DNA of 64,000 bases from Bradyrhizobium genosp. L (lineage in GTDB: Bacteria; Pseudomonadota; Alphaproteobacteria; Rhizobiales; Xanthobacteraceae): contig NZ_CP061378.1 in the NCBI RefSeq assembly GCF_015624485.1, positions 62,001 through 126,000 on the forward strand, read 5' to 3'. The position numbers and the translations under genes were made by a program. Each line of letters begins with the position of its first letter. The stretch's first letter is position 1. Below the pieces are notes generated by a model. That model was not told where the DNA came from. It worked only from the letters and a program-made list of their open reading frames with translations, and did no database searches. Shown here piece by piece: positions 1 to 64,000 of the stretch.

Positions 1-862
1 TTTTCACCGTCTCGATCGCCATGCGCATGCAGCGCTCGGCGCCCTCGCCTGACGGCGCGACCATGTCGTAACCGTCGGAGGTTGCGCCGTAACCGACGAT
101 CTCGCCGTAAATCCGTGCGCCGCGCGCCTTGGCGTGCTCGAGCTCTTCCAGCACCACGACGCCGGCGCCGCCGGCGATCACGAAGCCGTCGCGGCTGATG
201 TCGTAGGGACGCGAGGCGGTCGACGGCGTATCGTTGTATTTCGAGGACATCGCGCCCATGGCGTCGAACAACACCGACAGCGTCCAGTCGAGTTCCTCGC
301 AACCGCCGGCGAAGATGATGTCCTGCTTGCCGATCTGGATCGTCTCATAGGCATTGCCGATGCAATGGTTCGACGTCGCGCAGGCCGACGAGATCGAGTA
401 GTTGACGCCCTTGATCTTGAACCAGGTGGCGAGCGTCGCCGACGCGGTCGAGGACATGCCCTTCGGCACCGCGAACGGACCGACGCGCTTCGGGCCCTTG
501 GCGCGCGCGATGTCGGCGGCTTCCACCAGCGTCCGCGTCGACGGCCCGCCGGATCCCATGATGATGCCGGTGCGGATGTTGGAGACTTCGTTCTCCTCGA
601 GCCCGGAGTCGCGGATCGCCTGTTCCATCGCGACGTGATTCCAGGCCGCGCCTTCGGCGAGAAAGCGCATCGCGCGGCGATCGATCAATTCGGAAGGATT
701 GAGCGTCGGCGCGCCGTGCACCTGCGAGCGAAAGCCAAGCTCGGCGGCCTTCTCCGCACGCGAAATGCCGGACTTCGCCTCGTAGAGGCTCGCAAGCACT
801 TCCTGGGTGTTGTTACCGATGGACGAGACGATGCCCATCCCCGTGATGACAACCCGCCTCAT
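1..862 (-). CDS. fabB: beta-ketoacyl-ACP synthase I, 3' end outside the window
   Basis: Condensing enzyme that elongates fatty acids with malonyl-ACP in the cytoplasm and is needed for unsaturated fatty acid synthesis. Translated from the ATG at 862 it begins [18 protein letters not shown], the usual thiolase-fold start, and carries the active-site cysteine at about residue 161 in [15 protein letters not shown]. About 287 codons are present; the C-terminal part with the two catalytic histidines lies beyond base 1. It follows fabA on the same strand with a gap of about 43 bases, the usual fabA-fabB pairing, so the two are probably one operon. Identification is firm because of the motif and the fabA neighbour; FabF is the only real alternative. 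Confidence 0.93.
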
Positions 863-905
863 GTTCGCCTCGCCCTGCCTTTATGTTGTCGCATGATGAT
901 CCCGC

Positions 906-1427
906 TCAGGACGGCGCCGTGCCCTGCTTGAACAACCCGACCTTCAAGTCCTTGGCGCGATAAATAATCTCGTCGTCCATGGAAAGCCACCCGTCGGCGA
1001 TTCCAAGCACGAGCTTTGACTTCATCACGCGCTTGATGTCGATGTTGTACACAACCTTGCGCACGTGCGGCAGCACCTGGCCCGAGAACTTCAGCTCACC
1101 GAGCCCGAGCGCGCGGCCGCGACCTTCGCCACCGATCCAGCCGAGATAAAAGCCGACCATTTGCCACATGGCGTCGAGGCCGAGGCAGCCCGGCATCACC
1201 GGGTCGTTCTTGAAATGGCAGCCGAAGAACCAGAGATCCGGCTTCACTTCCAGCTCGGCGCGCACCAAGCCCTTGCCGAACTCGCCGCCGGTCTCGGAAA
1301 TCTGGCTGATGCGATCGAACATGAGCATCGGCGGCAGCGGCAATTGCGCATTGCCGGGGCCGAACAGCTCTCCCCGGCCGCAAGCCAGCAGGTCCTCGTA
1401 TTCATAACCGCCGCGGCGATCCAGCAT
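906..1427 (-). CDS. fabA: 3-hydroxydecanoyl-ACP dehydratase/isomerase
   Basis: Dehydrates 3-hydroxydecanoyl-ACP and isomerises trans-2- to cis-3-decenoyl-ACP, the branch point to unsaturated fatty acids. The 173-residue product has the normal family length and the hot-dog-fold active site [17 protein letters not shown], with catalytic His71 and Asp85. It is the first gene of the fabA-fabB unit and is transcribed away from irr. The intergenic region upstream contains a perfect 7-bp inverted repeat at 1568-1584 that could be an operator. No truncation or odd composition. Confidence 0.97.
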
Positions 1428-1567
1428 CCTGTTCTAACCTCTCCAATGTCCCGATGAAGCGCTTGGGCTTGAACCGGACCGTTATCCTCCCACGGGAACT
1501 AACGTTTCCCGCCGCTCGGCGCTAGCTGGGCACACTACCGGCATTGATCCCTGCCGAAAGCGCATAT

Positions 1568-1584
1568 GTGGTCCGCGGGACCAC
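1568..1584. promoter_or_regulatory. perfect 7-bp inverted repeat in the fabA/irr intergenic region
   Basis: GTGGTCC, three bases GCG, then GGACCAC, a perfect dyad. It lies in the 327-base gap (1428-1754) between the divergent fabA and irr genes, about 140 bases from fabA and 170 from irr. It has no T-tract, so a transcription-factor site is more likely than a terminator. The regulator is unknown. I see no gene in the gap. Confidence 0.4.
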
Positions 1585-1754
1585 TAACATAGGCCCAACC
1601 GGGCGGCAAAGCGGCATTCAGGTGATAAATTACCGCCGCTGCATAGGTTTCTGCGCTACCTTGGATTCGTTCTAGTTGCGAAAAACTTGCATCTGGTGGC
1701 CATCCTTTTTATATCTATCGGGAATATTGCCTGAGTTAGGTGCATAGAGTGGAC

Positions 1755-2243
1755 ATGAGCGACGAAGTACCGGTTTCGAACGATGACGCCGTCCACCCGG
1801 CTGCCCGGGGTGCCGGACACCCGGCCCTGACCGGCTGCCCGTGGCATGACGTCAACGAGATGTTGCAGGCTGCCGGCCTGCGGCCGACCCGTCAGCGCAT
1901 GGCGCTGGGCTGGCTGCTGTTCGGCAAGGGCGCCCGCCATCTGACCGCGGAAATGCTGTACGAGGAAGCCACGCTGGCCAAGGTTCCGGTGTCGCTCGCG
2001 ACCGTCTACAACACCCTCAACCAGCTCACCGATGCAGGCCTGCTGCGCCAGGTCAGCGTCGACGGCACCAAGACCTATTTCGACACCAACGTGTCGGCCC
2101 ATCACCACTTCTATCTCGAGCACAATCACGAGCTGGTCGACATCCACGACACTAACATGATGCTGTCGAAGATGCCCGACGTACCGGAGGGCTTCGAGAT
2201 CTCCCGCGTCGACATGGTGGTGCGGCTGCGCAAGAAGCGCTGA
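1755..2243 (+). CDS. irr: iron response regulator Irr (Fur family)
   Basis: Haem-responsive Fur-family transcription factor that controls haem synthesis and iron genes in Rhizobiales. From the ATG at 1755 the product is 162 residues, close to the length I recall for Bradyrhizobium Irr. It carries the haem regulatory motif GCPWH with Cys28, which in B. japonicum Irr mediates haem-triggered degradation, and the histidine cluster HHH at 116-118 of the second haem site. The winged-helix part includes VSLATVYNTLNQL. A GTG at 1740 would add five residues (MHRVD), but the 1755 start puts the HRM cysteine near its family position. Divergent from fabA. Confidence 0.96.
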   Translation: MSDEVPVSNDDAVHPAARGAGHPALTGCPWHDVNEMLQAAGLRPTRQRMALGWLLFGKGARHLTAEMLYEEATLAKVPVSLATVYNTLNQLTDAGLLRQVSVDGTKTYFDTNVSAHHHFYLEHNHELVDIHDTNMMLSKMPDVPEGFEISRVDMVVRLRKKR

Positions 2244-2270
2244 GGCGATTGAAGCTGATGCAGGATTGTC

Positions 2271-2300
2271 AATGGCCGGGCTCGTCCCGGCCATTGTCGT
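2271..2300 (+). terminator. probable terminator after irr
   Basis: A 10-bp perfect stem, AATGGCCGGG / CCCGGCCATT with a five-base loop, lies 28 bases after the irr stop and is followed by GTCGTTT. The T-tract is weak. It sits between convergent irr and the SH3 gene, so it could act on both. Confidence 0.5.
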
Positions 2301-2312
2301 TTGGATTGGTCG

Positions 2313-2846
2313 TCAATCCACCTTCTCGTCGGCGTAGACGCCCCACAGCCGCTGCTGCTCGATCCAGCCGTCGAACCCGATGCCTGAGACCCGGCACCAG
2401 TTGTTGGCGCATTTCCTGACCTGCGCGACCACGCCGGCCTGCAGCCGCGCCGCGATGGCGCTGGTGGCGTCGGGGCGGTCGTAGAGCGAGGCGAGATCGT
2501 CCTTGTTCTTCATGGTGACGACCGCGGTGCGGCGACCGGACAACAGGGAGTGGTAGACCCAGCCCTCGGCGCCCTCGGAATCGCGGACCCGCCGCCAGTT
2601 CTCGAATTCGGCGGTAATCTCCACCGGCAGGCCGGAGCGGGTGTAGACCCAGGCGACGTCGTTGTCCTTGGTCGGACCGGCCCGGACGTTCACATGGTCG
2701 GATTTCAGGCTGACATAGCGCGGGATCGGCAGTCCGCTGGTGGTCGGGCTGGGATCCTTGGCGGAATGCCCGGGCATGATCGATGCGCTCAGCATGCTCC
2801 CGACCAGCGCCACCAACGAGCCGAAACGCCAGAACGCCACCACCAT
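2313..2846 (-). CDS. secreted bacterial SH3-domain protein
   Basis: Predicted exported protein of 177 residues from the ATG at 2846, which is preceded by AGGAGA at good spacing; an upstream ATG at 2900 would add 18 residues and bury the signal sequence. The N-terminus is hydrophobic (FWRFGSLVALVGSMLSASI), consistent with a signal peptide. Residues about 45-100 form an SH3-like repeat (VNVRAGPTKDNDVAWVYTRS) followed by a second SH3-like unit ending GFDGWIEQQRLWGV, the SH3_4 architecture common in alphaproteobacteria. Such proteins usually act at the cell wall; the ligand is unknown. Convergent with irr. Confidence 0.8.
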   Translation of the reverse strand: MVVAFWRFGSLVALVGSMLSASIMPGHSAKDPSPTTSGLPIPRYVSLKSDHVNVRAGPTKDNDVAWVYTRSGLPVEITAEFENWRRVRDSEGAEGWVYHSLLSGRRTAVVTMKNKDDLASLYDRPDATSAIAARLQAGVVAQVRKCANNWCRVSGIGFDGWIEQQRLWGVYADEKVD

Positions 2847-3188
2847 CAACTCGTCTCCTGTCGAGATGCCCGGCCCGCATTCGGCGCGCCGCAAAGCCAA
2901 ACCCGCGCCTGAATGTCAGGCCCCCGTGCCGCCGCCCGCCGGCGCGCTTCGCGATGCCCGAGGGGTTCTTGTCTTGGCCCGGCCTTCTGCTAGAGAGGAC
3001 GGAACGCCTTGAGAACCAGAACGCCCCGAATTTCCCTCAGGCCGAACGCCGGGTAGATATCGGGGAACCCTAGGAAACGCGAAGGAAACGCCGGGACAGC
3101 GCGGCTTTCTGCAGTGTCGAACAACCGGGTTAATGAGGCCTGAAGGCTTTGCGCTTTGGCAAAGCCGAACGCCTCATGAGAGCAGGAC

Positions 3189-4193
3189 ATGTCGGTAAAG
3201 AAAAAGCCTCTCGTCGTCGTCACCCGCAAGCTGCCGGACTCGATCGAGACCCGGATGCGCGAGCTGTTCGACGCCAGACTGAACCTCGACGACACGCCGA
3301 TGACCACGGAGCAGATCGCCGAGGCGGTGAAGACCGCCGACGTGCTGGTGCCGACGGTCACCGACATGATCCGCGAGGACGTGATCAACCAGCCCGACTG
3401 CCGGCTGAAGATGATCGCCAATTTCGGCAATGGCGTCGACAATATCGACGTCGCGGCGGCGCACGCCCGCGGCATCACGGTGACCAACACCCCGAAGGTG
3501 CTGACCGAGGACACCGCCGACATGACCATGGCGCTGATCCTCGCGGTGCCCAGACGGATGATCGAGGGCGCCTCGATCCTGACCGAAGGCAAGCAGCATT
3601 GGGCCGGCTGGTCGCCGACCTGGATGCTCGGCCACCGCATCGGCGGCAAACGGCTCGGCATCATCGGCATGGGCCGGATCGGCCAGGCGGTGGCGCGCCG
3701 CGCCCGCGCCTTCGGCTTGCAAATCCACTATCACAACCGCCGCCCGGTGGCGCCCAAGATCGCCGACGAGCTCGGGGCGACCTATTGGGAAAGCCTCGAC
3801 CAGATGCTGGCGCGGATGGACATCATCTCGGTGAACTGCCCGCACACGCCGGCGACCTATCATCTGCTTTCGGCGCGGCGGCTCAAGCTGATCCGCAAGG
3901 AGGCCTATATCGTCAACACCGCGCGCGGCGAGGTGATCGACGAGGACACGCTGATCAAGCTGATCGAAGCCGGCGATGTCGGCGGCGCCGGCCTCGACGT
4001 CTATGAGCACGAGCCGGCGGTGAACCCGAAGCTGGTGCGGCTCGCAAAAGCCGGCAAGGTGACGCTGCTGCCGCATATGGGCTCGGCTACCATCGAAGGC
4101 CGCGTCGAGATGGGCGAGAAGGTGATCATCAACATCAGAACCTTCCTCGACGCCCACAAGCCGCCGGACCGCGTGCTGCCGAGCATGTTGTGA
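3189..4193 (+). CDS. D-2-hydroxyacid dehydrogenase (glyoxylate/hydroxypyruvate reductase type)
   Basis: NAD(P)H-dependent reduction of glyoxylate or hydroxypyruvate (D-glycerate dehydrogenase branch) is the likely activity. The 334-residue protein has the full family architecture: a split substrate domain, then a Rossmann domain with GIIGMGRIGQAVARRA at about 155-170. The catalytic trio is present as Arg in VNTARGEVIDE, Glu in YEHEP and His in LLPHMGSAT. It stands alone on the + strand, with a repeat element downstream. Exact substrate cannot be read from sequence. Confidence 0.88.
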   Translation: MSVKKKPLVVVTRKLPDSIETRMRELFDARLNLDDTPMTTEQIAEAVKTADVLVPTVTDMIREDVINQPDCRLKMIANFGNGVDNIDVAAAHARGITVTNTPKVLTEDTADMTMALILAVPRRMIEGASILTEGKQHWAGWSPTWMLGHRIGGKRLGIIGMGRIGQAVARRARAFGLQIHYHNRRPVAPKIADELGATYWESLDQMLARMDIISVNCPHTPATYHLLSARRLKLIRKEAYIVNTARGEVIDEDTLIKLIEAGDVGGAGLDVYEHEPAVNPKLVRLAKAGKVTLLPHMGSATIEGRVEMGEKVIINIRTFLDAHKPPDRVLPSML

Positions 4194-4301
4194 CCCTGTA
4201 GCTCGCAGTTGAGGGGCGCACTGCAAAAATATCGAAAAACAACCCCATGCAAAGGAGCCCAGGGGCTGCCGAGGCATACTATAACACCGCCATCGGTGTC
4301 G

Positions 4302-4425
4302 CCCCTGCGAAGACCGGACCCATAGCTACAGGGCTTCGTTGTTGCGAGGGCTGTGGCCTCAGCTCAGCAAGACAATTTGCATTCGTGGTTATGGGTCCCG
4401 GCTTTCGCCGGGACGACGACGTGGA
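4302..4425. repeat. REP-like paired inverted repeat overlapping the 3' end of the LysR gene
   Basis: Two imperfectly complementary arms, about 4302-4324 and 4390-4412, flank some 65 bases. The right arm contains the sub-hairpin GTCCCGGCTTTCGCCGGGAC. The element belongs to the same class as the one at 8810-8931. The LysR gene at 4389-5348 ends inside it, so its last ten or so residues (RRRPGESRDP) are encoded by the repeat. Confidence 0.7.
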
Positions 4426-5348
4426 GAGACCTTGTCTTCCCTTTTCCGTCCCGCCTGCTTGCGCCAGTCGGCGACGAACGCCACGAAGGCGGCGAGCGCG
4501 GGCGGCGGCTGGCGGCGGCTCGGGTAATAGAGGAACGGCCCGTCGAACGGCGGGCACCAGTCGTCCAACACGCTGACCAGCGCGCCGGATTTCACGCCGT
4601 AGCGGACATAGCCTTCGAACGTTGCCCAATAGCCGACACCGTCGTGAGCCGCGCGCAAGGCGAGGCCGAGATAGGTCGCGATCAGCTTGGCCGGCGGCGA
4701 GACCTTGACCACGCGGCCGTTCTTCTCGAACTCCCAATCGAAGATCGCGCCACTGCCGAAACGGGTGCGGATGCAGGCGTGCTTCAGCAGATCCTTCGGG
4801 TGCATCGGCCGGCCATGTTTGGCGACATAGTCGCGCGAGGCCACGATCGCGTAGCGCTGCGGCGCCCCGAGCGACACCGCGATCATGTCCTGCGCCAGGT
4901 GCTCGCCGTAGCGGACACCGGCGTCGAACCCTTGAGCGACGATGTCGACGAACGCGCTTTCGGCGACGATCTCGAGATCGACCTGCGGGTATTTGGCGAG
5001 AAACGGCCCGATCATCGGCGCCAGCACGAGATCGATCGCCGGCGGCGGCGCGTTGATGCGGAGCCGGCCGGACGGCTCGGCGCGCAAGCCGCGCACCTGG
5101 TTGAGCGCATCGCCGACATCGTCGATTGCAGGCGCGACGCGGGCGAGCAAGAGTTCGCCGGCTTCGGTCAACGCGACGCTACGGGTGGTGCGGTTCATCA
5201 GGCGGACGCCGAGCCGCTCCTCCATGTCGCGCAGGCGCTGGCTGAGGCTCGAGACCGAGACGCGGCTCTCCAGCGCCGCACGCCGGAAATTGCGCGTGCG
5301 CGCCACCGCCACGAAGGCATCGAGGTCGCGGAGATCGAAATCCTGCAT
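4389..5348 (-). CDS. LysR-family transcriptional regulator
   Basis: 319-residue LysR regulator from the ATG at 5348 (MQDFDLRDLDAFVAVARTRN). Its winged helix-turn-helix occupies about residues 5-65 (SVSSLSQRLRDMEERLGVRL) and the effector-binding domain about 90-300. It is divergent from an aldo/keto reductase gene, the usual target arrangement. An inverted repeat TTGTTC-N8-GAACAA at 5348-5367 overlaps the start and suggests autoregulation; the longer start at 5372 would place that operator inside the gene. The C-terminal ten or so residues come from a repeat element and probably lie outside the conserved fold. Confidence 0.87.
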   Translation of the reverse strand: MQDFDLRDLDAFVAVARTRNFRRAALESRVSVSSLSQRLRDMEERLGVRLMNRTTRSVALTEAGELLLARVAPAIDDVGDALNQVRGLRAEPSGRLRINAPPPAIDLVLAPMIGPFLAKYPQVDLEIVAESAFVDIVAQGFDAGVRYGEHLAQDMIAVSLGAPQRYAIVASRDYVAKHGRPMHPKDLLKHACIRTRFGSGAIFDWEFEKNGRVVKVSPPAKLIATYLGLALRAAHDGVGYWATFEGYVRYGVKSGALVSVLDDWCPPFDGPFLYYPSRRQPPPALAAFVAFVADWRKQAGRKREDKVSPRRRPGESRDP

Positions 5349-5367
5349 TGTTCGATATAGTGAACAA
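5348..5367. promoter_or_regulatory. inverted repeat at the LysR start, candidate operator
   Basis: TTGTTC and GAACAA separated by eight bases, containing a T-N11-A core of the kind LysR proteins bind. It lies at the LysR start codon and about 100 bases before the divergent aldo/keto reductase gene. Confidence 0.45.
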
Positions 5368-5467
5368 GCCATTCTTGATTGTCCAGCTTATCGAAATTGC
5401 CGAGGCGGCCCATATCAGCGGCGCCATTTCGCGGTGAAAGTCGCCGCGTTGCACGAGGAGCACCATC

Positions 5468-6475
5468 ATGGACACACGCAAGCTCGGTTCCACCGGCCCG
5501 ACCGTTTCGGCCATCGGCCTCGGCGCCATGGGCATGTCCGACTTCTACGGTCCCACCGACCGCAGCGAGAGCATCAGTACCATCCATGCAGCGCTCGATG
5601 CCGGCATCACCTTGATCGATACCGGCGACTTCTACGGCATGGGCCACAACGAGATGCTGATCGGGGAAGCGCTGAAGGGAGGAAAACGCGACCAGGTGCA
5701 GATCAGCGTCAAGTTCGGCGCGCTGCGCGACCCCAACCGCGGCTTCCTCGGCTATGACAGCCGGCCGGCCGCGATGAAGAACTTCGTCGCCTATTCGCTG
5801 CAGCGGCTCGGCACCGACCATATCGACATCTACCGCCCGGCGCGGCTCGATCCCAACGTACAGATCGAGGACACGGTCGGCGCCATGGCCGACATGATCA
5901 AGTTAGGCTGGATCCGGCATATCGGGCTCTCAGAGGTCGGCTCGGACACGATCCGCCGTGCGCACAAGGTGCATCCGATCGCCGACCTCCAGATCGAATA
6001 CTCACTGATCTCGCGCGGCATCGAGAGCGACATCCTGAAAACCTGCCGCGAGCTCGGCATCGGCATCACGGCATATGGCGTGCTGGCGCGCGGCCTGATC
6101 AGCGGCCATTGGTCGAAGGATCGTGGGGAAGCAAAGGATTTCCGCCTGCTGAGCCCGCGCTTCCAGGCTGAAAACATCGACGCCAATCTCGCGCTGGCAG
6201 ATCGTCTCCGCATCATCGCCGCGGAGGTCGGTGCCTCGCCGGCGCAGGTCGCGATCGCCTGGGTCGCGGCGCAGGGCGACGACATCGTGCCGCTGGTCGG
6301 CGCACGGCGGCGCGAGCGGCTGACGGAGGCACTCGGCGCACGCGACGTAAAACTGAGCGACGCGCATCTCGCCGCATTGGCCAAGGCATTCCCGCCCGGC
6401 GCCGCCTCGGGCGGACGCTATCCGGACGAGCACTTGAAGCACATGGACAGCGAGAAGCCGGCAAGGGCTTCGTGA
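5468..6475 (+). CDS. aldo/keto reductase with non-canonical active site
   Basis: 335-residue (beta/alpha)8 oxidoreductase of the AKR superfamily, probably NADPH-dependent. The start is supported by a purine-rich GAGGAGCACC before ATG. Catalytic Asp and Tyr are visible in LIDTGDFYGMG and the Lys in ISVKFGA, but the segment that normally reads Y-x-L-H-R-x-D-P is IYRPARLDP, so the canonical His is Ala. The same variant occurs, as I recall, in a subfamily of proteobacterial AKRs, so the enzyme may still be active on particular substrates. Divergent from the LysR gene, which probably regulates it. Its stop is two bases from the stop of the convergent MoeB-like gene. Confidence 0.86.
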   Translation: MDTRKLGSTGPTVSAIGLGAMGMSDFYGPTDRSESISTIHAALDAGITLIDTGDFYGMGHNEMLIGEALKGGKRDQVQISVKFGALRDPNRGFLGYDSRPAAMKNFVAYSLQRLGTDHIDIYRPARLDPNVQIEDTVGAMADMIKLGWIRHIGLSEVGSDTIRRAHKVHPIADLQIEYSLISRGIESDILKTCRELGIGITAYGVLARGLISGHWSKDRGEAKDFRLLSPRFQAENIDANLALADRLRIIAAEVGASPAQVAIAWVAAQGDDIVPLVGARRRERLTEALGARDVKLSDAHLAALAKAFPPGAASGGRYPDEHLKHMDSEKPARAS

Positions 6476-6477
6476 GC

Positions 6478-7281
6478 TTACGGGTATCCGCTCAGATCGG
6501 TGATGCCGGGAGTATCACCATTGAGCGGGTTCTGCGGATCGCGCGCGTAGCGCAGGGTCTCGAAGCGCATCGCGCGCGCATCGACCATCAGGAGGCGCCC
6601 GACCAGGCCGTCGCCGAAGCCGACGATCTCGCGGATCGCCTCCAGCGCCATCATCGATCCCAAGACGCCGGCGAGCGCGCCCATCACACCGGCCTCGGCG
6701 CAGGCCGGCACGGTGCCCGGCGGCGGCGCCTCCGGAAACAGGCAGCGATAGGTCGGATTGAACGCGCCGTCCGCGTTCCTCTCATGCGCGCGGATCGTGG
6801 TCAGCGAGCCGTCGAACTGGCCGAGCGCGGCGGTAATCAGCGGCCGCTTCGCCAGGAAGCAGGCGTCCGAGACCAGATAGCGGGTCTCGAAATTGTCGGA
6901 GCCGTCGAGCACCAGATCGTAATTCGCGATCAGCGCCAGCGCATTCGCGGCATTGAGCCGCAACGGATGCGCCTCGAACACCACATGCGGGTTCAATTCA
7001 CGGATCTGCGCCGCCGCGCTGTCGACCTTGCGCTTGCCGATATCGGACGTGCCGTGGACGATCTGGCGCTGCAAATTTGACAGCGACACGATATCGTCAT
7101 CAATCACGCCGAGCCGGCCGATACCGGCGGCCGCCAGATACATCAAGACCGGCGCGCCGAGCCCGCCGGCGCCGATCACCAGCACGGAGGCCTTCTTCAG
7201 CGCGTTCTGGCCTGGGCCGCCGACCTCGCGCAGCACGATGTGGCGGGCATAGCGTTCGAGCTCTTCGGCACTCAGCATCAT
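6478..7281 (-). CDS. HesA/MoeB/ThiF-family adenylyltransferase
   Basis: E1-like enzyme that adenylates the C-terminal Gly-Gly of a sulfur-carrier protein (MoaD or ThiS type). The 267-residue product has the nucleotide-binding loop VLVIGAGGLGAPV at about 33-45, the DDDIVSLSNLQRQ segment, and the conserved cysteine in VPACAEAGVMG. It differs from E. coli MoeB in the zinc site: the CxxC before that segment is TYRC, and no C-terminal CxxC pair exists. Many short alphaproteobacterial homologues share this. No carrier-protein gene is adjacent, so the partner (molybdopterin or thiamine) is open. Start at ATG 7281; the next codon is also ATG. Confidence 0.85.
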   Translation of the reverse strand: MMLSAEELERYARHIVLREVGGPGQNALKKASVLVIGAGGLGAPVLMYLAAAGIGRLGVIDDDIVSLSNLQRQIVHGTSDIGKRKVDSAAAQIRELNPHVVFEAHPLRLNAANALALIANYDLVLDGSDNFETRYLVSDACFLAKRPLITAALGQFDGSLTTIRAHERNADGAFNPTYRCLFPEAPPPGTVPACAEAGVMGALAGVLGSMMALEAIREIVGFGDGLVGRLLMVDARAMRFETLRYARDPQNPLNGDTPGITDLSGYP

Positions 7282-7397
7282 GATGTCCTAAGGCGCTGTT
7301 CCCTGAACCCACGCGCCGTTGTTGCCGACCAAGCAGATGTGCTTAATTGCGTCCACGTCAATGCTTTCGGTCATTCCCATTTGCTTGCGGATTTGTC

Positions 7398-8756
7398 ATG
7401 AGATCGGTGCTTTCGGCAACATTGATGATCGCGGCCGTCGGCGCCGCGCAGGCCCAGATGACGCCGCCGTCGACGGTCGGCGCCAAGCCGAAGGTTGTGA
7501 CGACCGTTCCGGTGCGTCCTGCGCTGCAGAAGCCGGAGGACACGGCGAACGCGATGGCGCAGGCCGAACGGTTGGCGCTGCAATCGGATCTCGCCTGGGT
7601 CGGCGAATATAACGGCGCCATCACGGGCGACGTCAGCGAGCGCATGGTCAATGCGATCAAGGAATTCCAGAAGAACAAAGGCGGCAAGCCGACCGGAGTC
7701 TTGAACCCACAGGAGCGCGGTGCGCTCGCCGACACCGCGCGGAAGCGGCAGGACAATGTCGGCTGGAAGATCGTCACCGAGCCCGCCACCGGCGCGCGGC
7801 TGGGCATTCCGACCAAGCTGGTGCCGCAGCTCACCAGCGACGCCTCCGGCGCCAAATGGAGCTCGCCGACCGGCACCATCCAGGTGCAGCTTGCGCGGCG
7901 CAAGGAGGCCAATCCGACCTCGGCAAAACTCGCCGAGCAGGAGAAGAAGGAGCCGGCCGGCCGCACCATCGACTACACCGTGGTAAAGCCGGATTTCTTC
8001 GTGCTGTCCGGCTTGCAGGGGCTGAAGAAGTTTTATTTGCGCGGCACCTTCAAGGGCGACGAGGTGCGCGTGCTTACCATCCTCTACGACCAGGCGACGC
8101 AAAACACCGTCGAGCCGGTCGTGATCGCGATGTCGAGCGCATTCAACGCCTTTCCATCCGGCGTCGTGGCCGGCCCGCCGCCGCGCAAGACCGTGGAATA
8201 TGCCTCCGGCGTCGTGGTCAGCGATGACGGTGCCATCGCCACCGATCGCGTCGCCACCGACGACTGCATCGCGCTGACGATCCCGGGCTACGGCAATGCC
8301 GACCGGGTCGCCGAGGACAAGGAGCACGATCTCGCGCTGCTGCGCATCTACGGCGCGCGCGGCCTGAAGCCGCTCGCTATCGGCGCCACCGCGACGCAGA
8401 CCACGCTCGACATCACCGGCATCGCCGATCCGCAGAACCAGGGCGGCGGCGCGGCCGCGACCAGCGTGAAGGCCTCGGTCGCGCAGCTCGGCGGCGGAGA
8501 CGCGGCATTGTCGCCGGCGCCGGCAGTCGGCTTTTCCGGCGCAGCCGCGCTCGACGGCAGCGGCAAGTTCGCCGGCATCGCGGTGCTGAAGCCCGTGATC
8601 GTCGCCGGCCCCGCAGGCGCTGCGCCTCCCGCACAAGCATCTTTGGTGTCGGCGGAGACGGTGCGCGATTTCCTCAAGGCGCATGGCGTCAACGCGTCAG
8701 GCGGATCGGCAGACGCCAAGGCCGCTGTCGTCCGCGTGATCTGCGTCAGGAAGTAA
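7398..8756 (+). CDS. exported peptidoglycan-binding/trypsin-like protein, probably catalytically inactive
   Basis: 452 residues from the ATG at 7398, which opens a classical signal peptide (MRSVLSATLMIAAVGAAQA). A peptidoglycan-binding helical segment follows at about 50-110 (LAWVGEYNGAITGDVSERM to FQKNKGG). The C-terminal half from about residue 270 resembles a trypsin/HtrA domain: YASGVVVSDDGAIATD, then HDLALLRI with the Asp region, then GFSGAAALDGSG with the Ser position. The segment that should hold the catalytic His reads TDRVATDDC and has no His. Probably a periplasmic pseudoprotease or scaffold. An upstream ATG at 7347 would add 17 residues before the signal sequence. Confidence 0.72.
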   Translation: MRSVLSATLMIAAVGAAQAQMTPPSTVGAKPKVVTTVPVRPALQKPEDTANAMAQAERLALQSDLAWVGEYNGAITGDVSERMVNAIKEFQKNKGGKPTGVLNPQERGALADTARKRQDNVGWKIVTEPATGARLGIPTKLVPQLTSDASGAKWSSPTGTIQVQLARRKEANPTSAKLAEQEKKEPAGRTIDYTVVKPDFFVLSGLQGLKKFYLRGTFKGDEVRVLTILYDQATQNTVEPVVIAMSSAFNAFPSGVVAGPPPRKTVEYASGVVVSDDGAIATDRVATDDCIALTIPGYGNADRVAEDKEHDLALLRIYGARGLKPLAIGATATQTTLDITGIADPQNQGGGAAATSVKASVAQLGGGDAALSPAPAVGFSGAAALDGSGKFAGIAVLKPVIVAGPAGAAPPAQASLVSAETVRDFLKAHGVNASGGSADAKAAVVRVICVRK

Positions 8757-8809
8757 CGGGTTCGCGTGTCCCGGACGCGGTGCAGCGTGCAACGAGTCTT
8801 TTTCCCCTC

Positions 8810-8931
8810 GTCGTCCCTGCGAAAGCAGGGACCCATAACCACAGGGCTCGCTTGTTAAAGAAGGCTGTGGCCCCAGCGTCGCACAACAACGACCTTCGGT
8901 GGCTATGGGTCCCTGCTTTCGCAGGGACGAC
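8810..8931. repeat. REP-like element with perfect 28-bp inverted arms
   Basis: Arms 8810-8837 and 8904-8931 are exact reverse complements over 28 bases. Each arm also folds on itself (GTCCCTGC-GAAA-GCAGGGAC), giving two GAAA/TTTC-loop hairpins facing each other across a 66-base spacer. It lies in the 227-base gap between the + strand trypsin-like gene and the - strand gamma-glutamyltransferase gene, where it may serve as a bidirectional transcription end. Same class as 4302-4425 and 21491-21594. Confidence 0.85.
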
Positions 8932-8983
8932 ATCGAGTATGTTGCGTTATCGAGAGTCGTACATTCCCATCCTCTCAGCAGCA

Positions 8984-10663
8984 TCACCTCAACGCAAACC
9001 TGACCCCCGCGCGCGCCAGGCCACCCGCGATCCCCACCGGCGTGCCGTCGGCGCGCCAGCACGCGGCGCCCGACATCGTGCCGTCGGCGTGGAACTGGAT
9101 CCCGTTCATGCCGCCGGCAACCGTCGCCACCACTTGCACCTTGTGGCCCTTCGCGGTGAGCGCGCCGCGGACGGTTTCCGGCACCGCCTGCTCGACCTCG
9201 AGCGCATTGCCCTCGGTCCAGACCCTGGGCGCCTCGACCGCCTCCTGCAGGCTCATGCCGTGATCGATCAGGTTGATCAGCGCCTGCATCGCGCTCGGAA
9301 AGATGCGTTTTCCTCCGGGCAGCCCGAGTGCGTAGGCCAATCTGCCGTCGCGCAGCGCCATCATCGGCGACATCGAGGTGGTGACGCGCTTGCCGGCGGC
9401 GAGCGACAGCGCGTGCCCGGGCCGCGGATCGAACAGGTTCATGTAATTGTTGGGCACCGTGCCGAGGCCCGGGATCAGGATCTTGGCGCCGAACAGATTG
9501 TTGATGGTCTGCGTGGTCGCGACCACGTTGCCCATCGCATCCGCCGCGGTCATGTGCGTGGTATGCGCACTCTCGAGCTGCGTGACGCCGGCGCCCCAGG
9601 CCTGGGCGCGCGCGGGATCGATGGCGCGGCGCCGCTCCTCGGCATAGGCTTTCGAGGTCAGCCGCTCGACCGGGACATTGATGTAGGCGGGATCGCCGCT
9701 CGCGGCCGCGCGGTCGGCGAAGGCGATCTTCAGCACCTCGGCAAGCAGATGAACCGTCTCGGCGGTGCCGAAGCCGAGCCGCGCGACGTCGTAGCCTTCG
9801 AGGATGTTGAGCATCTCTGCGATGTGCACGCCGGACGCGGCCGGCGGCGGCGGACCCAGGATGTCCCAGCCGCGATAGGTGCAGCGGATCGGCTGCCGCT
9901 CGACGGTTTTGTAAGTGGCGAGATCCTCGCGCGCGATGAAGCCGCCGTTCTTCGCCATGTAGTCGACGAGGATGTCGCCGAGCGGCCCCTGATACAGCGC
10001 GTTGTCGCCATGCTCGGCGATGTATCTCAGTGTCTCGGCGTATTCCGCCTGCACCACGCGCTCGCCGGGCTTCAGCGGCGTGCCGTTGGGCAAATAGATC
10101 GCTGCGATCGGCTTGTCCTTGAGCATCTCCTCGGCGCCGTCGGTGATGCATTCGTGCAGATAAGGCGTCGCCGCGTAGCCGCGCGCGGCATGCTTGATCG
10201 CCGGCTGCATCACATCAGTGAGGCTCATGGTGCCGAACCGGCGCAGCGTCTCGCACCAGGCTTTCAGCGAGCCCGGCACCGCGACCGCCTTCGGCCCGTT
10301 CAGATTCTCGTTGCCGACGGTGTCGAACACGTCATGCGCCGAACCCGGCTTCGAGGTGTAGGTATCCGGCCGCACCGCCTTCGGCACCGTGCTCTGGCCG
10401 TCGATGAAGCGGTGACTGCCGTTGGCGAGCCGGATATGCGCCATGCCGCCGCCGATGATGCCGACCATCATCGGCTCGACCACGGTCAGCGTGAACAACG
10501 TTGCGATCGCCGCATCGATCGCATTGCCGCCGGCCGCAAGCATCTCGGCGCCCGCGCTTGATGCCAGCGGATGGTTGCTCACCACCATGCCCCGGCTCGA
10601 GGTCGCCGGCTGCTTCTCGCACTGAAAGCTGGTTGCTGCGCGCTCGCGCCAATTGCCGCTCAT
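8984..10663 (-). CDS. ggt: gamma-glutamyltransferase family protein (Ntn hydrolase)
   Basis: 559-residue GGT-family enzyme that matures by self-cleavage before a catalytic threonine and transfers or hydrolyses gamma-glutamyl groups, for example of glutathione. The processing site is in LESAHTTHMTAADAMGN, and the small-subunit substrate loop is in NNYMNLFDPRPG and LPGGKRIFPS. There is no signal peptide (MSGNWRERAATSFQC), so it appears cytoplasmic, unlike E. coli GGT; acylases of this fold (cephalosporin acylase type) are an alternative. It follows mutM on the same strand after 35 bases and may be cotranscribed. Confidence 0.85.
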   Translation of the reverse strand: MSGNWRERAATSFQCEKQPATSSRGMVVSNHPLASSAGAEMLAAGGNAIDAAIATLFTLTVVEPMMVGIIGGGMAHIRLANGSHRFIDGQSTVPKAVRPDTYTSKPGSAHDVFDTVGNENLNGPKAVAVPGSLKAWCETLRRFGTMSLTDVMQPAIKHAARGYAATPYLHECITDGAEEMLKDKPIAAIYLPNGTPLKPGERVVQAEYAETLRYIAEHGDNALYQGPLGDILVDYMAKNGGFIAREDLATYKTVERQPIRCTYRGWDILGPPPPAASGVHIAEMLNILEGYDVARLGFGTAETVHLLAEVLKIAFADRAAASGDPAYINVPVERLTSKAYAEERRRAIDPARAQAWGAGVTQLESAHTTHMTAADAMGNVVATTQTINNLFGAKILIPGLGTVPNNYMNLFDPRPGHALSLAAGKRVTTSMSPMMALRDGRLAYALGLPGGKRIFPSAMQALINLIDHGMSLQEAVEAPRVWTEGNALEVEQAVPETVRGALTAKGHKVQVVATVAGGMNGIQFHADGTMSGAACWRADGTPVGIAGGLARAGVRFALR

Positions 10664-10698
10664 GATCGCTCACTCCCTTGTTGTTATTTTTGGCACTT

Positions 10699-11577
10699 TC
10701 ACTTTTGGCACTTCGGGCACCAAAACGTCGAACGGCCGTTCTGGGTGAAGCGCTTGACGATACCGCCGCAGCCCTTGGTTTTGCAGATCTCGCCTTCGCG
10801 GTCGTAGACCTGGAACGAATGCTGGAAATAGCCGAGATCGCCATTGGTCAGCCTGTGATCGCTGATCGATGAGCCGCCGGCCTTGATCGCCTGATTGAGC
10901 ACCGCATGGATCGCATCGACCAAATGCCGCGCGTGGTCGGTGGGCTCGCCCTTTTTGGTCGCGAGCGTGGCGGCCAATCGCCGCGGCGACAGGTGAGCGC
11001 GAAACAGCGCTTCGCAGACATAGATGTTGCCAAGCCCCGCCACCACGCGCTGGTCGAGCAGCGCCGCCTTCAGGCTGGTCTTCTTGTTGTGGCAAGCGCG
11101 CGCCAGCATCGCGGCGTCGAACTCATTGCCGAGCGGCTCGGGCCCGAGATCCTTCAGCAAAGGCTCGTCCTCAAGCGCGTTGCGGGCGATGATCTTCATG
11201 TAGCCGAAGCGGCGCGGATCGTTGAAGACGACGGCGGCGCCCGACGACATGTGGAACACGACATGATCATGCGCGCGATCGTCGCTGCGCGGATGATGGA
11301 ATTGGCCGGGCGTCGCGCCACCCTCCTTGTGCACGCGGAACGAGCCCGACATGCCCAGATGCATCAGCAGCACGTCACCGGAGGTCAGATCCGCCATCAG
11401 ATATTTGGCGCGGCGGCCGAGCCCGGTGACGGTCTGGCCTTCGAGACGGGCGATAAAGTCTTTTTGAAAGGGAAACCGCAGATCCTTGCGCCGGGCCTCT
11501 GCTTTGACGATTTTCGAGCCCTCCATGGCCGGCTGCAGGCCGCGGCGGACGGTCTCGACTTCGGGTAATTCCGGCAT
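10699..11577 (-). CDS. mutM: formamidopyrimidine-DNA glycosylase
   Basis: Bifunctional base-excision repair glycosylase/AP lyase for 8-oxoguanine and formamidopyrimidines. The 292-residue product begins [14 protein letters not shown], which provides the catalytic Pro (after Met removal) and Glu, and ends with the zinc finger CKTKGC...FWCPKC; the conserved YVCEALF and GNIYV segments are present. The start at 11577 is fixed by the invariant N-terminus. It is divergent from ubiE with 81 bases between, a common alphaproteobacterial arrangement. Confidence 0.97.
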
Positions 11578-11658
11578 GGAGGCATTCACCTTTTGGAAGT
11601 GACGTGATAGCGCCATTGCGGCCGCCGCGCTATGGTCCGGCCGCGCGGAGTACAGTGA

Positions 11659-12420
11659 ATGGATCGGCCGGATCAGACCACCCATTTCGGCTTCAGGGAC
11701 GTGCCCCTGGGCGAGAAGCAGACGCTGGTGAACGACGTGTTTCACAGCGTGGCGTCGCGCTATGATTTGATGAACGATTTGATGTCGGGGGGGCTGCACC
11801 GGCTCTGGAAGGACATCATGATCACGGCGCTGGATCCGCCGAAGGGCGACCGGCCGTTCGCGCTGCTCGATGTCGCCGGCGGCACCGGCGACATCGCCTT
11901 CCGCGCCGCGAAGGCCTCGGGCAGCGGCTTCCACGCCACCGTCTGCGACATCAACGGCGACATGCTCGCGGTCGGCCGCGAGCGCGCCGCCAAGCGACAC
12001 CTCGACGGCCGCGTGTCGTTCGTCGAGGGCAACGCCGAAGCGCTCGCCTTCGCCGACCGCTCGTTCGACGCCTACACGATCGCGTTCGGCATCCGCAACG
12101 TGCCGCAGATCGATCTCGCGCTACGCGAGGCCTATCGCGTGCTCAGGCCCGGCAGCCGTTTCCTGTGCCTGGAGTTCTCCACCGTCGACGTGCCCGGCCT
12201 CGACCGGATCTACGATCTGTTTTCCTTCAAGGTGATCCCGCCGCTCGGACGTGCCGTCACCGGCGATGCCGAGTCCTATCAGTATCTCGTCGAGTCGATC
12301 CGCAAATTCCCGCGGCCGAGCGCGTTCGCCGAGATGATCGGCGCCGCCGGCTTTGCCCGCGTGAAGTGGCAGAGCCTCTCCGGCGGCATCGTGGCGCTGC
12401 ATACGGGCTGGCGTTTGTGA
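11659..12420 (+). CDS. ubiE: demethylmenaquinone/2-octaprenyl-6-methoxy-benzoquinol methyltransferase
   Basis: SAM-dependent C-methyltransferase of ubiquinone biosynthesis. The 253-residue protein contains both UbiE signatures: [17 protein letters not shown] near residue 35, and the SAM motif [14 protein letters not shown] at about 70, followed by AFGIRNVPQ. It heads ubiE-ubiB-coaBC-dut; its TGA overlaps the GTG start of ubiB (GTGA), implying translational coupling. Confidence 0.96.
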
Positions 12421-13991
12421 TCTCTGCACTGACCCACATCGCGCGCCTCGCCCGCGCCGGTCTCGTGTTTGCGCGCGAGGGCGTGTTCGGCGTCGTCGAT
12501 CCCTCGCTGGTGCCGCCGCCCGGGCAGCTCGCGCTGAAAATGGCGCGGCTGATCGAGCGTCCCGGCGCCAAGTCCGGCCCGCGGCTGTCGCGCGCGCTGA
12601 CCCGGCTCGGCCCCGCCTATCTCAAGCTCGGCCAGTTCCTCGCCACCCGTCCCGACGTGGTCGGCGTCGCGATGGCGCGCGACCTCGAAGCCTTGCAGGA
12701 CCGCCTGCCGCCGTTCTCGCAACAAGAGGCGGAGGCCGTGATCGCGCAATCGCTGGAGCGGCCGCTGTCGCAGGCATTCGCCAGTCTCGGTCCACCGGTG
12801 GCGGCGGCCTCGATCGCACAGGTGCATCGCGGCGAGGTCGAGCGCGACGGCGTGCGCCGCCAGGTTGCGGTCAAGGTGCTCAGGCCCAATGTCGCATCGC
12901 GCTTCCGCCGCGACCTCAGCGATTTCTTCTTCGTCGCGCACAAGGCCGAGGCGTACTCCGCCGAAGCACGCCGCCTGCGGCTGATCGAGGTCATCAACAC
13001 CATGTCGCGCTCGGTCGCGATGGAGATGGACCTGCGGCTGGAAGCGGCCGCGCTGTCCGAGATGGCCGAGAACACTCGCGACGATCCGGACTTCCGCGTG
13101 CCGACGGTGGACTGGGACCGCACCACCCACAACGTGCTGACGATGGAGTGGATCGACGGCATCGCGCTGAACGACCACGCCCGGCTCGAGCAGGCCAAGG
13201 TCGACCTGCCCGATCTCGGCCGCAAGGTGATCCAGAGCTTCCTGCGCCACGCGCTGCGCGACGGCTTCTTCCACGCCGACATGCATCCGGGCAATCTGTT
13301 CCTCGACGAGGCCGGCCGGCTCGTTGCCGTGGATTTCGGCATCATGGGGCGGCTCGGCCTGAAGGAGCGGCGCTTCCTCGCGGAAATCCTGCTCGGCTTC
13401 ATCACTCGCGACTATCGCCGCGTCGCCGAAGTGCATTTCGAGGCCGGCTACGTGCCCGGCCACCATTCGGTGGAGAATTTCGCGCAAGCCATCCGCGCCA
13501 TCGGCGAGCCGATCCACAACCGCACCGCCGAGGAGATCTCGATGGCGCGGCTGTTGACGCTGCTGCTCGAGGTCACCGGCCTGTTCGACATGCAGACCCG
13601 GCCCGAGCTGATCCTGTTGCAGAAGACCATGGTGGTGGTCGAAGGGGTGGCGCGCGGCTTCGATCCCAAGCTCGACATCTGGAAGATCGCCGATCCCGTG
13701 GTGCGGGAATGGATCACGCAGAATCTCGGCCCGGCCGGCCGCATCCAGAGCGCGCTGTCGGGCGCCGGCGAGCTCGGCCGCGTGATCGCCAGCCTGCCGG
13801 CGATCGCCAATCGCGCCGTGACCGTGCTCGAGCAGTTGGAGACCATGACCCGCGAGGGCCATATGCTGTCGTCGGATACCATCGAGGAAATGGCCCGCGC
13901 CGAAGCCAAGAAGGAGCGGCTGCAGACCGTCGGCCTGTGGGTGATTGCCGTCGCCCTGATCGGGATCTTCTTCGCGATCCGCGGCATCTGA
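12417..13991 (+). CDS. ubiB: UbiB/ADCK atypical kinase of ubiquinone biosynthesis
   Basis: Membrane-attached ATPase/kinase-like protein required for ubiquinone production. I start it at the GTG overlapping the ubiE stop, giving 524 residues ([17 protein letters not shown] onwards). The ADCK hallmarks are clear: [11 protein letters not shown] (KxGQ motif), [11 protein letters not shown] (Ala-rich loop), [14 protein letters not shown] (catalytic loop) and VAVDFGIMG (metal-binding DFG). Near the C-terminus a single hydrophobic helix ([17 protein letters not shown]) anchors it. The stop is 58 bases before coaBC. Confidence 0.95.
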
Positions 13992-14013
13992 ATGTGATTG
14001 CAATGCATGCACC

Positions 14014-14036
14014 ATATGATAGCGTTGCTATCATAT
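14014..14036. promoter_or_regulatory. perfect 10-bp inverted repeat, FitA-type operator upstream of coaBC
   Basis: ATATGATAGC, spacer GTT, GCTATCATAT; the dyad ends 13 bases before the coaBC start codon. The right half contains TGCTATCA (14026-14033), and the left half contains TGATAGCG, one base from TGATAGCA. As I recall, these two octamers are the half-sites bound by the Neisseria FitA antitoxin. Because the downstream frame opens with a FitA-like domain, this is best read as the operator for autoregulation. Confidence 0.7.
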
Positions 14037-14049
14037 CTGGGGCTATGCC

Positions 14050-15474
14050 ATGGCCAGCCTGACCATCCGCAAACTCGACGACACCCTGAAGGCCTATTTG
14101 CGGCTGCGCTCCGCCAGGAACGGACGCTCGGTCGAGGAGGAGATCCGGGTGATCCTCCGCGAGCTCGCGGAGGGCCGTGGCGAGGCCGCGGAGGCGCTTG
14201 CCACTGGCCCTAGCGAAGCTCCCACGGCTGCTCCACGGCCCGTCAGCGCCGCCGGCGAGCCCCGCGTCACCCTGATCATCGGCGGCGGGATCGCGGCCTA
14301 CAAGGCGCTGGACCTGATCCGGCGGCTCAAGGAACGGCACATCCAGGTCCGCTGCGTGCTGACCAAGGCGGCCCAGCAATTCGTCACGCCATTGGCGGCC
14401 AGTGCGCTGTCGCATGAGCGGGTCTACACCGACCTGTTCGACGCCGAGAGCGAGTTCGATGCCGGCCATATCCGGCTGGCGCGGGAGTGCGACCTGATCG
14501 TGGTGGCGCCGACGACCGCCGACCTGATGGCCAAGATGGCGCAAGGCCATGCCGACGACCTCGCCAGCGCCATCCTGCTGGCGGCCAACCGGCCGATCCT
14601 GCTGGCGCCGGCGATGAACCCGTTGATGTGGAACAATCCCGCCACCCGCCGCAACGTGCTGCAGCTCCGCCGCGACGGCGTCCATACCGTCGGGCCCAAT
14701 GCCGGCGAGATGGCGGAGGCGGGCGAGGCCGGCGTCGGACGGATGGCCGAGCCTGTCGAGATCGCCGCCGCCGCGGACCGCATGCTGCGGCCGCCGAAGC
14801 CGCGTCCCCTCGCCGGCAAGCGCGTGCTGGTCACCGCCGGACCGACCCATGAGGCGATCGACCCGGTGCGCTACATCGCCAACCGCTCCTCGGGCAAACA
14901 AGGTTTCGCGATCGCCGCCGCGGCGCAGGCGGCGGGCGCCGACGTCGTGCTGGTCACCGGCCCCGTCGAGCTCGACGATCCCTTGGGCATCTCCGTGATG
15001 CGGGTGGAATCGGCACGCGACATGCTGCACCGGGTCGAGGCCGCGCTGCCGATCGACGTCGCGATCTTCGCCGCCGCGGTCGCCGACTGGCGCGTCGCCA
15101 GCGAAGGCACGCAGAAGCTGAAGAAGAGCTCGGCCGGCATGCCGCCGCTGCAACTGGTCGAGAATCCCGACATTCTGGCGACGATCTCCAAGCTGAAGGA
15201 GAAGCGGCCGCCGCTGGTGATCGGCTTCGCCGCCGAGACCGAGCATCTGATCGAGAACGCCAAGGCGAAATTCGCGCGCAAGGGCTGCGACTGGATCGTC
15301 GCCAACGACGTCTCGCATGCAACCGGTGTGATGGGCGGCGACCGCAACACGGTCCATCTGCTGGCGCGCGAGGGCAAGGACGTCACCGTCGATTCATGGC
15401 CGGTCATGACCAAGGAAGAGGTCGCGGCCGCTTTGGTGTCGCGGATCGCACGAACCGTGGGGACTGCATCGTGA
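14050..15474 (+). CDS. coaBC: FitA-like ribbon-helix-helix domain fused to bifunctional CoaBC
   Basis: Phosphopantothenoylcysteine synthetase (CoaB) and decarboxylase (CoaC), two consecutive steps of coenzyme A synthesis, in one 474-residue chain. Residues 1-41 ([20 protein letters not shown], then [17 protein letters not shown]) match the FitA/VapB antitoxin RHH pattern MASxxIRxL...GRSxExEIRxIL; 42-70 is an Ala/Pro/Glu-rich linker. CoaC spans about 71-245: GGGIAAYK, His140 in AGHIRLAR and APAMNPLMW. The flap has [10 protein letters not shown], so the usual cysteine of the ACGE motif is Ala224. CoaB spans about 255-474 ([23 protein letters not shown]). No credible start separates the domains. 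The GTGA overlap couples it to dut. Confidence 0.93.
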
Positions 15475-15929
15475 GCGCCACCATCAAGGTCGAAGTCCAC
15501 CAGCTGCCGCACGGCTACGATCTGTTGCTGCCGGCCTATCAGACCGCAGACGCCGCCGGGCTCGATCTCTTGGCCGCGGTGCCGCGCTCGGCGCCGGTCC
15601 TGCTGCTGCCGGGCCGCTACGAGATGGTTCCGACCGGGCTGACGATTGCGCTGCCGCCGGGCTACGAGGCGCAGGTGCGGCCGCGCTCCGGGCTCGCCGC
15701 CAAATACGGCATCACCGTGCTGAACTCGCCCGGCACCATCGACGCCGACTATCGCGGCGAGATCAACGTGCTCTTGATCAATCACGGCCAGTCGGCATTT
15801 TCGATCCGGCGCGGCGAGCGCATCGCGCAGATGGTGATCGCGCCGGTGACAAGGGCCGAGCTGGTTCCGGTCGACGTGCTGTCGTCGACCGACCGCGGCA
15901 GTGGCGGCTTCGGTTCGACCGGCCGCTAG
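15471..15929 (+). CDS. dut: dUTP diphosphatase
   Basis: Trimeric dUTPase that hydrolyses dUTP to dUMP, keeping uracil out of DNA. The 152-residue product starts at a GTG overlapping the coaBC stop. All five dUTPase motifs can be followed: [40 protein letters not shown] and the C-terminal glycine-rich arm [10 protein letters not shown]. Last gene of the ubiE operon. A small hairpin, CGCGAAAT/ATTTCGCG, follows at 15934-15958 without a T-tract. Confidence 0.96.
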
Positions 15930-16103
15930 CTTCCGCGAAATTACGGAGTCATTTCGCGTAAAATTCGCAGCATCGGGTGCATTTTTTCACAGCGGATTCT
16001 GCGTTCACGATCTGGACTCTTACTCGCTGACTCCCGTTGGGACTATTCTGACCTGATTCGAGCACGACGGGGGGTTTTCGTCGGGCTATCTGGTCCTGCT
16101 TGG

Positions 16104-16173
16104 GCATGATCCCGCGCCAACGTCACGCGTTGTTCCGCGGGAAACCGGTTTTCATCGTTCCGGATCATCATGC
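16104..16173. repeat. intergenic inverted repeat upstream of divL
   Basis: GCATGATCC at 16104 pairs with GGATCATCATGC at 16162-16173 with one extra base, and GGAAACCGGTTTTC lies inside. It resembles the GCATGATCC...GGATCATGC repeats that I recall as abundant between Bradyrhizobium genes; shorter relatives occur at 60729-60799 and 63705-63736. It occupies part of the 272-base gap between dut and divL and argues against a divL start upstream of 16202. Confidence 0.6.
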
Positions 16174-16201
16174 CCAGGTGTTGTGCGTTCTGGGGCAACA
16201 T

Positions 16202-18712
16202 ATGTCGGGCGTAGTCGCGGCAATGCGTCGAACCCTGCTGTCATGCACCTCACTGGCGCGCGACGGCATGATCGCGTTCGCCACCACCGCAGCGCTGTCG
16301 GCCAGCTCCGCCTTCGCGGCCGACGGGCTGTTGGCGCAGGCGATGTCCGACCATTTCGGTCTCAACCACCAGGAAGTCGCGGTGCTCGCGACCTCGCTGG
16401 CGCTGGTCGGCTTCTCCGCCGTCGCCGCGATCCTGTTGATGCGGACCCGGGTGCGCGCGACCCGGAGCGACGAGCGGCTGCGCGCCGAAATATCCGACCT
16501 GCAGGCACAGACCGACCGGCTCCGCGCACTGCTGTTCGTCGAGCCGCAGGTGCTGATCTCCTGGGCCGCCGGCGACAACCGTCCGCAGATCTCGGGCGAC
16601 ATCTCGCTGGTGATGTCGCAGGAGAGCTCGCCGCAACGCATCCTCGCCTTCGGAACCTGGCTGCCGCCCGAGCCGGCGCTGCAGATGGATCATGCCGTCG
16701 ACGCGCTGCGCGAGAAGGGCGAAGCCTTCCTGCTCAATCTCTCGACCTCGGCGGGGCGCGCCATCGAGGCGATGGGCCGCGCCATCGGCGGACAGGCCAT
16801 CGTGCGGATCCGCGAGCTCGGCGGGCTGCGCCGCGAACTCGCCGAATCCAATCTGCGCCACAAGACGCTGCAGGAAGAAACCGAGCTGCTGCGCGACTTC
16901 GCCGCCGCGGCGCCGTGGCCGATCTGGGCCAAGAGCCTCGAAGGCCATCTGCGCTATGCCAATACGGCCTATCTGCGCGCCACCGAAGGCCGCAGCGTGG
17001 CTGATGCGATCCACCGCAACCTCGAACTGCTCGAGAGCGAGCAGCGCACCGAGCTTGCCCGCGCGCTCAACGACAATGCGAGCTATGCCGCCCGCCTGCC
17101 GATCGTCGTCAAGGGCGAGCGTCGCTTTTACGACGTGCAGGCGCTGAAGCTTGGTGCCGGCAGCGCCGGCATCGCGATCGACGCCAGCGAGGCGGCGCAG
17201 CTGCGCGCGGCGATCACGCGGATGGTCGAGGCGCATCGCCGTACGCTCGATCAATTGTCCTCGGGCGTCGCCGTGTTCGACGCCGACCGCCGGCTCGCCT
17301 TCTACAACGAATCCTACCGGCGGCTATGGGGCCTCGACCAGGCTTTCCTCGACAGCAACCCCGACGATTCCAGCGTGCTCGACCGGCTGCGCGCCAACCG
17401 CAAGCTGCCGGAGCAGCCCGACTTCCGCGCCTGGAAGGCCAAGCTGCACGAGGCCTATCGCGCGGTCGAGTCCGAAACCAACACCTGGTTCCTGCCGGAC
17501 GGCCGCGCGCTCAGCGTCGTCACCACGCCGAATCTCGAAGGCGGCGTCACCTATCTGTTCGACAATGTCACCGAGAGCCTCGACCTCGCCCGCCGCTACG
17601 ACCGGCTGACCCGGGTGCAGCGCGAGACCCTCGATAATCTCGGCGAAGCGGTCGCGGTGTTCGGCAGCAATGGCCGCGCCGAATTGTTCAATCCGCCGTT
17701 CGCCAAGATGTGGAAGCTGGCGCCGGACGCACTGCAGGGCGAACCGCATATCGAAGCGGTGGAGGCGCTGTGCAGGCCGCTGTTCGATGACGCGCTGACC
17801 TGGCGGACGCTCCGCGAATCGATCACCACGATCGAGAACCGCGCCCAGGTCGCGCTCAAGCTGGAGCGCAAGGACGGCAGCGTGCTGAACTGCATGACCG
17901 TGCCGCTGCCCGACGGCAAGACCTTGCTGGCGTTCCAGGACATCACCGACACCGAGAACGTCGAGCGCGCGCTGCGCGAGCGCAACGAGGCGCTGGAGAC
18001 CGCCGACCAGATGAAGGTGGATTTCGTCCACCACGTCTCCTACGAGCTGCGCGCGCCGCTCACCACCATCATCGGCTTCGCGCATTTCCTCAGCGATCCC
18101 GCGACCGGACCGCTGACGCCGAAGCAGGCCGAATATCTCGACTACGTCACCAAATCGACCAATGCGCTGCTGGCGCTGACCAACAACATCCTCGATCTCG
18201 CCACCATCGATGCCGGCGCGATGAAGCTCGAGCTCGGCCCGGTCAATATCGGCCAGGCGATCGAGGCTGCCGCCGAAGGCATCCAGGACCGGCTGGCGAC
18301 CGACCGCATCGCGCTCAAGGTCGACATCGAGCCCAATATCGGCGGCTTCGTCGGCGACGAGCGCCGGGTGGTGCAGGTGTTGTATAACCTGCTCGCCAAC
18401 GCCGTCGGCTTCTCGCCGCATGATGCCACGGTCGCGATCAGCGCGCGGCGCAACGAGCACAGCGTGGTGTTCACGGTCACCGATTCCGGCCCCGGCATTC
18501 CGCCCGAGATGAAGGACAAGGTGTTCGACTGGTTCGAGAGCCATTCCCACGGCTCGCGTCACCGCGGCGCGGGCCTCGGCCTCTCGCTGGTGCGCTCCTT
18601 CGTCGAACTGCATGGAGGACGGGTGCGGGTCGATTCCGTGGTCGGCAAGGGCACCACCGTGACCTGCGACTTTCCCGTCGACCAGACCGCGCATCGCAAC
18701 GCCGCGGAATGA
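16202..18712 (+). CDS. divL: DivL-type PAS sensor kinase with Tyr at the phosphoacceptor position
   Basis: Cell-cycle regulator that, in Caulobacter, binds DivK and controls the CckA-CtrA phosphorelay rather than phosphorylating a response regulator itself. From the ATG at 16202 (MSGVVAAMRR) it has 836 residues: two hydrophobic segments in the first 80, PAS-like repeats from about 250 to 590, a dimerisation helix and a HATPase domain (DSGPGIP, HRGAGLGLSL). The H-box reads HHVSYELRAPLTT, with Tyr614 where kinases have SHELR; this substitution defines DivL. The ATG at 16100 would add 34 residues, mostly from a repeat. Its TGA overlaps the next start (ATGA). Confidence 0.9.
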   Translation: MSGVVAAMRRTLLSCTSLARDGMIAFATTAALSASSAFAADGLLAQAMSDHFGLNHQEVAVLATSLALVGFSAVAAILLMRTRVRATRSDERLRAEISDLQAQTDRLRALLFVEPQVLISWAAGDNRPQISGDISLVMSQESSPQRILAFGTWLPPEPALQMDHAVDALREKGEAFLLNLSTSAGRAIEAMGRAIGGQAIVRIRELGGLRRELAESNLRHKTLQEETELLRDFAAAAPWPIWAKSLEGHLRYANTAYLRATEGRSVADAIHRNLELLESEQRTELARALNDNASYAARLPIVVKGERRFYDVQALKLGAGSAGIAIDASEAAQLRAAITRMVEAHRRTLDQLSSGVAVFDADRRLAFYNESYRRLWGLDQAFLDSNPDDSSVLDRLRANRKLPEQPDFRAWKAKLHEAYRAVESETNTWFLPDGRALSVVTTPNLEGGVTYLFDNVTESLDLARRYDRLTRVQRETLDNLGEAVAVFGSNGRAELFNPPFAKMWKLAPDALQGEPHIEAVEALCRPLFDDALTWRTLRESITTIENRAQVALKLERKDGSVLNCMTVPLPDGKTLLAFQDITDTENVERALRERNEALETADQMKVDFVHHVSYELRAPLTTIIGFAHFLSDPATGPLTPKQAEYLDYVTKSTNALLALTNNILDLATIDAGAMKLELGPVNIGQAIEAAAEGIQDRLATDRIALKVDIEPNIGGFVGDERRVVQVLYNLLANAVGFSPHDATVAISARRNEHSVVFTVTDSGPGIPPEMKDKVFDWFESHSHGSRHRGAGLGLSLVRSFVELHGGRVRVDSVVGKGTTVTCDFPVDQTAHRNAAE

Positions 18713-20232
18713 ACGCACCCTCGACATTCTCGGTGCCGCTCGCGAACGAAGTCGCGACGGCGCAGCTGATGGCCGATCTCGCGCTGCTGATCGGCGCCGG
18801 CGACGCCATCACGCTGTCCGGCGATCTCGGCGCCGGCAAGACCGCCGCCGCCCGCGCGCTGATCCGCTATCTCGCCGACGACGCCGCGCTGGAAGTGCCG
18901 AGCCCGACATTCACGCTGGCGCAAACCTACGAGTTGCCGTCGTTTCCGCTTGTCCATGCCGACCTCTACCGGATCAACGACGCCAGCGAACTCGAGGAGA
19001 TCGGGCTGTCGCCGCTGCCCGACGACATCGTGGCGCTGATCGAATGGCCGGAGCGTGCGCCTGACGCGATGCCCCAGGACCGCATCGACATCGCCTTCAG
19101 CCATCGCCCGGCGCTGGGCTCGACCGCGCGCGCCGCCGAGATCACCGGCCATGGCAAGGCGGCGGCGAAGGTCGCGCGGCTGCTGGCGCTGCGCCAATTC
19201 CTGGAGCGCGCGGGCTTTCTCGGCGCGCAGCGCCAGCGCATGCCCGGCGATGCCTCGACCCGCTCCTATGCGCGGCTGCGCACCGATGACGGCAGCGTCA
19301 TCCTGATGAACTCGCCGCGGCGCCCGGACGGCCCGGCGATCTACCACGGCAGGTCCTACAGCGCGGCGGTGCACCTTGCCGAGGATGTCCGGCCGTTCGT
19401 TGCGATCGGCAACGGCCTGCGCCAGCACGGCTTCTCGGCGCCTGCGATCCGCCACACCGATCTCGACGCCGGATTCCTGATCACCGAGGATTTCGGCCAC
19501 GAAGGCGTGGTCGAGGGCGATCCGCCGCAGCCGATCGTCGATCGCTACGAAGCCGCGACCGACATGCTGGCGGCGCTGCATCGCGAGGCGCTGCCGGACA
19601 CGCTGCCGGTGCCGTCGGATGCGAACTACGACATCCCGGTGTTCGATATCGACGCCTGGCTGATCGAGATCGGCCTGATGCTCGAATGGTATCTGCCGGA
19701 CCGCGGCGCGCCGCCGAGCGAGGATCTCCGCACCGAATTCCTGGGGATGTGGCGGGGGCTGCTGGAAAAGCCGGCCGCGGCCGCGCAGACCTGGGTGATC
19801 CGCGACTTCCATTCGCCGAACATCATCTGGCTCACCGAGCGCACCGGTATCCTTCGCGTCGGCATCATCGACTTCCAGGACGCGCTGCTCGGACCTGCGG
19901 CCTATGACGTGGTGTCGTTGCTGCAGGATGCGCGGATCGACGTGCCCGAGCAGCTCGAACTGGCGCTGCTGACCCGTTACATCAAGGCGCGTCGCGACAC
20001 CGACCAACACTTCGATCCGGCAGAATTCGCGGAGCTCTACGCGATCATGTCGGCACAGCGGAACACCCGCCTGCTCGGCACCTTCGCCCGGCTCAACCGG
20101 CGCGACGGCAAGCCGCAATATCTCAAGCACCAGCCGCGGATCTGGACCTATCTCAACCGCTCGCTGGCGCATCCGGCACTTGCGGCCGTCCGCGACTGGT
20201 ATGCTGCCAACGTCCCTCCCCCGTTACCGTAG
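18709..20232 (+). CDS. tsaE: TsaE fused to an AmgK-like sugar/aminoglycoside-type kinase
   Basis: 507 residues in two parts. Residues 1-155 are TsaE, the ATPase partner of the t6A tRNA-modification complex, with the P-loop SGDLGAGKTAAAR at 37-49 and VPSPTFTLAQTY. Residues about 165-507 form a phosphotransferase kinase: GDASTRSYARL, catalytic RDFHSPNIIW (Asp366) and IIDFQDALLGP (Asp388). This half resembles AmgK, the anomeric MurNAc/GlcNAc kinase of cell-wall recycling, which fits the MurU-like uridylyltransferase two genes downstream. The fusion is, as I recall, common in Rhizobiales. Coupled to divL by an ATGA overlap. Confidence 0.88.
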   Translation: MNAPSTFSVPLANEVATAQLMADLALLIGAGDAITLSGDLGAGKTAAARALIRYLADDAALEVPSPTFTLAQTYELPSFPLVHADLYRINDASELEEIGLSPLPDDIVALIEWPERAPDAMPQDRIDIAFSHRPALGSTARAAEITGHGKAAAKVARLLALRQFLERAGFLGAQRQRMPGDASTRSYARLRTDDGSVILMNSPRRPDGPAIYHGRSYSAAVHLAEDVRPFVAIGNGLRQHGFSAPAIRHTDLDAGFLITEDFGHEGVVEGDPPQPIVDRYEAATDMLAALHREALPDTLPVPSDANYDIPVFDIDAWLIEIGLMLEWYLPDRGAPPSEDLRTEFLGMWRGLLEKPAAAAQTWVIRDFHSPNIIWLTERTGILRVGIIDFQDALLGPAAYDVVSLLQDARIDVPEQLELALLTRYIKARRDTDQHFDPAEFAELYAIMSAQRNTRLLGTFARLNRRDGKPQYLKHQPRIWTYLNRSLAHPALAAVRDWYAANVPPPLP

Positions 20233-20311
20233 GTTTACCGGTTGTTAGCCGTGGACCGTTTAGGCTGGAACCTGGCCCTACGAGAGACGGCCGGATCTGG
20301 AGCGAGGCCAT

Positions 20312-20632
20312 ATGGCGGCGGCGGAACGACGCAGGGGCGATCGTGTCACGTTTGAGCGTGGCATCCCGGCGCACATGATGGGCATCGACGGCACCTGGCG
20401 CCGCGATTGCATCATGGAGGACGTCTCCGAGATGGGCGCCAAGCTCTCGGTCGAGGGCTCGGTCGTGGGCCTGAACCTGAAGGAATTTTTCCTGCTGCTG
20501 TCGTCCACAGGATTGGCCTATCGCCGCTGCGAGCTGGCATGGGTCAATGGCGACCAGATCGGTGTCAATTTTCTCAAACAGGGCGACAAGAAGAAAAAGT
20601 CTGCCAGACGCGGCGCGCAGGTCGACGTCTAG
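20312..20632 (+). CDS. PilZ-domain protein
   Basis: 106-residue stand-alone PilZ domain, probably a cyclic-di-GMP receptor. The N-terminal RxxxR element is in AAERRRGDRVTFERG, and the second motif (D/N-x-S-x-x-G) is EDVSEMGAKLSVEG. It ends in a basic tail (KKKKSARRGAQVDV). It sits between the kinase fusion and the MurU-like gene, in the same direction with short gaps. The effector pathway cannot be told from sequence. Confidence 0.85.
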   Translation: MAAAERRRGDRVTFERGIPAHMMGIDGTWRRDCIMEDVSEMGAKLSVEGSVVGLNLKEFFLLLSSTGLAYRRCELAWVNGDQIGVNFLKQGDKKKKSARRGAQVDV

Positions 20633-20723
20633 ATTTTCGCCGTCTTACGGCCGTCATGTCCAATGACTATCGCGTCGGGTTAATGTGCGTGCCGAATCGC
20701 CGTGATAGGATCGGCGCCGAGAG

Positions 20724-21470
20724 ATGATGATCGAGAATATCCGGAAGATGTCCGTCACCCCTCACAAAGCCATGGTGCTCGCTGCGGGCCTCGGTGTGCG
20801 CATGCGCCCGCTGACCAACACGATGCCCAAGCCGCTGGTGAGCGTGGCCGGCCAGCCGCTGCTCGACCACGTGCTCGACAAGCTCGCCGGCGCCGGCGTC
20901 ACGGAAGCCGTCGTCAACGTGCATTATCTGCCCGACCAGATCATCGAGCACGTCAAGACCCGCAGCCGCCCACGCGTGATCATCTCCGACGAGCGCGACC
21001 AGGTGCTCGGCACCGGTGGCGCGGTCGTGAAGGCGCTGCCGCTGCTCGGCAACGCGCCGTTCTTCCATCTCAACGCCGACACGATGTGGATCGACGGGGT
21101 GCGCTCCAATTTGGCGCGGCTCGCGGAAACCTTCGATCCGGCGCGGATGGACATTCTGCTGTTGATGGCGCCGACGGCCTCCAGCATCGGCTATAACGGC
21201 CGCGGCGACTACACGATGCTGCCCGACGGCGCGCTGCGCAAGCGCCGGGAGCACCAGGTGGTGCCGTTCGTCTATGCCGGCGCCGCGATCATGTCGCCGT
21301 CGCTGTTCGCCGATGCCCCGGCCGGCGAGTTCTCGCTGACCAAGATGTTCGACCGCGCCAACGATCAGGAACGGCTGTTCGGCCTGCGCCTCGACGGCGT
21401 CTGGATGCATGTCGGAACCCCCGACGCGATCCAGGCCGCGGAAGAGGCGTATCTGGAGAGCGTGGCGTAA
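20724..21470 (+). CDS. murU: nucleotidyltransferase, MurU-like
   Basis: 248-residue sugar-phosphate nucleotidyltransferase. The pyrophosphorylase signature AMVLAAGLGVRMRPLTNTMPK (split here only by the word count) begins at about residue 16, followed by KPLVSVAGQPLLDH and the metal site LNADTMW. MurU converts MurNAc-1-phosphate to UDP-MurNAc; the AmgK-like kinase upstream would supply the substrate, giving a two-step peptidoglycan recycling route. Several starts are possible (20724, 20727, 20748). Generic mannose-1-phosphate guanylyltransferase annotation is the alternative. Confidence 0.82.
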   Translation: MMIENIRKMSVTPHKAMVLAAGLGVRMRPLTNTMPKPLVSVAGQPLLDHVLDKLAGAGVTEAVVNVHYLPDQIIEHVKTRSRPRVIISDERDQVLGTGGAVVKALPLLGNAPFFHLNADTMWIDGVRSNLARLAETFDPARMDILLLMAPTASSIGYNGRGDYTMLPDGALRKRREHQVVPFVYAGAAIMSPSLFADAPAGEFSLTKMFDRANDQERLFGLRLDGVWMHVGTPDAIQAAEEAYLESVA

Positions 21471-21490
21471 GCACTGCCGCCACCAAGCCG

Positions 21491-21594
21491 GTCGTCGTAC
21501 CCCGCGAAAGCGGGGTACCCAGTACGCCGCGGCCTATCCATTCAAGCACTCCTGCCTCTGGAATACTGGGTCACCCGCTTTCGCGGGTGACGAC
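21491..21594. repeat. REP-like paired hairpins between murU and addB
   Basis: Two hairpins, GTACCCCGC-GAAA-GCGGGGTAC in the left arm (21491-21525) and GTCACCCGCTTTCGCGGGTGAC in the right arm (21564-21594), are imperfect reverse complements of each other. They fill the 230-base gap between murU and addB, so transcription into addB may be interrupted here. Confidence 0.75.
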
Positions 21595-21700
21595 AGTGGG
21601 AATGGCGGCGACAGTGGGGAACGGGGACGGCGTCCCGCCTACCCATGACCTTGCAGCCCTCACTCCCTATATTGGCGCCTGATTCCGAATCAGGCTGGCC

Positions 21701-24700
21701 ATGCGTGTTTTCAGCGTTCCCGTCTCAGCACCGTTCCTGCGCACCGTCATCGCGGCGCTGGTCGACGGCCGGCTGGTTGCGGGATTCGAGGCGCGTAACG
21801 ATCCGGCAAGGCTCGCCAACGCCACGCTCTATTTGCCGACCCGCCGCGCCGGGCGGCTGGCGCGCGAGATTTTTCTCGACGTGCTCGATGCCGATGCCGC
21901 GGTGCTGCCGCGCATCGTCGCGCTCGGCGATATCGATGAGGACGAACTGGCTTTCGCCGACCAATCGGACGCGGTCGGCGGCGCGACGCCATTGGAGATT
22001 CCGCCACGGCTCGGCGAGCTCGAGCGCCGCCTGACGCTGGCGCATCTGGTCGCGGCCTGGGCCAGGACACCGGTGTCCTCTCCGCTGGTGGTCGGCGGCC
22101 CCGCCTCGACCTTGCAGCTCGCCGGTGATCTGGCCCGATTGATGGACGACATGGTGACGCGCGGCGTCGACTGGCGCGCGCTCGATCGCCTGGTGCCGGA
22201 CCAGCTCGACCAATACTGGCAGCACTCGCTCGAATTCCTGCGCATCGCGCGCGACGCCTGGCCGAACTACCTGAAGGAAATCGGCCGCATCGAGCCGGCA
22301 GCACGCCGTGATCTGCTGATCGAGGCGGAGGCGGCGCGGCTCACCGCGCATCGCGCGGGACCGGTGATCGCGGCGGGCTCGACCGGCTCGATGCCGGCCA
22401 CCGCAAAGTTCCTGCACGCGGTGGCGAAGCTTGCGAACGGAGCGGTGGTGCTGCCCGGGCTCGACACCGATCTCGACGAGGAATCGTGGGACACGATCGG
22501 CGGCGAGCGCAATGACGACGGTCGTTTCTCCGTGCCGCCCTCGTCGAACCATCCGCAATACGCGATGCATGCGCTGCTCGATCGCTTCGGCATCAGGCGC
22601 CGCGACGTCGAGAGCCTGGCTGTGTCAGCACCGCTCGGCCGCGAGGTGCTGGTATCCGAGACGATGCGCCCGTCGACCGCGACGGCGCAGTGGCACGACC
22701 GGCTGGAGCGGCCGGAAATCGCCGCGCGGATTTCCGCCGGGATGACCAACCTCAGCGTGGTCGCGGCGCCCAATCCGGAGATGGAGGCGCTGGCGATCGC
22801 GGTCGCGATGCGCGAGGCGCGGCATCTCGGCAAGTCGGCCGCGCTGGTGACGCCGGATCGCGCGCTGGCGCGCCGGGTGATGGCCTCGCTGACGCGCTGG
22901 AAGCTGGAATTCGACGATTCCGGCGGCGATGCGCTGATGGAGACCGCACCCGGCGTGTTCGCCCGCCTCGCCGCGGAAGCGGTGGCCAGGGGGCTGGAGC
23001 CGCCGACCTTGCTTGCGCTGCTCAAGCATCCGCTGTTCCGGCTCGGCGGCCCGCATGGCGCGCTGAAGCGCGCGATCGAGGTGCTGGAGATCGCACTGCT
23101 GCGCGGCACCCGGCCGCAACCGGGAACCGGCGGCCTCGCGGGCGATTTCGCGCGCTTCCGCGCCGAGCTTGTGAAGCTCAACAGCGGCGAGACCTCGTCA
23201 CTGCACAAGGCCGAGCAACGCGCGCGACTGCGTGACAATGATCTCAACGAAGCCGGAGCGCTGATCCCAAAACTACAGGCCGCGCTGGCGCCGCTCGAAG
23301 GCATGGCGTCGTCAAAGCCGCATGATTTCGCCGAGCTGGCATCGCGGCATCGCGAGGCGCTGATCGCGCTGTCCTGCGACCAGCGTGGCGTTGCCGTCGT
23401 GTTCGAGGAGCGCGCCGGCGCGGCGCTGGCGTCGGGTTTCGACGAATTGCTGGCCAAGCAGCAGCCGAGCGGGCTGATGACGCCGCTCGCCGACTACGCG
23501 GACGTGTTCCAGACCGCATTCGCCGAGCGCATGGTGCGGCGCCCGGAATCGGCGCGCGCGCAGCTCAACATTTTCGGCCAGCTCGAGGCGCGTCTCACCG
23601 AATCCGATCGCGTCATCCTCGGCGGGTTGGTCGAGGGCGTCTGGCCGCCGGCGCCGCGGATCGATCCGTGGCTGAGCCGGCCGATGCGGCACGAACTCGG
23701 GCTCGATCTACCGGAACGGCGCATCGGCCTGTCCGCACATGACTTCGCGCAGCTGCTCGGCCATGACGAGGTGATCCTCAGCCACGCCGCAAAGGTCGGC
23801 GGCGCGCCGGCCGTCGCTTCGCGCTTCCTGCACCGGCTGGAAGCCGTCGCCGGGGAAGCACGCTGGAAGGCCGCGAAAGCCGCCGGCGAAATCTACGTGC
23901 AATATGCCGCCGAGCTCGACCGGCCCGACAAGGTCGAGCCGATCGCGCAGCCGGAGCCGCGGCCGCCGCGCGAGGCGCGGCCGCTGAAGATGTCGGTCAC
24001 CGCGATCGAGGATTGGCTGCGCGATCCCTACACGATCTATGCGCGCTATATCCTGAGACTCGATCCGCTCGATCCCGTCGACATGCCGCTGTCGGCGGCC
24101 GACCGCGGCTCGGCGATCCATGAGGCGCTCGGCGAATTCACGCAGGCCTATGCCGACGCGCTGCCTGACGACATCAGAGGCACGCTGCGCGAGATCGGCG
24201 GCAAACATTTTGCGCCGCTGATGGAGCGGCCCGAGGCACGCGCGCTGTGGTGGCCGCGCTTCCAGCGCATCGCGGCGTGGTTCGCCGAATGGGAGCAGGC
24301 ACGGCGCGGCAACATCGACGCCATCAAGGCCGAGATCCGCGGCGAGATCGGCATCCCGCTCGACGATGCGAGATCGTTCATCCTCTCGGCGCGCGCCGAC
24401 CGCATCGAGCGGCGGCAGGACGGTAGCTTTGCGCTGCTCGACTACAAGACCGGCCAGCCGCCGACCGGCAAGCAGGTGCGAATGGGCCTGTCGCCGCAGC
24501 TCACGCTGGAAGCCGCGATCCTGCGCGAGGGCGGCTTTGCCGAGATTCCAGCCGATTCCTCGGTCGGCGAGCTGATCTATGTCAGGCTGAGCGGCAACAA
24601 TCCGCCGGGCGAGCAGCGTTCCCTTGAATTGAAGATCCGCCCCAACGACACGCCGCAGCGGCCGGATGAAGCCGCCGACGCCGCGCGGCTCAAGCTGGAG

Positions 24701-24847
24701 GCGCTGATCCGCGCCTTCGACAATGAGGAGCAGGCCTACACCTCGCTGAACCTGTCGATGTGGTCCAACCGCTACGGCGCCTATGACGATCTCGCGCGGA
24801 TCAAGGAATGGTCCGCGGCCGGCGGCCTGGGGATCGAGGAATGGTGA
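21701..24847 (+). CDS. addB: AddB subunit of the AddAB helicase-nuclease
   Basis: Partner of AddA in double-strand break repair; it processes ends to the Chi-like signal for RecA loading. The 1048-residue protein has an inactivated helicase-like N-terminal half (LYLPTRRAGRLAREIF) and a C-terminal RecB-type nuclease with the Asp/Asp-Tyr-Lys motif in ALLDYKTGQPPTGKQ and QLTLEAAIL. The Bacillus AddB iron-sulfur cysteines are absent: KMSVTAIEDWLRDPYTIYAR has Asp where a Cys would be, as in other alphaproteobacterial AddB. It overlaps the addA start by seven bases. Confidence 0.93.
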   Translation: MRVFSVPVSAPFLRTVIAALVDGRLVAGFEARNDPARLANATLYLPTRRAGRLAREIFLDVLDADAAVLPRIVALGDIDEDELAFADQSDAVGGATPLEIPPRLGELERRLTLAHLVAAWARTPVSSPLVVGGPASTLQLAGDLARLMDDMVTRGVDWRALDRLVPDQLDQYWQHSLEFLRIARDAWPNYLKEIGRIEPAARRDLLIEAEAARLTAHRAGPVIAAGSTGSMPATAKFLHAVAKLANGAVVLPGLDTDLDEESWDTIGGERNDDGRFSVPPSSNHPQYAMHALLDRFGIRRRDVESLAVSAPLGREVLVSETMRPSTATAQWHDRLERPEIAARISAGMTNLSVVAAPNPEMEALAIAVAMREARHLGKSAALVTPDRALARRVMASLTRWKLEFDDSGGDALMETAPGVFARLAAEAVARGLEPPTLLALLKHPLFRLGGPHGALKRAIEVLEIALLRGTRPQPGTGGLAGDFARFRAELVKLNSGETSSLHKAEQRARLRDNDLNEAGALIPKLQAALAPLEGMASSKPHDFAELASRHREALIALSCDQRGVAVVFEERAGAALASGFDELLAKQQPSGLMTPLADYADVFQTAFAERMVRRPESARAQLNIFGQLEARLTESDRVILGGLVEGVWPPAPRIDPWLSRPMRHELGLDLPERRIGLSAHDFAQLLGHDEVILSHAAKVGGAPAVASRFLHRLEAVAGEARWKAAKAAGEIYVQYAAELDRPDKVEPIAQPEPRPPREARPLKMSVTAIEDWLRDPYTIYARYILRLDPLDPVDMPLSAADRGSAIHEALGEFTQAYADALPDDIRGTLREIGGKHFAPLMERPEARALWWPRFQRIAAWFAEWEQARRGNIDAIKAEIRGEIGIPLDDARSFILSARADRIERRQDGSFALLDYKTGQPPTGKQVRMGLSPQLTLEAAILREGGFAEIPADSSVGELIYVRLSGNNPPGEQRSLELKIRPNDTPQRPDEAADAARLKLEALIRAFDNEEQAYTSLNLSMWSNRYGAYDDLARIKEWSAAGGLGIEEW

Positions 24848-27800
24848 AGGCGCCCCGTCCCATTCCCTCTGCGGTGCGCGACGCGCAGGCCCGCGCCTCC
24901 GATCCGAAGGCGTCGACCTTCGTGTCGGCCAACGCCGGCTCCGGCAAGACCCACGTGCTGGTGCAGCGCGTGATCCGCCTGCTGCTGTCAGGGGTGCCGC
25001 CGGAAAAGATCCTCTGCATCACCTTCACCAAGGCCGCAGCCGCCAACATGGCCGAGCGCGTGTTCACGACGCTCGGCCAATGGGTGACGCTCGACGACGA
25101 TGCGCTCAATACCGCGATCCGCGAGGCCGGCATCGCGCATCCGTCCGCCAGCCTCCGCCGCGAGGCGCGAAAGCTGTTCGCCTGCGCGCTGGAGACGCCG
25201 GGTGGGTTGAAGGTGCAAACGATCCACGCGCTGTGCACGCGGCTGCTGCAACAATTCCCGTTCGAGGCCAATGTGCCGGCACGCTTTGCCGTGCTCGACG
25301 ACCGCGACCAGAACGAGATGATGGAGCGCGCCAACCTGGCCGTGTTCCTGGAGGCCTCGCGCAGTCCCGACAGCCCGATCGGTCGTGCGTTGATGACGGC
25401 GATGGCGAGCGCCGCCGACGTCACCTTCAAGGAGGTGGTGCGCGAAGCCTGCCTCAGCCGCGATCATTTCATGGCCTGGACCGATACCGCCGGCAGCGCG
25501 ACCGCGGCTGCCGCGCAGGTGTCGGCCGCGCTCGGCGTTTCGCCCGACGACCGCATCGAGGATGTCGAGCGCGACATCGTCGATGGACCCTATCTCAGGC
25601 ACTCCGGCTGGGAAGAGATCGCGACCGTCCTCGACACCGGCAGCAAATCCGACCAGGACCAGGCCGCACGGCTGCGCGAGGCGCTGGTGTTTACCGGGGC
25701 TGCCCAGGTCGATGCCTATCTCGCCGTGTTCCTGACCGATACCGATCGCACGCCGCGCAAATCGGTGGTGACGAAGAAATTCTGCGACAACAATCCGGCG
25801 ATCGGCCGGCTGTTCGAAGCCGAGAGCCGCCGCATCCTGCCGCTGATCGAGCGACGCCGCGCGGTGGTTGCGCGCGACCGCACCGAGGCGCTGATCCATA
25901 TCGCGACCGCAGCGGCGGCACATTACCGCCGCGAGAAGCTGGAGCGCGGGCTGCTCGATTATGACGATCTGATCGACAAGACGCTGGCGATGCTCGACCG
26001 CGTTTCCTCCGGCTGGGTGCACTACAAGCTCGACCGCGGCGTCGATCACGTCTTGATCGACGAGGCCCAGGACACCAGCCCGCGGCAATGGGACATCGTC
26101 GCGCATATCATCTCTGAATTCACCGCCGGCGCCGGCGCGCGCGACGGCCTGGTGCGCACGGTGTTCGCGGTCGGCGACGAGAAGCAGTCGATCTTCTCGT
26201 TCCAGGGTGCCGCCCCCCGTGAATTCGACCTGCGCCGGCGCGAGCTGAAGCGGCGGTTCGAGGAGGCCGGGCTGAAATTCGATCCGGTGTCGTTCACCTA
26301 TTCGTTCCGCTCCGGCCCGGTGATCCTGCATTCGGTCGACCACGTCTTCCGCGAGCAGGAAATCTTCCGCAGCATCCATGCGGTGGAGAACGGCTATCCG
26401 ATCCACAATGCGATGACCGATGCCGGCCCGAGCCTGATCGAGCTCTGGGATCTCGCCGAGGCTGACGACCGTCAGGACATTGAGGGCTGGCGCGCGCCGT
26501 TCGACGGCGTGGCGATGACGAGCCCGGAGGTGAAGCTGGCGCGGCGCATCCAGGCCGAGATCAAGCGCCTCGTCACCAGCGGAACCATGACCGGCAGCGA
26601 GGCCGCGCGGCGGCCGCTGCGCTATGGCGACATGCTGATCCTGGTGCGGCGGCGCGGCAATGCGTTCGACGCCGTGATCCAGGCGCTGAAGCATGCCGGC
26701 ATCCCGGTCGCCGGCGCCGACCGTCTCAAGCTGACCGAGCACATCGCGATCATCGACCTGATGAACCTCGCCGACGCGCTGCTGCTGCCGCAGGACGACC
26801 TCGCGTTGGCGGTGGCGCTGAAGAGCCCGCTGTTCGGCCTCGACGATGACGATCTGTTCAAGCTGGCATGGGAACGACGGGGATCACTGCGCCAGGCATT
26901 GGTCGCACAAGCGCCAACCAATGAGCGCTTTGCGGCTGCCCTGCACCGTCTCGAGCAATGCGAGCGCCGCTTTACGCAGGAGACGCCGTTCGCCTTCTAC
27001 GCCTGGCTGCTCGGCGGCGACGGCGGACGGGCGCGAATCCTGCGGCGGCTCGGCCACGAGGCCAACGATGCGCTCGACGAATTCCTGGAGCTGGCGCTGA
27101 GCTATGAGCGCAAGGCGCCGGCCTCGCTGCAGGGCTTTGTGGCCTGGCTGCGCGCCGCCGACACCGAGGTGAAGCGCGACATGGAGATCTCGCGCGACGA
27201 GGTCCGCGTCATGACCGTGCACGGCGCCAAGGGCCTCGAGGCATCGGTCGTCTTCCTGGTCGACACCACGACCTCGCCGTCGGACACCCAGCGGCTGCGG
27301 CTGATCCATCTGCCGCAGGGCAATGCCGCGCCGCATGCGCCCGGCGTCGTGGTGTGGGCCGGCAAGAAAGCCGAGGACCCGCCCAGCGTCGCCGATGCGC
27401 GCAAGGCGATGCTTGGCGATACCGAGGACGAGTATCGCCGGCTGCTCTATGTCGCGATGACGCGCGCCGCCGATCGGCTCGTGGTCGGCGGCTGCATGCC
27501 GGGCAACATGAACACCGTGCGGAAATCCTCCTGGTACGACCTGATCACCAAGGGTCTCGCGACCTCCGGGCTCAAGCTCGAGGAGCTGGAAACGCCGGGT
27601 GGCAAGGTGATGCGCTATTCGCGCGCGGACGACGTTGCCGACCGCACCGGCGCGGCCGCCGCGGCGACAGCCGAGCCGCTCGCGCTGCCGCCATGGCTGC
27701 ACGCGCCAGCAGCGCCCGAATCATCCGCCGCAAGCGTGCTGCGCCCGTCCGATCCCGCCGATGACGACGGCCATCACGTGCGGACAGGCGAATCGGTGCT

Positions 27801-28320
27801 GCTGCGCGCCCGCGCCCTGCAGCGCGGCACGCTGGTGCATCGCCTGCTGCAGTCGCTGCCCGACGTCGCCCTGGAGCGACGGCTCGGCGCCGCGCTCGGT
27901 TACCTCGCGCGCAATGCCGACGGCTGGAGCGAAGACGAGCGGGCGGCGCTGGCCCGGCAGGTGGTTGCGCTCACCGTCGATCTGCGTTTTGCGCCGGTGT
28001 TTGCCCCGGGCAGCCGCGCCGAGGTCTCGATCGTGGGACGGCTGGAGCGGCCGGGCCAGCCGAAGGTCGTGGTCTCCGGCCAGATCGACCGGCTGGTGGT
28101 CACGCCGACGGAGGTCCTGATCGTCGATTTCAAGACCAACCACGCCCCGCCCAAGACCGCGGCCGAGGCGCCGAAAGCCTATGTCCGCCAGCTCGCGCTG
28201 TACCGCGCGCTGCTGGCCAAGCTTTATCCCCAAAGGATCATCCACGCCGCCCTGCTGTGGACCGAAACCCCTGAAATGATGGAGATTTCGGCCCCCGCGC
28301 TGGACGCCGAGCTGGCATAA
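24841..28320 (+). CDS. addA: AddA UvrD-type helicase-nuclease subunit
   Basis: Motor and nuclease subunit of AddAB. From the ATG at 24841, which overlaps the end of addB, it has 1159 residues, normal for alphaproteobacterial AddA. Motif I is FVSANAGSGKTHVLVQRV, motif II is LIDEAQDTSPRQW, motif V is VMTVHGAKGLEASVVF and motif VI lies in LLYVAMTRAADRLVVGG. The C-terminal RecB nuclease has ILIVDFKTNHAPP. The in-frame upstream start at 24808 would lengthen the overlap by 33 bases and is less likely. Confidence 0.95.
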   Translation: MVKAPRPIPSAVRDAQARASDPKASTFVSANAGSGKTHVLVQRVIRLLLSGVPPEKILCITFTKAAAANMAERVFTTLGQWVTLDDDALNTAIREAGIAHPSASLRREARKLFACALETPGGLKVQTIHALCTRLLQQFPFEANVPARFAVLDDRDQNEMMERANLAVFLEASRSPDSPIGRALMTAMASAADVTFKEVVREACLSRDHFMAWTDTAGSATAAAAQVSAALGVSPDDRIEDVERDIVDGPYLRHSGWEEIATVLDTGSKSDQDQAARLREALVFTGAAQVDAYLAVFLTDTDRTPRKSVVTKKFCDNNPAIGRLFEAESRRILPLIERRRAVVARDRTEALIHIATAAAAHYRREKLERGLLDYDDLIDKTLAMLDRVSSGWVHYKLDRGVDHVLIDEAQDTSPRQWDIVAHIISEFTAGAGARDGLVRTVFAVGDEKQSIFSFQGAAPREFDLRRRELKRRFEEAGLKFDPVSFTYSFRSGPVILHSVDHVFREQEIFRSIHAVENGYPIHNAMTDAGPSLIELWDLAEADDRQDIEGWRAPFDGVAMTSPEVKLARRIQAEIKRLVTSGTMTGSEAARRPLRYGDMLILVRRRGNAFDAVIQALKHAGIPVAGADRLKLTEHIAIIDLMNLADALLLPQDDLALAVALKSPLFGLDDDDLFKLAWERRGSLRQALVAQAPTNERFAAALHRLEQCERRFTQETPFAFYAWLLGGDGGRARILRRLGHEANDALDEFLELALSYERKAPASLQGFVAWLRAADTEVKRDMEISRDEVRVMTVHGAKGLEASVVFLVDTTTSPSDTQRLRLIHLPQGNAAPHAPGVVVWAGKKAEDPPSVADARKAMLGDTEDEYRRLLYVAMTRAADRLVVGGCMPGNMNTVRKSSWYDLITKGLATSGLKLEELETPGGKVMRYSRADDVADRTGAAAAATAEPLALPPWLHAPAAPESSAASVLRPSDPADDDGHHVRTGESVLLRARALQRGTLVHRLLQSLPDVALERRLGAALGYLARNADGWSEDERAALARQVVALTVDLRFAPVFAPGSRAEVSIVGRLERPGQPKVVVSGQIDRLVVTPTEVLIVDFKTNHAPPKTAAEAPKAYVRQLALYRALLAKLYPQRIIHAALLWTETPEMMEISAPALDAELA

Positions 28321-28342
28321 GGTCAGGTCGGCGTGAGCGAGC

Positions 28343-28371
28343 TTGACCCGGCAAGGGGGCATTCATACGTT
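28343..28371 (+). promoter_or_regulatory. candidate trxA promoter
   Basis: TTGACC (28343-28348), 17 bases, TACGTT (28366-28371), about 67 bases before the trxA start. Spacing is ideal and the -35 is near consensus; the -10 is weak. Confidence 0.4.
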
Positions 28372-28437
28372 TGCCCCATGCTCCCCGGGCGCGATTCTCC
28401 GCTGCGCCCTTTTGTCTCAACCGTACGAGGTATTCCC

Positions 28438-28758
28438 ATGGCCGTTGGCAAGGTTTCTGACGCCGATTTCGAAGCCGAAGTGCTCAAGGCGACCGGGCCG
28501 GTGGTCGTTGACTTCTGGGCCGAGTGGTGCGGCCCCTGCCGCATGATCGCACCCGCGCTCGATGAGATCTCCGGCGCGATGGGCGATAAGGTCAAGATCG
28601 TGAAGCTCAACGTCGACGAGAGCCCGAAGACGGCGTCGAAATACGGCGTGATGTCGATCCCGACCCTGATGATCTTCAAGGGCGGCGAGATGGCCTCCCG
28701 CCAGGTCGGCGCCGCGCCGAAGGCGAAGCTGCAGCAGTGGATCACCGCTGCGGTCTGA
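28438..28758 (+). CDS. trxA: thioredoxin
   Basis: 106-residue cytoplasmic thiol-disulfide reductant. The active site is WAEWCGPCRMIAP and the cis-Pro loop is VMSIPTLMIFKGG, all canonical. I start it at ATG 28438 (MAVGKVSDADF), the family start. It follows addA by 117 bases and is closed by a strong terminator. Confidence 0.97.
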   Translation: MAVGKVSDADFEAEVLKATGPVVVDFWAEWCGPCRMIAPALDEISGAMGDKVKIVKLNVDESPKTASKYGVMSIPTLMIFKGGEMASRQVGAAPKAKLQQWITAAV

Positions 28759-28784
28759 TCCCGCTTCGAATGAGCTGATTTGCG

Positions 28785-28817
28785 AAACGGCCGGCGACAA
28801 GTCGGCCGTTTTGTTTT
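28785..28817 (+). terminator. Rho-independent terminator of trxA
   Basis: AAACGGCCG (28785-28793) pairs with CGGCCGTTT (28803-28811) across a nine-base loop and is followed by TTTTGTTTT. It is one of the clearest terminators in the window and ends the addBA-trxA region. Confidence 0.85.
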
Positions 28818-28824
28818 GCGTGTG

Positions 28825-28919
28825 CTCGTCATGGCCGGGCTTGACCCGGCCATCCATCCGCTTCGGAAAAACTTCCTGCGAAGATTGATGGACACGCGGG
28901 TCAAGCCCGCGTGTGACGA
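28825..28919. repeat. paired hairpin repeat (GGCCGGG/CGCGGG type)
   Basis: Two hairpins, ATGGCCGGGCTTGACCCGGC in the left copy (28825-28858) and ACGCGGGTCAAGCCCGCGTG in the right copy (28886-28919), face each other. Together with the trxA terminator they separate the convergent trxA and phosphoesterase genes. This is a second repeat family, distinct from the GAAA-loop class. Confidence 0.7.
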
Positions 28920-28935
28920 ATCCTGGACCGTCGGA

Positions 28936-29676
28936 CTACCTGATCCATCCCGTCGCCAGCGCCGATGCGAGTTCGGCCTGGCCGTGCTGCCGCGCCAGTG
29001 CGGCCATCGCTTCATGGTCGTAGGGGATATGCCGGAAGGTGACGTCCCAGTCACCATCGACCTGTTCGAGAATGGCATAGCGCGCGTCGGGCGAGCCGGC
29101 CTCGACGACATGCGGATGCGGTTTGCCGGCGCGATAGCCGGGCGAGCCGACGCTGCCGGGATTGACGATCAGCCTGTTGTCGCGGAGCCGCACCGCGCGG
29201 GCGATGTGGGTGTGAGCGCAGAGGATCAGCGATTGCGTTACGCCCGCCGCCTTCGCCTCGATCGATTCCAGCGGGGGCATCAAGACCTCGCCACCAGGCA
29301 GCACCGTGTCGAGCCAGTAGGTCTCGTCATCTTGCGGCGTCGCGTGGCAGAGGAAAACCTGGTCGCGATACACTAAGGTTGCCGGCAGCGTACGCAGCCA
29401 GTCGAGCTGCCCAGGTTCGAGTTGCGTGTAGGTCAACCGCTCCCAGGAGCCCATCTTCTCATGCGGCCGGTCGATCAGGTAACGATCGTGATTGCCGAGC
29501 AGATGAACCGCATCGAGCTCCATCAGCATATCGATCGTCGGCCGCGCGTCGAGCGGGCCGCTCAGCATGTCGCCGAGATCGACGATGTCGGAAATGCCCT
29601 GCGCGCGAATGTCCGACAGCACGGCTTCAAGCGCGAGGTGATTGCCGTGGATATCGGCGATGGCCGCGAAACGCAT
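28936..29676 (-). CDS. metallophosphoesterase (YfcE/MJ0936-like)
   Basis: 246 residues from the ATG at 29676, preceded by GGAGGAACG. The calcineurin-like metal motifs are in order: AAIADIHGNHLALEAV, VDLGDMLSGPLD, HLLGNHDRYL, CAHTHIAR and LIVNPGSVGSPG. These enzymes hydrolyse phosphodiesters or phosphomonoesters; the physiological substrate is not known. It lies beyond folC on the same strand, separated by a repeat element. Confidence 0.87.
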   Translation of the reverse strand: MRFAAIADIHGNHLALEAVLSDIRAQGISDIVDLGDMLSGPLDARPTIDMLMELDAVHLLGNHDRYLIDRPHEKMGSWERLTYTQLEPGQLDWLRTLPATLVYRDQVFLCHATPQDDETYWLDTVLPGGEVLMPPLESIEAKAAGVTQSLILCAHTHIARAVRLRDNRLIVNPGSVGSPGYRAGKPHPHVVEAGSPDARYAILEQVDGDWDVTFRHIPYDHEAMAALARQHGQAELASALATGWIR

Positions 29677-29695
29677 CGTCGTTCGTTCCTCCAGG

Positions 29696-29818
29696 CTCGT
29701 GCCCCGGACGCAGCGCAGCACACAGTGATGCGCTGCTGGCCCGGGGCCTATGCGGCTTCAAGTGAGGTCCCGGCACTGCGGAGCAGCACTTCGTGCCGCA
29801 CCGCGTCCGGGACACGAG
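29696..29818. repeat. imperfect 26-bp inverted repeat between folC and the phosphoesterase gene
   Basis: Left arm 29696-29721 (CTCGTGCCCCGGACGCAGCG...) and right arm 29793-29818 (...CGCGTCCGGGACACGAG) are complementary at most positions, and there are internal palindromes. It nearly fills the gap between the two genes. Confidence 0.7.
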
Positions 29819-29823
29819 AGATG

Positions 29824-31167
29824 TTATGCAGGCGGCGTGCCGTTTGCCGCAAGCACCGGGCCGGCCAGATACAGCGAGCCGGTGATCAGGATGCGCGGCG
29901 GCAATTCGTAGGCGAGCATCGCCAGCCGCTGCAGCGCGGCCTCGACGCCGGGTGCGATCTCGACGCGCATGCCGAGCGCGCGGGCGGCATCGGCGAGCCG
30001 ATCCGGCGGCATGCCGTTGTCGCGGCCGGGCACGGGGACCGCGATGATATGCCGCGTCAGCCCGGCGAAATTGGCGAGGAAGGCCCTCGCATCCTTGTTG
30101 CCCATCATGCCTGTGATCACGACCAGCGGCCGCGACACCCGCTCCTCGAGATCGCCGAGCGCCGCCGCCGCGACGCGACCGCCTTCGGCGTTGTGCCCGC
30201 CATCGAGCCAGACCTCAGAGCCCTGCGGCCCCTGGCTGACCAGCGTGCCGGAGGCCAGCCGCTGCATCCGCGCCGGCCACTCCGCATTGACGATACCGGC
30301 TTCATAGGCGGACATGCTGAGCCTGAAGGCGTCGATCGCGCGCAAGGTCGCGATCGCAAGCCCCGCATTGTCGAACTGATGCCGGCCGAACAGTTTTGGC
30401 GCGGCGAGATCCAACAGGCCGCGCTCGTCCTGATAGACCAGCCGGCCGCGCTCGACACCGACATGCCATTGCTGGCCGGCGGCGTGCAGCGGCGCGCGCA
30501 TCGCCTTGGCTTGCGCCTCGACCACCGCCATCGCATCGGGCGCCTGCTCGGCGGAGATCACGGGGACGTTGCGCTTGATGATCGCAGCCTTCTCGCCGGC
30601 GATCGCGGTCAGGGTGTCACCGAGGAACTCCATGTGATCCATGCTGACCGGCGTGATCACGGCGGCGAGCGGCGTCTCGACCACATTGGTGGAATCCAGC
30701 CGGCCGCCGAGGCCGACCTCGAGCAGCGCGACATCGGCCTCGTGTTTTGCGAACAGGCAGAACGCGACCGCAGTCTCCATCTCGAAGATGGTGACGGGAT
30801 GGCCGGCGTTGACGCGCTCGCAATCCGCGAAAGTGGCGCGCAGCTCATCGTCGCCGACGAGCTTGCCGCCGCCGACGGCCGCTAACCGGTAGCACTCGTT
30901 GATCCGCACCAGATAGGGCGAGGTGAAGACGTGCACGCGCAGGCCCGCCGCTTCCAGGATCGCGCGCAGATAGGCGATCGTCGAGCCCTTGCCGTTGGTG
31001 CCGGCGACATGGATCACCGGCGGCAGCTTGCGCTCGGGATGGTCGAGCCGCGCCATCAGGCCGAGCATGCGATCGAGGCTGAGATCGATGCGCTTCGGGT
31101 GCAACGCCGAGATCCGCGCGATCAACGCCTCGAGCGAGGGCTGCGATGGGACGGCGCTTGCGGTCAC
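29824..31167 (-). CDS. folC: folylpolyglutamate synthase/dihydrofolate synthase
   Basis: Adds glutamate to dihydropteroate and to tetrahydrofolates. I start it at the GTG at 31167 that overlaps the accD stop (GTGA), giving 447 residues; longer starts run back through accD. The Mur-ligase fold is clear: [43 protein letters not shown] and the C-terminal domain [10 protein letters not shown]. Last gene of the trpF-trpB-trpA-accD-folC unit. Confidence 0.94.
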
Positions 31168-32105
31168 GCGTGCGGCGCGGCCGGCACCGTTTCCGGCGCA
31201 ATGACGATCTGGGCCGGCTCGGTAACGGCGGCCGTGGGTTTCGTCGCGCCCTCGAGCGCCGGCGATTTGGTGAACAGGCGGCACAGCCGCGCCAAGGTCG
31301 CCTTCATGTCGTGGCGATGCACGACCATGTCGACCATGCCGTGCTCGCGCAGATATTCGGCACGCTGGAAACCCTCGGGCAGCTTCTCGCGGATGGTCTG
31401 CTCGATCACGCGCGCGCCGGCAAAGCCGATCAGCGCGCCGGGTTCGGCGATCTGAACGTCGCCGAGCATGGCGTAGGATGCGGTGACGCCGCCGGTGGTC
31501 GGATTGGTCAGCACGACGATATAGGGCTGCTTGGCCTCGCGCAGCATCTGCACGCCGACCGTGGTGCGCGGCATCTGCATCAGCGACAGGATGCCTTCCT
31601 GCATCCGGGCGCCACCGGATGCCGCAAACACGATGAAGGGCGACTTCTTCTCGACCGCGAGCTCGAGCCCGCGCACCATCGCCTCGCCCGCTGCCATGCC
31701 GAGCGAGCCGCCCATGAAGTCGAAATCCTGCACCGCGACCACCACGCCGGCGCCCTCGAGCTTGCCGTAGCCGACCTTGATCGCATCGTTCAGCCCGGTC
31801 TTGGCGCGGGCATCCTTGATGCGGTCGACATATTTGCGCTCGTCGCGGAATTTCAGCGGATCAGGCGTGACCTCGGGCAGCGCGATGTCGAACCAGGTCT
31901 CGTTGTCGAAGATCGACTTCAGCCGCGCCACCGCGCCCATGCGCATGTGGTAATTCGAGCCGGGGATCACGAACTGGTTGGCCTCGACGTCCTTGTAGAA
32001 CACCAGCTGTCCGGAATCCGGGCACTTGATCCAGAGATTCTCCGGCGTCTCGCGGCGCAGGATGTTGCGGATCTTGGGCCGGACAACGTTGGTGAGCCAA
32101 TTCAT
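31164..32105 (-). CDS. accD: acetyl-CoA carboxylase carboxyltransferase beta subunit, zinc-finger cysteines lost
   Basis: With AccA it transfers the carboxyl group from biotin to acetyl-CoA in fatty acid synthesis. The 313-residue product from ATG 32105 ([19 protein letters not shown]) has the crotonase-like core ([46 protein letters not shown]). The N-terminal zinc ribbon of E. coli AccD (CxxC...CxxC) is reduced to one Cys in [14 protein letters not shown], and [11 protein letters not shown] replaces the second pair. A C-terminal Ala/Pro-rich tail follows residue 285. It lies between trpA and folC. Confidence 0.95.
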
Positions 32106-32210
32106 GGTTCGCTCCGACATGCGGGTCGGTCCCGCATCGATGGCATATATGGCGGGCCGGCGAGAGGCCGGCAAGCCGCCGTTCGCGGCCTTGTTGCCGC
32201 AAATTATGGC

Positions 32211-33043
32211 TTATTCAGCGGCCTGTCTGGCGCCCCGGACGCCCTGGGCCAGTGCGGCCGCCAGGTCCGCCACCGCGGTCACGGTCCTGGCCGTGGCGCG
32301 TCCCTCGGCGTCGAGCGCGCCCTTGAGGGCATCGACCAGCGCGGTGCCGACCACCGAGCCGTTGGCCCGTTCCGCGATCGCCCGCGCCGCCTCCGGCGTG
32401 CGGATGCCGAAGCCGACACAGATCGGCAGCTCGGTGTGGCGCTTGATGCGGGCCACGGCCTCGCCGACCACCTTCGAATCGGCCGCCGCGCTGCCGGTGA
32501 TGCCGGTGACCGCGACGTAATAGACAAATCCCGAGGTGTTGGCGAGCACCGCCGGCAGGCGCTTGTCGTCGGTGGTCGGCGTCGCCAGGCGGATGAAGTT
32601 CAACCCGGCCTTCATCGCGGGGATGCAGAGCTCGGTGTCTTCTTCCGGCGGCAGGTCGACGATGATCAGGCCATCGACGCCGGCGGCTTTCGCATCGGCC
32701 AAAAACGTGTCGACGCCGTAGATATAGATCGGATTGTAGTAGCCCATCAGCACGATCGGCGTCGCGTTGTCGTCCTTGCGGAAGTCGCGGACCAGTTGCA
32801 GCGTCTTCCGCAGCGTCATGCCGCCTTTCAGCGCGCGCAGGCCCGCGGCCTGGATCGACGGACCGTCGGCCATCGGATCGGTGAACGGCATGCCGAGCTC
32901 GATGATATCGGCACCGGCCTTCGGCAGCGCCCTGATGATGTCGAGCGACGTCTTCAGGTCGGGATCGCCGGCCATCACGAAGGTGACGAAGGCGGAGCGG
33001 CCTTGCTGCTTGAGTTCGGCAAAGCGTGCGTCGATACGGGTGG

Positions 33044-33047
<4 letters not shown>
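32211..33047 (-). CDS. trpA: tryptophan synthase alpha subunit
   Basis: Cleaves indole-3-glycerol phosphate to indole, which is channelled to TrpB. The GTG start at 33047 overlaps the trpB stop, giving 278 residues. Catalytic Glu and Asp are in [17 protein letters not shown] and [13 protein letters not shown], and the phosphate-binding loop is in [14 protein letters not shown]. Last trp gene; accD starts 105 bases downstream. Confidence 0.97.
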
Positions 33048-34257
<1,210 letters not shown>

Positions 34258-34261
<4 letters not shown>

Positions 34262-34929
34262 CGAACCGCCAGTTCTGGTGTGAATTCTTGGGCTGCGCGC
34301 GCGGCGCGAACGAAGGCGCGGATCAATTCGGGATCCTTGACGCCGGGGGCGCGCTCGACGCCCGACGAGACGTCGACGCCGCCGGCGCGGGTGACGCGGA
34401 TGGCCTCGGCGACATTATCGGCATGCAGCCCGCCCGAGACCATGTAGGGCAACGCCAGATCGAGATTTTCCAGGACGTGCCAATCGAATGTCGCGCCGAG
34501 CCCGCCCGGCCGCGTCGCATCCTTTGGCGCGCGGGCGTCGAACAGGATGCGGTCGGCGACGCTGGCATAGCCGGCCAGCGCCGCGAGATCGGCGGCGGTC
34601 TCGACCGGCAGCGCCTTCATCAGCGGGAGAGCGAATTTCTGCTTGATGTCACGCAGCCGCGCGGTGGTTTCCTTGCCGTGCAACTGCAAGATATCGGGCC
34701 GCAGCGTCTCCATGATGTTTTCGATCGTCGCATCGTCGGCGTCGACAGTCAGCGCCACCTTCACCGCCCGCCCCTTCGCGTGGCGGCCGAGGTCGCGCGC
34801 GACCTCGAGGGTGATATGCCGGGGGGACGGCGGGAAGAACACGAACCCGACCATGTCGGCGCCGGCCTCGAGCGCGACGTCGAGCGTCTCGCGCGTGGAC
34901 AGGCCGCAGATTTTGACAAGCAGGGACAT
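34258..34929 (-). CDS. trpF: phosphoribosylanthranilate isomerase
   Basis: TIM-barrel enzyme of tryptophan synthesis. 223 residues beginning [20 protein letters not shown], with the catalytic Cys in KICGL and Asp in ILFDARAP; the C-terminal phosphate loops are [10 protein letters not shown] and [12 protein letters not shown]. First gene of the coupled trpFBA set. The lapA-like gene ends 80 bases upstream on the same strand. Confidence 0.97.
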
Positions 34930-35009
34930 GGTCTCTCAGACGGCGTCTGTTCGAATGGCTTTTCAGGCGGCTGGAGCCAAGGCTGCGCCCCGCTCCGACG
35001 GGGCGGGTT

Positions 35010-35396
35010 CTACAACGTCGCGCCCTGCTTGTCTCGCCCGTTGGGCCCGTAAAAGCCGAGCTGGGCCGGCGCCGGCCGGCGCTGTGCGTCGTCCCGGGAG
35101 CTCGCAGCCCGGAGGTCGGCGAGCTCGGCGCGGACGTGGCGGGCGTCAGCCTCGTGCTGCCGGGCGGCGCGGCGCCAGCGCCCTTGCCGGAGCCAGGTCG
35201 CCATGCCGCCCGCGATGACGCCCAGGATCGCGGAGGTGATGATGACGACGAACAGGGGCAGCGTCGCGGCAATCAGCGGTGTCGTCGAATTGAAGGGATC
35301 GAACGAGACCGTCACGAAGTGACGGTTGGCAACCGCGAAGATGATGAAGATCAGCGCGAGCGGGATGACGACCACTGCCGTGAGAAACTTTCGCAT
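35010..35396 (-). CDS. LapA-domain (DUF1049) membrane protein
   Basis: 128 residues from the ATG at 35396 (MRKFLTAVVVIPLALIFIIF); two codons upstream is another ATG. Two transmembrane segments (about 3-20 and 43-65) enclose ANRHFVTVSFDPFNSTTPLI, the LapA/DUF1049 pattern. A cytoplasmic basic helix (RQGRWRRAARQHEADARH) and a low-complexity tail follow. In E. coli LapA helps regulate LPS synthesis. It follows ihfB, a common pairing. Confidence 0.8.
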   Translation of the reverse strand: MRKFLTAVVVIPLALIFIIFAVANRHFVTVSFDPFNSTTPLIAATLPLFVVIITSAILGVIAGGMATWLRQGRWRRAARQHEADARHVRAELADLRAASSRDDAQRRPAPAQLGFYGPNGRDKQGATL

Positions 35397-35474
35397 GACC
35401 ATCTCTCAAGTCAGATCGAGAAAGCGCGGGCACACGGTCCGCAGCAACTGACGTCGTCTCTTACGCGTCAGCCT

Positions 35475-35804
35475 CTACGCATCGGCTTTGGGCGCATCGG
35501 CATGGGCCGCTTCCGCCTCACCGCCTTCGCGGTTGAGACGCTCGCGCATTTCCTTGCCGGTCTTGAAGAACGGCACGCTCTTCTGATCGACCGGCACATG
35601 CTCGCCGGTGCGCGGATTGCGGCCGGCCCGCGCCGGGCGATGCTTCACCGAAAATGCGCCGAAACCTCTGAGCTCGACACGGTCGCCGCGCGCCAGCGCC
35701 GCGACAATCTCATCGAGAATCGCGTTCACAATATTCTCGACATCCCGCTGATAAAGATGCGGGTTGTGCTCGGCGATACGCTGAACAAGTTCGGATTTGA
35801 TCAT
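35475..35804 (-). CDS. ihfB: integration host factor beta subunit
   Basis: DNA-bending nucleoid protein that pairs with IhfA. The 109-residue product contains the HU/IHF signature [20 protein letters not shown], whose Pro intercalates DNA, and starts [20 protein letters not shown]. It carries an Ala/Glu-rich C-terminal extension ([16 protein letters not shown]) beyond the E. coli length. It lies after sppA, as in many proteobacteria. Confidence 0.95.
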
Positions 35805-35977
35805 CGAAAATGGGATCCCGGCTCTTGCGGAAGTCCATTTCCGTGAAAATACACTGCACTGTCAAGACGCTAAATCGATTTAGGGCGCCGCGAAATGACG
35901 TGACAAATAGCCCGATTGGGGCATCCGCTGATTCCCGCCCAGCGGGAATTCCGCGATGGCCACGCCTTTCGCGTCGA

Positions 35978-36955
35978 TCAATTGGTTCCGGCGGGGGTCC
36001 ACAGCGCCAGCATGCCGTCGAGCCCGAACCGGTCGACCGCCGAGGCCATGCCGCCCTGCTCGATCCGGCGCGCAATGGCCTCGAGGCCGAAGGCATCGAG
36101 CGTGATCGAGGCCGCCGTGCGCAAGAAAGTGAGGTCGCCGAAGCGCGGATTGAGCTTGTAATTGTGGACCGGCAGTTCGCTCGGGATCTTCTTCTCCGCG
36201 ACCAGCCAGGCGATCGCGGTCTTCTCGTCACCCAGTTGATCGATCAGCTTGAGATCGACCGCCTGCCGGCCGGTGAAGACGCGCCCATCGGCGACCTTCT
36301 CCAGCAACGCGTCGTCCATGCCGCGCCGCGTTTTCACCAATCCACGGAACCATGCATAGGAATCCTTGACCAGCGAATCGATCGCGTCATGCGCTTCCGG
36401 GCTGGTCGGTTCAAAGCCGTTCGGCGCCGCTTTCAACGGCGAGGATTTGATCTCCTCCATCTTCACGCCGACGGTCTTGAGCAGCTCGGAAACGTTCGGA
36501 AACTGGAAGAGCACGCCGATCGAGCCGACCAGCGAGGTCTGCTGCGCGACGATGTGATCGGCGGCGATCGCCGTGATGTAGCCGCCCGAGGCGGCGAGGC
36601 CGTCGACGACCACGACCAGCGGCTTCTTCGCCTTCAGCTGCGCCAGCGAGTCATAGAGCTGCTCGGAGCCTGCGGTGGTGCCACCCGGCGAATTGATGTG
36701 CACGATGACGGCCGCGTAGTTCGACTTCTCGAGCCGCTCGAGCGCCTCGACGCGCTCCTGGTCGCTGCGGATCAGCCCCTCGATATTGATGCGCGCGATC
36801 GCGTTCGAGGTCGCGAATGCCCCGCGTCCGCCCGACGCGATCAGGCCGACGCCGAGGATCGCCGCGATCGCGACCAGCGCGGCGGTGACGCGCCAGAACG
36901 TCAGCTTGCGCCTGATACGGCGGCGATCGACGATCACGTCTGAATCCAGCGACAT
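35978..36955 (-). CDS. sppA: signal peptide peptidase SppA
   Basis: Membrane-bound serine protease that degrades cleaved signal peptides. The 325-residue short form has one N-terminal transmembrane helix (VTAALVAIAAILGVGLIA). Catalytic Ser is in VDGLAASGGYITA and Lys in EEIKSSPLKAAPNG. It lies between rpsA and ihfB on the same strand. Confidence 0.93.
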   Translation of the reverse strand: MSLDSDVIVDRRRIRRKLTFWRVTAALVAIAAILGVGLIASGGRGAFATSNAIARINIEGLIRSDQERVEALERLEKSNYAAVIVHINSPGGTTAGSEQLYDSLAQLKAKKPLVVVVDGLAASGGYITAIAADHIVAQQTSLVGSIGVLFQFPNVSELLKTVGVKMEEIKSSPLKAAPNGFEPTSPEAHDAIDSLVKDSYAWFRGLVKTRRGMDDALLEKVADGRVFTGRQAVDLKLIDQLGDEKTAIAWLVAEKKIPSELPVHNYKLNPRFGDLTFLRTAASITLDAFGLEAIARRIEQGGMASAVDRFGLDGMLALWTPAGTN

Positions 36956-37044
36956 CGAATTTCTCCAGGAATAATGGGCGCGTTTTGCAGTCGCAGCGTC
37001 ACTATCAACTTAGCCAGATACATCAATTGCGATGCAATATGAAG

Positions 37045-37195
37045 AAAACAAGGCCCGCACCTCCCCTTGAAAAGGGTCGCTTTGCTCGTCAGAGCAAAGC
37101 GGGTGGGGATCCGCTCTCTCCTCACAGAGCCGCGTCCGTGGCTGACCCCCGACCTTCCCCCTTTCAGGGGAAAGGCGAAGACAGTTTGGCTCCAT
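37045..37195. repeat. cluster of intergenic palindromes between rpsA and sppA
   Basis: The 316-base gap 36956-37271 contains a hairpin CTTTGCTCGTCAGAGCAAAG plus opposing CTCCCCTTGAAAAGGG and CCCCCTTTCAGGGGAAAGG units that pair across about 100 bases. This is a third repeat type, distinct from the GAAA-loop class. The rpsA terminator lies at its edge; no gene is visible. Confidence 0.6.
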
Positions 37196-37217
37196 CCCGG
37201 CTACCGGCCACACACCA

Positions 37218-37249
37218 ACGAAAAAGGCCCCGACTTTCGTCGGGGCCTT
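37218..37249 (-). terminator. Rho-independent terminator of rpsA
   Basis: Read on the - strand: AAGGCCCCGAC, loop GAAA, GTCGGGGCCTT followed by TTTCG, a strong 11-bp GC-rich stem 22 bases beyond the rpsA stop. Confidence 0.88.
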
Positions 37250-37271
37250 GATCGCGCGATTGAGCGAACGC

Positions 37272-38981
37272 TTACTTGTCGGTGCCGCGGTTCTTCAGCG
37301 CGGTGCCGAGGATGTCGCCGAGCGTCGCACCCGAATCGGAGGAGCCGTACTGCGCGATGGCTTCCTTCTCTTCCGCGACTTCCAGCGCCTTGATCGAGAC
37401 CTGCACCTTGCGGGCCTTCTTGTCGAACTGGATGACGCGGGCATCGACCTTCTCGCCGACGGCAAACCGTTCGGCGCGCTGGTCGTTGCGATCACGGGCC
37501 AGCTCGGACCGCTTGATGAAGGTGGTGAACTCGGTGCCGGAGATCCGGACCTCGATGCCGCTTTCCTTCACCTCGAGCACTTCGCAGGTTACGACCGCGC
37601 CCTTCTTGACGTCGCCCGGCTCCGCGAAGGGGTCGCCTTCGAGCTGCTTGACGCCGAGCGAGATGCGCTCCTTCTCGACATCGACATCGAGCACCACGGC
37701 CTTGACCATGTCGCCCTTCTTGAAGTTGTCGATGACCTGCTCGCCCGGAAGCTTCCAGTCGAGGTCGGAAAGATGGACCATGCCGTCGACGTCGCCGTCG
37801 AGACCCAGGAACAGACCGAACTCGGTCTTGTTCTTGACTTCGCCCTCGACCGTGGAGCCGACCGGGAACTTCTCGACGAAGACCTCCCAGGGATTGCGCA
37901 TGGTCTGCTTGAGGCCGAGCGAGATGCGGCGCTTGACCGAATCCACTTCGAGCACCTGCACCTCGACTTCCTGCGAGGTCGACACGATCTTGCCGGGGTG
38001 CATGTTCTTCTTGGTCCACGACATCTCGGAGACGTGGATCAGGCCTTCGATGCCCGGCTCGAGCTCGACGAACGCGCCGTAGTCGGTGATGTTGGTGACG
38101 CGGCCGGTGAAGCGGGCACCCAGCGGGTACTTGGCTTCGATGCCCTGCCACGGATCATCCAGCAGCTGCTTCATGCCGAGCGAGATGCGGTGCGTCTCGT
38201 GGTTGATCTTGATGATCTTGACCTTCACGGTCTGGCCGATCGTCAGCACCTCGGTCGGGTGGTTGACGCGCCGCCAGGCGATGTCGGTGACGTGCAGCAG
38301 GCCGTCGATGCCGCCGAGATCAACGAACGCACCGTAATCGGTGATGTTCTTGACCACGCCGTCGATCACCTGGCCCTCTTCGAGGTTCTGCACCAGCTCC
38401 TGGCGCTGCTCGGCGCGGGTCTCTTCGAGAACCGTGCGGCGCGACACCACGATGTTGCCGCGGCGGCGGTCCATCTTGAGGATCTGGAACGGCTGCGAGT
38501 TGTTCATCAGCGGCGCGACGTCGCGGATCGGACGGATGTCGACCTGCGAGCGCGGCAGGAAGGCGACCGCGCCGTCGAGGTCGACGGTGAAGCCGCCCTT
38601 GACCTGGTTGAAGATGACGCCGTTGACCTTTTCGTTGTTCTGGAACGCCTTCTCGAGCTTGCCCCAGCTCTCCTCGCGGCGCGCCTTGTCGCGCGACAGC
38701 ACGGCTTCGCCGAGCGCATTCTCGATCCGGTCGAGGAACACCTCGACGGTGTCGCCGACCTTCAGGTCGCTATCACGGCCGGGGCCGGCGAATTCGCGCA
38801 GCGCGACGCGGCCCTCGGTCTTCAGGCCGACGTCGATGACGGCCATGTCCTTCTCGATCGCAACAACCTTGCCTTTGATGACCGAGCTTTCCTGCAGATT
38901 GCCGCCGGCAAAGGACTCATCAAGCATCGCCGCGAAATCGTCGCGGGTCGGATTATAGGAAGCAGCAGAATTCGAAACCAT
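37272..38981 (-). CDS. rpsA: 30S ribosomal protein S1
   Basis: mRNA-binding ribosomal protein needed for initiation on most messages. The 569-residue product has six S1 OB-fold repeats (for example YGAFVDLGGIDGLLHVTDIAW, YGAFVELEPGIEGLIHVSEM and FGLFLGLDGDVDGMVHLSDL, each of which starts an S1 core). Order cmk-rpsA-sppA-ihfB is typical. The ATG at 38981 is preceded by GGAG. A long leader and a promoter lie upstream. Confidence 0.98.
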   Translation of the reverse strand: MVSNSAASYNPTRDDFAAMLDESFAGGNLQESSVIKGKVVAIEKDMAVIDVGLKTEGRVALREFAGPGRDSDLKVGDTVEVFLDRIENALGEAVLSRDKARREESWGKLEKAFQNNEKVNGVIFNQVKGGFTVDLDGAVAFLPRSQVDIRPIRDVAPLMNNSQPFQILKMDRRRGNIVVSRRTVLEETRAEQRQELVQNLEEGQVIDGVVKNITDYGAFVDLGGIDGLLHVTDIAWRRVNHPTEVLTIGQTVKVKIIKINHETHRISLGMKQLLDDPWQGIEAKYPLGARFTGRVTNITDYGAFVELEPGIEGLIHVSEMSWTKKNMHPGKIVSTSQEVEVQVLEVDSVKRRISLGLKQTMRNPWEVFVEKFPVGSTVEGEVKNKTEFGLFLGLDGDVDGMVHLSDLDWKLPGEQVIDNFKKGDMVKAVVLDVDVEKERISLGVKQLEGDPFAEPGDVKKGAVVTCEVLEVKESGIEVRISGTEFTTFIKRSELARDRNDQRAERFAVGEKVDARVIQFDKKARKVQVSIKALEVAEEKEAIAQYGSSDSGATLGDILGTALKNRGTDK

Positions 38982-39297
38982 TTGTTCTCCAGATGCGGGA
39001 TCTCGCCGGCCGTTCGGGTTGATGGGCGCACCACGCGTGAAGTGTCAGGGTCCGCAAACCCTGACGACCGCTCGTTGCGGGAGGCGCAACAGCGGGCCGG
39101 CAGCAGGACTGCACGTTCGGTACGTTTTGATGATCCGGACCTGAAACGAAGTATCGACTTCAAGACCTGGGAGCGGGCGTTCCTCCAGATGCGGCAAGGG
39201 TTAAGACCCAACACCGGCCCGCTTCAGACACAGCCTCGACAGGGTCGATGGTTGGTCCGGACGGCGCTGATATAGCCCCGGGCCCCCATTTCGGCAA
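38982..39297 (-). promoter_or_regulatory. rpsA promoter and long 5' leader
   Basis: On the - strand, TTGCCG (39297-39292), 17 bases, TATATC (39274-39269) forms an alphaproteobacterial-type promoter. It implies an untranslated leader of about 280 bases before rpsA, with no convincing reading frame inside. S1 autoregulates through its own leader in other bacteria, so this region is a candidate control element. The rest of the gap, to 39478, shows no feature. Confidence 0.5.
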
Positions 39298-39478
39298 GCA
39301 GAAACGGCCGATTTACGGGCGATTAAGGCTCCCGGAGCCCTGGTCACCATCCGGAAACCCATAATGGCAACGCCGCATTGACCGCGCTGCCTGAAATGCC
39401 CCGCGGATGAAGGGGTCGGAACCAGCCCTTAAGCTGCTCGGGACACGATGGCCCGGTCAAAAACGGGGAGACGAACCA

Positions 39479-39658
39479 ATGAAAAACGTTGTGATGCTGG
39501 CTGTGACCGCGATCGTGGCCGCGACGCTCGGAAATGCCCTTGCCGCGATGCCCGGCGCTGTTACGACCGAGCAAGTTGCATCGGCGGACACGGTGCAGCC
39601 GGTTCTGAGCATGGCCGACCAGGAACTGCCGTTCGACCGCTACTGGTCGAAGAACTGA
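39479..39658 (+). CDS. small secreted protein, function unknown
   Basis: 59 residues starting MKNVVMLAVTAIVAATLGNA, a signal peptide with probable cleavage after ALA; the mature part is about 36 residues ending QELPFDRYWSKN. GGGGAG precedes the ATG at correct spacing, and a strong terminator lies just after the stop, so it is an independent transcription unit read against its cmk and rpsA neighbours. Proteins with this type of acidic C-terminus are common in Bradyrhizobium; I know of no function. An in-frame start at 39407 lacks these supports. Confidence 0.7.
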   Translation: MKNVVMLAVTAIVAATLGNALAAMPGAVTTEQVASADTVQPVLSMADQELPFDRYWSKN

Positions 39659-39680
39659 TCCAAAGATCAATCCGGATCCG

Positions 39681-39713
39681 GAGCGCGATGGCCTTGCCAT
39701 CGCGCTCTTTTTT
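39681..39713 (+). terminator. strong Rho-independent terminator of the 59-residue gene
   Basis: GAGCGCGATGGC (39681-39692) pairs perfectly with GCCATCGCGCTC (39696-39707), a 12-bp stem with a three-base loop, then TTTTTT. It begins 23 bases after the stop codon, which supports the small gene being expressed. The same hairpin sits 26 bases from the cmk stop and may also serve that gene. Confidence 0.88.
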
Positions 39714-39738
39714 ACGCCGTCCAGAGCTCAGCGCTTTT

Positions 39739-40368
39739 TCAGCGCTTGGCGCGAGCCGCCTCGACGATGGCGATGGCGGCGCGGACGCCGGCCTCGATGT
39801 CGAGATTGGAATTGTCCAGCGTGAGGGCGTCCGCCGCCGGCCGCAATGGCGCGATCGCCCGGTTCTTGTCGCGCTCGTCGCGCTTGATGATGTCGGCCAG
39901 CACCGCCGCTTCGTCAGCATCCTCGCCGCGGGCGCGGGCCTCCAGCGTACGCCGGCGCGCCCGTACTTCGGGATCGGCAATCACAAAGATCTTCACGTCG
40001 GCATCCGGGCAGATCACGGTGCCGATGTCGCGGCCGTCGAGCACCGCGCCCGGCGGATCGGCCGCGAACTGGCGCTGAAAATTGATCAGAACCTCGCGCA
40101 CCTTCGGGATTGCCGAGACCACGGAGGCGGCATCGCCGACCTTCTGGGTCTTCAGCACCGGATTGCCGAACTTTTCCGGATCGAGCTCCAGCGCCGCAGC
40201 CACCGCCAGCACCTCATTGTTGAGATCGGCACCGGCCTCGATCATCGCATAAGCCACCGCGCGATAGATCACGCCGGTGTCGAGATGGCGATACCCATAG
40301 TGATGTGCGAGCCGCTTGCCGAGCGTGCCCTTGCCCGAGGCCGCGGGTCCGTCGATGGCGATAATCAT
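39739..40368 (-). CDS. cmk: cytidylate kinase
   Basis: Phosphorylates CMP and dCMP. The 209-residue protein starts [20 protein letters not shown], the P-loop, followed by [14 protein letters not shown] and the CMP-binding [16 protein letters not shown] segment. It normally follows aroA directly; here two extra genes of a nucleotidyltransferase module intervene. Confidence 0.97.
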
Positions 40369-40374
40369 GTCGTC

Positions 40375-40782
40375 CTATATGTCGGTTTGTGCGAGGCCGC
40401 GGGCCCGCCGCAGCGGCCGCTCCTCGGTGAAGATGTTGCGGGAGGCGAATTCCGCGGGACTACTGAAAGTCAGGAATTCGCGCATCGCGTCGGTTGGAGA
40501 TGTCACAGTAAACCATGGCCTGTCCAGCCGACGCGCGGGCCCGCCCACCCACGGCGGTACACGCCCGAGTCGGCGCTGCTTTGCGAGATATTCGGCGATG
40601 CCACCGACCAGGGCATCGAGCCTGGTATCGCCCGTGAGCCTCGGCTCTTCCTGAATGATGGCATAGCGATCCTGATCGCTCAGCGCCAGGTCGAAGCTAT
40701 CCACAAATCCGGCCAACGCAACATCCTGCGGCGAGCCGCCCAGGATGCTGTCAACCGCCGCTGCGAGGGTATTCGGGCGCAT
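40375..40782 (-). CDS. uncharacterised partner of the nucleotidyltransferase-like gene
   Basis: 135 residues, not recognised as a named family. Visible features: an Ala/Asp-rich N-terminal half (LALSDQDRYAIIQEEPRL, LDALVGGIAEYLAKQRRLG) and a C-terminal segment FLTFSSPAEFASRNIFTEERPLRRARG. It overlaps the upstream nucleotidyltransferase-like gene by 32 bases in a different frame and ends six bases before cmk, so it is translated from the same message. The tight pairing suggests a two-component module, possibly toxin-antitoxin like; its own role is inferred only from context. Confidence 0.65.
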   Translation of the reverse strand: MRPNTLAAAVDSILGGSPQDVALAGFVDSFDLALSDQDRYAIIQEEPRLTGDTRLDALVGGIAEYLAKQRRLGRVPPWVGGPARRLDRPWFTVTSPTDAMREFLTFSSPAEFASRNIFTEERPLRRARGLAQTDI

Positions 40783-41365
40783 CTGCGGCTCCTCCGCGAT
40801 TCATATTTTTCAGCAGGAATCGCTGCTTCTCCGATGACGCGGCGCTAACCGGAAAATATCGACCCAGCAAAGCGATCGCATCCTCGACAGTCGTGACACC
40901 CGCCACCTGCATCAGGTTGAGGATGTCCAAACGCTCGGTCTCGCCACGGACCGGGTCCATGATCCGGAATGCTTTTAGCTTCAGCGCCAATAGATACTCC
41001 GCCGAAGGGACGGACACCACGAGCCCCGCCGAAGTCCCATCGCGCGGAAACGTCCCAAACTCGAGGTGATCGGCAGCGTGATCAGCTAGCCCACTTAGGT
41101 GAAGCGCGACTCCGTCGTTGAACCAATCGTCCCGCCAGCCATTGTCTCCTCCGATGTCCGTCACAACCCTCGCCAACCATTCCGGCAGCGGATGTTCCAG
41201 TTTGGATACATCGACATCTTCGGTGGCAACGCGAAAGTTGCTTGCCAACATCAACGCCGAGCCGCCATAGACCGCGATCTGCAGCCTGGTTCCGGCCTGC
41301 GCCGCGGCGCGCCCGATTCGATCGAAGGCGTCAAGCAGCGCGTCGCGGCCGAAGGCTGCTGTCAT
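40751..41365 (-). CDS. MNT/AbiEii-like nucleotidyltransferase-fold protein
   Basis: 204 residues from ATG 41365 (MTAAFGRDALLDAFDRIGRA); a TTG at 41395 would overlap nothing useful. The minimal nucleotidyltransferase signature is visible: YGGSALMLASNFRVATEDVD, with Gly-Gly-Ser at 34-36 and metal-binding Asp50 and Asp52. The middle (LLALKLKAFRIMDPVRGETE, RLDILNL) is the pattern of DUF6036/AbiEii-type proteins. Related proteins can be toxins that modify tRNA or proteins with NTP, or inactive relatives. Placed between aroA and cmk, where most relatives have neither gene, which suggests insertion. Confidence 0.75.
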   Translation of the reverse strand: MTAAFGRDALLDAFDRIGRAAAQAGTRLQIAVYGGSALMLASNFRVATEDVDVSKLEHPLPEWLARVVTDIGGDNGWRDDWFNDGVALHLSGLADHAADHLEFGTFPRDGTSAGLVVSVPSAEYLLALKLKAFRIMDPVRGETERLDILNLMQVAGVTTVEDAIALLGRYFPVSAASSEKQRFLLKNMNRGGAADAPEYPRSGG

Positions 41366-41375
41366 CGCGCGAGCC

Positions 41376-42746
41376 TCATGCGAAATCAGCTCCAAGCGAG
41401 CGCATCATCGGGATGAAATCCGGAAAACTGGTGGCGATGAACGCGGTGTCGTCGACCTTGACCGGTCGATCGGCGGCGCAGCCCATCACCAGCGCGGACA
41501 TCGCGATGCGATGGTCCATGTGGGTGGCGACGAGGCCGCCACCGGGAACATGGCCGCGGCCCTCGACGATCAGATCGTCGCCGGATACCTCGACCTTGAC
41601 GCCGTTGACGCGCAGCATGTCGGCGGTGGCTTCGAGACGATCGGATTCCTTCACGCGCAGCTCCTTGAGCCCGCGCATGATCGTGGTGCCTTCGGCGTAG
41701 GCGGCGGCGACCGCCAGCACCAGATATTCGTCGATCATCGACGGCGCGCGCTCCGGCGGCACCTCGACGCCCCTGAGCTTCGAGGCACGCACCCGCAATT
41801 GCGCCATCGGCTCACCGGCATCGCCGCGCACCGCACTCTCCTCGATCGCGGCGCCCATCTCGCGCAGCGTGGCGAACAGGCCGGTGCGCAGCGGATTGGT
41901 CATCACGTCGGAGAACAGGACATCGGAGCCTTCGACGATCAGCGCCGCGACGATCGGGAATGCGGCCGACGACGGATCGGCCGGCACCACGACATTGGCG
42001 CCGTGCAGCTCGGGCTCGCCCTCGAGCGTGATCCTGCGGCCGTGGCTGCCTTCTTTCGCCGACGTGATGTCGGCGCCAAAATGCTTCAGCATCAGCTCGG
42101 TATGATCGCGGCTCGCCTCCTGCTCGATCACCGTCGTGGTGCCGGGGGCCGACAGGCCCGCCAGCAGCACGGCGGACTTGATCTGGGCCGAGGCGACTGG
42201 GGTCTTGTAGGTGAGCGGCACAGGATAACGGGCGCCATGCAGGGTCAGCGGCAGCCGGCCGCCCTCGCCGATGTCGCTGGTCCGGGCGCCCATCAGCTCC
42301 AGGGGATCGAGGATGCGGCGCATCGGCCGCGTGCGCAGCGAGGCGTCGCCGTCGAACGTGGCCACGATCGGGCAGCCGGCGACCGCCCCCATCACCAGCC
42401 GGCAACCGGTGCCGGAATTGCCAAAATCGAGCGCTGCGGCGGGTTGGGCAAAGCCGCCGACCCCGACGCCGGACACCGACCAGGCGAACGGAGCGGTTCG
42501 CTCCACCTTGGCGCCCAGCGCGCGCATGGATTTGGCGGTGTTGAGCACGTCCTCGCCTTCCAGCAGGCCGGAAATGCGGGTTTCGCCGACCGCAAGCGCC
42601 CCCAGGATCAGGGCGCGGTGGGAAATCGACTTGTCGCCGGGGACGCGGACCTTGCCGGCCAGGGGGCCGCAGGCGCGGGATTCCAGCGGGGTTGGGGTGT
42701 CAGAATGGGCCAATATGGTGTCCTCTCGCGCCGCGGCAGGTATCAC
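41376..42746 (-). CDS. aroA: 5-enolpyruvylshikimate-3-phosphate synthase
   Basis: Sixth step of the shikimate pathway. Up to 456 residues; the family core begins at [20 protein letters not shown], so the first 20 residues may be partly untranslated (a TTG at 42713 is an alternative start). Active-site segments are [15 protein letters not shown] and [15 protein letters not shown]. The GTGCR form is the class II/CP4-like branch, though the Ala of CP4 is Gly here. It ends ten bases before the nucleotidyltransferase-like gene. Confidence 0.95.
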
Positions 42747-42793
42747 ATAGGCAACACCGCGTCACGCGCCCGTCAAATGCCCGCAAACCGCTA

Positions 42794-42829
42794 TTGACAG
42801 GTGCTTCTCAACTAGCCAAGTGAAGCACC
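42794..42829. promoter_or_regulatory. TTGACA box plus 8-bp inverted repeat before the FYDLN-acid gene
   Basis: TTGACA at 42794-42799 is followed at once by GGTGCTTC (42800-42807), 14 bases, and GAAGCACC (42822-42829). The dyad lies between divergent aroA and the FYDLN-acid gene, where a bound regulator would block the -35 element. No good -10 is obvious. Confidence 0.4.
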
Positions 42830-42857
42830 GCTTTTCAGGAAATTCTGGGATTACCAC

Positions 42858-43268
42858 GTGGCCAAGTCCGAGCTCGGAACCAAACGCATTTGCCCGACCA
42901 CGGGCAAGAAGTTCTACGACCTCAATAAGAATCCGGTGATTTCGCCCTACACCGGCGAGGTGGTGCCGATCGCGCCGGTCGCCCCGCCGCGGGGCCGCGC
43001 CGCCTCCACCGTCAGTTCGCCGGCGACCGCAGCCGAAATGCCGGAGGCGGCCGAGAGCGAAGAGACGGTCTCGCTCGAGGAAGCCGATGCCGAGGAGAAC
43101 ACCGGCAAGGTCAAGGCCGTGGTTCCCGAATCCGAGGACGATATCGAGGTCGACGAGACCATCGAGGACGATGATGACGACGATTCGACCTTCATCGCCG
43201 ACGAAGAAGAGGGCGATGAGGACGTCACCGACATCATTGGTGACGTCGGCGGCGACGAAGAGACTTGA
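42858..43268 (+). CDS. TIGR02300/FYDLN-acid family protein
   Basis: 136 residues from a GTG start (VAKSELGTKRICPTTGKKFY). The N-terminal third holds the family signature CPTTGKKFYDLNKNPVISPY; the remainder is strongly acidic, with runs such as ETIEDDDDDDS and EEEGDEDVTD. Function is unknown; the family is conserved in alphaproteobacteria. It stands just upstream of tRNA-Ala on the same strand. Confidence 0.88.
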   Translation: MAKSELGTKRICPTTGKKFYDLNKNPVISPYTGEVVPIAPVAPPRGRAASTVSSPATAAEMPEAAESEETVSLEEADAEENTGKVKAVVPESEDDIEVDETIEDDDDDDSTFIADEEEGDEDVTDIIGDVGGDEET

Positions 43269-43362
43269 GATCGGCGCCGATCTGTGGTGAAGGGTGCATC
43301 CTCGCGAGTCGCCTAGGGCTCGCGGGCCGGGAGTGATCCCCAGGATCATCCCGAAGACTTAC

Positions 43363-43435
<73 letters not shown>

Positions 43436-43438
<3 letters not shown>

Positions 43439-43500
43439 CGCTTCGCCCCTTCGGGCTACGCGTGGCGCAGCCGCGTGTAGCCCGAAGGGGCGAAGCGTGG
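43436..43500. repeat. perfect 24-bp inverted repeat starting in the tRNA-Ala 3' end
   Basis: Arms 43436-43459 and 43477-43500 are exact reverse complements; the left begins with the CCA of tRNA-Ala and contains CTTCGCCCCTTCGGGCTAC. A third, partial copy of the GTAGCCCGAAGGGCGAAG unit lies at 43509-43527. The unit resembles a dispersed repeat I recall from Bradyrhizobium. It may help end tRNA transcription. Confidence 0.8.
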
Positions 43501-43568
43501 TGTCCGGCGTAGCCCGAAGGGCGAAGACGGACGGGTCAAGAGCTGCATCCTGATGACCAACCGCGCGG

Positions 43569-43814
43569 ATGCGAATGTGGTACGTCTACATCATCCGCAG
43601 CATCAATTTCCCCGATCAGGAATACATCGGCGCCACTGAAGACCTGAAGCGGCGGCTTCCCGAGCACAACGCCGGCAAATCCGCGCACACATCAAAGTTC
43701 AGGCCGTGGCGACTCGTCTGGTACTGCGCATTCCCAGACAAGTACAAAGCTCTGGCATTCGAGAAATACCTGAAGAGCCACTCAGGCCGCGCTTTCACCA
43801 AGAAGCGCCTCTAA
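43569..43814 (+). CDS. GIY-YIG domain protein
   Basis: 81-residue single-domain protein of the GIY-YIG endonuclease superfamily (UvrC-like/YhbQ type). The core motif appears as MWYVYIIRS...EYIGATEDLKRRLPEHN, and the catalytic-Glu helix is LAFEKYLKSHSGRAF. Such stand-alone domains are scattered through bacterial genomes and often move horizontally; the substrate is unknown. It sits alone between the tRNA repeat and ohrR. ATG 43569 or 43575 could be the start. Confidence 0.8.
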   Translation: MRMWYVYIIRSINFPDQEYIGATEDLKRRLPEHNAGKSAHTSKFRPWRLVWYCAFPDKYKALAFEKYLKSHSGRAFTKKRL

Positions 43815-43821
43815 CCGCCGC

Positions 43822-44292
43822 CTACTCCCCCAGCACCGCATTCAGCCGGTCGCGCAGCGCCACGATCTCGTCCTTCATCGCCAGCAACTCGCCGACCGAG
43901 CAGGCAGATGCCGCGAGAATCGACTGCGGCACGGCCTTGGCCTTTTCCCGCAGCGCGTGCCCCTGGGCAGTCAGCGCGATCAGCATCACCCGCTCGTCTG
44001 CGGTGCTGCGGGTGCGCTTGACCAGATCGGCGGCTTCCAGCCGCTTGAGCAGCGGCGTCAGCGTGCCGGAATCCAGGAACAGGCGTTCGCCGAGATCCTT
44101 CACCGGCACGTCGTCGCGCTCCCACAGCGCCAGCATGACCAGATATTGCGGATAGGTCAGGCCGAGCCGGTCCAGAAGCGGCTTGTAGACCCGGTTGAAG
44201 GCGTGCGCGGTCGAATAGACCGCAAAGCAGATCTGGTTATCGAGCCGCAGCGCCTGGTCGGCCGCCGTCTGTTTCCTGACCATGATTCCCAT
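43822..44292 (-). CDS. ohrR: organic-hydroperoxide-sensing MarR repressor
   Basis: Thiol-based repressor of ohr. The 156-residue product has the sensing cysteine in [14 protein letters not shown] (Cys22) and a second Cys131 in [11 protein letters not shown], matching the 2-Cys (Xanthomonas-type) OhrR class, which forms an inter-subunit disulfide on oxidation. The winged helix is [20 protein letters not shown]. Divergent from ohr, with AT-rich dyads between them. Confidence 0.92.
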
Positions 44293-44342
44293 CGAATCGA
44301 TCTCGTTTCCGGGTCATTCTGGGCTCTCGGGACCGCGGATTC

Positions 44343-44356
44343 AATTGCGAACAATT
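44343..44356. promoter_or_regulatory. upstream OhrR-type dyad
   Basis: AATTG-CGAA-CAATT, a perfect dyad 51 bases from the ohrR start. It is a second candidate OhrR site beside the stronger one at 44378-44393. Confidence 0.5.
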
Positions 44357-44377
44357 AAATGTGAGGCCGCATAATTC

Positions 44378-44393
44378 ATATTGTGTACAATAT
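44378..44393. promoter_or_regulatory. OhrR operator candidate in the ohr promoter
   Basis: ATATTGT-GT-ACAATAT, a near-perfect 16-base palindrome of the TACAATT/AATTGTA class bound by OhrR. It lies 64 bases before ohr and overlaps a TATAGT that could be the ohr -10 element (44391-44396). Confidence 0.65.
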
Positions 44394-44456
44394 AGTTTTG
44401 CGCAATACATGCTCCGTCGAATTCAAACCCGAAGTTCGAACCCCTGGGAGATCACC

Positions 44457-44882
44457 ATGCCTGTGAACGTGCTCTACAAGACCAGTGCCAAGGCAACCGG
44501 CGGCCGCGACGGCCATGCGGCAACCCTCGACGGCGCACTCGACGTCAAGCTCGCGACCCCGAAGGAGCTCGGTGGCGGCGGCGGCGCCGGCAACAATCCG
44601 GAGCAGCTGTTCGCAGCCGGCTATGCCGCCTGCTTCATCGGCGCGATGAAGTTCGTGGCCTCCCAGGGTGGTCCCAAGGTTCCCGCCGACACCTCGGTGA
44701 CATCAACCGTCGGCATCGGCCCGCGTTCGGAAGGCGGCTTCGGCCTCGCCGTCGAGCTCGCGGTTTCCCTGCCCGGCCTGCCCCGCGCCGAGGCCGAAGC
44801 GCTGGTCGAGAAGGCCCACCATGTGTGCCCGTATTCCAACGCCACCCGCGGCAATGTCGACGTCAAGCTGACCGTCGTCTAA
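44457..44882 (+). CDS. ohr: organic hydroperoxide resistance protein
   Basis: Thiol peroxidase that reduces organic and fatty acid hydroperoxides. 141 residues from ATG 44457, preceded by GGGAG. Both active-site cysteines are present, in [14 protein letters not shown] and [15 protein letters not shown]. Divergent from its repressor gene ohrR; the next hairpin is a terminator. Confidence 0.96.
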
Positions 44883-44896
44883 ATTGAGCCTCAACC

Positions 44897-44934
44897 AATG
44901 GTCCGCCGCGCAACGTGGCGGACCATTTTGCTTT
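44897..44934 (+). terminator. Rho-independent terminator of ohr
   Basis: AATGGTCCGCC (44897-44907) pairs with GGCGGACCATT (44917-44927), an 11-bp stem, followed by TTGCTTT. It begins 15 bases after the ohr stop. Confidence 0.8.
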
Positions 44935-45043
44935 CAGACGCCGGTTCGCATGGGCCTGCGCACACGGGGGCATTGCTGCCCCGGCTGAAGACCGTTAGCT
45001 CTGGGACCTCATTTTTCGAACCCAAGAGCGAAGGTTGTTTTCC

Positions 45044-46249
45044 ATGAATACCCCAGCGGCGACGGGCGCGATGACCGGACTGCGCGTGATTGATCTGACG
45101 CGCGTGCTCGGCGGCCCGTATTGCACGCAGATCCTTGCCGACCATGGCGCCGACGTGATCAAGGTCGAGCCGCCGGCCGGCGACGAAGTGCGCGACTGGG
45201 GCCCTCCCTTCCATGAGGAGGACGCGGCCTATTTCGTCGGCATCAACCGCAACAAGCGCTCGATCGGCCTCGACCTCGCCTCCGAGGGCGGCCGCGCCGT
45301 GCTAATGAAGATGCTCGAGACCGCCGACGTCTTGATCGAGAATTTCAAGCCGGGCACGCTCGACAAATGGGGCATCGGCAACGAGGTGCTGCGCGCAAGA
45401 TTTCCGCGCCTCGTGCATTGCCGGATCTCCGGCTTCGGTGCCGACGGCCCGCGCGGCGGCAATCCCGGCTATGACGCGATCATCCAGGCGATGACCGGCA
45501 TGATCGCGGCGACCGGCTCGCCGGAGAGCGGTCCGATGCGGATCGGCGTCCCGTTGGTCGACATCACCACCGGGCTTTATGCGGCGATCGGCATCCTGAT
45601 GGCGCTGTCGGAGCGGCAACGCTCGGGCCTCGGCCAGTTCCTCGAGACCACTCTGTACGAGACAGGTTTGGCGATCATGCATCCGCACACCGCGAACTAT
45701 TTCATGCATGGCAAGCCGCCGTCGCTCACCGGCAACGAGCATCCGAACCTCGTCCCTTACGCGATCTTCCCGACCAAGACCGACAACATCTTCATCGGCG
45801 TCGGCAATGACGGCACCTTCCGCAAGCTCGCGAAGGAGATCGGAAAGCCGGAGCTCGGCACCGATCCGCGCTTTGCCCGCAACAAGGACCGCATCGCCAA
45901 CCGCGATGCGCTGCGTGTCGAGCTCGCCGCGGTATTCAGTCAGCACGAGGCCGAGCCGCTGTGCAACCGGCTGCTCGCTGCCGGACTGCCGGCCGGACCG
46001 GTGCAGAAGATCGACCAGGCGCTGACCAACCCGCATACCATCCATCGCGGCGACATCATCGAGAAGGATTGGTACAAGGGCGTCGCTTCGCCGGTTCGCA
46101 TGGAACGCACCAAGCCGAACCTGCGCCGCACACCGCCGAAGTTCAGCCAGCACACGGCCGAAGTGCTCGGCGAGTTCGGTTACACCATCGACGAGATCAA
46201 CGGCCTGGTTGAGAAAGGCGCGGTCTGCGGTCCCGCGCGCAAGCGCTAG
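45044..46249 (+). CDS. class III (CaiB/BaiF) CoA-transferase
   Basis: Transfers CoA between organic acids through covalent Asp-CoA intermediates. 401 residues from ATG 45044; AAGG lies ten bases upstream. Family features are RVIDLTRVLGGPYCTQILADHG at the N-terminus (quoted in part), VIKVEPP, NRNKRSIGLDL and the catalytic Asp region IGVPLVDITTGLYA. The substrate (formyl-, succinyl- or carnitinyl-CoA type) cannot be assigned. Single gene. Confidence 0.87.
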   Translation: MNTPAATGAMTGLRVIDLTRVLGGPYCTQILADHGADVIKVEPPAGDEVRDWGPPFHEEDAAYFVGINRNKRSIGLDLASEGGRAVLMKMLETADVLIENFKPGTLDKWGIGNEVLRARFPRLVHCRISGFGADGPRGGNPGYDAIIQAMTGMIAATGSPESGPMRIGVPLVDITTGLYAAIGILMALSERQRSGLGQFLETTLYETGLAIMHPHTANYFMHGKPPSLTGNEHPNLVPYAIFPTKTDNIFIGVGNDGTFRKLAKEIGKPELGTDPRFARNKDRIANRDALRVELAAVFSQHEAEPLCNRLLAAGLPAGPVQKIDQALTNPHTIHRGDIIEKDWYKGVASPVRMERTKPNLRRTPPKFSQHTAEVLGEFGYTIDEINGLVEKGAVCGPARKR

Positions 46250-46280
46250 CCACCCCCGCAATCTTACGGGGCCGATGCGG

Positions 46281-46304
46281 TGCAACGTCGCGCCTGACGT
46301 TGCA
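46281..46304. promoter_or_regulatory. inverted repeat between the CoA-transferase and ugpB genes
   Basis: TGCAACGTC, six bases, GACGTTGCA; perfect 9-bp arms. Without a T-tract it may be an operator or a weak terminator of the upstream gene. Confidence 0.4.
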
Positions 46305-46387
46305 TCGCGCGCTGCCGACTGAACGGCTTCACCTTTTTTACCGCTTTCCCCGGAGCATCCTTCCCCCCTACGATTGGGTGGCTTATA

Positions 46388-46405
46388 GGGTCATTTGGCC
46401 GTCAT
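46388..46405. promoter_or_regulatory. candidate Pho box upstream of ugpB
   Basis: GGGTCAT-TTGG-CCGTCAT: two direct 7-mers with an 11-base period, 5/7 and 6/7 matches to CTGTCAT. It is 57 bases before ugpB. A further single ATGACAG (46435-46441) lies on the opposite strand. The ugp genes are PhoB-controlled in other bacteria, which fits. Confidence 0.5.
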
Positions 46406-46462
46406 CCGGCGCTGCTAGGCGCAACAACACTTCGATGACAGGTCCCAAGGGGAGGGTTTTTG

Positions 46463-47782
46463 ATGGCTTTTCGGCACTTTGGCGCTGCGGCGGCGGTCGC
46501 GGTTACGCTGGCTTTCGGCGCTACGCCCGCGCTCGCGGCGACGGAGATCCAGTGGTGGCACGCGATGACCGGCGCCAATAACGACGTCATCGTCAAGCTC
46601 GCCAACGACTTCAATGCCTCGCAGAGCGACTACAAAGTCATCCCGACCTACAAGGGCGGTTACGCCGACACCATGAACGCCGGCATCGCCGCGTTCCGCG
46701 CCGGCAACGCACCGGCCATCATGCAGGTGTTCGAGGTCGGCACCGCGACCATGATGGCCGCCACCGGCGCCGTCAAACCGGTCTACAAGCTGATGGCCGA
46801 TGCCGGCGAGAAGTTCGATCCCAACAACTACCTGCCTGCGATCACCGGCTACTACTCGACCTCGAAGGGCGAGATGCTGTCGTTCCCTTTCAACTCGTCG
46901 TCGACGGTGATGTGGGTCAATCTCGATGCGCTGAAGAAGGCCAACATCGCCGAGATTCCGAAGACCTGGCCGGACGTGTTCGAGGACGGCAAGAAGCTGA
47001 AGGCCGCCGGCTACACCACCTGCGGCTTCTCCGGCTCCTGGGTGACCTGGGTCAATCTCGAGCAGCTCTCGGCCTGGCACAACGTGCCGCTCGCCAGCAA
47101 GGCCAACGGCCTCGACGGCTTCGACACCGTGCTCGAGTTCAACGGCCCGCTGCAGGTCAAGCATCTCGAGAACCTGGTCGAGCTGCAGAAGGAGAAGATC
47201 TACGACTACGCCGGCCGCACCAACACCGGCGAAGGCCGCTTCACCTCGGGCGAATGCCCGATCTACATCACCTCCTCGGCGTTCTTCGGCAACGTCAAGG
47301 CGCAGGCCAAGTTCAACTTCACCGCGGCGCCGATGCCGTATTATCCCGACGTCAAGGGCGCGCCGCAGAACTCGATCATCGGTGGCGCCTCGCTGTGGGT
47401 GATGGGCGGCAAGTCGGCCGAGGAATACAAGGGCGTCGCCAAATTCCTGACCTTCCTGTCGGACACCGACCGCCAAGTCTGGATCCACAAGGCCTCGGGC
47501 TACCTGCCGATCACCAAGGCGGCCTACGCCAAAGCCAAGGAAGAGGGCTTCTACAAGGACCAGCCCTATCTCGAGACCCCGCTGCTCGAACTGACCAACA
47601 AGCCGCCGACCGAGAATTCCCGCGGCCTGCGTCTCGGCAACATGGTGCAGCTGCGCGACATGTGGTCGGAGGAGATCGAGCAGGCGCTGGCCGGCAAGAA
47701 GACCGCCAAGCAGGCGCTCGACGCCGCCGTCGAAAAGGGCAACGTGATGCTGCGGCAGTTTGAAAAGACCGCCGTCCACTGA
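46463..47782 (+). CDS. ugpB: sn-glycerol-3-phosphate ABC transporter substrate-binding protein
   Basis: Periplasmic binding protein that feeds the UgpAEC importer. 439 residues from the ATG at 46463, behind GGGGAGGG. A signal peptide (AAAAVAVTLAFGATPALA) ends at about residue 25, and the mature start ATEIQWWHAMTGANN is characteristic of UgpB, as are VGTATMMAA and FNSSSTVMWVN. It is followed by a strong hairpin before ugpA, an arrangement often used to make binding protein in excess. Confidence 0.95.
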   Translation: MAFRHFGAAAAVAVTLAFGATPALAATEIQWWHAMTGANNDVIVKLANDFNASQSDYKVIPTYKGGYADTMNAGIAAFRAGNAPAIMQVFEVGTATMMAATGAVKPVYKLMADAGEKFDPNNYLPAITGYYSTSKGEMLSFPFNSSSTVMWVNLDALKKANIAEIPKTWPDVFEDGKKLKAAGYTTCGFSGSWVTWVNLEQLSAWHNVPLASKANGLDGFDTVLEFNGPLQVKHLENLVELQKEKIYDYAGRTNTGEGRFTSGECPIYITSSAFFGNVKAQAKFNFTAAPMPYYPDVKGAPQNSIIGGASLWVMGGKSAEEYKGVAKFLTFLSDTDRQVWIHKASGYLPITKAAYAKAKEEGFYKDQPYLETPLLELTNKPPTENSRGLRLGNMVQLRDMWSEEIEQALAGKKTAKQALDAAVEKGNVMLRQFEKTAVH

Positions 47783-47821
47783 CATGATGCCTTGAGACGA
47801 CCTTCGTTGAGACGATAGACC

Positions 47822-47846
47822 GGCAGGCCGCATCCCGCGGCCTGCC
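47822..47846 (+). promoter_or_regulatory. intercistronic hairpin between ugpB and ugpA
   Basis: GGCAGGCCGC (47822-47831) pairs with GCGGCCTGCC (47837-47846) across five bases. There is no run of T, so it is more likely an mRNA-stabilising or partial-attenuation element than a full terminator. Confidence 0.6.
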
Positions 47847-47861
47847 AATTTCCCCGAGATC

Positions 47862-48743
47862 ATGCAAAAGCAAGCGATCTTCCAGTCAAAGCTGCTGCCT
47901 TACGCGCTGGTTGCTCCGCAGCTTGCGATCGTCCTGATCTTTTTCTACTGGCCGGCCGCGCAGGCGGTGATCCAGTCCTTCCTGCTGCAGGACGCCTTCG
48001 GCCTCTCCACCACCTTCGTCTGGTTCGAGAACTATCTCGAACTGTTCAAGGACCCCGCCTATTTCGCCACGATCGTCAGGACTTTCTTCTTCTCGTTCGC
48101 GATCGCGGTCTCTTCACTTTCCTTCGCACTCCTGCTCGCCGTGATGGCCGACAAGCCGCTGCGCGGCTCGACGCTCTATCGCACGCTCCTGATCTGGCCC
48201 TACGCGGTCGCGCCACCGGTGGTCGGCGTGCTCTGGGTATTCATGCTGCACCCCTCGCTCGGCGTGCTCGCGCGCTATCTGCGCGCCATGGGCGTCGATT
48301 GGAATCCGCTGCTCAACGGCGACCAGGCGGCGATGCTGATCATCCTTGCTGCGGCCTGGAAGCAGATCTCCTACAATTTCCTGTTCTTCCTCGCAGGCCT
48401 GCAGAGCATCCCGAAGAGCGTGATCGAGGCCGCCGCGATCGACGGCGCTCGTCCGATGCGGCGGTTCTGGACCGTGATCTTCCCGCTGCTGTCGCCGACC
48501 ATCTTCTTCCTGTTGGTCGTCAACATCGTCTACGCCTTCTTCGACACCTTCGGCATCATCGATACCATGACCCGCGGCGGCCCCGGCAAGGCGACCGAGA
48601 CGCTGGTCTACAAGGTCTATAGCGACGGCCTGCTCGGCGGCAATCTCGGCTCCTCGGCGGCGCAATCCGTCATCCTGATGGTCATCGTCATCGTGCTGAC
48701 CGGCATCCAGTTCCGCTTCGTCGAGCGCAAGGTGACCTACTGA
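47862..48743 (+). CDS. ugpA: glycerol-3-phosphate ABC transporter permease UgpA
   Basis: Inner-membrane permease subunit. 293 residues with six predicted helices (for example [19 protein letters not shown] and [16 protein letters not shown]). The EAA loop that docks the ATPase is [16 protein letters not shown]. Its stop overlaps the ugpE start by one base. Confidence 0.95.
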
Positions 48744-49591
48744 TGGTCGAGGAAGAGGGCTTTCAGCGTTATCTGGCTCACGCCATATTGTGGATCGGGA
48801 TCGCGATCGTCGCCTTCCCGGTCTATCTCGCGATCGTCGCCTCGACCCAGGACAATGCCGTCATCGCCAACGGCCAGATGTCGCTGTTGCCCGGCGGCCA
48901 TTTCCTCGAGACCTACTACCAGACGCTGTTCGTCGGCACGAGCGGTTCGACCCGCGAGCCGGTGCTCAACATGATGCTGAACTCGCTGATCATGGCGCTG
49001 GCGATTGCGATCGGCAAGATCGCGATCTCGATCATCTCGGCCTATGCGATCGTGTATTTCCGCTTTCCGTTCCGGATGCCGATCTTCTGGATCATCTTCC
49101 TCACCTTGATGCTGCCGGTCGAGGTGCGCATCTATCCGACCTACAAGATCGTCGCCGATCTGCATCTGCTCGACAGCTATGCCGGCCTGTCGCTGCCGCT
49201 GATTGCGTCCGCCACCGCGACGCTGCTGTTCCGGCAGTTCTTCATGACCGTGCCGGATGAGTTGCTGGAGGCGTCGAGGATCGATGGCGCCGGACCGTTC
49301 CGCTTCTTCTGGGATACGCTGTTGCCGCTGTCGCGCACCAACATGGCGGCGCTGTTCGTGATCCTGTTCATCCTCGGCTGGAATCAGTACCTCTGGCCGC
49401 TGTTGATCACCACGCGTGACGACATGCAGACCATCCAGGTCGGCATCCGCAAGATGATCACCACCACCGACGCGCTGACCGAATGGCCGGTGGTGATGGC
49501 GACCGCGCTGCTCGCGATGCTGCCGCCGGTGTTCGTCGTCGTCGCGATGCAGAAACTGTTCGTGCGTGGATTGGTGGAGACGGAAAAGTAG
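48743..49591 (+). CDS. ugpE: glycerol-3-phosphate ABC transporter permease UgpE
   Basis: Second permease of the importer, 282 residues, six helices starting with ILWIGIAIVAFPVYLAIVA. The EAA loop is LLEASRIDGAGPFRFFWDTL. The ATG overlaps the ugpA stop (TGATG) and ugpC starts three bases after its own stop, so UgpA, UgpE and UgpC are made together. Confidence 0.95.
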   Translation: MVEEEGFQRYLAHAILWIGIAIVAFPVYLAIVASTQDNAVIANGQMSLLPGGHFLETYYQTLFVGTSGSTREPVLNMMLNSLIMALAIAIGKIAISIISAYAIVYFRFPFRMPIFWIIFLTLMLPVEVRIYPTYKIVADLHLLDSYAGLSLPLIASATATLLFRQFFMTVPDELLEASRIDGAGPFRFFWDTLLPLSRTNMAALFVILFILGWNQYLWPLLITTRDDMQTIQVGIRKMITTTDALTEWPVVMATALLAMLPPVFVVVAMQKLFVRGLVETEK

Positions 49592-49594
49592 CCC

Positions 49595-50677
<1,083 letters not shown>

Positions 50678-50741
50678 CCGATCTGGAAGGATTCGGCGCC
50701 ATGCTCCGGCCAGAGGGGCATTTGCGCTGGTTTCAGAGCGG

Positions 50742-50769
50742 CTTGAACGCTATCCAGACCACCCCATAT
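50742..50769 (+). promoter_or_regulatory. RpoH (sigma-32) type promoter of hsp20
   Basis: CTTGAA (50742-50747), 14 bases, CCCCATAT (50762-50769): a near-consensus heat-shock promoter, placed about 90 bases before the hsp20 start so that the transcript begins with the thermometer leader. Confidence 0.75.
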
Positions 50770-50779
50770 CCTTCACTGA

Positions 50780-50855
50780 CCGGAGGGCCAGACGGCCCGC
50801 CGGTTGCATGGGGCGCCGCAAGGGCCCCTCAAAGTCGCTTCGAGAGGACTTTGTA
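50780..50855 (+). ncRNA. ROSE-like RNA thermometer in the hsp20 leader
   Basis: The leader folds as successive GC-rich hairpins and ends with AAAGTC (50831-50836) pairing GACTTT (50847-50852), which sequesters the Shine-Dalgarno AGAGGA (50843-50848). The opposing strand holds TCGCT (50835-50839), the conserved UYGCU anti-SD of ROSE elements. ROSE elements are typical of Bradyrhizobium small heat-shock genes; at high temperature the hairpin opens and translation starts. Confidence 0.75.
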
Positions 50856-51281
50856 ATGTCTCGTGTTCCATCGTTGTCCAGTCCGTTCCTTCTGGGATTC
50901 GACGAGATCGAGCGTGCGCTCGACCGCGTCGTGAAGGGCGCTGACGGCTATCCTCCCTACAATATCGAGCGGTGCGATCGCACCAATGGGCAGCCCGAGC
51001 GGCTCCGCATCACACTCGCGGTGGCTGGCTTCACCCGTGACCAACTCGATGTAACCATTGAGGAAAATCAGCTCGTCATTCGCGGCCGCCAGCAGGATGA
51101 CAAGGCCCGGCAATACATCCATCGCGGCATCGCCGCACGCCACTTCCAGCGCACCTTCGTGCTGGCGGAGGGGATGCAGGTGCTGGGCGCGGACCTGAAG
51201 AACGGGCTGTTGTCGATCGACCTCGCCAGGCCAGAACCTGAACGGGTCGTTAAGACAATCGCTATCAATGAGCACGAATAA
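50856..51281 (+). CDS. small heat-shock protein (Hsp20/alpha-crystallin family)
   Basis: ATP-independent holdase chaperone of the IbpA type. 141 residues from ATG 50856 (MSRVPSLSSPFLLGFDEIER). The alpha-crystallin core includes YNIERCDRTNGQPERLRITL and FQRTFVLAEGMQVLGADLKNG (begin only), with the GLLSIDL and C-terminal IAINEHE ends. An upstream in-frame start would remove the thermometer. DUF1150 follows. Confidence 0.93.
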   Translation: MSRVPSLSSPFLLGFDEIERALDRVVKGADGYPPYNIERCDRTNGQPERLRITLAVAGFTRDQLDVTIEENQLVIRGRQQDDKARQYIHRGIAARHFQRTFVLAEGMQVLGADLKNGLLSIDLARPEPERVVKTIAINEHE

Positions 51282-51331
51282 TAGAAACCTGGAGCGGACT
51301 CGACCGCTTGTCTGACTGAGGAGTCGAGACC

Positions 51332-51598
51332 ATGAGCGAAGCCAATATCATCTTCGAATCCGAGACCGTCACGCCGGAAGTGCTGGCCCATCTGGGCGAG
51401 GGCCATATTGCCTATGTCAAGCAGGTCCGTTCCGAGGACGTGCCGGATCTCTTCCCGCAAGCCCCGAGCCTCGAGCCGGGCCTGAAGCTGTTCGCGCTGC
51501 ACGCCGCCGACGGCACGCCGATCATGCTGACCGACAGCAAGGAAGCCGCGATCGCGAACGCCTGGAGCAACGAGCTACAGGCCGTCAGCGTCCACTGA
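51332..51598 (+). CDS. DUF1150 family protein
   Basis: 88-residue protein, MSEANIIFESETVTPEVLAH onwards, preceded by GAGGAG. Conserved in Rhizobiales and usually next to hsp20, as here (50 bases downstream), so probably heat-induced from the same promoter. Function unknown. Confidence 0.85.
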   Translation: MSEANIIFESETVTPEVLAHLGEGHIAYVKQVRSEDVPDLFPQAPSLEPGLKLFALHAADGTPIMLTDSKEAAIANAWSNELQAVSVH

Positions 51599-51696
51599 CG
51601 CAAAGCTGAATTCAGCATCCGCGAATTCTGATGCGCGGGCATGCCTCGATGGTCGAGGCGGCCCGCGCATTTTTTCTGACCGCAGCTTGCGAAAGC

Positions 51697-53391
51697 CTAC
51701 AGCCGCCCGAATTTGTACGAGGCCTGGAGGAAGCCGCCATAGCGCTCCGTGCTGACCGGCAGCGACTGGCAGGGACAGGGCGTGCCGAACAGATTGGTGT
51801 TGGCGCTCGGCGCCCACATCGCCCAATAGCGACCGCCGGCACCGACGTTGAAGGCGTCGGTGACCGCGTAGGACAGGATCGCTTCGACCTGGACGCCCTG
51901 GCCGGCACCGGTCTCCGGCGAAAGCGTGTTGGAGACGTCGGTTCGCAGCAGATGATTGTCGATGCCGCGAAACGCGACGTACGGCAGGTAGGCGGCATCG
52001 GCGGTGAGCTTCAGCCGGTCGGCGAGCGTGACGACGCCGTTGACGCCGATGCGAAGCGAATACCATTTGTCGTTCTCGGTGATCCCGAGCGTCGAATTGG
52101 AAATGGCCGGCACGCAGTCGGAGAACTGATTGGCGATCTGACGGCAGCCATAGGCCGACTTGTTCTCTTCGTAATAGTTGAACCCGATGAAGCCGCCGAC
52201 ATTGGCGCTTCGCCCGCGAAACAGCGAATAGCCGGCGTCGAACGTGCCATAGGCAAGGTCGCCGCTGAGGGTCGATTGCGTGTTCGAATAGGGCACCGTC
52301 AGACCGAAGATGCCCCAATCTTCGTCATGCATGTTGCCCGACAGGATCTTGCCGCCGCCGGCAAAGCCTTTCACGAAGATGTTCGACGCCGTGTCGATGC
52401 GGCCGAACAATTCCCCGGTCGCTGCGGTGCTGTCATAGGTCAGGCGCGATACCAGGAGCCCCGGCATCGTCGCGGAGTCTCTGGTGCCGAGATCTTTCTG
52501 GAAGCGGCCGGAGCTGTACCAGACACGGCCGCCGATCTCGACTTCGGCCTCCGGAATGACGGGCGCGTCGGTCGTTCCCCTCAGATGATAGTCGGGCTCG
52601 GGAGACTGCCATCGCGCATCGATGTCCTGGCCGAACTTGTAGTTCAGGCCGACCTTCACGGTTTGAAAATTCTGGCTGACATTGCTCGTGGTGCTTGCGG
52701 TCGGCAGATAGCCGAAAGGCGATGGCGGCAACACCTGCAGGAAGCTCGTCGGCGTGGCCATGCCGACGTCGCCGAACTTCGCATAGTCGTATTCCAGCCG
52801 GAACGACCAGGCGGGCGTCAGCGCCCGCTCGACGCCGGCGCCGGCCGTCCAGCCCCATCGCATGCCGTCGAGGCTGGTCACCGCATAGGGCAGCACACCG
52901 TTGGTGGTGCTGTCGATCTTCTCGTCGAGCCAGGCGATGCCGCCCTTGACGTAGAGCAACGTGCGTCCACCCGTGCCCGCCGCGTAACCCAGCCGGCCGG
53001 TGAAGCTGCCGCCGCTGTCCGGCCGGACGCGGCAATTCGCCGAGATGAAGTACCCCGATGATGCGAAACAGGTGCCGCTGCCATTGCCGCCGATGAACTC
53101 GGCGTCCGCCTCGACACCGAGCACGAAGCCATTGTTGGGAACCTGCCAATTGTAGCCGATCTGGCCGCCGCCGGAAGCCGTGGGCGTCCGCACGCTGCCA
53201 CCATAGATCGATGCACCCGCCGGATCGGAAAAGGATGAGTTCCCCAAACCGGCGCCGACATGACCGCCGAGATAGAAGCCGGTCCATGACCACAGCACTG
53301 GCGGTGCTCGGTAGACATCGGGCATGTCGGCGGCGATTGCGAAGCCGGGAACGAATGCGAGAGCGAATGCCGCCACCGAAACCATTTTCAT
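51697..53391 (-). CDS. outer-membrane protein with two beta-barrel-like regions
   Basis: 564 residues from ATG 53391; the N-terminus is a signal peptide (MKMVSVAAFALAFVPGFAIA) cut before ADMPDVYRAP. Residues about 30-250 are an Omp25-type 8-strand barrel (WSWTGFYLGGHVGAGLG to VGLNYKFGQD). About 270-564 forms a second strand-rich region starting VEIGGRVWYSSGRF and ending LQASYKFGRL, also a typical last strand. Tandem barrels of this kind occur in Bradyrhizobium. The upstream start at 53433 would precede the signal peptide. Ligand unknown. The gap 53392-53518 side has no gene. Confidence 0.8.
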   Translation of the reverse strand: MKMVSVAAFALAFVPGFAIAADMPDVYRAPPVLWSWTGFYLGGHVGAGLGNSSFSDPAGASIYGGSVRTPTASGGGQIGYNWQVPNNGFVLGVEADAEFIGGNGSGTCFASSGYFISANCRVRPDSGGSFTGRLGYAAGTGGRTLLYVKGGIAWLDEKIDSTTNGVLPYAVTSLDGMRWGWTAGAGVERALTPAWSFRLEYDYAKFGDVGMATPTSFLQVLPPSPFGYLPTASTTSNVSQNFQTVKVGLNYKFGQDIDARWQSPEPDYHLRGTTDAPVIPEAEVEIGGRVWYSSGRFQKDLGTRDSATMPGLLVSRLTYDSTAATGELFGRIDTASNIFVKGFAGGGKILSGNMHDEDWGIFGLTVPYSNTQSTLSGDLAYGTFDAGYSLFRGRSANVGGFIGFNYYEENKSAYGCRQIANQFSDCVPAISNSTLGITENDKWYSLRIGVNGVVTLADRLKLTADAAYLPYVAFRGIDNHLLRTDVSNTLSPETGAGQGVQVEAILSYAVTDAFNVGAGGRYWAMWAPSANTNLFGTPCPCQSLPVSTERYGGFLQASYKFGRL

Positions 53392-53518
53392 TGGACACAA
53401 CCCGAACTTGCTGCCGGACCTCACCGCCAGCAAAATGGGATGGAATGCTTAAGAAAGGCTGAGCATTCAAGATTGGCTAACCCTGATTTTTAAGCCGCCA
53501 TTAGGCATAAGGGTGCGG

Positions 53519-53869
53519 CTACCTCCCGGCCGGCATCGATGACGTGAGGATTGGCGTCATGCACATCTGCACCTCGCCCGGCACATTGTAGGTGCGCATG
53601 ACAGTGCGGGTATCGCGCATGCCGCAGGCCTCGCGTTGCACCACGAGCATCCAGAGTGCGTGGCCAGCCTCTCGCACCAGGGTGCGCCGTACCTGCTTTC
53701 GCGATACCGATGCATCCGAGTCCGATTGCGCAGAATCGAACTCCCGCAGTTTGGCGAGGGCCTGTTCCAGCGCCCGTCCCATGCGCCCGAGCGCGGACGC
53801 CTTCTCCTCGGCGAGTTCGTACGCAAGAACGTCGATGGGCGTGCGCAACAGGCGGGGGTCGAGGGACAT
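53519..53869 (-). CDS. DUF6665-like hypothetical protein
   Basis: 116 residues: MSLDPRLLRTPIDVLAYELA, a helical middle (EEKASALGRMGRALEQALAK) and a conserved-looking VVQREACGMRDTRTVMRTYN. I associate this pattern with the uncharacterised DUF6665 family of Rhizobiales, but with moderate certainty. GGGA lies before the ATG. Alone, downstream of the acyl-CoA ligase operon. Confidence 0.6.
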   Translation of the reverse strand: MSLDPRLLRTPIDVLAYELAEEKASALGRMGRALEQALAKLREFDSAQSDSDASVSRKQVRRTLVREAGHALWMLVVQREACGMRDTRTVMRTYNVPGEVQMCMTPILTSSMPAGR

Positions 53870-53936
53870 CGATCATTCCCTGAGGTCGTATGGACAACGA
53901 TACGGCCTTGGAATCTTCCAGCGCGACCAGGCGATG

Positions 53937-55469
53937 TCAATGCGCCGAGGTCAGCCGCGCGCGGATATCCGGTTTCAGAACCTTGCCGACCTTGGAGCGC
54001 GGCAGATCGCTCCAGACTTCGATCTGCTTCGGCGTCTTGATGCTGCCGATCTGCTGCTTGACGAAGGCGGCGAGTGCCGTCGCATCGATCGTGTGGCCGG
54101 CGCGGGGCTGCACCACGGCGACGATGCGTTCGCCCCATTTGTCGTCGGGTAGCCCGATCACGGCGCAATCCTGCACCGCCTCATGGGCGCGCAGTGCGTT
54201 CTCGACCTCGATCGAGTAGACGTTGAAACCGCCGGTGATGATCATGTCCTTGGCGCGGTCGACGATATAGAGATAGCCGTCGGCATCGATGTAGCCGACG
54301 TCACCGGTGTGGTGCCAGCCATGCGCCGAGGCCTCGGCGGTGGCCTGCGGGTTCTTGTAGTAGCCTTCCATCACCAGCGAGCCGCGCACCACGATCTCGC
54401 CGCGCGTGCCTGTGGGCAAGAGCCTGCCGTCGCCATCCATGATGCCGGCCTGCACCAGCGGACTGATCCGACCGGCCGACGATAGCCGCTGCATCGCGAT
54501 CGAACCGTCGGGATTGTAGTGCTCGGCGGGCGCCATCGTCGAAATCATCATCGGCGCCTCGGTCTGGCCGAACAGCTGCGCCATCGGGCCGATCCGCTTC
54601 AGCGCCTCCGCCAACCGCGTCGCCGAGATCGGCGCCGCGCCGTACCAGAAGCATTGCAGCCAGCTCAGCTCGGCCGCATCGAGCCTGGGATGATCGAGCA
54701 GCATGTAGATCACGGTCGGCGGCAGGAAGGTGTGGGTGACGCGATAGCGCGCGATCAGGTCGAGGAACTCGCCGATATCCGGATGATGCATGATCACGAT
54801 GCGGCCACCGAGCGTCATGACCGGAAAGCACAGCACGCCGGCAGCATGGGTCAGCGGCGCCAGCGCGAGATAGACCGGGCGGCCCTTGAACGGATAGCCC
54901 ATCAAGGTCAGCGCGGTCATCGCCTCGATGTTGCGCCCCGACAGCATCACGCCCTTGGGCTTGCCGGTGGTACCGCCGGTGCCCGGGATCATTGCGAGAT
55001 CGTCGATCGGCTCGCGTTGGTAAGGCTCGTCGACGAGGCCGGACAGCCAACGATCGAACGACGGCGCGAACGGCAGCTCTCGATCCAGGCAAACCAGTGT
55101 CCGCAGCTTCGACAGGTCTTGCTTCACAGCTTCGACCATCGGCGCAAAGCTCGAATGAAACAGCAGCAGGCTGCAATCGAATGCATCGAGGATGAACTTG
55201 TTCTCGGTCGCCTCGTTGCGCGGATTGATCGGGCACCACACCGCGGCGGCACGCGAGATCCCGAACACACAGGCAAATGCGAGCGGATCATTGCCGGAGA
55301 GGATCGCGACTTTCTCGCCGGGCGCGATGCCGGAGCGGTCGAGCCCGCGCGCGATCCGATAGCTCAGTCGCTGCACCTCGCCATAGCTGAGGTCGCGGCC
55401 GTCCATGGTGAGACAAGGGGAATCTGCGCCGAGCGAGGCACCCTTGTCGAGGTAGTCGATGAACCGCAT
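53937..55469 (-). CDS. AMP-binding acyl-CoA synthetase
   Basis: 510-residue ANL-family ligase that forms acyl-CoA via an acyl-AMP. The P-loop-like motif is MIPGTGGTTGKPKGVMLSGR, the second motif YGAAPISATRLAEAL, then DGYLYIVDRAKDMIITGGFN and the catalytic Lys of LPRSKVGKVLKPDIRA. Third gene of the operon running SDR, saccharopine dehydrogenase-like, ligase; a 146-base gap precedes it. Substrate unknown, probably a branched or cyclic acid. Confidence 0.9.
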   Translation of the reverse strand: MRFIDYLDKGASLGADSPCLTMDGRDLSYGEVQRLSYRIARGLDRSGIAPGEKVAILSGNDPLAFACVFGISRAAAVWCPINPRNEATENKFILDAFDCSLLLFHSSFAPMVEAVKQDLSKLRTLVCLDRELPFAPSFDRWLSGLVDEPYQREPIDDLAMIPGTGGTTGKPKGVMLSGRNIEAMTALTLMGYPFKGRPVYLALAPLTHAAGVLCFPVMTLGGRIVIMHHPDIGEFLDLIARYRVTHTFLPPTVIYMLLDHPRLDAAELSWLQCFWYGAAPISATRLAEALKRIGPMAQLFGQTEAPMMISTMAPAEHYNPDGSIAMQRLSSAGRISPLVQAGIMDGDGRLLPTGTRGEIVVRGSLVMEGYYKNPQATAEASAHGWHHTGDVGYIDADGYLYIVDRAKDMIITGGFNVYSIEVENALRAHEAVQDCAVIGLPDDKWGERIVAVVQPRAGHTIDATALAAFVKQQIGSIKTPKQIEVWSDLPRSKVGKVLKPDIRARLTSAH

Positions 55470-55615
55470 GGTCGACCCCGAAGCTGGCTGCGGGTGACGG
55501 GGGCTGGCGCGTCACCCGCAGCGAAGGCGTTTCCGAGCGAAGCCGCTATCGGTTCGCGTGACGAAAACGCAACGAAAGGAGAATTCCTGGCCCCGATTTT
55601 CATCGGGGCTCAAGC

Positions 55616-56746
55616 TCAGTCTTGCACGGTCAGGATCGGCTTGCTGACGAGTCCGAAACTGCGCAACTGCCCGAGCAGTTCGTGATGGCCGAACGCCTGG
55701 CAGCCGGAGGCGAAGCCCACGCGCTTCGGCGGCTGCTGCAGCAGGTGCGCCGCGGCATAGGCCTGCATCAGGCCGGTCTGCTTGTAGTTGCTGTTGCCGT
55801 TGATGACGCAATGCGCGCGCCCGAGCGGGCCGGAGGCATGCACCGAATCCATCGACTTGTTGACGCGCGGGTTCTCACGCGGTGGCATGGTGTTCATCAC
55901 GCCGGCGGCGGTCTGCGCCAGCGCGGCGTAGCGCTCGTCGGGCTTCATGTCCTTGGTCGCCTCCAATGCAGCGGCGACGATCTGGGGCACAGCCTGCATC
56001 AGCCCGCGATTGAAGACGCCGCCCAGCACCTTCACGTTGGCCACGCGCGGATCGCGCTTGAACCACACCGGGTGCGAGGTGCCGCCCCAGGGCAGCGCCA
56101 GCGCCAGCTCATGCTGGCCGGGGATGGCGAGGTTGTAGAGGCCGGCATCGGGCTGATGCTCGACATATTTGTTCTGCTCCAGGTAGTAGGCCTTGGCCAT
56201 CGCGGCGTTGACCAGGATGGTCTGCGTCGAGGCGATGGTCGGGCTGCCGCCCCAGAACACGGCGATATCAAGCGTATCGAGGCCGGGCGTCTCCAGGCAC
56301 AGCTGCGCCGCGATCTCGCCGGTGGTGTACATCTGGGCAATGCCCGGCGCCAGCAGCAGGCCGGCATTGGCGAACTTCGTGCCCCACTCCTGCTCGAGCG
56401 TGATCAGCCAGTCCTGCTCGCCGGTCGTATCGGTGTAGTGGCATTTGGAAGCCAGGCAGGCCTGCACCACCTCGCCGCCGAACTTGGCGAAAGGGCCCAC
56501 GGTGTTGAGCACCACCGAGGCGCCTTTGAACAATTCGGTCAGCGCGGCCACGGTGTGCGGCACCTTCACCACCTCGTAATCGGCGGTCTCGATGCCGGCC
56601 ACGTTCGACTTCATCGCGGCGTCGAGCTTCTCGGCGCTGCGGCCGGCGGCGATGAAGGGGATGTTGTACTCACGCAGATATTCGCAGACCAGCCGGCCGG
56701 TGTAGCCGGACGCGCCGTAGACGATGACGGGCTTCTTCTCGCTCAT
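55616..56746 (-). CDS. saccharopine dehydrogenase-like oxidoreductase (trans-acting enoyl reductase type)
   Basis: 376-residue Rossmann oxidoreductase: VIVYGASGYTGRLVCEYL at 7-24, GRSAEKL and VLNTVGPFAKFGG are the family features. Such proteins include mycobacterial trans-acting enoyl reductases and the DUF5938 group; true saccharopine reductase activity is unlikely here. GGAGG precedes the ATG. It lies 39 bases after the SDR gene and is presumably regulated by the divergent TetR repressor. Confidence 0.8.
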   Translation of the reverse strand: MSEKKPVIVYGASGYTGRLVCEYLREYNIPFIAAGRSAEKLDAAMKSNVAGIETADYEVVKVPHTVAALTELFKGASVVLNTVGPFAKFGGEVVQACLASKCHYTDTTGEQDWLITLEQEWGTKFANAGLLLAPGIAQMYTTGEIAAQLCLETPGLDTLDIAVFWGGSPTIASTQTILVNAAMAKAYYLEQNKYVEHQPDAGLYNLAIPGQHELALALPWGGTSHPVWFKRDPRVANVKVLGGVFNRGLMQAVPQIVAAALEATKDMKPDERYAALAQTAAGVMNTMPPRENPRVNKSMDSVHASGPLGRAHCVINGNSNYKQTGLMQAYAAAHLLQQPPKRVGFASGCQAFGHHELLGQLRSFGLVSKPILTVQD

Positions 56747-56785
56747 GGCGATCCTCCAGAATGATTGTTGTTTGTGGCTTGCCGC

Positions 56786-57589
56786 TCACATGCCCATGCC
56801 GCCATCGACCGGCAGGCCGATGCCGGTGATGAAGCGCGCATCGTTCGAGCACAGGAACACCGCGGCGTCGGCGATGTCGCTGACCTCGGCGAGGCGGCCG
56901 AGCGGCGTCTGCTCCACCACTGAGCCGACCGCGGCATTGACGTCGGGCGCAAGCCCGATGCTGACGATGTCGTTGGCGAGTTGCAGGCCCATGTCGGTCG
57001 GGATCAGGCCGGGATAGATGCAGTTGACGCGCACGCCGAAGCCGAGCTTGCCGGCTTCCATCGCCGCGACCCGCGTCATGCGGTCGACCGCGGATTTGGT
57101 ACCCGAATAGACTGCGATGCTGGGGAAGGCGATCGTCGCCGCCACCGATGCGATGTTGACGACCGCGCCGCCCTTGCCGGCGAGCCCGTTCGGCCGCATC
57201 GCGCGGAAGGCGTGCTTCATGCCGAGCACGGTGCCGACGATGTTGACGTCGCACATCCGCCGCGCATCCTCGGCCTTGATCTCGCTGACCAGCGAGGTGA
57301 TCTCGATGCCGGCATTGTTGATCAGGATGTCGTAGCCGCCGAGCGTGTCGACGGTGGCGGCAACCGCGCGCTCCCACTGCGCATCGTCGGTGACGTCGAG
57401 CTTGACGAAGCCGGTCTTCACCCCGGCCTTGGCGATCTCCGCCGCGCTGGCCTTGCCGGCATCATCGAGAATGTCGCCGATCATGACCGCGGCGCCGGAG
57501 CGCGCCAGCGCCTGTGCGATGGCCGCGCCAATCCCCCTTGCGCCGCCGGTGACCAGGGCTTTCCTGCCTTCGAGGCTCTTCCCACTCAT
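56786..57589 (-). CDS. short-chain dehydrogenase/reductase
   Basis: 267 residues from the ATG at 57589, with GGAGG upstream. SDR motifs: KALVTGGARGIGAAIAQALA, NNAGIEI, catalytic Tyr/Lys in YSGTKSAVDRMTR, and the C-terminal FITGIGLPVDGGMGM. First gene of the ligase operon, divergent from the TetR gene across the doubled operator. Hydroxyacyl-CoA or sterol substrates are possible. Confidence 0.9.
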   Translation of the reverse strand: MSGKSLEGRKALVTGGARGIGAAIAQALARSGAAVMIGDILDDAGKASAAEIAKAGVKTGFVKLDVTDDAQWERAVAATVDTLGGYDILINNAGIEITSLVSEIKAEDARRMCDVNIVGTVLGMKHAFRAMRPNGLAGKGGAVVNIASVAATIAFPSIAVYSGTKSAVDRMTRVAAMEAGKLGFGVRVNCIYPGLIPTDMGLQLANDIVSIGLAPDVNAAVGSVVEQTPLGRLAEVSDIADAAVFLCSNDARFITGIGLPVDGGMGM

Positions 57590-57738
57590 GACGTCATCCT
57601 CCCTTGCTGGTGATTTTGATTGATGCTGGCAGCAGGTGCCGGGGGACTGCGCGCGCCTGGCGCGATGGCAGCCGGATCCGGTTTCGGCGGAGCGCGGCAT
57701 TGGCGCTCCGGCGATGCAATTCCTCCCTGATTGGCGTC

Positions 57739-57818
57739 TTGACGACTGTCCAAATTTGTTTCGGCAACCCTCGTCCAGAAACTTGACACTTGTCAAGCCA
57801 AGATTTGACAAGTGTCAA
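57739..57818. promoter_or_regulatory. tandem palindromic operator of the TetR/SDR divergent promoter
   Basis: Two 14-base sites, TTGACACTTGTCAA (57783-57796) and TTGACAAGTGTCAA (57805-57818), are exact reverse complements of one another, each of form TTGACA-N2-TGTCAA, 22 bases apart. A weaker relative, TTGACGACTGTCCAA, is at 57739-57753. They include TTGACA -35 boxes, so binding would block transcription. The 314-base gap 57590-57903 holds no gene. Confidence 0.75.
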
Positions 57819-57903
57819 AGACAATGGTTGTGAGGGGTGGAGCGCAGCGCGCGTTCGACGCGGTATAAGTCGGTCAAAGAAAGAGACGGAGGCACGGCAC
57901 GAG

Positions 57904-58542
57904 ATGGCGCGGCAAGCGACAGGAACGGCCCAACGCGTGGCCGTGGCGGCCGAGGAGCTGCGCGACGAGAAATTCAACGCGCGCCGGCTCGAGCTCGCGG
58001 AGGCCGCGCTGGAGACGCTCGGCGAACTCGGCTTCGCACGCACCAGCCTGCGCGAGATCGCGCAGAACTCCGCGTTCACGCACGGCGTGTTTCATTATTA
58101 TTTCAGCGACAAGCTCGACCTGATCTGCTGCTGCGTCCGCCACTACAAGGCGAAATGCGTGACGCGCTACGACGAGGTGGTGATTTCGGCGCAGAGCCGC
58201 GACGAACTGACCGAAGGCTTTCTCGCCAAGCTTGCGGAAACGCTTCAGGGTGAAGCCAGCATGCACCGGCTCTGGTACGATCTGCGCGCGCAGGCGATGT
58301 TCGAGCCGGCGTTCCGCAAGGACGTGCTCGAGATCGACAAGAGCCTGGAAGCGATGATCTGGCGCATCGCCTCGCGCTACGCCGAGCTCGGCGGCAAGCG
58401 GCCGGCGACATCGCCTGCCGCGCTCTACGCGCTGCTCGACGGCCTGTTCCAGAGCGCACTGCTCAGGCACCTCGCAAACGACGCGAAGGCTGTACCGGAT
58501 CTGCTCGATGAAGTGCGGCGGCTACTGCCGACGATCTGCTGA
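57904..58542 (+). CDS. TetR-family transcriptional regulator
   Basis: 212 residues from ATG 57904 (MARQATGTAQRVAVAAEELR). The N-terminal helix-turn-helix is TLGELGFARTSLREIAQNSA followed by GVFHYYFSDKLDLICC; the rest is the ligand-binding helical domain, with a Cys-rich start (ICCCVRHYKAKC). Divergent from the SDR operon, with palindromic sites between, so it probably represses it in response to an acyl-CoA-like ligand. Confidence 0.9.
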   Translation: MARQATGTAQRVAVAAEELRDEKFNARRLELAEAALETLGELGFARTSLREIAQNSAFTHGVFHYYFSDKLDLICCCVRHYKAKCVTRYDEVVISAQSRDELTEGFLAKLAETLQGEASMHRLWYDLRAQAMFEPAFRKDVLEIDKSLEAMIWRIASRYAELGGKRPATSPAALYALLDGLFQSALLRHLANDAKAVPDLLDEVRRLLPTIC

Positions 58543-58559
58543 GTCGACCGCGATAGCTT

Positions 58560-58594
58560 CGTAGCCCGGATGAAGCGCAGCGAAATCCGGGATT
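58560..58594. repeat. single short hairpin repeat after the TetR gene
   Basis: CCCGGAT (58565-58571) and ATCCGGG (58585-58591) form a hairpin inside GTAGCCCGGATGAAGCGCAG. I recall this unit as a dispersed intergenic repeat in Bradyrhizobium. It may end convergent transcription from the two flanking genes. Confidence 0.6.
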
Positions 58595-58619
58595 CGCGCC
58601 GACTGCAAGATCCCCCGGA

Positions 58620-59246
58620 TTAATTTGGATTGCGCCGCAGATATTCCCGCTTCAATCGCGCGATTTCCTCGGGAGCATTGAGGAGCTCCAATGCTTTGGG
58701 CGTCAGCGGACCGCTGGTGCATGGTCCCAACACAGCGTCGATTCGACCTCGGTAGATGATCTGTTTGCTGTCAAAGTCCACTACCTCCTCTGGCTCCGCG
58801 AGGTCATTCCGATATGCACCGACAACCAAGGTTTCACCAAGCGGCCAACGCAATGTGTCCTCCCTGCCCTCGCACGTGCCATCACACCAATACTCCTTGA
58901 TGATGAAGGCCTTCCGATCGGTGGGAGCGGTGAACAGCCGTCCCTTCAGCATCTCAACACGATCAAGAACGATCAGGCTGGTCGGGGAATTAGTCCTGCG
59001 AAGGTCGGATAGCAGTCGCGCGGAAGCGACACGTCCACGAATGATGATCGGCGTGTGCTCCAATAATTCGAGCGTCGCTCGAGCTTCCGTATCGAGACGT
59101 TCCTTTTCAACCGAAACATGGTCGGCATCGGGAGACCGTTGCCAAGAGGTTGGCAACGGTAAAGCGCAAGACAGCGCCTCCACCTTTCCGGGACAGACAA
59201 ATCCGACGAGTAAACAAACAACAACCATCAAGCGGCAGGTGATCAT
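58620..59246 (-). CDS. secreted protein of unknown function
   Basis: 208 residues with a hydrophobic N-terminus (MITCRLMVVVCLLVGFVCPG) and probable cleavage near VEALSC. The first mature Cys, then IIIRGRVASARLL, LDRVEMLKGRL, IKEYWCDGTC and LGETLVVGAYRND, resemble the strand/Cys layout of netrin/TIMP-like (NTR) OB domains; this is an inference. Fewer G/C at third positions than neighbours is visible by eye, hinting at later acquisition. Isolated between the TetR gene and ptsN. Confidence 0.6.
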   Translation of the reverse strand: MITCRLMVVVCLLVGFVCPGKVEALSCALPLPTSWQRSPDADHVSVEKERLDTEARATLELLEHTPIIIRGRVASARLLSDLRRTNSPTSLIVLDRVEMLKGRLFTAPTDRKAFIIKEYWCDGTCEGREDTLRWPLGETLVVGAYRNDLAEPEEVVDFDSKQIIYRGRIDAVLGPCTSGPLTPKALELLNAPEEIARLKREYLRRNPN

Positions 59247-59360
59247 TCAAAAAACCGCGTAGCGTCGGCCCGGTCACACAATTTCTTGAGTGCTTCGGCA
59301 CTTCTCGTAGATACAAGTCTACCACGGGCGGCCGAGCACCCGCAAAACCGTTGCGAACGC

Positions 59361-59822
59361 TTACGCCGCGCTCGCCGGCGGCAGCGCCAGCACCGAGTAG
59401 ATTGACTGGGCGTCGCGGGAGGCGCGCAGCTTCTTGGCGACGTCCAGGTCGCGCAGCAGGCGGGCGATGCGCGCCAGCGCCTTGAGATGGTCGGCGCCGG
59501 CGCCTTCGGGCGCCAGCAGCAGGAAGATCAGGTCGACCGGCTGGCCGTCCATCGCCTCGAAATCGATCGGGCGCTCGAGGCGGGCGAACAGGCCGAACAG
59601 CTTCTCGAGCTTGGGCAGCTTGCCGTGCGGAATGGCGACGCCATAGCCGACCGCGGTGGTGCCGAGCTTCTCGCGCTGCAGCAGCACTTCAAAAATCGCA
59701 CGCTCGTTCTGCCCGGTCAGCGCGGCCGCGCGCGCGGCGAGCTCCTGCAGCGCCTGCTTCTTGCTGATGACTTTCAAAGCGGGGAGAATCGCCTCGGGTG
59801 CGACCAGATCGGTAATCGGCAT
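59361..59822 (-). CDS. ptsN: PTS IIA-like nitrogen regulatory protein
   Basis: 153-residue EIIA-Ntr; it receives phosphate from NPr on His in GVAIPHGKLPKL and regulates potassium and nitrogen functions. The start MPITDLVAPEAILPALKV and C-terminal end are standard. It is the last gene of the lptB-rpoN-hpf-ptsN cluster; a 250-base gap separates it from hpf and holds nothing evident. Confidence 0.95.
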   Translation of the reverse strand: MPITDLVAPEAILPALKVISKKQALQELAARAAALTGQNERAIFEVLLQREKLGTTAVGYGVAIPHGKLPKLEKLFGLFARLERPIDFEAMDGQPVDLIFLLLAPEGAGADHLKALARIARLLRDLDVAKKLRASRDAQSIYSVLALPPASAA

Positions 59823-60072
59823 GGGACGTTCCGAGGTGAATGAGACCGCCAGATTGGGAAATAGGCTTTACGCCGGTGTCGTCAAGAAGATGAGGTGGGA
59901 TGCGGGTCTGGCCCGGGTCCGGTTGGCAGACCTTCTACTTTCAGGGCGGCTTCTACCCCAACGCATCGGCGGTGCCAACACCGGCGAAACCCTGTTCCGC
60001 CGCCTTATTTCTTGCGGCGGCGGACCATAAGCAGGGCCGGCTTCCGAGGTCAATGCCATCTGCCAACTATCC

Positions 60073-60687
60073 TCAGGGGCCGACTGCCGGGGGGTCGACC
60101 CAGCCGACATTGCCGTCCGTCCGGCGGTAAATGATGTTCACCCGGCCGCTGCCGCCATGCTGGAATACCAGGCAGGAGGCGCCGCTCAGGTCGAGCTCCA
60201 TGACGGCCTCGCTGACTGACAGCCGCTTCAGCGCGGTGGTTGCCTCCGCAATGATCACCGGGCTGTATTCGGCGACCTCGTCGTCGTTCTCGGGCGCCTC
60301 GATGACGTAGCTCGGCGCGTCCAAGCCTGCACTGCTGAGGCCTGCGCCGTTCAACTCGGCAAGGGCTGCGGTCGCGACATGGGCCTTGCGGGCCGAACGA
60401 TCCTTGAGCCGGCTCTTGTAGCGGCGCAGTCGCTTCTCGATCATCAACAGCGCGGCATCGGCGCTGGCATAAGCGTCGGTGGCATTGCTGTCGGCTTCCA
60501 GCGTGACGCCGGAATCCAGATGCAGCGCGCAATCGGTGCGGAAGCCGAAGCCATCCTTGCTCAGCGTGATGTGACCGGAATAGTTGCCATCAAAATACTT
60601 CCGCAGGACTTCCTCGGTGCGTTCGCTGACGCGGTCGCGAAGCGCCTCGCCGATGCTGATGCTCTTTCCCGAGATTCGAAGGGTCAT
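60073..60687 (-). CDS. hpf: ribosome hibernation promoting factor, long form
   Basis: 204 residues. The N-terminal S30AE domain (MTLRISGKSISIGEALRDRV, HLDSGVTLEADSNATDAYAS) and the C-terminal dimerisation domain (MELDLSGASCLVFQHGGSGR) mark the long HPF that joins two 70S ribosomes. Between rpoN and ptsN, as in other proteobacteria. The upstream gap contains TCTGAAATT/AATTTCAGA arms (60743-60751, 60791-60799) of a dispersed repeat. Confidence 0.94.
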   Translation of the reverse strand: MTLRISGKSISIGEALRDRVSERTEEVLRKYFDGNYSGHITLSKDGFGFRTDCALHLDSGVTLEADSNATDAYASADAALLMIEKRLRRYKSRLKDRSARKAHVATAALAELNGAGLSSAGLDAPSYVIEAPENDDEVAEYSPVIIAEATTALKRLSVSEAVMELDLSGASCLVFQHGGSGRVNIIYRRTDGNVGWVDPPAVGP

Positions 60688-60875
60688 TTGATGCCTCGAT
60701 TGCTGGTGCCTCGATCACTCTCCTGGCCGGAGCATGATGGTTTCTGAAATTCCGTCTGACCTTCCTTTCTAGATCACGCTTCACCGCGAAAATTTCAGAT
60801 TATTCCGATTTGGCGCGAACGCAACGACGGCATAAGCGCACGCGGCGTTTCGGCGCGTCGTGCCCAAAAAGTGAC

Positions 60876-62528
60876 CTAAACTGCAGCCTTGTCGCGCGAC
60901 CGGTCGGGGGAGGAGGCAGGAGCCGAAAGGGCATTACCGAGCATGCTCTGTTTGTCACGGCGGCGCTGCACCGAAGAGGGTATCCGCATCGCCTCGCGAT
61001 ATTTCGCGACGGTGCGGCGGGCAATATCAATGCCGGAGGCGCGCAAACGTTCCACGATCGTGTCGTCGGACAGGATCGCCGACGGCGCTTCGCCGTCGAT
61101 CAACTGCTTGATGTGATGGCGCACCGCTTCGGCCGAATGCGCCTCGCCGCCATCGGCGGAGGCGATCGAGGCGGTGAAAAAATACTTCAATTCAAAACTG
61201 CCGCGATTGGTCGCCATGTACTTGTTGGCGGTGACGCGCGACACCGTCGATTCATGCATCTGGATCGCGTCCGCCACCGCCTTGAGATTGAGCGGCCTCA
61301 GATGCGCGACACCATGGGTGAAGAAGCCGTCCTGCTGGCGCACGATCTCGGTCGCCACTTTCAGGATGGTGCGGGCGCGCTGGTCGAGCGCGCGCACCAG
61401 CCAGGTCGCGTTCTGCAGGGCGTCGGTGAAATAGGACTTGTCACCGTCCTTGCGGATCGTCTTCGACAGTTCAGTGTAGTAGGTCTGGTTGACCAGCACA
61501 CGCGGCAGGGTGTCGCTGTTGAGCTCGACATGCCAGCCGCCGTCCGGACCCGGCCGCACATAGACGTCCGGCACCATGGTTTGCGTGCGCGAGGTGCCGA
61601 ACTTCAGCCCGGGCTTCGGATCGAGCCTGCGGATCTCGGCGATCATGTCGGTGATGTCTTCATCGTCGACGCCGCAGAGCTTTCGCAAGCCGGCGATGTC
61701 GCGCCGCGCCAGCAAATCGAGATGCTCGACCAGCGCCTGCATCGCGGGATCGTAGCGGTTCTGTTCGCGCAGCTGGATCGCCAGGCACTCGCTCAGATTT
61801 CGTGCACAGACGCCGGGCGGATCGAAGGTCTGCAGCACCGCGACGACCTCTTCGACGGCAGCCTGCGACGCGCCGAGCCGCTCGGCAGCCTGGCCGAGAT
61901 CGACCGGCAAATAGCCGGCATCGTCGACGAGGTCGATCAGATACTGCCCGATCATGCGCTGCGCCGGCGCGGAGAAGGCGACTGCGAGCTGCTCGGCGAG
62001 GTGGTCGGCCAGCGTCACCTCGGCGGCGACGAAGGCTTCGAGATTGTATTCGTCGTCACTGGAGGCGCCGCCGCCCCACTCGGTGTAGACCGAGGGCGCC
62101 GCGTCCTGGGCGGCGTGCGCGGCGGCCTCCGCCGGCTCCTCGGTGAAGACATTGTCGAGGCGGGTGTCGAGCGTCTGCTCGATCTCGGCGCGGCTGCCGA
62201 GGTCGCGGTTCATCCATTCTTCCTGGCCGGGCTCAAAGCCTTCGCCGGCGGAACCGGTGGCCATGTCGGCGTGGTCGCCGCCGTCATAATCGCTGCCGGA
62301 CGCGTCCGAATCGGCGTAGTCGGCCCGCTCCGCGGCGGGTTCCCCGGCCACCGGCAGCTCGGGGCCGTCAGCTGCCCGCTCCAGCAGCGGATTGCGCTCG
62401 AGCTCCTCCTCGACAAAGGCCGACAGATCGAGGTTCGACAGTTGCAGCAGCTTGATCGCCTGCATCAGTTGCGGCGTCATCACCAGCGACTGCGACTGGC
62501 GGAACTCTAGTCTTTGCGTCAGTGCCAT
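60876..62528 (-). CDS. rpoN: RNA polymerase sigma-54 factor
   Basis: Sigma factor for nitrogen-fixation and other enhancer-dependent promoters. 550 residues: the Gln/Leu-rich region I (FRQSQSLVMTPQLMQAIKLL), an acidic region II at about 50-150, and the C-terminal RpoN box ARRTVAKYREAMRIPSSVQR with its helix-turn-helix before it. In Bradyrhizobium two rpoN copies exist; this genomic context (lptB-rpoN-hpf-ptsN) is the conserved one. Confidence 0.97.
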   Translation of the reverse strand: MALTQRLEFRQSQSLVMTPQLMQAIKLLQLSNLDLSAFVEEELERNPLLERAADGPELPVAGEPAAERADYADSDASGSDYDGGDHADMATGSAGEGFEPGQEEWMNRDLGSRAEIEQTLDTRLDNVFTEEPAEAAAHAAQDAAPSVYTEWGGGASSDDEYNLEAFVAAEVTLADHLAEQLAVAFSAPAQRMIGQYLIDLVDDAGYLPVDLGQAAERLGASQAAVEEVVAVLQTFDPPGVCARNLSECLAIQLREQNRYDPAMQALVEHLDLLARRDIAGLRKLCGVDDEDITDMIAEIRRLDPKPGLKFGTSRTQTMVPDVYVRPGPDGGWHVELNSDTLPRVLVNQTYYTELSKTIRKDGDKSYFTDALQNATWLVRALDQRARTILKVATEIVRQQDGFFTHGVAHLRPLNLKAVADAIQMHESTVSRVTANKYMATNRGSFELKYFFTASIASADGGEAHSAEAVRHHIKQLIDGEAPSAILSDDTIVERLRASGIDIARRTVAKYREAMRIPSSVQRRRDKQSMLGNALSAPASSPDRSRDKAAV

Positions 62529-62618
62529 GGAGGCAAGATCGATTCCAAAAGTTGGCTCGATTCTTGCTTATATTAGTCCGCAGCCCTTGTATACGCCTTG
62601 ACGGATCAGAAATTTGGG

Positions 62619-63605
62619 CTAGAGGCGGAATTCCTCGCCAAGGTAAAGCCTGCGTACATCCGGATCATTAACGATCTCTTCCGGACTTCCCTCAGTCAAG
62701 ATCTCACCAGCATAGACGATATAGGCGCGATCGGTGAGGCCGAGCGTTTCGCGGACATTGTGGTCGGTGATCAGCACGCCGATGCCGCGGTTGGTGAGGT
62801 GGCGCACGAGGTCCTGAATGTCGCCGACCGCGATCGGGTCGATGCCGGCGAACGGCTCGTCGAGCAGCATGTAATTCGGCCGCGTCGCCAGCGCGCGCGC
62901 AATCTCGACACGGCGGCGCTCGCCGCCGGACAGCGCGATCGACGGGCTTTTTCTCAAGCGTGTGATGTTGAATTCGTCGAGCAGCGAGTCGAGCTCGTGC
63001 TCGCGTTTCTTCTTCGAGGGCTCGACCACCTCGAGCACCGCGCGGATGTTCTGCTCCACCGACAGGCCACGGAAGATCGAGGCTTCCTGCGGCAGATAGC
63101 CGATGCCGAGGCGGGCGCGCTGATACATCGGCAGCTTGGTGACGTCGTGGCCGTCGAGCTCGATGGCACCGCGATCGGCCTTGATCAGCCCGGTGATCAT
63201 GTAGAACACGGTGGTCTTGCCGGCGCCGTTCGGGCCGAGCAGGCCGACCGCCTCGCCGCGGCGCACATAGATGCTGACGCCGCGCACCACCTGGCGGCTG
63301 CCAAAGCTCTTTTCCACGCTATGCACAGCCAGATAGCCGGGACGCCCGATCAATTGCGGCGCGGCGGCGCCGGTGCCCTTGGGGCGCCTGGCGGGCTTGG
63401 CGCGTGCGGGCGCCGGAGCAGGCTGCGGGCGCAGCTCGACGCTGGGAACCGGGGCGGCGCGTGCCATCGGCGGTGCGTCGCGCACCGGGCTCGCCAGCAT
63501 CTCGCCGAAGGAGTCACCAAGCGTCGTGATGTCGTCGTGGGAGCGCGCAAAGCCGGCACTGCGTTTCGCAGGGCGCCGACGGAACATGCCGAGAAAATCC
63601 ACCAT
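62619..63605 (-). CDS. lptB: LPS export ABC ATPase with N-terminal extension
   Basis: 328 residues, about 85 more than E. coli LptB. The core starts near residue 88 ([20 protein letters not shown]): Walker [17 protein letters not shown], signature [16 protein letters not shown], Walker [14 protein letters not shown]. The extension ([20 protein letters not shown] then an Ala/Pro-rich stretch) has no recognised domain. Energises LPS extraction with LptF/LptG. The upstream 395 bases lack the expected lptA. Confidence 0.93.
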
Positions 63606-64000
63606 CCCCGCTTCGCTTCAGCCTCTCACGGTGATCCCCGCGACCATGCCTGCGGATCGATCGATTCGCACGCCAAGTCACTTTGCACGCCAAGCCACGC
63701 GTATGGTCCGGAAAACTGGATGCCGGCTTCCGGACCGGTCGCGCTCAAACACCACGGCAAGGCGCGGGTGCCGCGCCTCGAATGAATGGATGCCCCCGAC
63801 CCCGCCCGCAATCGCGATCCTCTCGTGAGGCTCATCGCCGGGCCGGGCGTCTCCGCTAGATACAGCCTCGCGCCGCGCGCTTCAACCTCGCGCTGGCAAA
63901 TTATTATGTAACCGATTGAAATATATGGATTTACTTTGATTTCACCGGGCTTGGGGCGGGCGCTACGGCTGGTGCGGTGCTGCAATCCTTTCCCTGATTG
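63606..64000. other. 395-base region upstream of lptB without a convincing gene
   Basis: A 119-codon frame on the - strand (63626-63985) has unlike composition, no motif and no ribosome-binding site, so I do not call it. Visible: GCACGCCAAG twice (63668-63677, 63685-63694) and an inverted repeat GGTCCGGAA/TTCCGGACC (63705-63713, 63728-63736) of the divL-upstream repeat family. The promoter for lptB-rpoN is presumably here. Confidence 0.4.

Follow-up and report, generated by a model that had tools for sequence, protein, structure and literature searches.

The window, that is the whole stretch of 64,000 nucleotides analysed from Bradyrhizobium genosp. L (contig NZ_CP061378.1, positions 62,001 to 126,000), carries coaBC on the plus strand, with ubiB before it and dut as the gene that follows. 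The coaBC frame (14050-15474) encodes 474 amino acids, starts with ATG and runs without a stop, and the gap of 58 bases that separates it from ubiB contains two putative operator sites (Table 1). A sequence-only reading of this DNA had described the frame as open throughout, with a FitA/VapB-type ribbon-helix-helix (RHH) antitoxin domain at residues 1-41 and a full CoaBC at residues 71-474, and all of this is borne out by the profile searches and by the 474 codons themselves.

Table 1. Features of the coaBC locus, in positions of the window
Feature	Position	Strand	Basis or remark
Second putative operator site, partly decayed, TGATTGCAATGCATGCA	13995..14011	.	Intact palindrome TGATTGCANTGCAATCA in many relatives
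Putative operator, perfect inverted repeat ATATGATAGC-GTT-GCTATCATAT	14014..14036	.	Core TGATAGCGTTGCTATCA at 14017-14033
FitA-like RHH domain, codons 1-41	14050..14172	+	
Ala/Pro-rich linker, codons 42-70, predicted disordered, without the toxin-binding tail motif	14173..14259	+	
CoaBC core (CoaC flavoprotein, then CoaB), codons 71-474 and stop	14260..15474	+	Pfam, NCBIfam

Over the N-terminus, the Pfam family FitA-like_RHH (PF22513) matched residues 2-39 with 56.9 bits against a cut-off of 27 (E 2e-15), this being the alignment that the sequence-only reading had proposed as a check. Over the remainder, the NCBIfam model TIGR00521 (coaBC_dfp) matched residues 72-466 with 391.6 bits, above its equivalog cut-off of 219.7, and Pfam placed Flavoprotein at 72-239 and DFP at 254-438; RHH, Flavoprotein and DFP are the only Pfam domains over cut-off in the 474-residue protein. 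Searched against the PDB alone, the window sequence reached gonococcal FitA at an E value of 0.025 only. When 23 fused RHH domains were combined into a profile, it was reached at 1.8e-7 (2h1o) and 2.2e-7 (2bsq), and the Mnt repressor at 0.0036. The AF2 model, built from 42 sequences and of moderate quality (mean pLDDT 73, pTM 0.54), has helices at residues 11-24 and 28-40, a disordered linker at 44-68 (pLDDT below 50) and the enzyme core. The ribbon strand expected at residues 2-7 is modelled as helix in this monomer, in a block with a mean pLDDT of 61.

As judged from its codons, the RHH domain is under purifying selection and its start codon is conserved. The sequence-only reading had looked to stops or frameshifts in the RHH part of close relatives as evidence that could overturn it; among 81 Bradyrhizobium-type sequences, made up of the window and 80 kept relatives (75 of the 80 named Bradyrhizobium), there is no stop in the RHH part, and the start codon stands at the same position in all 81 (ATG in 77, GTG in 4). 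Residues A2, L4, R7, L9, D10, L17, R18, R20, R26, S27, E29, E31, R33, I35 and L36 are invariant in this set, and T5 is present in 80 of the 81; R7 is a contact residue according to work on FitA. Pooled omega for codons 2-41 was 0.229, about three times the 0.075 found for 100 CoaC codons, in the 58 of 81 rows that have the anchor motif (the 23 rows without it were left out); a stricter anchor, with 21 rows, gave 0.231 for the RHH codons and 0.074 for CoaC. The next methionine is residue 160, as the sequence-only reading had it, and codon 34 is indeed a GTG inside the RHH domain; an in-frame TTG at codon 17, which that reading did not mention, also lies inside it. In a more distant genome of genus g25 (G236, locus L161) a frameshift in the linker splits the fused gene into an RHH frame of 53 residues and a CoaBC frame of its own, with the operator kept, where both true fission and a sequencing error are possible.

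The operator goes beyond what the sequence-only reading had described. Its partly decayed site, TGATTGCAATGCATGCA, lies 22 bp upstream of the main operator core, start to start, and many of 30 close relatives have two palindromes in tandem, of the types TGATTGCANTGCAATCA and TGATAGCATNGCTATCA. Within 150 nt upstream of coaBC, at least one exact half-site (TGATATCA included) was found in all 81 Bradyrhizobium-type loci and a full palindrome in 52 of them. A search of 40 genomes of the genus with the exact pattern TGATWGCN3GCWATCA gave 38 matches against 0 for the reversed control, and 36 of the 38 stand directly before coaBC. The exact palindrome is present in 26 of the 40 genomes, at coaBC in 25 of those, and absent in 14; where a locus has two sites they are spaced by exactly 23 bp (11/11). 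The operator is short, and across the genomes of the genus that were searched its exact form hardly occurs anywhere but at coaBC. Besides the one at coaBC, the genome of the window has a single exact match, at 6098060, at the 3' end of an ORF that its translation suggests is TetR-like; we take this match as chance and reject it as a sign of a wider regulon. Across the 40 genomes just one further exact palindrome, locus L280 of G594, stands elsewhere than at coaBC. With three mismatches allowed, the genome of the window gave 154 matches against 190 for the control, so that looser sites, showing no enrichment, are indistinguishable from noise. A sigma-70-like promoter was looked for at the operator site and not found. 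Genera g37 and g43 have the operator farther from the ATG, adjoining ubiB, with extra sequence between, and in the upstream 400 nt of L041 and L051, where the operator likewise adjoins ubiB, the sequence between operator and coaBC start is repeat-like.

On upstream sequence, the operator of coaBC is that of FitA-type antitoxins, and it goes with the fusion. Exact half-sites of the type TGATWGCA/TGCWATCA (TGATTGCA/TGATAGCA) lie within 300 nt upstream of coaBC in 23 of the 27 genera with the fusion and at none of 66 unfused loci (0/16 of the family and 0/50 of the order and class). Fisher's test gives p 5e-18 on rows that share ancestry, and the well-supported independent contrasts between fusion and operator number only 2-3, none of them contrary, which is too few for a test. 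In this count L119 was left out for its orientation, L083, L066 and L093 were kept apart as slot intermediates (the slot being the interval between ubiB and coaBC), and for g20 and g26 the second genome of the genus was used. Variant palindromes only, such as TGATGGCATTGCCATCA in g8 and TGATATCAATGATATCA in g36, are found in 4 of the 27 fused genera. Among the RHH-bearing rows of the tree described below, 8 of 40 lack an exact half-site, 5 of these being toxin-antitoxin (TA) modules in the slot. Fused loci of family f24 have upstream sites of their own: TGATTGCATTGCTATCATTG in L105 and L110, the palindrome TGACAGCAATGACGGCATTGCTGTCA in L302 and one TGCTATCA in L303. The last of these words is presumably the FitAB half-site; our literature search found no paper that gives it as such. 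Locus L303/L304 belongs to a strongly reduced genome of 1.5 Mb (G678), which retains the RHH-CoaBC fusion together with this upstream half-site.

The same words stand before free antitoxin genes. Our stand-alone set, 20 of the 22 RHH-only matches listed away from coaBC, comes from other genomes and was picked on protein before the upstream DNA was read. The commonest upstream 8-mer in these FitA-like loci is TGATTGCA (8/20), which is likewise the top 8-mer upstream of the fused set (22/27), and an exact half-site of the TGATWGCA type is present in 10 of the 20. The second word upstream of the stand-alone genes, TGATATCA, accompanies a hydrophobic residue at strand position 5: it was found in 6 of 6 stand-alone or slot loci with such a residue versus 1 of 20 others (p 3e-5) and, over all 85 classified loci, in 7 of 7 versus 7 of 78 (p 7e-7). 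These p-values flatter the link, which had been noticed by eye ahead of the count; the search pattern used for the count did not pick up L050. Among the fused proteins Ile5 occurs in L065 alone, and upstream of that gene stand two copies of TGATATCA and no TGATTGCA. This covariation suggests that the fused domains read DNA like free antitoxins.

The sequence-only reading had reported no PIN toxin near the gene, and this holds genome-wide, no PIN domain over the Pfam cut-off being found in the genome of the window. One sub-threshold PIN match was seen there (21.3 bits, cut-off 23.6), in a frame of 58 amino acids; it is a C-terminal match outside the window (G000:C1:3324123-3324257, L160) and possibly a relic of a TA module lost elsewhere. 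A second PF22513 match at E of 0.01 or below was not found in that genome among the 150 of 215 first-look candidates that were scored. The FitA-type tail motif that binds the toxin is absent from all 34 fused proteins, whereas 16 of 26 separate antitoxins have it (10/20 stand-alone, 6/6 slot).

Several relatives hold a TA module, whole or damaged, in the slot. A complete fitA and fitB pair is present there in all three sampled genomes of g44 (L083, L166, L167), in G079 of g10 (L162), with TTGATTGCAATGCAATCAT before fitA, and in G329 of f35 (L093), whose three sampled sisters are without it. In another g10 genome, G009 (L066), fitA in the slot is followed by a toxin gene with its middle deleted, and no RHH or PIN was found in the slot of the other four g10 genomes. 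We read these contents as insertion, toxin loss and fusion, having taken place at least twice, the direction of the steps being one that we infer. One slot of family f24 (L171, in G363 of genus g108) is occupied by a VapC-like PIN gene together with two RHH genes, unlike the g108 genomes G398, G428 and G718, which carry the RHH-CoaBC fusion; as the neighbour of G363 is a fused sister, this slot may also have come about by loss or replacement.

A survey of the family for the extension, called for in the sequence-only reading, found it widespread there and short of general: judged by the first genome of each genus, 27 of 47 genera are fused, 17 are unfused and 3 could not be assigned (two with partial matches, one with none). 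CoaBC was matched in 292 of 296 genomes of the family, and among the matches listed all begin at residue 1 or 2 except that of G236. In the order (146 of 150 genomes matched) the fusions outside the family among the matches listed are those of G398 and G428, both of family f24, and in the phylum (128 of 130 matched) the only further ones are those of G718 and G678, again of f24. For the class (108 of 142 matched) the CoaBC matches listed outside the genome of the window begin at residue 41 or later, except that of G576 (18-472), and in each of the five plasmid records listed, out of 129 that matched, the alignment starts no earlier than residue 54. Of 1868 candidates in a protein search with residues 1-70, 1057 matched with E values up to 1e-3, and the best 120 of the 1057, all those listed, have both PF22513 and PF02441. 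On a quick tree of 81 CoaBC cores (L099 and L112 left out) the fusions of f24 are separated from the ones in the family of the window, and the state 'fused' needs 9 changes, at least 2 of them forced by starred branches, with the direction, fusion or loss, not fixed by the tree. Two proteins of 623 amino acids (P0036 and P0116) have RHH, CoaBC and dUTPase (PF00692) in one chain, coaBC being additionally joined to its neighbour dut. A Bradyrhizobium-like RHH-CoaBC with 78% identity to the window protein lies on a contig titled Frankia sp. RB7 (L228), which is probably a mislabelled or mixed record.

A close parallel is trifunctional PutA, in which an RHH domain stands at the N-terminus of the enzyme and which acts as autogenous repressor of its own regulon (PMC5293562). 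Like PutA, the fused protein is a flavoenzyme with an N-terminal RHH domain and, as read from sequence, a putative operator at its own gene. The catalytic domains and the pathway are unrelated, however (no proline dehydrogenase or P5C dehydrogenase domain over cut-off was found in CoaBC), and the RHH domain of CoaBC belongs to the FitA type and is accompanied by an operator of TA type. FitAB of Neisseria gonorrhoeae shares the RHH domain and an inverted-repeat operator before its own gene. Four FitAB heterodimers occupy a 36-bp segment and the FitB toxin, itself off the DNA, promotes binding by stabilising the complex (PMC3920265). The coaBC locus differs in having neither toxin gene nor tail motif, and the antitoxin has become a domain of a metabolic enzyme. 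Compared with ordinary Dfp proteins (TIGR00521), it has the full CoaC and CoaB and scores above the equivalog cut-off, so its activity and oligomeric state are presumably those of the family; it departs from them in the extra N-terminal RHH domain and linker, absent from CoaBC of most groups sampled. The mycobacterial enzyme is described as a dodecamer in which CoA and CoA thioesters inhibit the activity of CoaB (PMC7794376). The fused protein is a CoaBC with a FitA-type domain, neither a FitA antitoxin nor a PutA, and it may well work as PutA does.

The sequence-only reading had proposed an antitoxin domesticated as a DNA-binding domain on CoaBC, and the comparisons speak for it: the fusion with its RHH match, the selection on the domain, the operator with its ties to the fusion and to stand-alone FitA-type genes and its near-uniqueness within the genus, the TA modules, whole or gutted, in the slot of relatives, and the absence of both tail motif and toxin are all established at the level of sequence. 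We put a probability of roughly 0.8 on the reading that a fitAB module upstream of coaBC lost its toxin and that its antitoxin and operator were made into a PutA-like autoregulatory loop. On this reading the slot would once have held a fitA-fitB module, of which the toxin gene would have been lost and the antitoxin RHH joined in frame to CoaBC, with the operator of the module kept as the control site of coaBC. Most likely the fused CoaBC binds the tandem palindromes before its start codon and, when bound, would repress its own transcription in the manner of trifunctional PutA. The CoaBC oligomer may take the part of FitB, holding RHH dimers together on neighbouring sites; with these dimers on flexible linkers it could span both palindromes, and it might sense CoA. 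The union of an RHH domain with a TA control site before the gene makes control of coaBC by its own product very probable, in Bradyrhizobium and in many relatives. Repression is probably the mode, a conclusion argued from the TA and PutA analogies and not from position, because no sigma-70-like promoter was found.

Among the alternatives, the one that fares best, though it is unlikely, is that the RHH domain binds the operator and activates transcription, or sets a basal level only. No promoter was recognised, which gives the site no position relative to RNA polymerase and leaves room for this idea. Free RHH antitoxins are generally autorepressors, which counts against it, as does the example of PutA, an autogenous repressor (PMC5293562). 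Rather less credible is a passive relic, in which the RHH domain is kept through its weld to an essential enzyme and any operator binding has no regulatory use. The RHH omega of 0.23 is above the 0.075 of CoaC, and the domain is dispensable at least in the 17 of 47 family genera without the fusion and in L161, where CoaBC is still open after the linker frameshift; against a relic stand the non-coding operator kept across genera and the way strand residue 5 and the operator word vary together. That the domain still neutralises, in trans, a PIN toxin encoded at another place is suggested by the close match to FitA-type antitoxins, but for the genome of the window we reject this as most improbable, with no PIN over cut-off in it and no tail motif in any of the 34 fused proteins. 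An annotation artefact, with translation starting downstream at the TTG or GTG and the RHH part untranslated, is equally hard to credit, as both codons lie inside the domain, and a wrong start is rejected on the stop-free RHH part, the ATG or GTG at one place in all 81 sequences and the omega of 0.23.

Returning to domestication of a fitAB module into an autoregulatory loop, a further extension of it is possible and decidedly more tentative: CoaBC may have captured a TA operon more than once, its oligomer replacing FitB, and CoA or its thioesters bound to CoaB may change the RHH array. In our literature search no paper was found that describes an RHH-CoaBC fusion, most subscription papers lying outside its coverage. 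CoaBC and toxin-antitoxin systems co-occur in studies of a Microcystis bloom and of Acinetobacter surveillance, where the accessible text has CoaBC once each, and the accessible part of a paper retrieved for fused antitoxin domains (PMC4803016) makes no mention of CoaBC fusions. Databases already annotate these proteins with the three Pfam domains, and the source names of the fused proteins shown give only CoaBC or its two activities.

In conclusion, candidate intermediates among living relatives show how a TA module can be dismantled, with its regulatory part incorporated into an essential enzyme. The fusion would stand as a second PutA-like design beside the classic PutA and offers a route by which CoA synthesis could be controlled through transcript levels in Bradyrhizobium and the large group to which it belongs. 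If the more tentative extension is true, CoaBC would act at once as enzyme, as sensor and as repressor of the step it catalyses, with the level of CoA feeding back on transcription.
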